A stretch of DNA of 32,235 bases, from positions 1 through 32,235 of the IMG/VR virus record IMGVR_UViG_3300042564_002073. The stretch is one strand, 5' to 3'. Origin of the DNA: a virus. The translations under genes were made by a program, and so were the position numbers. Positions 1-32,235 of the stretch are shown here, in pieces (the stretch's first letter is position 1; each line of letters begins with the position of its first letter). Under the pieces are notes generated by a model. It saw only the letters and a list, made by a program, of their open reading frames with translations. It was not told the DNA's origin and ran no database searches.

Positions 1-112
1 CCTCGCCGATAGTCATTGATTTATCGATATTTTTGACGTCTTGCATTACTTTGATAATTGCATTATGCAAATTATCAATTTCAATTGGTGTTTGTGTTTC
101 TTCTTTTTTCAT
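1..112 (-). CDS. 5' part of an unidentified early gene, cut by the window edge
   Basis: An open frame starts at an ATG at 112 and runs off the left end after 37 codons without a stop. It begins MKKEETQTPIEIDNLH and continues with a charged, probably helical segment. The start is supported by the A-rich leader with AAAACAAAATG just before it and by a promoter at 136-160. The N-terminus faintly recalls ERF-type single-strand annealing proteins found near phage nucleases, but too little is present to claim that. Confidence 0.65.
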   Translation of the reverse strand, partial: MKKEETQTPIEIDNLHNAIIKVMQDVKNIDKSMTIGE

Positions 113-135
113 TTTGTTTTATGTTTTATGTTTGA

Positions 136-160
136 CAAATATAGTATAAATTTTTATACT
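136..160 (-). promoter_or_regulatory. Early promoter with inverted-repeat operator
   Basis: Read on the minus strand, the -7 box is TATATTTG (136-143), which fits the Bacteroidota consensus TAnnTTTG. Immediately upstream lies a perfect inverted repeat, AGTATAAA-TT-TTTATACT on the plus strand (143-160), filling the space where the -33/-7 spacer should be. The -33 position reads TCG instead of TTG, so it may be weaker. It would transcribe the gene starting at 112. The same architecture recurs at 347, 673 and 6631. Confidence 0.65.
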
Positions 161-326
161 AACGAGATAAAATTAAATAATCTGCTGAAATTTTTAAATA
201 CTCTGAATAGTATTCTTTTTTGTCTTTTGCTGAAGTTTTAGGATCTTGAATAATATTCATTAAACAATCCATTACTTTTTTTGCTTTGTCTTTTGTAATT
301 GCTTTGTTGTTTACTACGATTTCCAT
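159..326 (-). CDS. Small protein of unknown function, 55 residues
   Basis: This is a complete frame of 56 codons starting at ATG 326 (MEIVVNNKAITKDKAKK...) and ending at TAG 159-161. The protein is lysine-rich and predicted helical, with no motif I recognise. The start is supported by the AACAAAACAAAAACAAAATG leader and a well-formed promoter at 347-376. The stop codon overlaps the operator of the next promoter, which shows how tightly these units are packed. Confidence 0.75.
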   Translation of the reverse strand: MEIVVNNKAITKDKAKKVMDCLMNIIQDPKTSAKDKKEYYSEYLKISADYLILSR

Positions 327-346
327 TTTGTTTTTGTTTTGTTTGA

Positions 347-376
347 CAAATATACTATAAACTTTTATATTGACAA
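347..376 (-). promoter_or_regulatory. Early promoter, full consensus
   Basis: On the minus strand TTG (374-376) is followed by exactly 19 bases and TATATTTG (347-354). The spacer contains the inverted repeat TATAAA-CT-TTTATA (356-369). It drives the 55-residue gene starting at 326. This matches the known Flavobacterium/Bacteroides promoter pattern; the operator role of the inverted repeat is inference. Confidence 0.75.
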
Positions 377-401
377 GCGTTTTTTTAAATTATTTTTAAA
401 A

Positions 402-428
402 TAAAAAAAAAGGGCTTAATTTAAGCCC
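402..428 (-). terminator. Rho-independent terminator
   Basis: A perfect 8-bp stem, GGGCTTAA / TTAAGCCC (412-419 and 421-428), is followed on the minus strand by a run of U from positions 411 down to about 403. The stop codon of the 75-residue gene lies inside the stem, so it ends that transcript. Confidence 0.85.
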
Positions 429-643
429 AATTCGATTTTTAATAATTCTAATTTCATTGTTGGATTTGAGTAATTTTTAACAGCTTCATCAAAGTTTTTA
501 AATTGTTTCCCTAATGATCCAAAAACGTTATTACTTACTCGACAAATATTAATATAATTTGATTTTCCTGTAACTACTAAAACGTTGAAAATTGTTTTTC
601 CAATATTAATATTGTAGCTTGTATAAATTGTTTCGTTTTGCAT
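416..643 (-). CDS. Small protein of unknown function, 75 residues
   Basis: The frame starts at ATG 643 (MQNETIYTSYNINIGK). The alternation of hydrophobic and polar residues in the first 50 positions suggests a small beta-sheet fold. No family is recognised. It has the AACAAAACAAAATG leader, its own promoter at 673-705 and a terminator overlapping its stop, so it looks like a single-gene transcription unit. Confidence 0.75.
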   Translation of the reverse strand: MQNETIYTSYNINIGKTIFNVLVVTGKSNYINICRVSNNVFGSLGKQFKNFDEAVKNYSNPTMKLELLKIELGLN

Positions 644-672
644 TTTGTTTTGTTTTTAATTGTTTTCTGATA

Positions 673-705
673 CAAATATACTATAAATATTTATATTGAT
701 AACAA
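673..705 (-). promoter_or_regulatory. Early promoter with palindromic spacer
   Basis: The minus-strand -7 box TATATTTG lies at 673-680 and the perfect palindrome TATAAATATTTATA at 682-695. The nearest upstream TTG (703-705) gives a 22-base spacer, longer than the 19 of its siblings. It drives the gene starting at 643. Confidence 0.6.
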
Positions 706-920
706 ATATTTGAAGAAAATTTTAAATTTTTTATTTCAAAATCGCATAACTCTAATGTTTTCAAGTGTTTCAGGGCTAATTTATTTTTTTCTTTTTGTGG
801 TAAATTTTTATTTTCGTCCAAAATAACAGGGTATTTTTCCAATATTTTGACTATTAACTTTGTGTTTTTGGCTGGTTTTTTTAATGAAATTTTAAGATCA
901 ACAATATAAATCGCATACAT
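681..920 (-). CDS. Small protein of unknown function, 79 residues
   Basis: The frame starts at ATG 920 (MYAIYIVDLKISLKKPAKN), where the ATG shares one base with the TAA of the preceding gene, indicating translational coupling. It is lysine-rich with a hydrophobic N-terminal strand and no motif I can name. It is the last gene of the helicase/nuclease operon; its end overlaps the next promoter's operator. Confidence 0.7.
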   Translation of the reverse strand: MYAIYIVDLKISLKKPAKNTKLIVKILEKYPVILDENKNLPQKEKNKLALKHLKTLELCDFEIKNLKFSSNICYQYKYL

Positions 921-1162
921 TACAGGAAAAAATTAATAAAATAATACCCAGCAACCGAACCAACTCCAGCCCCTAACGAATAAATCATTTTTTGTATAAA
1001 TGTAGATAACGCGATTTTAGACACGTTATAAGACCAAATTAAACTAATCGTTATCGAAGCGATAAAAATTCCTAAAACGTAACCTTTCGCGATCAATACG
1101 GTATTTATACAAACGAAACCAACTTGTAAAAACGAAGTAAAAAATATTTTTAAATGTTGCAT
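920..1162 (-). CDS. Small membrane protein of unknown function, 80 residues
   Basis: At least two hydrophobic segments are visible, about residues 8-35 and 60-80, with another moderately hydrophobic stretch around 36-50. Residues 62-74 (YSLGAGVGSVAGY) are glycine-rich, as in packed transmembrane helices. It starts inside the 3' end of the VRR-NUC gene (13-base overlap), so the two are co-translated. Function is unknown; a membrane protein inside a DNA-replication operon could be a host-takeover factor, but nothing here proves it. Confidence 0.7.
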   Translation of the reverse strand: MQHLKIFFTSFLQVGFVCINTVLIAKGYVLGIFIASITISLIWSYNVSKIALSTFIQKMIYSLGAGVGSVAGYYFINFFL

Positions 1163-1494
1163 TGTACAAATTTTTTAAATGTTTCTAAGTCCCTAATGAT
1201 CCAATATTCAAAACCTAACTTATTCACTCGTGCCTCAAAGTCTATTTGTGAATCGCTTTGTTTGCCCGTAGGCGTTTTAAATTCACAAAATACAACCTTA
1301 TTAGGGAAAATTATAATTGTGTCAGAAACTCCAGCAATTAAGCCAGTCGCTTTTTTTCGCATTTGCTCCGTAACGCTTGCCGAATCATTTGGCACGCTGA
1401 ACATTAATAAACGCGGTTCGTGGTGTTTTAAACCGTAATTGTTTATCAGGTGCATCCAGCACTCCTGTTGTATTTTATCCTCGCTTTTTTTCAT
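1150..1494 (-). CDS. VRR-NUC domain nuclease
   Basis: This 114-residue protein is a stand-alone VRR-NUC (PD-(D/E)xK superfamily) nuclease, a type common in phage replication modules that cuts branched or flap DNA. The core is GVSDTIIIF (D58), then FCEFKTPTGKQS (E71, K73) and Q83, which match the metal-binding and catalytic residues of the family. The length is typical of phage versions. It sits directly downstream of the SF2 helicase, the usual pairing in Bacteroidota phages, and is expected to act with it during replication or recombination. The family call is firm; the substrate is inferred from the family. Confidence 0.88.
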   Translation of the reverse strand: MKKSEDKIQQECWMHLINNYGLKHHEPRLLMFSVPNDSASVTEQMRKKATGLIAGVSDTIIIFPNKVVFCEFKTPTGKQSDSQIDFEARVNKLGFEYWIIRDLETFKKFVQCNI

Positions 1495-1520
1495 TTTTTT
1501 ATACCTTTTTTAGTTTCTTT

Positions 1521-2938
1521 TTATTGAAAAATTTTAAATCTATGCGCGTTCTGATATAAAAATCCGTCTTTATATCCCATTAATTTACAAAATAAAACGG
1601 CTTCGTCTTTTGTTTTCAGCTGGTGCAATACATAAAACGCCTTTAATACTCCCGATTTTACCATTTTAACCTTTTCGTAAATATCGGAATCATTCATTAA
1701 TTGCGCGGTTGTTAATAGTTTTAATTCAGCTATTTCGTCAGCGTCGAAAACCTCCTTTTCGGGCAAAGCGTAACCGCAATAGTCGCAACCTTTCGCCTTA
1801 TTTGAAATAATCGCACCGCAATTTTTGCAGTCAGTAACAGGCGAAGCGCCAATCGTGTTTCTTTTTTCAGCTTTTTTTAAGTCCCAAAATCTTCGCGTTT
1901 CCCAAAAATCAAACCTTTGAACGTTATTTCCGAAGTCCAATAAATAAAAACTTTGTTTATCTTTTGCTGTTCGTGATCCACGCCCGACCATTTGCAAAAA
2001 TAAAGGTAGCGAAGTCGTCGCCCTGTATAAAATTACAGCCTCGATCGTTGGTTCGTCGTATCCAGCATTTAAAATTCCGCAGTTACAAATAATAGCCGTT
2101 TGGGTGTTTTTAAACCACTCCAGCGCTTCGGTACGTTCTTTGTCAGGCGTTGCGCCGTCGATATGCCTTGCCTCTATTCCTGAAGCTATAAATTCGTCCC
2201 TTACTTGTTTAGAACTTTCAACGTTTGACGCAAAAATAATAGTTTTTTTGCCAGCAACTAAACGTAAATAATTTTCAACGACGCCCTTATAAGTTTTATT
2301 TTCTTCAAAATATTTTTTAGTATCGTAATCGTCCCCGACTTTTTTCAATCCTTTTACTTCCATAGGTACGCCATACGTCAACGCATTACATAAAAAACCC
2401 TGTTTTATTAAGTCAGGCGTATCGACTTCCTGAATTAAATCAGTATAAAATTCAGTTAAAGAGGGCTGTTTTCCTGTTCTTAACGGCGTTGCAGTTGCAC
2501 CAATTACAAACGTTTTAGGGTTTATATAGTCGAATATTTTGTTAAAAGTCGTTAAATGTGCTTCGTCAATTACGATCATTGTACGTTCAGATAGGAATAA
2601 TTCGTAGTCAACTGAACGTCTCGCAATTGTTTCGATCATTGCAACGTGTAAATTTTTACTTAAATCGGGAATTGATCCAGCATCTATTTTTTCAACCTCC
2701 AGCCCAAAATTTAAAAACGTTTTTGTTGACTGTTTAAACAATTCGCTTCGGTGCGTAAGTATCAAAACCTTTCCGCCTTTTTTGACGTGTTCAGATACCA
2801 TAAAAGAAAACATTATCGTTTTTCCTGTCAGCCCGCGCCCGTTGGAGCGCACATAACAAGGCGTTTATTCCCTTGTTTTATACTGTCCCTCAGGGCGCGG
2901 ATAATTTCTTGTTGATATTCTCGTAAAATTACATTCAT
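1521..2938 (-). CDS. SF2 DEAD/DEAH-box helicase, frame interrupted in Walker A
   Basis: Translation from ATG 2938, which overlaps the previous stop as ATGA, gives 36 residues with the helicase entry sequence LREYQQ and then APTGAG followed by TGA (2828-2830). The remainder is open in another frame from GTG 2852 to 1521 (443 codons). It holds GKT directly after the break, DEAH (motif II), GATATP (III), QMVGRGSR (VI) and a C-terminal zinc ribbon (CKNCG ... CDYCG). Removing 8 bases, or a ribosome moving from the GGC codon to the next GGA, restores APTGAGKT exactly. All other motifs are intact, so the gene is either recently broken, recoded, or mis-sequenced. It should unwind DNA for replication or repair, with the adjacent nuclease. 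Confidence 0.85.
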
Positions 2939-3234
2939 TTTCTTAGTTTTAATCGTTTAGATAATAGTTCGTTTTCCAACTCCAGCCTATAAATTAAAAG
3001 CTCCATTTGTCGAACTTTGCTATTCACAAATAAAAGCCTTTGTAAAGTTGTTTCGACTGACTTTTGACGCTCAGAATAATAATCTAAACCCTCCTTTTCC
3101 TGAATATCAATTAAGGTTTTTTCAGTTCTTAAAATTAACTCGTCTAAGAAAAATTGCGTCTTTTTATATTCCAACCCTAAAACGTGGTTTTGATCCAACC
3201 CGTATTTTTTAAATAAATCTTTGATATTTTCCAT
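2935..3234 (-). CDS. Coiled-coil protein of unknown function, 99 residues
   Basis: Almost the whole protein is predicted helical and rich in Leu, Glu and Lys, with heptad-like spacing from about residue 30 to the end. No enzymatic motif is visible. It lies between the SF3 and SF2 helicase genes, with a 2-base gap upstream and an ATGA overlap downstream, so it belongs to the replication operon. An accessory or oligomerisation partner of one of the helicases is possible but unproven. Confidence 0.75.
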   Translation of the reverse strand: MENIKDLFKKYGLDQNHVLGLEYKKTQFFLDELILRTEKTLIDIQEKEGLDYYSERQKSVETTLQRLLFVNSKVRQMELLIYRLELENELLSKRLKLRK

Positions 3235-3236
3235 AA

Positions 3237-4679
3237 TTAAAAAGGATCATTTGTTAAATTTTCAAAACCGCTTTTATTTATACTGAATTTTTTAATTCCA
3301 TTACTCAAAATAGATTCGTATTCCAGCCCGTAAAATTTACAGTATTTTTTTAAGTCAATCGTTACGCTGTTTTTTGTTTTAGCGTTCCAACGTTTCGGAA
3401 TCATTGAAATATAAGTATCGTAAAATGTATTTGCGTCAATCCATTCGTTTCGTGGCGTCGCTTCAATACATTCAAATAGTTCTTTGCTAATTTCAACCTG
3501 TAATTTTTTAAATGGTAACGAAATCGATTTATAAGACATTAAACCATTTGTTAAATACTTTTTTAAACATTCAATCATATAACAATCGAAGCGCGCCCAT
3601 TCCTGATCGTCCCAGCTGTCAAAAAGTTTATGCCCGAAGAAATCTATCGGCGTGTAATCTGAATTAAAAAACGTTGAAAGTTCAACTTCAAATTTTCGAG
3701 CGTCGTGGCTTCCGCCTTTCCCCTTAATTGTGTAGTTTGTTGTAATTAATATTTTCGGACTTTCCTCGATCGGTAGTTTAATCGTATCTTTGCCTTTATA
3801 CGTTATTTCGATCCCCTCAGTAATTACAGAAAATAGCTGTTCAAAATCAAAGTTCTTTTTAACGTCGTCCCAAACTAATATTTGGCAGTCAGTTTTTACA
3901 CTTTGATAAGGAAAAGGCGCGTCAAATTTAAACGATTTTCCGTTTAAAGATTGAACTTTTTTAAGGTTTTTTAAAGCGTTCCAAAATAAACCCTTTCCGC
4001 TTCGCCCGTTTGGATCGTCTGAAATTAACTCGTCGTTTAATATTATCGCTTTATTATCGCCTCCAACGTTATAACTATGCAATAAGTAACCTATAACAGT
4101 CTGAAACGTATTATAACGATCTACGGCGGTGTTATAAGTTTCTACTTCCTGAGGCGTTGCGTTTTGTGGTAAATCGAAACCGCCTGAAATTTTCCAAATA
4201 AACGTCCTATATTCGCTTGTATGGTGATCGGCTGGAATATAATCGCGTTTTATTACTTGATCCTCCCAAACGTGCAAGCCATAACTTTCGTAAGGTTTTA
4301 ATTCGTCTTTGTCTTTATTTATTTCAACAACGCCGTTTTGATAAAATAAAAATGCCGTATCTTTTGTATCCCTTAAAACGTTAATTTCTTCCGTCTTAAT
4401 CATTGATAAAAATTGACGTGTAAAAATTGACGCTTTGCCAGTCATTAAATTGTAAACCCTTTTGCCGATGTCGTTATTTAAAATATAATCTAAAACGTAA
4501 TCCTTAACGTCCAGCTCGTCGTATATTTTTAGGAAAATTCCGTCCTTACAAATTATGTTAAAACTACTTTTTTCGTTTGGTTTATTTTTAAAGAAATTTT
4601 TATCCTCCAAAAAAAACTTAAAATCGTAATTATCTAAGAATATACGACCGTTTTCCGTTTCCGTCCAAAATCGTTTCAT
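3237..4679 (-). CDS. SF3-type replicative helicase (D5/DUF5906-like NTPase)
   Basis: This 480-residue protein carries the superfamily 3 helicase signature in order: Walker A NGRSGKG (224-230), Walker B QILVWDD (266-272), motif C KILITTN (309-315), and a basic SHDARKF segment (324-330) that may hold the arginine finger. Such proteins form hexameric rings that melt origins and unwind the fork, often as the C-terminal partner of a phage primase. No primase active site is evident in the N-terminal 200 residues. The gene is preceded by a 62-residue gene with ATGA overlap and by a repeat-rich non-coding element that could be its origin. Confidence 0.85.
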   Translation of the reverse strand: MKRFWTETENGRIFLDNYDFKFFLEDKNFFKNKPNEKSSFNIICKDGIFLKIYDELDVKDYVLDYILNNDIGKRVYNLMTGKASIFTRQFLSMIKTEEINVLRDTKDTAFLFYQNGVVEINKDKDELKPYESYGLHVWEDQVIKRDYIPADHHTSEYRTFIWKISGGFDLPQNATPQEVETYNTAVDRYNTFQTVIGYLLHSYNVGGDNKAIILNDELISDDPNGRSGKGLFWNALKNLKKVQSLNGKSFKFDAPFPYQSVKTDCQILVWDDVKKNFDFEQLFSVITEGIEITYKGKDTIKLPIEESPKILITTNYTIKGKGGSHDARKFEVELSTFFNSDYTPIDFFGHKLFDSWDDQEWARFDCYMIECLKKYLTNGLMSYKSISLPFKKLQVEISKELFECIEATPRNEWIDANTFYDTYISMIPKRWNAKTKNSVTIDLKKYCKFYGLEYESILSNGIKKFSINKSGFENLTNDPF

Positions 4680-4864
4680 AAAAAAGTAATTACAGTTAAG
4701 CCCTCCAGCATAAATAAACTATATTCTTTTACCGAATTATATTCGTGGCATAGCCTGAATATTTCTTTGTATTGAATAATTCCGTTGACGGTTACTGTTT
4801 TTCCTGAATAGGAAATTTCTAAATTTGGGAAGCGATCCCGAAGTAATTGTGTAATTGTTTCCAT
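4676..4864 (-). CDS. Small protein of unknown function, 62 residues
   Basis: The frame starts at ATG 4864 (METITQLLRDRFPNLEISY) after the AAAACAAAACAAAACATAAATG leader segment and a promoter at 4890. The protein looks like a mixed alpha/beta mini-domain. It is the first gene of the replication operon and is coupled to the SF3 helicase by an ATGA overlap. A helicase cofactor or regulator is possible; no family is recognised. Confidence 0.75.
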   Translation of the reverse strand: METITQLLRDRFPNLEISYSGKTVTVNGIIQYKEIFRLCHEYNSVKEYSLFMLEGLTVITFL

Positions 4865-4889
4865 TTATGTTTTGTTTTGTTTTGAAGTG

Positions 4890-4915
4890 CAAATATATAA
4901 AAATTTTTAAATAGT
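4890..4915 (-). promoter_or_regulatory. Probable promoter of the replication operon
   Basis: The minus-strand -7 box TATATTTG is at 4890-4897, about 26 bases before the start of the 62-residue gene. The spacer holds the A/T-rich inverted repeat TAAAAATTTTTA rather than the TATAAA-type repeat of the sibling promoters. A clear TTG at the -33 position is not visible. Confidence 0.55.
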
Positions 4916-4925
4916 AAAAACTTTT

Positions 4926-5157
4926 CTATAAAATTTTATCTTTTTACTCACTTTTTACTAACTTTTTCTGAGTCAGGCTCTACGTTTCAGAGCAAAAGTA
5001 AAAACATTTAAAGTTTTTTTCAATTTTTTTTTTTTTTAAGTAAAGTAAAGAAATAAATATATTTATATAATATGTAAAAAAGTTTTACTTTTTAACTATT
5101 CCTTGTAAACACTAAGAAAAACCCAGTAAAAAGATAGTAAAAAGCAGTAAAAAGTTT
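4926..5157. repeat. Non-coding element A: opposed CTTTTTACT repeats around an AT-rich core
   Basis: No gene fits in 4865-5157. The left cluster has CTTTTTACT at 4940-4948 and 4951-4959 and a variant CTTTTTCTG at 4962-4970. The right cluster has the reverse form AGTAAAAAG at 5125-5133, 5136-5144 and 5146-5154. Spacings are 10-11 bases, one helical turn. Between them lie about 150 bases of almost pure A/T including long T runs. The first 15 bases contain CTATAAAATTTTAT, also found in element B. A related copy lies at 27414-27805. The design resembles a replication origin with iterons and an unwinding element; a packaging site is the main alternative. Confidence 0.75.
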
Positions 5158-5403
5158 TTATAGGTTTAAATAAGTTATATCTGTAAATGATATTCGAACA
5201 GTAATTTTCTTTTTAAAAAAATCGTCCTCAATAGTACCAGTTTGAACTTTACATTCAGCGTTTAACATTTTATATCTAAGAAATAAATAACTTTTTATTT
5301 TATCAATTTGTAAATAAAAATCTTTTTTATAAAGTTTTTCTTCATTTGCTTTAAAATAAAAATCTATAATTGTGCCGTTTCTAAATTTATAAATTGTTTC
5401 CAT
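5158..5403 (-). CDS. Small protein of unknown function, 81 residues
   Basis: I chose ATG 5403 (METIYKFRNGTIIDFYF) because it follows the preceding stop by one base; a longer frame from 5460 overlaps the upstream gene and lacks support. The sequence alternates hydrophobic and charged residues, suggesting a small beta-rich fold. Its stop abuts element A. No family is recognised. Confidence 0.7.
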   Translation of the reverse strand: METIYKFRNGTIIDFYFKANEEKLYKKDFYLQIDKIKSYLFLRYKMLNAECKVQTGTIEDDFFKKKITVRISFTDITYLNL

Positions 5404-5404
5404 A

Positions 5405-5659
5405 TTATTTATTTTCAAAAGTTTTTTTATAGTATTCTTCTCCTGTATACCAGTATTCAAAATTAGAAGTGCCTCTACTATTTTTTAATTTACTTCCGTG
5501 TGCCTCAATAATCTGTTGCTTTTCAATTTCTTTTGCTTCATTATGTTTTTGATTTCTTTTTTCTCGATATTCAAATCTCCCGATATTTCCTATATAGTAA
5601 TCTGAATCTAATTTTAACCATTCAGATATTAACCATTCTACTGCTGTTTGTTTTTCCAT
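5405..5659 (-). CDS. Small conserved-type phage protein, 84 residues, unknown function
   Basis: The ATG at 5659 overlaps the previous TGA (TGATG), so I prefer it to the GTG one codon upstream. The pattern KQTAVEWL near the N-terminus, a central KEIEKQQIIEAH helix and EEYY near the C-terminus resembles, from memory, a small protein that recurs in Bacteroidota phages with no assigned function. It is predicted helical and probably soluble. Confidence 0.72.
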   Translation of the reverse strand: MEKQTAVEWLISEWLKLDSDYYIGNIGRFEYREKRNQKHNEAKEIEKQQIIEAHGSKLKNSRGTSNFEYWYTGEEYYKKTFENK

Positions 5660-5895
5660 CACATTACGCTTTTAAATACCATACAATTACGCCCATTAAT
5701 CGTTTCTAAGCGTGGTTCTTGAAATGGTAACCTGTTTATACTACTAAGCGTTAAATATGCGCTTAAATGCTTTGTTTGATATACTGATTTTCGCATCGCT
5801 TCAATCGATAAGTTTTCCAGCAAAAATTTAATATCTTTAAATTCCTCGAAATCAATTTCAATTTTGATCGTTCGGCGTGTTGGTGCTTGTTTCAT
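5659..5895 (-). CDS. Small protein of unknown function, 78 residues
   Basis: The frame starts at ATG 5895 (MKQAPTRRTIKIEIDFEEF). A basic N-terminus is followed by a strand-helix pattern, and the C-terminal half contains NGRNCMVFK. It is co-translated with the downstream gene through TGATG. No motif is recognised. The 50 bases upstream hold a hairpin (5929-5947) but no clear TAnnTTTG promoter. Confidence 0.68.
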   Translation of the reverse strand: MKQAPTRRTIKIEIDFEEFKDIKFLLENLSIEAMRKSVYQTKHLSAYLTLSSINRLPFQEPRLETINGRNCMVFKSVM

Positions 5896-5928
5896 TTATT
5901 TAAAATTTATGTAAAATTAATTTTAGTA

Positions 5929-5947
5929 AATCGGATAAATTCCGATT
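5929..5947 (-). terminator. Hairpin after the 77-residue gene, possible weak terminator
   Basis: A 7-bp perfect stem, AATCGGA / TCCGATT (5929-5935 and 5941-5947) with a 5-base loop, overlaps the stop codon of the gene ending at 5946. The minus-strand sequence after it is T-rich but interrupted (TTTACTAAAATTAATTTT), so termination would be partial. Confidence 0.45.
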
Positions 5948-6179
5948 ATATATCCCTATCTTTTAAAAGTTGCTCTAGTGTTCTGTAATAATATGCCTCA
6001 ATTCTTTTTAATCCAGCCTCAGCAAAAACCAAATCTTTTTTAAATGATTTTAAAGTTTTTGAATAAGGGAATTTTTCAAAATCCAAAATAATATCTTTTT
6101 TAGTTCTAATTCTACGTTTCATATCGTAAGCCAAATCTTTTAAAATATCGGCTTTGCGTGCAAGTTCGTGATTAATCAT
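5946..6179 (-). CDS. Small helical protein of unknown function, 77 residues
   Basis: The start is ATG 6179 (MINHELARKADILKDLAYDM), which overlaps the stop of the 59-residue gene upstream; a TTG start at 6206 would add nine residues and is less likely. It is strongly basic and helical (KRRIRTKK, KSFKKDL), consistent with a nucleic-acid or protein-binding helical bundle. No family is recognised. Confidence 0.7.
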   Translation of the reverse strand: MINHELARKADILKDLAYDMKRRIRTKKDIILDFEKFPYSKTLKSFKKDLVFAEAGLKRIEAYYYRTLEQLLKDRDI

Positions 6180-6355
6180 TTTTTCAAAGTTTTTACAGGT
6201 TCGCAAAAACCCTCGTTAATAACATTTAAGTAATCGAAATATAATTCGGTATTGAAATTCCCAGCGCGATCCTCCGCCGAAGTTTGTTTTTCTTTCGTCC
6301 AAAATTTGCGCATTCTCGCGATATTTGGCTTTAAAGGGATAAATACATTTTCCAT
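6176..6355 (-). CDS. Small protein of unknown function, 59 residues
   Basis: A complete frame from ATG 6355 (MENVFIPLKPNIARMRKFW) to TGA 6176-6178. Support comes from the AACAAAACAAAAATG leader in front and the ATGA overlap with the next gene. The protein is basic in its N-terminal half and ends in a Lys/Leu-rich tail. No function can be assigned. Confidence 0.72.
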   Translation of the reverse strand: MENVFIPLKPNIARMRKFWTKEKQTSAEDRAGNFNTELYFDYLNVINEGFCEPVKTLKK

Positions 6356-6367
6356 TTTTGTTTTGTT

Positions 6368-6601
6368 TTATTTGTTATGGTTAGCACTAATTGACGGAGC
6401 CATTGAATAAGATCCAGCCTTAATAAATTCACAATTATCGTAAACTTTTATTTTTTTAGTAATTACTTCAGAATTTTGAAAGTTTTTAAAAGTAGCTGTT
6501 TTTTCAGTTAATTTAATACAAGTAAAAATAACTCGTAAATCTGAATCGCCAATGAAACGCATTTCGTAATTTGTTCCTGTTTTAAATTTTAAAGTTTCCA
6601 T
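6368..6601 (-). CDS. Small beta-rich protein of unknown function, 77 residues
   Basis: The frame starts at ATG 6601 (METLKFKTGTNYEMRFIGD). The alternating pattern and the segment IKVYDNCEFI suggest a small beta-barrel, and the tail SMAPSISANHNK is unstructured. From memory, similar small proteins occur in the early regions of Bacteroidota phages and bacterial mobile elements, with no known role. It is the first gene after the strong promoter at 6631-6660, with the AACAAAACAAAAATG leader. Confidence 0.75.
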   Translation of the reverse strand: METLKFKTGTNYEMRFIGDSDLRVIFTCIKLTEKTATFKNFQNSEVITKKIKVYDNCEFIKAGSYSMAPSISANHNK

Positions 6602-6630
6602 TTTTGTTTTGTTTTAATTGTTTCGTGATA

Positions 6631-6660
6631 CAAATATACTATAAACTTTTATAGTAGCAA
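6631..6660 (-). promoter_or_regulatory. Early promoter with perfect 18-base operator
   Basis: On the minus strand TTG (6658-6660), 19 bases, then TATATTTG (6631-6638). The spacer is occupied by a perfect inverted repeat, ACTATAAA-CT-TTTATAGT (6638-6655). This is the best example of the palindromic promoter family in the window and drives the leftward early genes beginning at 6601. Confidence 0.8.
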
Positions 6661-6730
6661 TCTTTTTTTTACTTTTTTTTTAATTTTTTTTTGATTTTTT
6701 CCTGAAACCCTTATAAATACTCGTAAAATA

Positions 6731-6762
6731 AAAAAGGGATCTACCTAAATAAACCCCTTTTT
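6731..6762 (-). terminator. Terminator of the lysis operon
   Basis: AAAAAGGG (6731-6738) pairs with CCCTTTTT (6755-6762) around a 16-base loop, and the minus-strand stem is followed by a U run. It lies 35 bases past the stop of the M15 peptidase gene, where the late transcript should end and before the early promoter at 6631. The long loop makes it weaker than the one at 402. Confidence 0.6.
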
Positions 6763-6796
6763 CAACAAAACATAAATCCAAAACGTTACAAATATA

Positions 6797-7243
6797 TTAA
6801 TATTTTCGTTTATATAGCATATAACCGCCAGTTTTATTTGTTCTAATTACTTGTTTTCTATTTTTCTCAGCCCTGAAGCTTATATGAATCCAGTCAGGAG
6901 CTTCGTCGTCGCCGTATTCATAGATTAATTGATCAAATTTAACGTTGTCAATTATCCAGTCAAATATTTTGCGATCCTGTATATCTAAATCCATAGCCTC
7001 GCCCTTGCAATGTTGCGAAGTTTTCGAACTTTTACTAATAACTCCGTTTAATTTCTCAGATCTAAAACCGCTATTTATTTTAATTGGACCGTCAACTTTT
7101 GCCCTAATTGGTTCGAAACAATTTTCGCAAAGATCAACAGCGCGTTTTGTTTGTTCGGCAGTCATTCCATTATAAATGCCGTTTTTTATTGCAGTAGGCG
7201 AAAAAATAAACTCCTTTAAAGTTACGTGTTTACTTAAATTCAT
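6797..7243 (-). CDS. M15-family peptidase, probable endolysin
   Basis: This 148-residue protein is a zinc peptidase of the M15 (D-Ala-D-Ala carboxypeptidase/L-Ala-D-Glu endopeptidase) type that cuts the peptide part of peptidoglycan. Visible family features are SGFRS (58-62), the zinc motif HCKGEAMDLD (H78, D85), LIYE (catalytic Glu 109) and WIHIS (H120, third zinc ligand). There is no signal peptide, so it needs the holin to reach the wall. It is the last gene of the tail-to-lysis transcript, coupled to the phosphoesterase by ATGA. Confidence 0.9.
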   Translation of the reverse strand: MNLSKHVTLKEFIFSPTAIKNGIYNGMTAEQTKRAVDLCENCFEPIRAKVDGPIKINSGFRSEKLNGVISKSSKTSQHCKGEAMDLDIQDRKIFDWIIDNVKFDQLIYEYGDDEAPDWIHISFRAEKNRKQVIRTNKTGGYMLYKRKY

Positions 7244-8106
7244 AAATTAAATTTAGTTGAGTCAATAAATTTTACTATTTCCCTTGCGCCTTTATTTGAT
7301 ATTAATTGTGCTTTTATTGTCAAAATACGTCCGCCAATTGGTTTAATAGGTGCGCCCCTTTCAACGTGCCAGCCTTTTGATCCGTCGCCGTATTCCTCCT
7401 TATATGCGCCCGTTAACATTAAATGTAACTGTTTATGTTTTACCGCGAATTTATGGCTTAAACAGTCCCTTACGTCGTTTCTAGCGCTATTCTCGTGAAT
7501 ATGTCCCATCGCAAAAACGTCAAAATCTTCGTAAAGCTCCAGCGCTCGCGTTAAATTAATCGCTCCTTTTGTAACAACTCCGCCACCGCCTGAGCCGTGA
7601 AAGTATTTTACCTTAGTTGTAACGGTAGAATCGCCGTTTACTTTTTGTCTAATAATTAACCAACCCCCGTAACCGCCAACGTAAATACTCGTCCCACATT
7701 TAAAATTCAATAAATCAACAAACCGTTGTAACAAGTCCGTTTCTTGCCATTTTATAATAGCGGTTTCGTGGTTTCCGTACCCAATTACAGTAAGTAAATC
7801 AGCGTAAGGCGCCCACCATTCGACAGCCGTTTCGACAACTGAATCCAAATAACGCGCGTTATTGTGTTCAGGGCGAATATCAGACTTTGAACTTCTACGA
7901 TCCCCACGCCCTTGCATCAAACAAAACATATCGCCGTTGATCATTATTTTAATATCGTTTTTTTTGCAGTAGTCTAAATGCCGTTTTAAAGTATCCCAAT
8001 CGCTATGAGGGTTGTCCCAATGAATATCGCTTAACATAGCGATTTTAAATTCCTCGCCCTTTACTTCAATTGCGTGAACGTTTTTCGAGTATTTTTTTAG
8101 AATCAT
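7240..8106 (-). CDS. Metallophosphoesterase (calcineurin-like)
   Basis: The 288-residue protein has the full metal-site set of the metallophosphoesterase superfamily: SDIHWD (D27, H29), NGD (D59), GNHE (111-114), H170 in a glycine-rich HGSGGGG and GHIH (201-204). Such enzymes use two metal ions to hydrolyse phosphodiesters of DNA, RNA or small molecules. No signal peptide is seen, so it acts in the cytoplasm. It sits between lysis genes with ATGA overlaps on both sides, so it is made late. DNA end processing, nucleotide signalling breakdown or envelope phosphate chemistry all remain possible. Confidence 0.88.
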   Translation of the reverse strand: MILKKYSKNVHAIEVKGEEFKIAMLSDIHWDNPHSDWDTLKRHLDYCKKNDIKIMINGDMFCLMQGRGDRRSSKSDIRPEHNNARYLDSVVETAVEWWAPYADLLTVIGYGNHETAIIKWQETDLLQRFVDLLNFKCGTSIYVGGYGGWLIIRQKVNGDSTVTTKVKYFHGSGGGGVVTKGAINLTRALELYEDFDVFAMGHIHENSARNDVRDCLSHKFAVKHKQLHLMLTGAYKEEYGDGSKGWHVERGAPIKPIGGRILTIKAQLISNKGAREIVKFIDSTKFNL

Positions 8107-8546
8107 TTAGGCATAAATTTAAAGGATAAAATAACTATTAATAATAAGCCAATAACGATCAGAAGTAAAGTGTACGGAAACGGTTTTGTCCTTGTTTTGT
8201 ATTCCTTGCGAACCTTAATTTTTTCAAGTCGCAAAGTATCGCGTTTTAATTTATATTCGATACGCGTTTCATATCGCGTTTTAGGTACGAAAATTCGTTT
8301 GTAATGAATTATTGTATCTTTTGTGGTAAAATACTTCTCGAAGTAAAAAGTATCTTTTAAAACGACCTTAAACGAGTCAATTGCCGAAATCGTAATTGTA
8401 TCGCTTGTTTGCTCCAGCTTTGCACCTTTTTTGTAAGCGCGGTTTAAATGCCATTTTGCCGAACAACTTGAAAAATAAAATACTAAATAAATGGATAAAA
8501 TCCAAAGTATTAGCATTGAAATAAGCTGTTTTAAATCGACTTTCAT
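8103..8546 (-). CDS. Two-membrane-segment protein, spanin-like
   Basis: The 147-residue protein has a transmembrane helix at about residues 8-25 ending in FSSC (Cys 28, a poor lipobox), a basic periplasm-type middle rich in beta/coil, and a second hydrophobic helix at 124-144. Position between holin and the lytic enzymes, and the membrane-anchored extended middle, suggest a spanin-like role in outer-membrane disruption. Two-helix topology is not classical for spanins, so the call is tentative. Starts and stops overlap neighbours by ATGA. Confidence 0.65.
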   Translation of the reverse strand: MKVDLKQLISMLILWILSIYLVFYFSSCSAKWHLNRAYKKGAKLEQTSDTITISAIDSFKVVLKDTFYFEKYFTTKDTIIHYKRIFVPKTRYETRIEYKLKRDTLRLEKIKVRKEYKTRTKPFPYTLLLIVIGLLLIVILSFKFMPK

Positions 8547-8980
8547 TCCTGTAAATGTTTTTTTACATTTTTGGCTTTTACAATCATTTTAACGATTTCC
8601 TTTATAAAGGAATATCCCTTTACTTTCTCAAAACTTTCGTCCATAGACTTAACTTCGATTGAAATAAGCGTTAACGCTATTAATTTAGTCGCTATATAAT
8701 CGACAGAAACAATTTCCTTTGTCAGGTAGTTAATAATAAAAAAGTCGCTGGTATAAACTAACATAATACCAACGACGTAAGAAATTAATTTCGGGACGAA
8801 ACCGTGACGAAATGTTTTAGAATTAATATTTTCTTTTAGTTTTTTAGCTTTCCAAATTCCGAAACAAGTATCGATAATAGTCGCCAAAGCAACTAATAAA
8901 ATAATTCCTTTAATTGGTGCAAAAAATACTATTAATATTTTAAATAATATCGAAATATTAGATCCTAAAACTTTTAACAT
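8543..8980 (-). CDS. Holin, phage_holin_4 / toxin-secretion holin type
   Basis: The 145-residue protein has hydrophobic segments at about 11-38, 63-90 and 96-110, and the family pattern of an Asp-containing first helix followed by GIWKAKK and a charged C-terminus (IEVKSMDESFEKVKG). It would form holes in the inner membrane late in infection and let the M15 peptidase reach the wall. It heads the lysis cassette and overlaps the spanin-like gene by ATGA. Confidence 0.82.
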   Translation of the reverse strand: MLKVLGSNISILFKILIVFFAPIKGIILLVALATIIDTCFGIWKAKKLKENINSKTFRHGFVPKLISYVVGIMLVYTSDFFIINYLTKEIVSVDYIATKLIALTLISIEVKSMDESFEKVKGYSFIKEIVKMIVKAKNVKKHLQE

Positions 8981-8983
8981 AAC

Positions 8984-9295
8984 TTAGATTTTTTCGATTT
9001 CAACGTCGTAGCCTTGTTGTTTCAAAGCCTCCGCCATATACGCCAAAGCAACCTCAGCCGTTTGCTCCGCTCCAGTTTCAATTTTAACCGTCAAAGATCC
9101 CTCAGGTAAATCCGTAGGAACGATTACGTTATCCTTAAAACCTTGTTTGTCGTAATAGCTGTAATTTGCTATTTCCATAGTTTGCCCGTCCGCTCTCGAA
9201 GCGAATTCAACTCGTAAATAAACCGACTCCAATTCAATCGGAGTTCCTTTAATATTTACTTTTTTTTCTTCAGTTGATTTTACAAAAATTCCCAT
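8984..9295 (-). CDS. Small tail-region protein, 103 residues, unknown function
   Basis: A beta-rich protein beginning MGIFVKSTEEKKVNIKG, with a C-terminal helix. Similar short proteins lie between tail fibre and holin in Bacteroidota phages, from memory, without known function. It has its own promoter box at 9314-9321, so it starts the lysis transcript. A fibre-associated or accessory structural role is possible. Confidence 0.7.
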   Translation of the reverse strand: MGIFVKSTEEKKVNIKGTPIELESVYLRVEFASRADGQTMEIANYSYYDKQGFKDNVIVPTDLPEGSLTVKIETGAEQTAEVALAYMAEALKQQGYDVEIEKI

Positions 9296-9313
9296 AATTT
9301 TGTTGATTTTTTA

Positions 9314-9321
9314 CAAATATA
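9314..9321 (-). promoter_or_regulatory. Putative -7 box ahead of the lysis block
   Basis: Minus-strand TATATTTG lies in the 33-base gap between the fibre gene and the 103-residue gene. A TTTG upstream gives only about 15 bases of spacing and there is no palindromic operator, so it differs from the early promoters and may be a late promoter. Confidence 0.5.
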
Positions 9322-9328
9322 TTAAAAA

Positions 9329-11899
9329 TTATATTACAAACGTCCAGCCAGTTGATTTATAAACATATAAACCCTCAACCGCGTCCGTACAATAAACCAT
9401 TAACCCCACCGCTGGCGAAGCAATTGCAGTACGTTCTGCATTTGTCATTCTTGGAGGTAAAAAACCTTGTGTAGTAGAATCGATCTGTACTTTTGCCGAA
9501 GCGTTCATACTTGTTCCATTTGCAGTCGCTGTATTTGAAACAAATAATCTATAATTCCAAACCAATCTATTTGCGTCTAGCGCATCGTATGGATTCGCTA
9601 TAAAAACAGGAATGTTTCCAGCTGTAAAACTTGAAATTCTAAAATGTGAAGTACCTCCCGTATAAAATTGGTGATCGTGAATCCAATTTCTCGAATAAAA
9701 TTTTGTACTTTCTAAAGCAAATGCAATAGTTCCCTTATTTCCAAATGATATATTTGCATAACCTCCTAAACTATGTGAAATATCAACGCCATTTCCAACG
9801 CTTGTTGATCTTGAAATCCTTAACCCCCAAATATTGGAAGAATCAACGTTTATTCCTAAAAAATCCGTTCCAGTTGAATCTAGTCCAATTGTCATTCCTA
9901 ATTGCCGTACTTCTAAAATATTTTGAGTATTTGCCGAGTTTCTTATAACGAAAGGGCTTGCTGTTCCGTTTGATATTAATTTTAATTGATGATCGCCACT
10001 AATTGATAGCATATCCGCAGTATTCGCCGAATTCCTAACTTTAAAAGCAATATCAGTTGACAACGCTCCTTGTGATGCAATATGTAAGCGAGCCGTTGGC
10101 GTGTCTGTTCCTATTCCTGTTTGACCTGAGCCGTTTACCGTGAAATAGGTAGTCGTTAAAGTTGAATCCATTAATTTAATTAATTTCTTCGTTGGGTTTA
10201 ACGTGCTAGTTGGCGCAATAAATAGACCTAAATTATTTTCTGTTAATGCTAAATTAAAATCTGGTCGCATAACAATAGAAGAACTTTCTTGCATTGTTAT
10301 TTTAGTAATTGTGCTAATTGTTCCGCTATTCATAGATATGTTTTTTCCATATCCTTGCATTCCTATTCCATTTTGTAAATATAAAACACCAGTGACAGCT
10401 AAAGCTTGTGAATATGTTAAAACGCTAGAAGCATCGCCATAAAAATAACCACTACCGTTATTTATTTTTGCAAATGCTAAAATAACTCCTGTTCCCCCAG
10501 CATTGCTCAAAGTCATTGCACCCGTTCCATCTATTTTAATCCAATCAGCCGTATTAGCCGAATTCCGAATCCTAAACGCTAGATCCGTCGAAAGTGCGCC
10601 CTGAGCTTTTACGTCTAGTCTTGCCGTTGGTGTTATTTGCCCTATTCCGACGTTACCAGCAGAATTTATACGCATTTTTTCATTATTTATTTGCGTAAAA
10701 AAACCAATAGCCGAATCGCCAATTTCCTCAATTGAACCAATTGAAACTGTATTTTGAGAATCGCCAAAATTAATTCTTGCGCCTCCCCCTTTTGAAATAT
10801 GTAATGGGCTACTCGGGCTGGAAGTTCCAACCCCCAAACGTCCGTTAGTATTATCCCAAAAGAAATTCGCGCTTTGCTGTAATACTCCCCCATTTTGGAA
10901 TAATACGCGCCCGTCCGTTCCACTTGAAATCGTCGTCGTCCCAACTGTTAAACCAGTCGCCAAAGTTTTGTTTTTCCAAAGCCCCGAAGCGCCCTCAAAT
11001 TGCAATACTTGCCCGTCCGTTTCCCCAACGATTAAAACGTCGTGTAACTCGTCCAATTCGTAGCCGTTTTGAATTTTTACTTCAATTTGTCCGAGTGTTG
11101 GGTGCGATCGTGTAACTATTCCGACGTAAACTAAATGCGCGGGAGCTACTTGTTTTGTCGTTGTGTAATTTCCAGCAACCGTAGAACTTAAATATAGCTG
11201 TGTTCCCTCAGTAATTGCCGAAGTATCTAAGCCGATTAAATCGCCCATTACAACCGCATAACCGACAGCATTATTTGCGATGTCAGTTTGTAAAAATCCG
11301 AATGTTTGAGCGCTCGTAGCGTCTGAAGTAGCCAAAGCCTTAGCGACAGTCGGCTTGTTTCCATTTGCACCGTTAATATATACAATTGTTCCCTTTGTAA
11401 GTGTCGCGCCCGTTTTGTTTTTAACCTCACGAACCAAAGTTCCAGCTTGTCCCGCAACTGGAAACGTGATCAAAGTACCGTCGCCCGCTATATATTGCGT
11501 AGTATCGCCCGTTGGAACGTCAAATTTTCCGTTTAAAACAGTTTGTAAATCCGTTTGATCATTAATATCGCCCGTAATTAAACCCCATACAGACGAAGTT
11601 TCGCGGATCATAAATCCTAAATTTACATTTAGCAAATCGTTAAATATTGCACGCGAAGCGAAAGGCGTTTCCGTTGAATCAACTATTTCAGAAAAATCGA
11701 ATTCCTTAGCGTTTTCCCCTAATCGAATAATATTTGGCGAATTTTGATCTACTAAATTTGCAATATTGTAAAAAAATGAATATATAGAACCCGAAACCCT
11801 CCATTTGACTTGATCCCTAACTTCGCGAATTTCCTCGATCCCTGTCGCTGTATCTGTTACGACAAAGAAATTATTTTGTATTTCTATTTTATAAGACAT
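9329..11899 (-). CDS. Tail fibre / receptor-binding protein
   Basis: An 856-residue fibre. Residues 1-130 form a tail-attachment region; 150-280 form a beta domain with LVREVKNKTGATLTKG resembling capsid/tail decoration folds. Residues 345-670 contain fibre-shaft repeats, with a pair of near-identical units TPTARLDVKAQGALSTD (423-) and TPTARLHIASQGALSTD (599-), each followed by NSANTAD. The C-terminus (LPPRMTNAERTAIASP ... VYKSTGW) is a tip segment common in Bacteroidota phage fibres. It should form trimers that bind the host surface. The start overlaps the baseplate gene by 11 bases. Confidence 0.85.
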   Translation of the reverse strand: MSYKIEIQNNFFVVTDTATGIEEIREVRDQVKWRVSGSIYSFFYNIANLVDQNSPNIIRLGENAKEFDFSEIVDSTETPFASRAIFNDLLNVNLGFMIRETSSVWGLITGDINDQTDLQTVLNGKFDVPTGDTTQYIAGDGTLITFPVAGQAGTLVREVKNKTGATLTKGTIVYINGANGNKPTVAKALATSDATSAQTFGFLQTDIANNAVGYAVVMGDLIGLDTSAITEGTQLYLSSTVAGNYTTTKQVAPAHLVYVGIVTRSHPTLGQIEVKIQNGYELDELHDVLIVGETDGQVLQFEGASGLWKNKTLATGLTVGTTTISSGTDGRVLFQNGGVLQQSANFFWDNTNGRLGVGTSSPSSPLHISKGGGARINFGDSQNTVSIGSIEEIGDSAIGFFTQINNEKMRINSAGNVGIGQITPTARLDVKAQGALSTDLAFRIRNSANTADWIKIDGTGAMTLSNAGGTGVILAFAKINNGSGYFYGDASSVLTYSQALAVTGVLYLQNGIGMQGYGKNISMNSGTISTITKITMQESSSIVMRPDFNLALTENNLGLFIAPTSTLNPTKKLIKLMDSTLTTTYFTVNGSGQTGIGTDTPTARLHIASQGALSTDIAFKVRNSANTADMLSISGDHQLKLISNGTASPFVIRNSANTQNILEVRQLGMTIGLDSTGTDFLGINVDSSNIWGLRISRSTSVGNGVDISHSLGGYANISFGNKGTIAFALESTKFYSRNWIHDHQFYTGGTSHFRISSFTAGNIPVFIANPYDALDANRLVWNYRLFVSNTATANGTSMNASAKVQIDSTTQGFLPPRMTNAERTAIASPAVGLMVYCTDAVEGLYVYKSTGWTFVI

Positions 11900-14800
11900 T
11901 GTACATTGATTTTTTATTTTTAGTAATATCGTTAAAAGTTGCTTTTAATCGCATCAATCGAGCGTTTGACGGGTATTCGCAATTTATTTCTCCTGAAACA
12001 ATTACAGGGAAATCGTTGTATAAATACGAATGATTAGAAATATTATAATCTGAAATAAAGCAACCGTCCTCGTTTAATAAATGTTTCAAAATTAAAGGAC
12101 TTTCGCAACTTGTCAGAGGCTCGCACGTTAATTCGTAGCTTCTTAAATATTCGCGCGTAGTTTTTACCATTTTACGACCTTTGTCGATCAGGTTGTTAAC
12201 TTCCACGTTCGGTTGCATTAAACCAAAGTAACCAGCAACGCGCACCGTATCAACAAAATTCGAACCCGTAAAGTCGATATTTTCTTCCATTGAATAGGAA
12301 TTAAACAAAGATTTTAAACGTATCGTTTCGTCCAATTTTGCGAGCGAATATTGCTGTAAATTAAAAGCTCCAAAAATTAACGTTCCCGTAATTCCTGAAA
12401 TTGAATAATCTACTGAAATTGTATAAACCCCAGCCCCGTAAGTTTGTAAATATTGTTTCCAATTGTAAACAAAGCCCTTAGTCAAAGGATCATTTGGAAA
12501 ACTTAAAACAGTCCCGTAATTTGTTAAAACGTTATTATTACAATCTTTGATTTTAAACGTTGCTGTATCTCCTGAAGTTGATCGTTTTAAATAAACCCCC
12601 TTAACGTCGTTTTTCCAACTATCGTTTGAAGTTAGATCAGCGTAAACATCGTAAGCGCAACAGCACTCAATTAAACCGCGATCCTCAGGCTGTAAACCTG
12701 ACGGCAATTTAACGACGTTGAAATCCTCTTTTTTTCTGTAATTTAAGTAAATAGGCGAATTATTTGTTTTAAATCGTCCCTCTGAATATACACGGTAACT
12801 TAACGAAACTTTATTGGCGTTTATTAATGCTGTATTTATTTGAGCAGTTGCGCGAATTGTTTGCGATCCAATATAAGAAACATTTATTAAATTATTAATA
12901 AAAGGATTTCCAGCAACCGCGCCACGTTCAAAAATTGACGAACTAATATAACGACTTCCAGCTTCAAAATCTTCGATCGTAAATTCAACCCACTCCGTCC
13001 CATTTACAAAAGTTGAATCCAACCAATTAAAATCAACCTGTAAGTTTATTATTTCGTTATCCATTAAATTACTAATAACATCGCCGTTTGAATTTGTTAG
13101 CGTTCTCGTACACGTTGCATTTCCTTGTTCGTAGGTTGCGTCAAAGTATTTAAAATGGTTGTAAAAATCAACTCCAGCCACTCGCAAATAAGTATCAACG
13201 TATAAATTATACGGCTCTTGTTGGTAGTGTTGCCAATCTTTATTTTTGTTATTATTTGGGAAATTTTGATCGAAAAAGTAGTTATCCGCGTTTGGTTGTG
13301 CTAACCAATAACGCCAGTCGTTTAAAAAGCTATACCTTATCGTTATTCCGTATTTTGTCGCTGTATCTTCCGCCGTATTTCTTGTAACAGATATGGAATT
13401 TCTATTCGCGCTTGCTGGTAAATTAAAGTTTCTCGAAGTTATTTCGTTCACTTCATAAATCCCGTTTATAAATGGGACATTTGCAAAGGATAAAAATATA
13501 CTTTCTAACTCAAAGCTATCAACAGGAATAATCGAACGAACCGAAATAGCCGATCTAACTCCGTCGTATTCTTTGTTTTTTTCTAGTAAAATATCAATTT
13601 CATAAACGCAATCGTCTTGCGTGACAGTTTCCTGTATTCCTAAACCTGAATAATTTACATCGTTTCCGTCGTGATCCAAAAGAACCTCAGAAATAACGTC
13701 AGGAATTTGCGACGCAATCGTTGGCGCTGGGTAGCAATCGTCCTCGTAAATCAAAACGTTAACTTCGTTCGACGTATTTTGCCCTGAAGTCGCTGGATTT
13801 TTAATTTCAACCCATAAAAGCATTTCGCGTTCCCCGTCGCTTAGATCATTGAAAAAATCAACCGCCTGAGCGTTTGGCGTAACCTTGCCAAAGATACCAA
13901 CAGCCCCCGACGTTTGCGCAAACATTAAATTTGTTAATTGAAAACTAACGCCCTCGTCGTTTGTTGCTCCCTGAAAAACCAAAGGCGATGGGCTTAAACT
14001 CGGAGCGAAGTCGTATAAAGGCGTAATTAACATTATATTGTTCGCCATTGACGATAATTTGTTTTTATAAAGATCCTCGTTTTTTGGTCTAAATGCAAGC
14101 CCTATTCGGTAACGTGAAGCTGAATTCGGAGCGAATGGATCAGTTAAACCAACTGAAAATTTCGAAGCCCCTAGATAATTCATTTTATCAATTGGGTTGT
14201 TACTTAAATCCGTCCAACTTATTGGCGTTATAATAGTGTACGGGTTTTGTCCACCGTTGTAATTTTCGTTAAAATAACCTGTATTCGCTTCCTTTGCCCC
14301 GTTCGTGTCTTTTTGCACTCCGTTAGGGTTTCCGATCAAAGGGTAAGTTTTTACCGTTATGTAAGGAGCGACGCAATTCCCAGCCGTATAAATATCGTTT
14401 TCGTTGTAAATAGTCCAATCTACAAACTGAAACGTAACTTTAAAATTTTTGTACGAATAAATTGACGCCGTCGTATCGGCTAAACGTGTAATTACAGGGT
14501 ACGCACTACCAAAAATACCGCCCGACTTGTTGCCTAATTGCGTAAATGATCCCGTACCGTTAACAGCTAATAAATGCGCTCCATTGTAAACAAATCTATT
14601 TAATTCGCCATCAATTAATGAATCGTTACTTTGTACGCCGTTCTTTGTTAAATTAAATTGAAATTCAACCGCCTGAGGCGACTTTATAGCCTTTAAAGTC
14701 ATTGCGGAAACTTGTCCGTTAGTCGGAAAAATTAAGTTCGTCCACGGGGACGGCAAAGCTGAATCGATATACATTAAATCGCCATTAATATACGTAATTG

Positions 14801-15062
14801 TTCGCGTATATGTTTTAGCTCCAGTTGGCGCGATTGACGAATTAAAAGTAATCGTAACAACGTCCCCGACAACTAAGCCCGTCGCTTGCCACGTTCCCGA
14901 AGCGCGTTTTATCGTTGTACCTATAAACGTGAATTTATTTTGATCGCTCGAAACTTCGGTGTAATCTACTTTTATACTAAATTCAGCGTTTACAACCTTG
15001 CCAGCATTGGAATACAAAGCGGGCAAATTGTTATATTTTTCCGTATTTATGTTAGTTGACAT
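11889..15062 (-). CDS. Large baseplate / tail-tip protein
   Basis: A 1057-residue protein, beta-rich throughout, with many Asn/Thr/Tyr residues and a Cys cluster (LIECCCAYD), and no enzymatic motif visible. Position between the hub-like protein and the fibre, and its size, indicate a baseplate or central tail-tip component that carries the fibres. Start ATG 15062 overlaps the preceding small gene. It cannot be assigned to a named family from sequence alone. Confidence 0.75.
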   Translation of the reverse strand: MSTNINTEKYNNLPALYSNAGKVVNAEFSIKVDYTEVSSDQNKFTFIGTTIKRASGTWQATGLVVGDVVTITFNSSIAPTGAKTYTRTITYINGDLMYIDSALPSPWTNLIFPTNGQVSAMTLKAIKSPQAVEFQFNLTKNGVQSNDSLIDGELNRFVYNGAHLLAVNGTGSFTQLGNKSGGIFGSAYPVITRLADTTASIYSYKNFKVTFQFVDWTIYNENDIYTAGNCVAPYITVKTYPLIGNPNGVQKDTNGAKEANTGYFNENYNGGQNPYTIITPISWTDLSNNPIDKMNYLGASKFSVGLTDPFAPNSASRYRIGLAFRPKNEDLYKNKLSSMANNIMLITPLYDFAPSLSPSPLVFQGATNDEGVSFQLTNLMFAQTSGAVGIFGKVTPNAQAVDFFNDLSDGEREMLLWVEIKNPATSGQNTSNEVNVLIYEDDCYPAPTIASQIPDVISEVLLDHDGNDVNYSGLGIQETVTQDDCVYEIDILLEKNKEYDGVRSAISVRSIIPVDSFELESIFLSFANVPFINGIYEVNEITSRNFNLPASANRNSISVTRNTAEDTATKYGITIRYSFLNDWRYWLAQPNADNYFFDQNFPNNNKNKDWQHYQQEPYNLYVDTYLRVAGVDFYNHFKYFDATYEQGNATCTRTLTNSNGDVISNLMDNEIINLQVDFNWLDSTFVNGTEWVEFTIEDFEAGSRYISSSIFERGAVAGNPFINNLINVSYIGSQTIRATAQINTALINANKVSLSYRVYSEGRFKTNNSPIYLNYRKKEDFNVVKLPSGLQPEDRGLIECCCAYDVYADLTSNDSWKNDVKGVYLKRSTSGDTATFKIKDCNNNVLTNYGTVLSFPNDPLTKGFVYNWKQYLQTYGAGVYTISVDYSISGITGTLIFGAFNLQQYSLAKLDETIRLKSLFNSYSMEENIDFTGSNFVDTVRVAGYFGLMQPNVEVNNLIDKGRKMVKTTREYLRSYELTCEPLTSCESPLILKHLLNEDGCFISDYNISNHSYLYNDFPVIVSGEINCEYPSNARLMRLKATFNDITKNKKSMYNVL

Positions 15063-15237
15063 CTGTATATTTTTTTAACATTTCTAATTTTTCCGATAAA
15101 TCGCCTTTCAAATTTACGGAATTTTTCGCTTCGTCAATTAGTTTTAATTGCTCGTCAGTCATTTTATCCAAAACCTCAGGCGTTAAAAGTGAATCCATTA
15201 AGCCCTGAGCTTGCTGTATTAAGTCATTTATATTCAT
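15052..15237 (-). CDS. Small helical tail-region protein, 61 residues
   Basis: An all-helical acidic protein (MNINDLIQQAQGLMDSLL...) squeezed between the hub-like and baseplate genes with overlaps of 4 and 11 bases, showing translational coupling. The function is unknown; a chaperone or small adaptor for the baseplate is a guess from position. Confidence 0.75.
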   Translation of the reverse strand: MNINDLIQQAQGLMDSLLTPEVLDKMTDEQLKLIDEAKNSVNLKGDLSEKLEMLKKYTDVN

Positions 15238-16955
15238 ATTATTTGTATTGTTTTAGTGTTAGTTCCTTTATTTGATTTTTTTGAATATTCAACGCTTGCT
15301 TTTTGGCTACCGTTTACCCACTCAAACGTTAAAATTTTGTATTGTTCGCCTGTTTGATCAAAGATATAATTATTTTCGATCAGCGCTTCAATTTGTTTCG
15401 GAGCGAATGGAATTTCAGACGTTGAAATTTCCTGTAAATTTTGATCAATTTGATTAATAAAATGATAATTATCGTATAAAGCTGGTGCGCCTATTTTTGT
15501 TAAATAATCTGGCGGTTGACGATTTCCGACAACGTACATCAATTTCGTTTTAGAAAAATATTGCTGAGAAATTTGTAAAACTCCAATCCTTGCGTTTACT
15601 TTTTGACTTAATGAACTCGATCCCCCTAAACTTGAAACAACAGAATCGCACAATTGCGCAACTTTTAACGCGCTTTTTTCTACAAAAGTAAGTTTATCCT
15701 TACGATAACCGATTGAAAAATCTAAACTTTGATCAACTAAGCCCTTAATTAAAACAATATCGCTATTTATAGTGTTAACAGGCTCGGTCGAATGTTCAGA
15801 CTGTAAGCCGTTTAATTTATCCATTGTATGCGTGTCCTGAGGATCGAATTGATAATGTAAATAATAACGTTTCCAGCATTCCGCAAAATTAAAAGTATAT
15901 TCATTTTCCCTACGTTCCTGTAAATTCATAGTATTTATAAATCCTTGCGACGAAACATTTTGCCAATAGTCCCAACGTTCCAAATAAACAGTATCGCCGA
16001 TAACTTTTAAGGTCGCATTTCCTAATTTTTTCATTTCTTCAATCAAAGCCCCCAACGTTGAAACACTATCCGAAGCGCTCGGATAAGGTTTATTATATGC
16101 CGTTGTTGAATTACCGATTAAAACATCAAAAATAGATTCGTTATTTTGCACCAAAGGAACGGGCAAAACAGTTAAACCGCTCAAATTATCTAATAAATTA
16201 CTTTCAAATTTGTAACCTAAGAAATTACAACCTTGCGTTAAAAGATCCTTTACTTTGTTGCCGTTTAAAAACCTAACTTTCGGGCAAATTAATTCGATCA
16301 ATTGTGAAACCGTTTGATATAAAGCCGCAGCAATAGCAAGTGTATAAACCAATTGCGCCGCGATTTTTAAAACAGCCGTAATAATAGCGCCTAAATTCAT
16401 CGACGGCGGTACTCCAGCATTCGGAGTTGACGCTTCAATCGTTGGCGAAGTTACCATAGTAACAAGGTCTTTCGTTGCCTCGATTAGCTCCTTTGTTAAC
16501 GTGTAAGTCGATAAGCTAAGCATAACCAACAATTCAAGTTGATTATCTTTTACGATAACGTAAGGAATGTTAAAAGCCCCTGTAATTGGTTGTTTACTAT
16601 TAATCAATTCGAAACTTGTCGCGCGTGCTTGCGTTAAAAACCAGTCAACAGCCCGACGCTTTTTTATTTTTACTTCTACTTGCGAATCGCTGAATTTTGC
16701 GCCCTCAGTTAAATCGATAAAATAATCTAATTGTAAGCCTCCGATTTCAACGTTGTATGGTATTCCCTCAAATAAACCCAAAGAACCGTTAACGTGCGAC
16801 ATAACCGCCGAATAAGCCTCGTTTGTCAATATAATAGAATCGACGTTTAGTTCAGCTTCCTTTGCGTCGCCTGTAAAGTCTAATCGAACCCCGATATTAT
16901 CGCCATTTGCTGGCATAACCTCAACGCCGTTAATGTAGTGTTTCATTACGTTCAT
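15234..16955 (-). CDS. Tail hub / distal tail-like protein
   Basis: A 573-residue protein directly after the tape measure, the place of the distal tail or hub protein in siphoviruses. The N-terminal 130 residues are beta-rich, as in Dit-like domains. Residues 188-223 are a long hydrophobic, transmembrane-like stretch, unusual for a hub. The rest is mixed alpha/beta. Start ATG 16955 overlaps the tape-measure stop (TAATG). The role is inferred from order rather than from a recognised motif. Confidence 0.75.
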   Translation of the reverse strand: MNVMKHYINGVEVMPANGDNIGVRLDFTGDAKEAELNVDSIILTNEAYSAVMSHVNGSLGLFEGIPYNVEIGGLQLDYFIDLTEGAKFSDSQVEVKIKKRRAVDWFLTQARATSFELINSKQPITGAFNIPYVIVKDNQLELLVMLSLSTYTLTKELIEATKDLVTMVTSPTIEASTPNAGVPPSMNLGAIITAVLKIAAQLVYTLAIAAALYQTVSQLIELICPKVRFLNGNKVKDLLTQGCNFLGYKFESNLLDNLSGLTVLPVPLVQNNESIFDVLIGNSTTAYNKPYPSASDSVSTLGALIEEMKKLGNATLKVIGDTVYLERWDYWQNVSSQGFINTMNLQERRENEYTFNFAECWKRYYLHYQFDPQDTHTMDKLNGLQSEHSTEPVNTINSDIVLIKGLVDQSLDFSIGYRKDKLTFVEKSALKVAQLCDSVVSSLGGSSSLSQKVNARIGVLQISQQYFSKTKLMYVVGNRQPPDYLTKIGAPALYDNYHFINQIDQNLQEISTSEIPFAPKQIEALIENNYIFDQTGEQYKILTFEWVNGSQKASVEYSKKSNKGTNTKTIQII

Positions 16956-19900
16956 TAATTCCTAACTTTAAAAGTGTTAACAGTCGTTTTATTGCCTTTT
17001 TTAGTGCTTTGTACTATTTCCATAGCGCTTTGAGTAATTGCACCCAATTCGATATTTGTTTCAGGACGATTTAAAATCGCCTGTTTAATAGCTCCCAGCT
17101 CAGATTTTAAGCCGTTCAATTCAGCAAGTACGCCCACGTTTTCAAACGATCCATTTTGTACATTGTTTATTTTTGCTTTTTGCACCATTTTAACAACCTC
17201 ATCGTTAGACATTCCATTTAATTGTTGGTTTTGCTCCTTTGTCATTACTCGCTCGTTAGGGTGCAATACAGATAAAAAACCGCCGTTATTATCTAAATTA
17301 CCGCCGTTCCCCGTGTCCTCAGTACCCACAAAGAAAGTAGGCAAAGCCGAAATAATACCGTCTAAAAGCGCCTTGTCAGTTAATGCAATTGTAAGTGCTT
17401 CGCCTGAGCTTTTACCATTTTCCAATTCATTCGTGTAAGCCGTTAAGAACGCCGTTGTTGACTGAATCAATTGTTTTTGTCGCTCCGCTTTTTGTTTTTG
17501 TGCTAATTGCTCGTTTTGTATTCTTTCCTGTTCGGCAATACTTTCGTTAGCTTTAATGTTTCCATTCTTTGCTAAGTCCTCGAGATCCTGTTCTTTTTTC
17601 TTTGAAGCGTCGATTTCTTTGTCAATTAATTCGATACGTTTATCAAGTTGACTTTGCGCCAAATCGTTCGCTAATTCAGTATATTTTTTTACATTTTCGT
17701 AACGTTTTTTTAATCGTTCCTTTTCCGCTTCTTCAGCTTTTAACTCAGCATTTTTTGCGTCCTCAACTTCTTTATTCATTATAGCGATCCGCATTGCTGA
17801 AACTTCTTCTAACGTATCGGCTTTATTTTGTAAACGTTCCTTTTCCGCTTCCTCAGCTTTTTTATTTGCCTCATCTGAAATATTTGATAAATCTTCTTCC
17901 GTTTTTATTGCTTCAGCAAGTTGTTTGTTTCGTATTTCTTCTTCAGTTAGTCCGCGTTCTTTTATAGATTTAATTAGTTTTTTATCATTTTTAACTTTTG
18001 TATCAGTTGATTTTTCAGATCCTTTTATTGCGTTGTCAGTATCAACGACGTTACTTTCTAAGTCAATCAATTCAGAATTTACATTTTCTAATTGCGAACC
18101 GTATGTTTGAAACGCCTTTGTTACGCCCCCAATAGCTCCCTTAGTGTTTGAAATTGCGTCCGTAGTATTTCCAAATTTTACATTTAATTCAATTAATCTT
18201 TGTATTTCCTGAGGGTTTAAAACTTTTTTAGCAGTAACAGTAATATCGTTCATATTTCTCGCTAAAAAAACGTTGTTTTTCAATCCAATTTCTAAGATAC
18301 GAAGATCATCCTTATAATTCAATACCTTTTGATAAGATACTTTTTTAAGGTTTGAAATTTGACTTTTTGCGTTTTCAGTTTCTTTTTTAGCAAAATCAGC
18401 CGACATTTTTTGAAATTCAATTCCTGTAATACCTTGTTTTTTTAGTCTTAAATTGTATTCTTTAATTTTAGTATCTAAGTCCTTTTGAATAGTGCCGACG
18501 TTTTTGTCCGCTCGTTTAGTTGAAATATCGACTTGTTTTTCCAATAAAGCCAAATCCTCGCGCGCTTTTCTCGCACCGCTTGCAATATCGTAAAGTGCTT
18601 TTCCAACTTCAAATAAAACAGTAATTGCAACCGACAGCCCTATTCCTTTTAAAGCATTTCCGAAACCTTTTGCACCGTCCGAACCCTCTTTTAATGCGTC
18701 GCCTGTTTCTTTAATTGCTTTTCTATTCGCTTGCCAGTCGCTATAATTTTGTTTTAAATTCAATGCAGTTTGTACCGCTTTATAAGATACAAAAGCTTCA
18801 ATTAAATACTTAACAGCCGTAACAATTCCGTCAAAATTATTACTTAAAAAATCCAACGTAGCGCTTAAACCATTTGCGCCACTTCTAATACTTAAAAATA
18901 ACGCTTCGCCCTGAGCTTTTAAACGTCCCCACGCCTCAGTTAATGTTTTACTTTTTATATCGGCTTGCTCCTGAGTAGTTCCGTTTTTATCCAGCCCCTC
19001 AGTAAATGTTTTTAATTGCTCAGTTTGACTAATTAATATTTGAGCGCCCAAAGCATTTTCAGATCCGAATACTTTAACCAAAGCCCCAGCATCGTTTAAT
19101 AAAGGTTTTAATACTTGTAACCTTTCAGCTAAACTTTTGTTTTTATCAGATAATTCAGCCGTATTTATTCCTAAATTCTTTAAACGATCCTGTGCGTCTT
19201 TGCCAAGTGCATCGGGCGCCATTAATTTAATCATTACGTTTCGTAAAGCCGTCCCAGCAGTCGCCGCATCGGGCATTTTTAAACCTAATAACTCGATCGC
19301 TCCAGCACTTTCGGCAATTGAAACCCCTTGCGACTTAGCAATTCCACCGAATTTTGTAAACGCTTCAGTTAAATAAGGTATTTCTTGCGCTCCTAATTGC
19401 GACGCATTCGCCAAAATATCCATAACCTTACCAGCTTGTCCCGCTGGAAGTTCAAAAGCGTTTAGTGTTCCTGTTAAGTTTTTTATTGACGTAGGCACGT
19501 CGTCCCCTGACGCTTTGCTTAATAAAATAGCCTTTTCGGTTAGATCACTAAGCGCCTGACCGTTTTTAAGCAATTCAGGACGAGCCGAACCAGCTAATTT
19601 AAACGCCTCAACGATTGAACTTGCCGAACCTCCGAAACGTTTTGAAAATTCAATTGATTTATTAGCTAAAAAATCTAAGTCCTTACCACTTTGCCCCGTT
19701 ACAGCCGATAAATCCGCTACGCTTGTTTCAAAGTCCGCAATTGTTTTAATTCCCTTTCCAGCAAGTGCAACCCCTCCAAAAGCTAGCCCAAATTGCGATA
19801 ACATTCCCGTTACGCCCCTTAAACCGCCTTTTAATTTACTTATTGCACCGTCGTAATTTCCGACGTTTCGCTGGTGTTGCCCGACAGTTGCGTCAACTTG

Positions 19901-20404
19901 TTTTAACTTGCCGTCTAAGGCTGTAATTTCCTTTAATAAAGCCCTTGCCGTTGCCGTGTTTTGTTGCTCCTGAAGTGCCAAGTCTTTATATTCTTTGCGC
20001 ATTTCATTTAAACGCTTCGACTCTTGTTGGTATAAAGTTATTTTTTTCTCGCTTTCTTTTATTAAAGCCTTTTCGTTTCTTATTTGAATCGTTTTAAGGC
20101 GTTCAATTTCCTTTTCAGTCTGAATCTTTGCCCTGTTAACTTTCTCAGCGTCTACGGCTAATTTATTCGCTTCTTTTTGAATTTCTGTTAACTTCTTAGC
20201 GTTCGCAACTTCCGAAGCGTCCACAATTTTAATAGAATCTTTTAACGCTGAGGCGTTCTTTTTTATTTCTTTTGAAACTTCATTAATAGCCAGCAAAGAA
20301 ACTTTTAACGCTTCCGATTGATCCTGAGCGCGCTTCGAACTATCTTTTAAATCCTTAAATATATCGTTGTCGATTATATCTATTCTACTTATTTTTTTAG
20401 CCAT
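16955..20404 (-). CDS. Tail tape measure protein
   Basis: A 1149-residue protein with an N-terminal coiled coil (about 60-180), then a TP901-type tape-measure core with ADFETSVADLSAVTGQSGKD, FGGSASSIVEAFKLAGSA and ASQLGAQEIPYLTEAFTKFG. A hydrophobic stretch follows near 590-610. Coiled coils about 830-1000 include KAEEAEKERL twice, 40 residues apart, and the end has the common FLSVLHPNERVMTKEQ segment. At about 0.15 nm per residue the tail would be near 170 nm (inference). It sits inside the tail tube, sets its length and is ejected before DNA. Confidence 0.95.
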   Translation of the reverse strand: MAKKISRIDIIDNDIFKDLKDSSKRAQDQSEALKVSLLAINEVSKEIKKNASALKDSIKIVDASEVANAKKLTEIQKEANKLAVDAEKVNRAKIQTEKEIERLKTIQIRNEKALIKESEKKITLYQQESKRLNEMRKEYKDLALQEQQNTATARALLKEITALDGKLKQVDATVGQHQRNVGNYDGAISKLKGGLRGVTGMLSQFGLAFGGVALAGKGIKTIADFETSVADLSAVTGQSGKDLDFLANKSIEFSKRFGGSASSIVEAFKLAGSARPELLKNGQALSDLTEKAILLSKASGDDVPTSIKNLTGTLNAFELPAGQAGKVMDILANASQLGAQEIPYLTEAFTKFGGIAKSQGVSIAESAGAIELLGLKMPDAATAGTALRNVMIKLMAPDALGKDAQDRLKNLGINTAELSDKNKSLAERLQVLKPLLNDAGALVKVFGSENALGAQILISQTEQLKTFTEGLDKNGTTQEQADIKSKTLTEAWGRLKAQGEALFLSIRSGANGLSATLDFLSNNFDGIVTAVKYLIEAFVSYKAVQTALNLKQNYSDWQANRKAIKETGDALKEGSDGAKGFGNALKGIGLSVAITVLFEVGKALYDIASGARKAREDLALLEKQVDISTKRADKNVGTIQKDLDTKIKEYNLRLKKQGITGIEFQKMSADFAKKETENAKSQISNLKKVSYQKVLNYKDDLRILEIGLKNNVFLARNMNDITVTAKKVLNPQEIQRLIELNVKFGNTTDAISNTKGAIGGVTKAFQTYGSQLENVNSELIDLESNVVDTDNAIKGSEKSTDTKVKNDKKLIKSIKERGLTEEEIRNKQLAEAIKTEEDLSNISDEANKKAEEAEKERLQNKADTLEEVSAMRIAIMNKEVEDAKNAELKAEEAEKERLKKRYENVKKYTELANDLAQSQLDKRIELIDKEIDASKKKEQDLEDLAKNGNIKANESIAEQERIQNEQLAQKQKAERQKQLIQSTTAFLTAYTNELENGKSSGEALTIALTDKALLDGIISALPTFFVGTEDTGNGGNLDNNGGFLSVLHPNERVMTKEQNQQLNGMSNDEVVKMVQKAKINNVQNGSFENVGVLAELNGLKSELGAIKQAILNRPETNIELGAITQSAMEIVQSTKKGNKTTVNTFKVRN

Positions 20405-20843
20405 TTTTTTGATCTTTTGAGTATTCGTTTAACATTGTGAAAAATTCCAATACAGTAACCTCGTTCAATTTTAATTTGAAACCTACCCATTTCGAAAGGT
20501 AAATTAATGTTTTAGTTATATTATTTTCGCCTTTATTTTCGTCCTTAAAAAGGTTGTTTATTTCTTCAGTAATTTCTTGAATTTCGTTAAATAAAAACAT
20601 ATCGTCCGTAATAACGTAATCCAATTGTAAAAGTGTAAGTTTCTTTTGTAATTGCATAAAATGCGCGTGTTTCCTATTCATTCCAAAAGTCAATAAATAG
20701 TCGTCGTTCAACAATTCCCACGCTAAAATATCGGCTGTTTCGTCGATTATTTCTTCGTCAATCCTTGTCGCTGTTAAATCCCCAGCCTGACAACGTAACC
20801 AACGGTCCATTGTAAAAACTTCTATTTTATGAAAATAATTCAT
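20397..20843 (-). CDS. Probable tail assembly chaperone
   Basis: A 148-residue acidic, mostly helical protein immediately before the tape measure, the invariant place of siphovirus tail assembly chaperones that coat the tape measure during tube growth. ATG 20843 overlaps the previous gene's end by 17 bases; a second ATG at 20810 is possible. The end (CAAAAAAATGGCTAA) overlaps the tape-measure start by 8 bases. No separate second frame for a frameshifted longer form is visible. Confidence 0.68.
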   Translation of the reverse strand: MNYFHKIEVFTMDRWLRCQAGDLTATRIDEEIIDETADILAWELLNDDYLLTFGMNRKHAHFMQLQKKLTLLQLDYVITDDMFLFNEIQEITEEINNLFKDENKGENNITKTLIYLSKWVGFKLKLNEVTVLEFFTMLNEYSKDQKNG

Positions 20844-21282
20844 TCGTTAAAATTTTTAAATAATTATGTAAAATAGTGTCTTTAATATAAACCATATTTT
20901 CAGGCGTTAAACCCAAAACGTCAATACCGTAAACCTCAAACAAAGGTACGTCATAAAATTGAGAATCCTCAGCGTCGAAAATAATATCGTTAACAGTAAC
21001 ATCAACCGTGAAACTTTCATAAAATCGTCCCGTATCTTTTAACGTAATATGGTCGAAACGTTGATTTTTGCTTTGTTTAATTTGTACGGTAAAATTACTA
21101 TAATTCCCTAAGTCGTCCCCATTTGAATCGATACCAAATTCGTAAAGCTGTAAATCGGTATTCAATTCGATCATTTTATCCCTTAGTGGTTTATCAACCG
21201 AAAAAACCCATAATTTATCCTCGTCCAATCGCGCGATCTTATCGAAAATTAAATCCAATTTTGTGAAATCAATTACAGCCAT
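20827..21282 (-). CDS. Tail-region structural protein, 151 residues
   Basis: It begins MAVIDFTKLDLIFDKIARL and contains LKDTGRFYESFTVDV and LFEVYGIDVLGLT, a pattern I recall from proteins between the major tail protein and the tape measure in Bacteroidota phages. The role is unassigned; a tail-completion or neck component or a partner of the chaperone is likely from position. It lies just downstream of a strong terminator (21299-21328), so its expression depends on read-through. Confidence 0.7.
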   Translation of the reverse strand: MAVIDFTKLDLIFDKIARLDEDKLWVFSVDKPLRDKMIELNTDLQLYEFGIDSNGDDLGNYSNFTVQIKQSKNQRFDHITLKDTGRFYESFTVDVTVNDIIFDAEDSQFYDVPLFEVYGIDVLGLTPENMVYIKDTILHNYLKILTNELFS

Positions 21283-21298
21283 TATTTTTTTTGTATAA

Positions 21299-21328
21299 AA
21301 AAAGGGGAATCAATCGACGCCCCTTTTT
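21299..21328 (-). terminator. Strong rho-independent terminator inside the tail operon
   Basis: Stem AAAAAGGGG / CCCCTTTTT (21299-21307 and 21320-21328) with a 12-base loop, followed on the minus strand by a run of seven U. No promoter of the TAnnTTTG type lies between it and the gene starting at 21282. It therefore should act as an attenuator separating highly expressed head and tail-tube genes from tape-measure genes. Confidence 0.8.
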
Positions 21329-21345
21329 ACCAATAAACTTAATTT

Positions 21346-21507
21346 TTATTTTTTGTTATTTGCACGTTTCCAAGCGTTACGAACTCGATCCTCGTGTATA
21401 TTTGTAGCTTTAAAATGTTCTAAGGCTTCCTTTAAAGTAACGGACTTCAGGAAATCAACGTTAAACGAAGTATTTCCCAAAGTACCGTCAAATTTTTGTT
21501 TTTCCAT
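21346..21507 (-). CDS. Small protein of unknown function, 53 residues
   Basis: A complete frame from ATG 21507 (MEKQKFDGTLGNTSFNVDF) to TAA 21346. The start overlaps the stop of the major tail protein (TAATG), and a terminator follows the gene. The C-terminus is basic (RVRNAWKRANNKK). It may be a small accessory of the tail tube; no family is recognised. Confidence 0.75.
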   Translation of the reverse strand: MEKQKFDGTLGNTSFNVDFLKSVTLKEALEHFKATNIHEDRVRNAWKRANNKK

Positions 21508-22439
21508 TAAGCTGGATCCGCATAATTAACAGCTGGAATGTCGTAACCAATCGCGTTAACTGTTAATTTGAAATTATTTGCTCCAGCTATTGCCGTATAA
21601 CTTAACTCGTAATTACCCAAAACTGGAGACGAAATACTCGTTATTGTTACAGCTGTATTCGTTGTAACGTTAAATAAAGTAAAGTTTGGAACTAATAACC
21701 CAACAATAGGAACTCCAGTCGAAACCGCGTCTGTCGATCCTTTTTTGATCGTTACCGTTGCCCCAGTAGTTGTAATAGTTCCAACAGTAGCCGTTGCCGA
21801 AACTAAACCTTTCAATTCAGTAGCTGAATAACCTAAATCGTTTGGTGTTAAATAGTAAATTGATCCGTCGTTAAAATATTGCGATTGATCAAAAGAAACC
21901 ATTAATTTTTGAACTGTCGTATCAGTTGCATAACTTAAAATTGCGTTCCAAGTACTTGTTGACATTGGGAAACCGTGTAAATCTGTCGAAGTTCCTGAAG
22001 ATTTCCAACCCTCGATTTTCCCCTCGATGTCAACAACGAAATAAACCATTTCAGAACAACCGAATTTTTTAAGGTTTTCCAATAAACGAACCGAAGCGTT
22101 TTTGTCAACTAATTCAAAAGCATAAGAACGAATCCCGTCTTTGATTTTGTATTTATTTCCTGACGGTCCTGTTTCGTAAATAGTTTCCGACTTTGTAATC
22201 TGAAAATTCTCAGCAAAAGGCAAAGGGAATAAACGGCTAGTTGCTGGCGTAGTTGCCAAACATTTAGTTTTAATCATATCCCCAATAGTTGCCGAAGTCA
22301 AATCGATAACGTTTTCAACTCCCGAAGCGCTATACTTCGGCATAACGATAATATTATACGGTGTTTTGCCAATAGTAGCGCAACCGTCAACGCCTGTATT
22401 CCCGTAAGAAGTTCCAGCGCAAGTGCAAATTTCTGCCAT
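21507..22439 (-). CDS. Major tail (tube) protein
   Basis: A 310-residue protein that begins MAEICTCAGTSYGNTGVDGC and has a central beta-rich tube domain (about 30-215). The C-terminal 95 residues are Thr/Val/Gly-rich, resembling an added Ig-like surface domain. Position between connectors and tape-measure genes, and size, fit a tail tube subunit that polymerises around the tape measure. The Cys cluster at the N-terminus (C5, C7, C20) is unusual. Confidence 0.8.
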   Translation of the reverse strand: MAEICTCAGTSYGNTGVDGCATIGKTPYNIIVMPKYSASGVENVIDLTSATIGDMIKTKCLATTPATSRLFPLPFAENFQITKSETIYETGPSGNKYKIKDGIRSYAFELVDKNASVRLLENLKKFGCSEMVYFVVDIEGKIEGWKSSGTSTDLHGFPMSTSTWNAILSYATDTTVQKLMVSFDQSQYFNDGSIYYLTPNDLGYSATELKGLVSATATVGTITTTGATVTIKKGSTDAVSTGVPIVGLLVPNFTLFNVTTNTAVTITSISSPVLGNYELSYTAIAGANNFKLTVNAIGYDIPAVNYADPA

Positions 22440-22460
22440 TTTATTTAATTTTTAAGTGTT

Positions 22461-23201
22461 TTAACAATTACAATACGCTTGTTTTATTACTTTCAGGGTA
22501 AAGCGCATTTCAACCCCTGTTAAGTCCGCGTCAATGATATTCGCCTCGAATCCTTGCGGTGTTTCAGTTCCAAAACGTGTATAGTTTTTAAGATCAACAG
22601 TTTCAATTTCTTTAAACCATTTAACGTTATCATTTACTACGTTTTCGATTTCACTTGCGAGGTTATATAAAGCTCCTAATCTATTTTCGTGAACGTTTTT
22701 AGTCAACCAATTAGCCGAATTATTATTATCCAATAGCAGTAAACGAATATCCGACTCCCGTTCAATTATTGAAGAAACCCCGAGCTTTTTTTCTCGCGTC
22801 GGCTCAACCAGCCAAATAAAAGGGGTTTTTAACATTTCATTATTTGAAAACGACAACCATTCCTCGTTTGTGCGTAAAGGTGTACCGATAAAAAAGTAAA
22901 CATTTGTTAATCTTCCGTAAGTCCCAACCCAATTTATTGGCGCGCCTTGATCGTCCAAAGGAAAATCTAAAATCAAAATATTATTTACATAATCAACAGA
23001 AACAATCGAAAAATTTATTAAAGTTGGAACTGATCCAAAACTTTGAGTTGTTTGCAATGTTTTACCAACACGCGCCCATTTTACTGAGTCGCAAACAAAC
23101 ATTTTTAGTTTTCCATTTACAGTTTGTAAACCTTTAACTTTAATTAAAGGGTTTAACTTATCGAAAATTTGTTCTTTTACTATGTTATAAATATCGATCA
23201 T
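22461..23201 (-). CDS. Head-tail joining / tail terminator-like protein
   Basis: A 246-residue protein (MIDIYNIVKEQIFDKLNPL...) with a beta-rich fold and a Cys-rich end (KQAYCNC). It lies between a head-completion protein and the tail tube protein, which is where tail terminator and stopper proteins are encoded. The assignment rests on order only; no diagnostic motif is visible. Its ATG overlaps the previous stop by 4 bases. Confidence 0.65.
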   Translation of the reverse strand: MIDIYNIVKEQIFDKLNPLIKVKGLQTVNGKLKMFVCDSVKWARVGKTLQTTQSFGSVPTLINFSIVSVDYVNNILILDFPLDDQGAPINWVGTYGRLTNVYFFIGTPLRTNEEWLSFSNNEMLKTPFIWLVEPTREKKLGVSSIIERESDIRLLLLDNNNSANWLTKNVHENRLGALYNLASEIENVVNDNVKWFKEIETVDLKNYTRFGTETPQGFEANIIDADLTGVEMRFTLKVIKQAYCNC

Positions 23202-23695
23202 AGCGCTAAGATAGGGAATTTTTCAATACCGTTAAACTCAGGATATAAATTTAAGTTATCCAATATATACAATTGAATAGCCTCGTAAGTGTCCAAAGCC
23301 TTTGAGTATTTTTCGGTAATTAAACCAACATTAAAAGAAGCGACGTTTGAATTTTCCCCTTTTGGTGTTACTCGACCAAATACCGTTGGCGCTGTCGCCT
23401 GAAAACGTGAGTAATCAAAGTAAATGAATCCAGCCAGCATTTCTGCAACGCCTTTCGATTGAATTACTCGACAGCTTTGTAATTGATCAATAAAAGGGTT
23501 TTTAAGTTTCAAGTATTTTGTTACAGATCCCGAAACCCCAACTTTAAAAGCTGAATATAATTCTTCGCCAAATAATTCGGTTAAAATTAAATCCTCCTTA
23601 TCAGTTATAAAAGAACTTAAATCCGCTATTGTTTGTTCGTTATAAGCTACCTTATTGAAACCACTTGCAAAATTTGAAACATCAACAAACGCCAT
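23198..23695 (-). CDS. Head completion / connector protein
   Basis: A 165-residue protein, mostly helical, with aromatic-rich segments (AGFIYFDYSRFQ) and a C-terminal helix. The gene position two genes after the major capsid protein, and the helical bundle nature, match adaptor proteins that plug onto the portal. From memory it resembles the Bacteroidota connector family of this size. A close relative in sequence could not be checked. Confidence 0.68.
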   Translation of the reverse strand: MAFVDVSNFASGFNKVAYNEQTIADLSSFITDKEDLILTELFGEELYSAFKVGVSGSVTKYLKLKNPFIDQLQSCRVIQSKGVAEMLAGFIYFDYSRFQATAPTVFGRVTPKGENSNVASFNVGLITEKYSKALDTYEAIQLYILDNLNLYPEFNGIEKFPILAL

Positions 23696-23699
23696 TTTT

Positions 23700-23864
23700 T
23701 TAATCTTTTTTAGTTGTTTTTTTCTTTACTTCTTTTACCTCAGTACTAACAAATTCAGCTACAAGATCAACGTTTACTAAATGCGACGCTAACATAGAAT
23801 CACATTCAAAAACTTCGCCAGCTAATTTACCAGCGAAGTTTTCTAAAAATTTGACCTTAACCAT
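23700..23864 (-). CDS. Small protein between capsid and connector genes, 54 residues
   Basis: A complete frame from ATG 23864 (MVKVKFLENFAGKLAGEVF) to TAA 23700. It has a short beta-type N-terminal half and a lysine-rich tail (KEVKKKTTKKD). It starts 1 base after the tandem stop codons of the capsid gene. A small SH3-like head protein is suggested by the pattern and position but not shown. Confidence 0.75.
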   Translation of the reverse strand: MVKVKFLENFAGKLAGEVFECDSMLASHLVNVDLVAEFVSTEVKEVKKKTTKKD

Positions 23865-23867
23865 TTA

Positions 23868-25103
23868 TTAAGATGCCAAAGTTACTAAAGATGCACTAAT
23901 TGAATTAACTTTTTTGAATCCTGTTTGGTCAGCAGTACGTACCAATAAATTCAAACGTTTTCTTGCTTTTAATGTCATCATATCGTTAGACCAGTCCGAA
24001 CCGTCATAACCAACTCCGACAAACATTCCAGCTTCCTCGTAGATTTTAGCGAAACGGCTGTCCCCAACGATACAAACGTTAGCTGTTAACGCGTTACATT
24101 CAATAATACGAATTCCGTTTACTGTAAATACTCCATTTGCATTTAATGCGAAAGGCGCTGTAACGTATTGTTTATTAGCGTCTTTTTTCAATAACATTTT
24201 GTTAATGTCAGCGATATTCATTAGAGCGAAATCGGGGTTGTATTTAGATCCTCCAGTAGCAGTAATTGTACGTTTAACGTCAACTAATAAATCGTAAATA
24301 GAAGCGTCAGAAATACCTTGCGCCGTAGCCGTGTAAGCTCCAGCCTGAGCTAACATTCCTTTAATGTTTGGCGAAGTACCGTTAGCGCTGATCAAATCTG
24401 TATCGATTTTAACATCGACGTTTGTCGCTAAGAAGTTGCGAACTTCCTGAACTAACATTTGATCATCGTAAGCAAATTCCTCAGACATTGGAACTGAATC
24501 CCCTACTTTTTGTAAGTTCAACGTGTAAGTAGCCCATTTTGCCGTAGACTCAGGGAAAGCAGTACCCTCAGCAATTGCAGTCGCTGAACGAACAGTTGTA
24601 GCCTCGTCCCAGTCAATGTAACGAACAGTTCCGTTCATATTTTGAGGAACAGAAACTTTCGGGAACAAATCGTAAACAGTTAATTTACGCGTTGCAAGTT
24701 GCCCGATGCCCGCTAAGTCCATAGCCATTCCGTTATTAGCAACTGAAGCACGGTTTGTGTCAGCTTTAACAACAAATTCGAACGCTGATCCTGAACCTTT
24801 TTGACGTGTAGCCATATCGATTTTAGATCTGTTTTCTTCAACAGCTTTTAACAAAGAATCCGTACTTTGTCCTTTCTCAGCGATTTCTGAATTAGCTTTT
24901 ACTTTCGCACCTAACTCGTTGATCGCATTTTCTAATTTAGTAACAGCTTCAATCGACGCTTTACTTTCTACAACTTCGCTAATTGCTTTGTTGTTTAATA
25001 AATTGAATTCCGCGTTCAATTCAGCCATTTCCTGAACTGTTTTAGTTGCGAATTCTTCGTTTGTAATTCCTTTTGAAGTAAGGAATTCGTTAAAATTCTT
25101 CAT
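23868..25103 (-). CDS. Major capsid protein, HK97 fold
   Basis: The start is ATG 25103 (MKNFNEFLTSKGITNEEF), giving 411 residues; an in-frame upstream extension runs through the protease gene in another reading and is not credible. Residues 1-100 form a helical delta/scaffold-like domain, followed by a basic region (RQKGSGSAFEFV) where the protease is expected to cut. Then come the HK97-type core with VPMSEEFAYDD, DLLVDVKRTI and a C-terminal segment ending RTADQTGFKK. It builds the icosahedral shell. It follows the protease gene by 4 bases. Confidence 0.93.
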   Translation of the reverse strand: MKNFNEFLTSKGITNEEFATKTVQEMAELNAEFNLLNNKAISEVVESKASIEAVTKLENAINELGAKVKANSEIAEKGQSTDSLLKAVEENRSKIDMATRQKGSGSAFEFVVKADTNRASVANNGMAMDLAGIGQLATRKLTVYDLFPKVSVPQNMNGTVRYIDWDEATTVRSATAIAEGTAFPESTAKWATYTLNLQKVGDSVPMSEEFAYDDQMLVQEVRNFLATNVDVKIDTDLISANGTSPNIKGMLAQAGAYTATAQGISDASIYDLLVDVKRTITATGGSKYNPDFALMNIADINKMLLKKDANKQYVTAPFALNANGVFTVNGIRIIECNALTANVCIVGDSRFAKIYEEAGMFVGVGYDGSDWSNDMMTLKARKRLNLLVRTADQTGFKKVNSISASLVTLAS

Positions 25104-25107
25104 TTTT

Positions 25108-25953
25108 TTAGTTTTTAAGAAGATTAATAAAAAATTGTTTTTGTGCCTCGTCGGGCGGTGTTTGTGTTTCCTGAGTGTCGTTAGACGGCTCGTTATTTGA
25201 AGTGTCCTCGACGGCTTCAATATTTTCAGTTTTATTTTCAACTTCGATTTCAAGTGTTGGCGTTGCAAAATTAGATCCTTTTACAACAGCCGAACCCTCG
25301 ATTACTTTTGCCTCAGTAACAGCCCAAAAATAACCTTTCTCGTCGGCTACTTCTTTATTTGCTACAATCGGATAGTATTTATCCCAGTTTGATTTTTCAC
25401 TTGAATAAGTAGGCTCGTTTGAATCAATACAAAGGAACATTTTAACGTAGCGCATTCCGACGCTATGATTTAAAACGTAACCTTTACGGTATTGGTTAAA
25501 CATAAATTCGTTGCGATCCTTTTTAATTTGTGTTTCAAAGATCAGCGCTTGCGTTTCTCCAGCATATTTAAAGCCTAATTTATTCCACGCTATATTTTCA
25601 ACGTATGCCTTTAAATTATCGTTTACAGAATCAGCGATAACCATATCGAATTCCATTTCGTGTTCCTGTAATAAAAAGAACGTACCGATTTCCTTTAATG
25701 ATTTATTCCAAATATTAGGAACGTGGCAATCTAAATGCGAATCGATTAAATTTGTTGTATTAATTACTAATTTAGCGTTCAATACGTTAATGTCCTCAGC
25801 GCTTAGATCCGTAACGGCTTTGTTGGTATTTTCTTCAGCTTCATTTAATGAAACATTCAAAACAACGTCAGCGTGTTTAACTTCGTTTTTTTTTCTTGAA
25901 ATAATTAATTCCTTATTTGCGAAAACGTGTTCAATTTCTTGTTCTTTTGTCAT
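25108..25953 (-). CDS. Prohead maturation protease, HK97 family
   Basis: A 281-residue serine protease of the HK97/herpes maturation type. The family hallmarks are H73 in DSHLDCH, the LNHSVGMRYVK segment with probable nucleophile S164, and the late FWAVTEAKVIEGSAV segment, in the place of the usual E-x-S/A-x-V strand. The C-terminal 45 residues (Glu/Thr/Gln-rich) are disordered and probably self-cleaved. It removes the delta domain of the capsid protein during head expansion. The ATG overlaps the 30-residue gene stop. Confidence 0.85.
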   Translation of the reverse strand: MTKEQEIEHVFANKELIISRKKNEVKHADVVLNVSLNEAEENTNKAVTDLSAEDINVLNAKLVINTTNLIDSHLDCHVPNIWNKSLKEIGTFFLLQEHEMEFDMVIADSVNDNLKAYVENIAWNKLGFKYAGETQALIFETQIKKDRNEFMFNQYRKGYVLNHSVGMRYVKMFLCIDSNEPTYSSEKSNWDKYYPIVANKEVADEKGYFWAVTEAKVIEGSAVVKGSNFATPTLEIEVENKTENIEAVEDTSNNEPSNDTQETQTPPDEAQKQFFINLLKN

Positions 25954-26042
25954 TTCTTAACTATTTGCTGGCTTTTAACCTGTTTTTCTCTACTATTTTT
26001 TAGCTTTTTAATTTCTTCAGCTGTTAAAATTTGCTTTTCCAT
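25950..26042 (-). CDS. Very small leader gene, 30 residues
   Basis: A frame from ATG 26042 to TGA 25950 encodes MEKQILTAEEIKKLKNSREK followed by VKSQQIVKK. The stop overlaps the ATG of the protease (ATGA), the coupling seen throughout this genome. A -7 box precedes it at 26060-26067. It is a single lysine-rich amphipathic helix; it may serve translational coupling or be a small scaffolding or decoration peptide. Comparison with related phages would decide whether it is conserved. Confidence 0.6.
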   Translation of the reverse strand: MEKQILTAEEIKKLKNSREKQVKSQQIVKK

Positions 26043-26059
26043 AATAAAAATATTAAATA

Positions 26060-26067
26060 CAAAATTA
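26060..26067 (-). promoter_or_regulatory. Putative -7 box for the head/tail operon
   Basis: Minus-strand TAATTTTG fits TAnnTTTG and lies 18 bases before the 30-residue gene. A TTG upstream is only 14 bases away, shorter than in the early promoters, so late genes may need an activator. It is back to back with the portal promoter. Confidence 0.42.
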
Positions 26068-26098
26068 ATAATTTTTAAATACAACTTAAAAAAAATCG

Positions 26099-26106
26099 TA
26101 AATTTG
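26099..26106 (+). promoter_or_regulatory. Putative -7 box for the portal gene
   Basis: TAAATTTG matches TAnnTTTG and ends 24 bases before the portal ATG. No clear TTG lies 19 bases upstream. Because the portal is the only plus-strand gene here, it needs its own promoter, and this is the only candidate in the 87-base divergent gap. Confidence 0.5.
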
Positions 26107-26129
26107 TTGTAAAATTAAATTTTTTGTAT

Positions 26130-27350
26130 ATGAAAATAAGTATTCCAGACTTTTTTAACGCCTTTCTCGGCGGTCGTTTATCCTACTCAGGAACGAAAAA
26201 TTTGTCTTATATGTCGCAAGTCTTAACAGGATCAGCGCAATTTTTAAGCCCTGACAATTGGGACGCCTATAATATTTACTTGACAACGCCCCAACTTTAC
26301 GCAGTTATTCAGCGACGTGGTTACCTTTTGGCTTCGGGGCAATGGAAACACTACAAAACCGTAGGCGGTAAAGCTACAATCGTAGAAAATAGCCCTTTCG
26401 TTCGTTTATTGGAAAATCCTAATATTTTTATGAACGGTAACGATTTAATTCGTCAATGGAATGAAAATAAATGTATTTACGGAAATAATTACGAATTTGT
26501 AAATAGATCGGCGTCGATGTTAATGCCTCAGCAGTTGACAAATTTACCTCCAGCGCAAATCGAAATAAATACAACAGGGAAAATTTACCGTCAAAATGAT
26601 ATTTCTGAAGTAATTAAAAATTATAAATTAGAACGAGGCGACAGTTACGAAATATTCGAAACAAACGAAATAAATCACACGCGCGTTGTTAATGGTAAAA
26701 ATCCAATCAAAGGGGAATCGCCAATGATCCCTATTTATATGCCGATTTCTAATATTCGCGCTTCGTACGAATTCCGTAACGTAATAATGAATAAAAAAGG
26801 TGCGTTAGGTATTTTATCAAATAATTCAAAAGATAGTCAGGGAGCAATACCTTTGACTCCAGCCGAACGCGAGCGTTTAGACAAAGAATATAATCGTCTG
26901 TTTGGAATCCAAAAGGAAAAAAGTCAAGTTATTATGACAAACACGGCGTTAACGTGGCAAGCTATGACTTTTCCCACTAAGGATTTAATGTTATTCGAGG
27001 AAGTAAACGCCGATTTTAATTCGATTATTGATCAATACGGTTTAAATGATAATTTATTTACACGCGACAAAGGCGCAACCTACGAAAATTTAGCGGAGGG
27101 AATGAAACAGGCTTATCAATCGACTATAATTCCCGAAGCTGAGGAACTGGCTATGAATAGATCGCAATTATTTGGGCTTATTGAACGTGGCGAATGGCTC
27201 GAACTTGACTATTCACATATCCCAGCGCTTCAGGAAAATTTAAAAGAGAAAGCCGAAGTACTCGAGAAAAAAGCAAATGCCTTTAATACTTTGTTACAAA
27301 CAGGGCAATATTCAACAAACGAATTAAAAGAAATTATCAATTTACAATAA
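26130..27350 (+). CDS. Portal protein
   Basis: A 406-residue portal of the HK97-type family, the only plus-strand gene in the window. I take ATG 26130 (MKISIPDFF) over a TTG at 26124. Recognisable segments are LYAVIQRRGYLLASGQW, FVRLLENPN, IRQWNENKCIYGNNYEF (the typical early-portal helix pattern), GALGILSNN and DFNSIIDQYGLNDNLFTRD near the end. It forms the dodecameric ring at one capsid vertex through which DNA enters and leaves. In gene order it lies between terminase and protease as expected, but reversed. It has its own promoter candidate and terminator. Confidence 0.95.
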   Translation: MKISIPDFFNAFLGGRLSYSGTKNLSYMSQVLTGSAQFLSPDNWDAYNIYLTTPQLYAVIQRRGYLLASGQWKHYKTVGGKATIVENSPFVRLLENPNIFMNGNDLIRQWNENKCIYGNNYEFVNRSASMLMPQQLTNLPPAQIEINTTGKIYRQNDISEVIKNYKLERGDSYEIFETNEINHTRVVNGKNPIKGESPMIPIYMPISNIRASYEFRNVIMNKKGALGILSNNSKDSQGAIPLTPAERERLDKEYNRLFGIQKEKSQVIMTNTALTWQAMTFPTKDLMLFEEVNADFNSIIDQYGLNDNLFTRDKGATYENLAEGMKQAYQSTIIPEAEELAMNRSQLFGLIERGEWLELDYSHIPALQENLKEKAEVLEKKANAFNTLLQTGQYSTNELKEIINLQ

Positions 27351-27383
27351 TAAAAACGTCCGATTAATTTACTGGATCTTTTT

Positions 27384-27413
27384 AACCTACTTTAATAGAG
27401 TAGGTTTTTTTTT
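27384..27413 (+). terminator. Terminator of the portal gene
   Basis: Perfect stem AACCTACT / AGTAGGTT (27384-27391 and 27399-27406), 7-base loop, then an uninterrupted T run to 27413. A textbook rho-independent terminator 33 bases past the portal stop. Confidence 0.9.
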
Positions 27414-27805
27414 GTTTATAGTAAAAAGTTCTATTTAACATAATAAAGTTTTACCTGACTTTTTCTGAGTAAAACCGCCAATTTCTGCTATAAAATTTTA
27501 TAGTCTAGTATTATAATTATTCTTTTTTCACGTCTATTATAGTAAATAAGTAAAAAGTTTACTATAAACTTATATGTTTTTACTGACTTTTTACTCAACT
27601 TTTTCTGAGGCTGGTAAAGGGTTTGAGGGCAATTAGTAAAAACTTTAAAACTTTTTTCAAAAAAAAATATTTTTTACAAACTCCCTGAAAAAATGTATAT
27701 AAGAATAGGAAAAAACTTTTTTTGTTTTAACTATTCAGCTATAAACCATATAAACACTAAGAAAAACTTAAAAAAAAGTCAGTAAAAAGCAGTAAAAAGT
27801 TTATT
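27414..27805. repeat. Non-coding element B, diverged copy of element A with an extra partial unit
   Basis: No gene fits in this stretch, which lies between the convergent 3' ends of portal and terminase, so it is not needed as a promoter region. Left cluster: GTTTTTACT 27576-27584, CTTTTTACT 27587-27595, CTTTTTCTG 27599-27607. Right cluster: AGTAAAAAG 27781-27789 and 27791-27799. TAAACACTAAGAAAAAC (27751-27767) is identical to 5106-5122, and 27781-27802 is identical to 5136-5157. A third ACTTTTTCTGAG is at 27458-27469, and the perfect palindrome CTATAAAATTTTATAG at 27488-27503. Nearness to terminase makes a packaging (cos/pac) role plausible; an origin is the alternative. Confidence 0.75.
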
Positions 27806-29080
27806 TTATTGCCACAAATGGGAATGAAACGATCTAATCATTGAACAAAGCCCCTCGAGCGCGTCGGGTGCGTCGTCGTGTTCAGCTTTTCCGTCTGAGG
27901 TGTACTCGTGTATATTTTCAATAAATTTATCGTAGTCAGATCCAATTTCGTAGTCGTTTCTAAATAAACAATGATTTTTTATAAATCCTGACATTTGAAT
28001 AATTCTCGAATGTTTGTTTGTTGTCGCCCTAATCGATAACGGCGTTATTGACGTGTTTAGTTTAGGCGTTAAAAGGCTATTGTACATTGATCCGCCGAAG
28101 TTGGATTCGATACGCACGAATTCGGGGTTGTGTTTGTTTAAAATTTCAGCGCTCAGATCAACATTTTCAACCGTCGAAAGTGGCGTAAATAATACGTCTA
28201 TAATATAAATTTTATCGCCCAACAGCTCCCCAATTACAACACAATGAAAATCGCTACCAGTATCGGCAACGTCAATAAATGCAAGTTTACCAACTGAAGC
28301 CGTAAAATCTACCTGACTAAGCGCAAAAGTTTTTAATTCTTTACGTTTAAACAAAGTACCCTCCAGCTCAGAAATCCAACCGCCCAAAACAATATTTTTG
28401 TATTCGTTTGGATTTTCTATTTTCATTCGCTCGTAATCTTTTACGATATTTTTAGGTATGTATTCAGGTTTTACATCTAAATAGCTGGAATGTATGTAAA
28501 GGACGTTATCGACAACGCCACAAAATCCGTCAGGAATATTTTTTTCTTTGAATAGTTTTTTATAGATCCAATGGGTTTTGATCGTTGGGTTTAATATTAA
28601 AATTGATAAGTTACGGCGTTCTTTGTGTCGTATTGAATAGAATACTTTTTTAAATGTTTCAAAAGACGGTATTTCTTCAGCCTCATCAACGATAAAACAG
28701 TTAAACCCTGAAAGACCTTTCAAGTTAGCCGTTTGTCCCTTAGATCCAGTTTTTATCCCCTTAAACGATATATGTCCGTCGTTATTGTTTGAAATTATTT
28801 GATATTTTTGATCCTCGACGTAATTTTCGTAATTTAAAAGTTCTATTTTGTCGCTTACTTCCGTCTTAATTGAATCGCCTATACTTGTATTCGTAAATCT
28901 TGTATAAAGCGATTTCCAGCCGTATTGTACCAACCCAATTAACGACAACAAAGCAACGTTATAAGACTTAGACGACGATCGTCCCCCAGTCAATACGACT
29001 GTATCAACTTCAGGGAACGCCGTATCGTCCAATAATTGAAATAACGGCTCGAATTTACTCGAAATTTCAATGTCATTCAT
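27806..29080 (-). CDS. terL: Terminase large subunit
   Basis: A 424-residue packaging motor. The ATPase half has Walker A GGRSSSKS (32-39) and Walker B with catalytic Glu, CFIVDEAEEIP (128-138), then the ILNP segment. The nuclease half has IDVADTGSDFH (D270 and following), RIESNFGG and the late HDDAPDALEG (401-410), which matches the RNase H-like metal site. It pumps DNA through the portal and cuts concatemers. The start overlaps the small-subunit gene by 8 bases; the stop abuts element B. Confidence 0.97.
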   Translation of the reverse strand: MNDIEISSKFEPLFQLLDDTAFPEVDTVVLTGGRSSSKSYNVALLSLIGLVQYGWKSLYTRFTNTSIGDSIKTEVSDKIELLNYENYVEDQKYQIISNNNDGHISFKGIKTGSKGQTANLKGLSGFNCFIVDEAEEIPSFETFKKVFYSIRHKERRNLSILILNPTIKTHWIYKKLFKEKNIPDGFCGVVDNVLYIHSSYLDVKPEYIPKNIVKDYERMKIENPNEYKNIVLGGWISELEGTLFKRKELKTFALSQVDFTASVGKLAFIDVADTGSDFHCVVIGELLGDKIYIIDVLFTPLSTVENVDLSAEILNKHNPEFVRIESNFGGSMYNSLLTPKLNTSITPLSIRATTNKHSRIIQMSGFIKNHCLFRNDYEIGSDYDKFIENIHEYTSDGKAEHDDAPDALEGLCSMIRSFHSHLWQ

Positions 29081-29450
29081 CTTTTTTAAACGTTTTAAAC
29101 ACTATCGACGGAGCTTGTTTAATTTCTTTGCCGTCCGTTGTATGGTCGTTATATTGCATCGATAACTTTTTAAGCTCCTCAGGGCTTGCAATCAATTTCA
29201 TTAACGCCATTTGTAAAGCTGGAGCGTTTGACTTGTACCATTTTGAACGCAAAGACACTTTTAATTCGGTGCGGTTTTTTTCTAATTCTTCAAACATCCT
29301 TTTATAGTAGTCCGATTCGTTTGAAAAATGCTCATAAAAAGTTGACTTTCTACAAGGCAAATAAGCGATAATATCTTCAATAAAAAATAGTTTATTTTTC
29401 TTTATTTGTTCAATTGCTGTATTAAATAAATCTTCTGTTTTATATGCCAT
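29073..29450 (-). CDS. Terminase small subunit, putative
   Basis: A 125-residue protein immediately upstream of and overlapping the large terminase gene. The N-terminal half (about 5-55) has a helix-turn-helix-like arrangement (LFFIEDIIAYLPCRKSTFYE) and the C-terminal half is a basic helix-rich tail. The small subunit recognises the packaging site and regulates the motor. The call comes from position, size and the DNA-binding-like fold; sequence similarity is not provable here. Confidence 0.75.
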   Translation of the reverse strand: MAYKTEDLFNTAIEQIKKNKLFFIEDIIAYLPCRKSTFYEHFSNESDYYKRMFEELEKNRTELKVSLRSKWYKSNAPALQMALMKLIASPEELKKLSMQYNDHTTDGKEIKQAPSIVFKTFKKDE

Positions 29451-30652
29451 TATTCAAATTCATTTGTTATTAATCCGTTTCTTTTTATAATCAAAGTAGG
29501 ATCTAATTTAATCATTCTTTTAATAATTACATCGCAGTATTTCGGATCTAATTCCATATTATAACATTTTCTTTTGAGCTGATGTGAAGCCACCATAGTA
29601 GATCCTGAGCCACCAAATAAATCCAAAACTAATTGATTAATTTTTGAACTATTATTTATAGCTCTTGTTGGTATTAATATTGGTTTTTGTGTTGGGTGCA
29701 AAGTTAATCCTTTTGAACCTCCTTTAAACCATAAATTACCATTATCGTCTTTGCTTCCTGCGGATTGAATTGATTTACATTCCCATACATTTTCTTCGTT
29801 TTGTCCGTAAAATTCTCCATCTTCAAAATATGCGATTAATTCATATTTAACCCCATAATTTTCTCTATGGTGTTGTCCGATATCTTTTACCCAAACAATT
29901 AAAGATTTCATTCCATTTTCATAAAACATATTTATAAAAGATTTTTCTCTTATATCAAAACATATATATTTTGAACCTTTACAAAATAAAAATAAATTTG
30001 AAATTACAGATTTAATAAAATCTTTAAAATCGTTTTCATTTAGATTATCATTTTCAATTTTAGTATTAAAAGATATTGAACTTACATTTATATTGTAAGG
30101 CGGATCAGTAAATACCATATCGGCTTTTTGCCCATTCATTAACTTTTCAACTTGATCGCTGTCAGTTGAATCCCCACAAAGTAAACGGTGTTCGCCTATT
30201 TCATAAAGGTCGCCTAAAACTGTAATAGGTTCTTCAGGTATATTACCGTCGAAATCATCTTCTTCAGCTTCTAAAACTTCGTCCGTTTCAAAATTTGGAA
30301 TATCTAAGCCCCACGTATCGAGTTCGTCTTTATCCCAGTCATTTAATAAATTCCAATCCCACTCGCCCCCCGAAACGTTGTCTTTGATCAAAAATTCACG
30401 TTCTTGATCGCTTGTAAGCTCGTTTGCTACTATAACAGGTATTTCCTTTAACCCCGCTTCTTTGCAAGCCTTAAATCGCATATTTCCGCCTAAAATAATC
30501 ATATCTTTATTGACTACAATAGGTCGTATTTTTAGCATTTCAGGAAATTCCTTAATAGAATTAACCAATTTTTCAAATTTATCGTCCTTAATTAAACGAG
30601 GGTTATTCGGGTTTAATTTAATTTCAGAAATTTTTAATATTTTAGTTTCCAT
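29450..30652 (-). CDS. ParB-domain and DNA methyltransferase fusion
   Basis: A 400-residue fusion. Residues 1-115 are a ParB/Srx-like nuclease-type domain (KISEIKLNPNNPR; GGNMRF at 55-60). Residues 140-400 are an N4/N6 amino-methyltransferase with motif IV DPPY (183-186), a middle recognition part and motif I LDLFGGSG (343-350). The DPPY-first order marks the beta class. It would methylate adenine or cytosine in DNA, probably shielding phage DNA from host restriction. No restriction enzyme partner is nearby, so it acts as an orphan. It is coupled to the terminase genes by TAATG. Confidence 0.92.
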   Translation of the reverse strand: METKILKISEIKLNPNNPRLIKDDKFEKLVNSIKEFPEMLKIRPIVVNKDMIILGGNMRFKACKEAGLKEIPVIVANELTSDQEREFLIKDNVSGGEWDWNLLNDWDKDELDTWGLDIPNFETDEVLEAEEDDFDGNIPEEPITVLGDLYEIGEHRLLCGDSTDSDQVEKLMNGQKADMVFTDPPYNINVSSISFNTKIENDNLNENDFKDFIKSVISNLFLFCKGSKYICFDIREKSFINMFYENGMKSLIVWVKDIGQHHRENYGVKYELIAYFEDGEFYGQNEENVWECKSIQSAGSKDDNGNLWFKGGSKGLTLHPTQKPILIPTRAINNSSKINQLVLDLFGGSGSTMVASHQLKRKCYNMELDPKYCDVIIKRMIKLDPTLIIKRNGLITNEFE

Positions 30653-30905
30653 ATTCTTGATCTTTTAATTTTTCGTTTAACATATAATCTTTGTAAACTT
30701 CATAAAATACGAATGCGCAATAAGTTAAAAAGCCGATCCATAATAAATGCCAGCTGAATAAAATCGCACCGTAACCAAATACAGCGATAAAATAGTCGTG
30801 CGCCATAAATGTATGTTTTGAATACGATAAAACAGATCGCCAAAATAAAGGCAATTGTAAAAGCCGAATTAAAAGATACGTCGGGAAATTTAATAAATGT
30901 TTCAT
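30642..30905 (-). CDS. Small membrane protein of unknown function, 87 residues
   Basis: Two hydrophobic segments are visible, about residues 38-56 and 57-70 (GAILFSWHLLWIGFLTYCAF), plus a basic-aromatic N-terminus. The C-terminal tail is charged and presumably cytoplasmic. It overlaps the methyltransferase start by 11 bases and the upstream gene stop by ATGA. Unknown function. Confidence 0.7.
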   Translation of the reverse strand: MKHLLNFPTYLLIRLLQLPLFWRSVLSYSKHTFMAHDYFIAVFGYGAILFSWHLLWIGFLTYCAFVFYEVYKDYMLNEKLKDQEYGN

Positions 30906-31213
30906 TTGAATAAATTTTTAATAAAGTTAGTAATTTTTCGCCAAACGCTTCGTTCAGCTTTTACAGCGTCCCGAATAAATTTCGGCGCTTTGCTAATTGG
31001 TAAGCCTGAATCGTTGTGAAGCTGGACGCGTAATAATTTAGCGTAGTATTCGTATTGATCAATCGTTAAATTAACGGGAACGAGTTTTGAAATCGTCCCC
31101 AAATTTTTAGTTTTAACAGTTAACCAAATACCGTTTTTTGGCGCAAGCCCTGAGCCTTTCAGGATCTTAGAAACTTTCCACGTAAAATCGGCGAAATTGT
31201 GTATGTTAGTCAT
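30902..31213 (-). CDS. Protein of unknown function, 103 residues
   Basis: It begins MTNIHNFADFTWKVSKILKG and ends in a basic amphipathic helix (WRKITNFIKNLFK). The middle has a strand-like segment (GIWLTVKTKNLGTIS) and a helix. Its overlaps with both neighbours place it in the same transcript as the terminase operon. No family is recognised. Confidence 0.7.
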   Translation of the reverse strand: MTNIHNFADFTWKVSKILKGSGLAPKNGIWLTVKTKNLGTISKLVPVNLTIDQYEYYAKLLRVQLHNDSGLPISKAPKFIRDAVKAERSVWRKITNFIKNLFK

Positions 31214-31502
31214 TATTTTCTATTTTTAAGTTTAATCCTTGTTCAATTTTTTGAGCAAAAGTTTCAGCAATTTTTTCTGCTAATTTTTCAGCATTTTTAA
31301 CAACTTCTTTTGAAATTAATTTTAAATAAGGTTTAGACATTTCTTCTGTTAATTTAATTGTGAAGCATTCATCGTCTCCATTTTCAAATTCTATTTTTCC
31401 CTCGTATCTGTCTTCAGTATTCTGAAAAGAATAACCTTTTTTAAATTCAACTGTTAACTTTCTTAGTTTCCAACGTTCCTTTTTTTCAATTTCGTTTTTC
31501 AT
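31206..31502 (-). CDS. Protein of unknown function, 98 residues
   Basis: A strongly charged N-terminal half with beta pattern, followed by a long helix of Lys/Glu/Ala repeats (KEVVKNAEKLAEKIAETFAQ). It is probably a helical oligomer. There is an 8-base overlap with the downstream gene. Unknown function. Confidence 0.7.
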   Translation of the reverse strand: MKNEIEKKERWKLRKLTVEFKKGYSFQNTEDRYEGKIEFENGDDECFTIKLTEEMSKPYLKLISKEVVKNAEKLAEKIAETFAQKIEQGLNLKIENND

Positions 31503-31504
31503 AA

Positions 31505-31969
31505 TTAAGACATTAAAGGTTTAGCTTGTTCGATTAAATCGCGGAAATTTTCAAGGAATAAATCGCGCGTTTCCTCGTCTTGAAACGATAAAAAAGTACT
31601 ACTTTGATAATATGTTGTTTCTATAATTTTATCTTCTACAATACCAATGCAAAATTTTACCTTATCAACAGTCCAATCAGGTTTCCAGCCATTACGGTAA
31701 ACCTCACGAAGCTGGCTCAACTGTGCAAGCGCTAAACTTGCTTCGGCTTGTTCTTCCGTAGCAAATAGGTTTCTATTTCTTGACGTAGTAATACAATCAG
31801 CGTAGAAAATATCTGAATTATTATGTGTATAATACCTAATAATTTCGCCTAATTCTTGCCACGTTTTAGGCAATTCTTTTTTTACTTCTTTAAATACGAT
31901 ATTTTCAAACGTACTTTTTTCTTTGTCGATTTCGTACCCGTTTGGTACTTCAATTTTAAATGTTTTCAT
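31505..31969 (-). CDS. Bacteroidota-phage conserved protein, 154 residues, unknown function
   Basis: The N-terminus (MKTFKIEVPNGYEIDKEKST) is followed by KTWQELG and then EEQAEASLALAQLSQLREVY with NGWKPDW. From memory this combination recurs in Bacteroidota phages and mobile elements, commonly annotated as hypothetical. The last part, with CIGIVEDK, looks beta-rich. The leader AAACTAAAACAAAATG precedes the start. Confidence 0.75.
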   Translation of the reverse strand: MKTFKIEVPNGYEIDKEKSTFENIVFKEVKKELPKTWQELGEIIRYYTHNNSDIFYADCITTSRNRNLFATEEQAEASLALAQLSQLREVYRNGWKPDWTVDKVKFCIGIVEDKIIETTYYQSSTFLSFQDEETRDLFLENFRDLIEQAKPLMS

Positions 31970-31985
31970 TTTGTTTTAGTTTTAA

Positions 31986-32204
31986 TTATTCAACTGTTTC
32001 AATGTCCCCAATTGCATCTAATAAAGCCCCAGCTAAGTGAGTATAAAATTCATTACTTTCAAAAACTTTTTTTATTGGTTCTTTCGGATCGGCTTCAATA
32101 TTAACATCGTAATTGTCAGAAAATTCGTCGTATCTTATTTTAACAATTAAAGATTTTTTTTCATTATCATTTTTAAAAATGACTGTTGCTGTTTCTATTT
32201 TCAT
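31986..32204 (-). CDS. Small protein of unknown function, 72 residues
   Basis: It begins MKIETATVIFKNDNEKKSLI with a two-strand beta pattern and ends in a helix (HLAGALLDAIGDIETVE). The AAACTAAACAAAATG leader precedes the start. Its promoter should lie at or beyond the right edge of the window. Confidence 0.7.
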   Translation of the reverse strand: MKIETATVIFKNDNEKKSLIVKIRYDEFSDNYDVNIEADPKEPIKKVFESNEFYTHLAGALLDAIGDIETVE

Positions 32205-32219
32205 TTTGTTTAGTTTTTT

Positions 32220-32233
32220 AAGGTTTTAACCTT
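32220..32233. promoter_or_regulatory. Perfect inverted repeat upstream of the right-end gene
   Basis: AAGGTTTTAACCTT has 6-bp arms and a 2-bp centre, the same layout as the early-promoter operators but a different sequence. It lies 16 bases before the start at 32204, so it could be an operator or a leader hairpin; the context is cut off. Confidence 0.4.
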
Positions 32234-32235
32234 AT

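Follow-up and report, generated by a model that had tools for sequence, protein, structure and literature searches.

Gene 60 of bacteriophage T4 has for decades been, to our knowledge, nearly the sole well-established case in a bacterial virus of ribosomes skipping part of an mRNA, and its mobA/gene 60 cassette is reportedly the subject of a 2011 PNAS paper. Published accounts place the gap in a replication gene beside mobA, an HNH endonuclease gene, with a stop codon directly after the glycine take-off codon and hairpins at the take-off site, and describe the gap as thought to protect against the endonuclease (PMC5009743, PMC3014915); mobA and gene 60 are treated elsewhere as a cassette of endonuclease plus gap (PMC2988022). 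Free-standing phage HNH homing endonucleases of the mobE and mobA type are said to lie between conserved genes, cut a neighbour, and spread by co-conversion (PMC2988022). Short hops have been engineered: in the synthetic stop-hops of Weiss et al. (1987), which include +5 and +6 hops, the peptidyl-tRNA re-pairs a few bases past a stop, between like codons (cited in PMC5009743). A stop in the A site, a hairpin, and a near-matching codon ahead are named as ingredients of gene 60 bypass and of the engineered stop-hops (PMC5009743, PMC3014915). A 2016 review describes shorter counterparts of gene 60 bypass as long presumed to exist elsewhere and knew of no natural in-frame stop hopping (PMC5009743).

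We analyzed a 32,235-base virus contig from IMG/VR (the window, here meaning that whole stretch of DNA), in which a helicase gene is broken inside its Walker A motif. Translation of the minus strand from the ATG at 2938 reads MNVILREYQQEIIRALRDSIKQGNKRLVMCAPTGAG and then meets TGA at 2830-2828. The codons GGA AAA ACG, of which the protein motif is GKT, begin at 2825, five bases past the first base of the stop, in a frame that is +2 (equivalently -1) relative to the N-terminal frame and open down to 1521. The ORF of 443 amino acids that begins in this second frame at a GTG (2852) matches the profiles Helicase_C (1.4e-15), ResIII (1.3e-13), and phrog_16 DNA helicase (5e-75); the broken gene encodes a phage SF2 helicase of the phrog_16 type. 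The features of the region, all on the minus strand, are as follows.

2935..3234, minus strand: upstream gene of 99 amino acids, overlapping the helicase ATG (ATGA), without an endonuclease domain (ORF and profile search)
2831..2938, minus strand: open frame of 36 codons for the helicase N-terminus, MNVILREYQQ...CAPTGAG, ending before the stop (sequence)
2855..2877, minus strand: second predicted hairpin, AACAAGG...CCTTGTT, upstream of the 7-bp hairpin (folding; similar pairs in L122 and L114)
2834..2851, minus strand: small predicted hairpin, 7 bp, loop CAAC, just 5' of the take-off codon (folding; z of -2.0 and -1.8 for the 60 bases upstream)
2831..2833, minus strand: GGC, proposed glycine take-off codon
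2828..2830, minus strand: TGA stop inside the Walker A motif (sequence)
2823..2830, minus strand: excess of 8 bases (stop, CA, and GGA) relative to an intact Walker A; TGACA forms the five bases between the two glycine codons, and L114 has the same GGC TGACA GG
2823..2825, minus strand: GGA, proposed glycine landing codon, followed by AAA ACG
1521..2825, minus strand: open frame for the C-terminal part of the SF2 helicase, running from GKT to the terminal stop (ORF and profile matches)

An earlier note, made from the letters alone, had read APTGAG followed by TGA, a second frame carrying GKT with the later helicase motifs intact, and the arrangement GGC, TGACA, GGA, AAA ACG; re-reading of the minus strand (2833-2823 and on) and the profile matches bear out each of these. 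Its two ways of repairing the motif also hold arithmetically: removal of the 8 bases restores APTGAGKT, and a -1 shift gives APTGAGLTGKT, in which GAGLTGKT still fits GxxxxGKT.

Elsewhere in the window, the portal gene (26124-27350) lies on the plus strand, with the terminase and most neighbouring genes on the minus strand. Near the likely capsid gene, long ORFs at 23868-25268 and 25108-25953 overlap in different frames, and the true start of that gene may be the internal MKNFNEFL.

The comparison with related phages for which the note had called revealed the same class of break, a stop plus two bases within Walker A with the +2 frame following in every case, in 15 other records, making 16 records in about 12 lineages. 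Queried with the window protein, IMG/VR yielded seven loci. The protein of L003 is 97% identical and has an intact CAPTGSGKT; those of L002 (98%) and L004 (90%) are broken at the same motif in another way, CCT ACG TAA TT GG., which reads APT, stop, and then GGGKT or GSGKT in the +2 frame. With 79 of the 80 loci from a further search (the duplicate L012 being dropped), these make a survey of 86 loci. Four of them (L002, L004, L030, and L033) have a frame break or stop in the matched helicase, in each case at Walker A, and breaks elsewhere in the helicase were found in none of the 86 (L005 and L007 stop short of Walker A). L030 and L033, whose proteins are about 47% identical to that of L003, read CCT ACG TAG CT GGT GCT GG. 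The sequence CAYVGAGKT in L076 is an in-frame variant.

IMG/VR was also scanned with patterns for an xPT Walker A ending in KT and inserts of fixed length. The five contigs matched by APT-stop-NN-GxGKT all encode helicases, L103 (with ACG TAATA) in addition to the four already named. PTGxG-stop-NN-KT matched six contigs, two of them helicases, namely L110 and the phage P12024L in its IMG copy, both with TAGGT. PTGxG-stop-NN-GKT, the form found in the window, gave seven helicases in 13 contigs (L114, L115, L118, L119, L122, L124, and L125). A control scan blind to stops (PTGxG, any 5 nt, GKT) returned 83 stretches, of which 80 were examined as loci; its seven helicases were the same seven, with a stop first in 7/7, as against 4/73 of the non-helicase loci; the break in the helicases is not a chance match. 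Helicase status was judged from the translated flanks, and matches to the TRR patterns without helicase flanks were set aside as chance. L117, L120, and L121 share one 28-base PTGxG-stop-GKT match in a non-helicase context, which we take as chance within one shared sequence. The exact window junction had no match in IMG/VR, a search of Genome_contigs gave relatives at 21-23% identity only, and the window-type pattern was present in 0 of 395 host genomes from the phylum of a Dyadobacter genome. Among phage records the DNA of L030 matched HNH fragments only.

Searches of isolate phages with three of the helicases gave two-piece matches in Persinger (L003 query, best 60 of 2579 phage records), Javan170 (L124 query, best 60 of 1455), and P12024L and P12024S (L114 query, best 40 of 712), and in no other phage among those best 60, 60, and 40. 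Javan170 (L206, a Streptococcus phage) proved to have an ordinary one-base shift at 701-859, downstream of an intact Walker A. The cultured Nonlabens (Persicivirga) phages P12024L and P12024S (L104 and L105, 2551-3013) read GGC GCA GGA TAG GT AAA ACC; their annotated helicase begins at an ATG after Walker A, and the N-terminal frame of 35 codons is unannotated. Both phages come with a named host and a complete genome record; phage growth is therefore compatible with the break. Intact helicases of Paenibacillus and Bacillus phages match the L124 helicase at up to 84% identity over 184 residues, a hint, short of proof, that members of the class also occur in phages of the Bacillota.

The sites are listed below as proposed take-off codon, the bases that follow it, and, for the glycine type, proposed landing codon.

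window: GGC TGACA GGA
L114: GGC TGACA GGC
L115: GGC TAAAA GGC
L118: GGA TGAAT GGA
L119: GGT TAAAT GGA
L122: GGA TAACT GGC
L124: GGT TAACC GGT
L125: GGC TAACC GGT
L110: GGT TA GGT
P12024L/S: GGA TA GGT
L002/L004: ACG TAATT
L030/L033: ACG TAGCT
L103: ACG TAATA

In all 16 records the stop directly follows the proposed take-off codon, as in the GGC TGA of the window. All three stop codons are used (TGACA, TAATT, TAGCT, TAATA, TAGGT, TAAAA, TGAAT, TAAAT, TAACT, and TAACC), and a consensus Walker A results at every site once the additional 5 or 8 bases are omitted. Take-off and landing codons are identical in L110, L114, L115, L118, and L124; both are glycine codons, though not the same one, in the window (GGC and GGA, alike in two of three bases), L119, L122, L125, and P12024. 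The three lineages of the Thr type have no matching landing codon, ACG facing ATT, GCT, or ATA at +5, and would be awkward for a hop because pairing of these triplets with the Thr anticodon would, in the first two positions, be by wobble at best. A Shine-Dalgarno-like AGGA before the break was considered as a general feature and set aside; it occurs in L002 and L030 and is absent from the window and P12024.

Folding of the sixty bases up to the break in the 16 broken genes, and of the two corresponding places in 78 intact genes, points to structure just before the stop. Thr-type breaks have a mean z of -4.88 (n=5), with 5/5 below -3, against -0.59 and 4/78 in intact genes; Gly-type breaks have a mean of -3.61 (n=11), with 6/11 below -3, against -0.02 and 2/78. 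The Mann-Whitney p values are 1.1e-4 (Thr type) and 1.1e-6 (Gly type), computed over rows that are not independent within lineages. Pairing ends 1-4 nt before the stop in 11 of 12 measured structures and 12 nt before it in L122, and folding gave no hairpins downstream of the break. In the VLPTGCG clade, all ten intact phage records encode nearly the same peptide without the hairpin (z +2.0 to -2.3), and 13 pairs are 100% formed in the four broken genes versus 53.8% in the ten intact ones; the changes are one-sided only, so that this stem is not a proof by covariation. A seven-pair outer stem of the Thr type survives two double changes, both at synonymous sites, a result that comes from three distinct rows only and is equalled by 51 of 500 shuffles. 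The hairpin of the window is weak (z -1.8 to -2.0), and those of P12024 and L122 are not significant. On these sequence comparisons, the codons before the stop appear to be chosen synonymously to form a hairpin in most broken genes.

The broken helicases also differ in their neighbours. With three HNH proteins as queries, and counting unbroken records with at least 150 nt upstream, an HNH gene was found within 20 nt upstream of the helicase start in 6/16 broken versus 0/87 unbroken records (Fisher 5.6e-6 by record). The genes belong to at least three types and occur in half of the lineages: a NUMOD4-HNH_3 endonuclease abuts the helicase in L030, L114, and L122, the C-terminal end of a relative of it in L103, a different HNH_3 protein in L119, and a third HNH type in L115 (phrog_3377, 2e-34, no Pfam match). 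Further HNH_3 matches lie elsewhere in the records of the broken L002, L033, and L118 and the unbroken L019, L026, and L029 (the last below cut-off). Phages whose helicase bodies share 27-46% identity have NUMOD4-type proteins that share 59-72%, so this endonuclease moves between phages. An adjacent endonuclease is absent from ten of the 16 broken records, the window included, and neither the window record nor P12024L or P12024S has an HNH_3, HNH, or GIY-YIG match anywhere. The window is a member of the class by its stop, position, frame, and glycine codons; it is an orphan without an endonuclease gene and, by its hairpin, among the weaker cases.

Divergence along the genes changes at the insert. 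L124 and L125 share a near-identical block that begins about 45 nt 5' of the ATG and ends 13 nt beyond the first base of the stop; the 34 codons of their N-terminal modules differ by a single change, versus a dS of 1.47 in the helicase body. The modules of L030 and L033 are identical, the sequence upstream being unrelated (bodies dS 0.42), and those of L002 and L004 are identical after the first codons (bodies dS 0.67). In these three pairs the ends of the homogenized tracts fall at the insert, as would be left by co-conversion with its right border at Walker A. For the window the sign is limited to an abrupt change of divergence at Walker A relative to L002 and L003: flanking DNA is 93-96% identical and the N-terminal 33-36 codons differ sharply. 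The N-terminal module of the window comes from another source than those of its close relatives. Unrelated small genes lie between the 99-aa-type gene and the helicase ATG in L002 (3654-3890) and L003 (3672-3904); the region in front of the helicase is a gene-swapping hotspot in these close relatives. The helicase bodies of broken genes are open for 365-502 amino acids, with dN/dS of 0.055-0.17 in four close pairs (0.168 for P12024L/S), a pattern indicative of purifying selection; in some pairs this may predate the break, because identical N-terminal modules mean that the break may be recent there. The break is common to P12024L and L122, whose inserts differ in length and whose N-terminal parts stand at dS 1.2.

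We propose, with a probability of roughly two in three, that the broken Walker A is a programmed recoding site that came from a homing-endonuclease cassette and is read by translational bypass of a 5-8 nt gap. In donor phages the HNH endonuclease encoded just upstream of the helicase would cut intact helicase genes at the Walker A DNA. The donor helicase would be protected from its own endonuclease because the 5- or 8-nt insert, starting with a stop codon, splits the target site, and the cassette of endonuclease, helicase N-terminus, and insert would spread by co-conversion with the insert as its right border. A full helicase would still be made because ribosomes stalled at the stop hop over the insert: the peptidyl-tRNA, aided by the hairpin just 5' of its codon, would leave that codon and re-pair 5 or 8 nt downstream, giving an exact PTGxGKT or APTGxGKT. 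In the window, take-off would be from GGC (2833-2831), over the TGA stop, to GGA (2825-2823), with AAA as the next codon. The earlier note's comparison with T4 gene 60, a hop from GGC to GGA, stands in part: recoding is favoured by the recurrence, the stop-first rule, the hairpins, and the endonuclease, and the match of the landing codon fails in the three Thr-type lineages.

A rival reading is a programmed -1 frameshift at the stop, by which the ribosome slips back one base and Walker A becomes two or three residues longer. The -1 frame stays open across all of the inserts, where it encodes L, I, M, or V and then T, N, K, I, or A, the products (PTGAG-LT-GKT in the window, APT-VI-GSGKT in L004) include the P-loop-like motif of the window already described, and the 5' hairpin could stimulate a slip as well. 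We nevertheless consider it unlikely: by direct reading, a slippery X XXY YYZ heptamer occurs in the codons before the stop at none of the sites, P-site re-pairing at -1 fails for ACG to TAC or AAC and for most GGN, and relatives would end up with SF2 P-loops differing by 2-3 residues in length, where a bypass produces the consensus in every one. Less likely again is that a short N-terminal peptide and an internally started C-terminal protein are made apart and cooperate, as with the phage Aeh1 gene nrdA, which mobE divides. Splitting of phage genes by homing endonucleases is documented (PMC2988022), and an ATG, GTG, or TTG precedes GKT in the second frame of most broken genes; but L114 has none between the preceding second-frame stop and GKT, which also speaks against reinitiation, and an internal start is not special to broken genes, because L003, a close relative with an intact gene, likewise has an ATG in the -1 frame at that place. 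The cut would, moreover, fall inside the nucleotide-binding loop, and separate synthesis needs neither a hairpin nor an obligatory stop.

An inactive helicase, a pseudogene that the phages can do without, left by an endonuclease cut with bad repair or by an escape mutation, is the least likely of these three readings. An end-joining scar at the cut site would also fall at Walker A, and the identical N-terminal modules show recent movement of some breaks. Against this, random scars would not all begin with a stop (7/7 helicases), the rest of the gene is open and under the low dN/dS given above, the break has been kept in P12024L and L122 despite their divergence, the codon choice before the stop forms hairpins, and the surveyed relatives have no breaks elsewhere in the gene. 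The earlier note had held simple mutation or assembly error to be likely. The window is a single metagenome record, but the recurrence of the break in about 12 lineages counts strongly against both and leads us to reject them; an error confined to this contig is hardly credible when the class includes two cultured isolates and L114 carries the identical GGC TGACA GG.

Returning to programmed bypass, we think it somewhat better than an even bet, judging from these sequences, that natural stop-hops of 5-8 nt are widespread in phages, probably those of at least two bacterial phyla, and arose repeatedly as patches conferring immunity to HNH homing endonucleases directed at Walker A DNA in SF2 helicase genes, most of them with a synonymous-codon hairpin before the stop. 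They would then form a broad natural class of minimal bypass elements, for which a hairpin on the 5' side, a stop, and an approximate codon match can be enough. Such a recurring short version, present in cultured phages, would offer many natural variants for learning what a ribosome needs to leave and rejoin its message, and would mean that selfish DNA is able to impose recoding on a helicase at its active site. Gene prediction overlooks or shortens helicases of this kind, as in P12024L and P12024S, where the annotation starts after Walker A.

Our search of the open-access literature found no earlier report of such breaks in helicases. The likeness to T4 gene 60 goes further than the earlier note had means to tell, since mobA/gene 60, too, is a cassette of endonuclease plus gap: the helicase breaks share with it an HNH neighbour (6/16) and a stop after a glycine take-off codon (Gly type), and most of them have a predicted 5' hairpin, modest in the window. 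Unlike the 50-nt gap of gene 60, which has its own stem-loop, the helicase gap is 5-8 nt with no stem-loop inside; gene 60 is known from one phage, whereas the helicase breaks occur in many lineages, in an SF2 helicase at Walker A; and the helicase landing codon is not always identical to the take-off codon. Nor is the helicase gene itself split by the endonuclease gene, and the N-terminal peptides of broken genes resemble those of intact homologues. The stop-hops of Weiss et al. were engineered test sequences, to which GGA-UA-GGU of P12024 corresponds as a +5 hop of the same form, but the helicase hop would occur in nature, in association with a mobile gene. The byp elements of yeast (Magnusiomyces) mitochondria are mitochondrial and numerous per genome, unlike the phage breaks, and the accounts available describe for them neither a stop-plus-two rule at one motif nor an adjacent HNH gene. 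Compared with free-standing endonucleases of the mobE and mobA type, the cassette proposed here would have the helicase Walker A as its target and a protected allele that breaks the reading frame.
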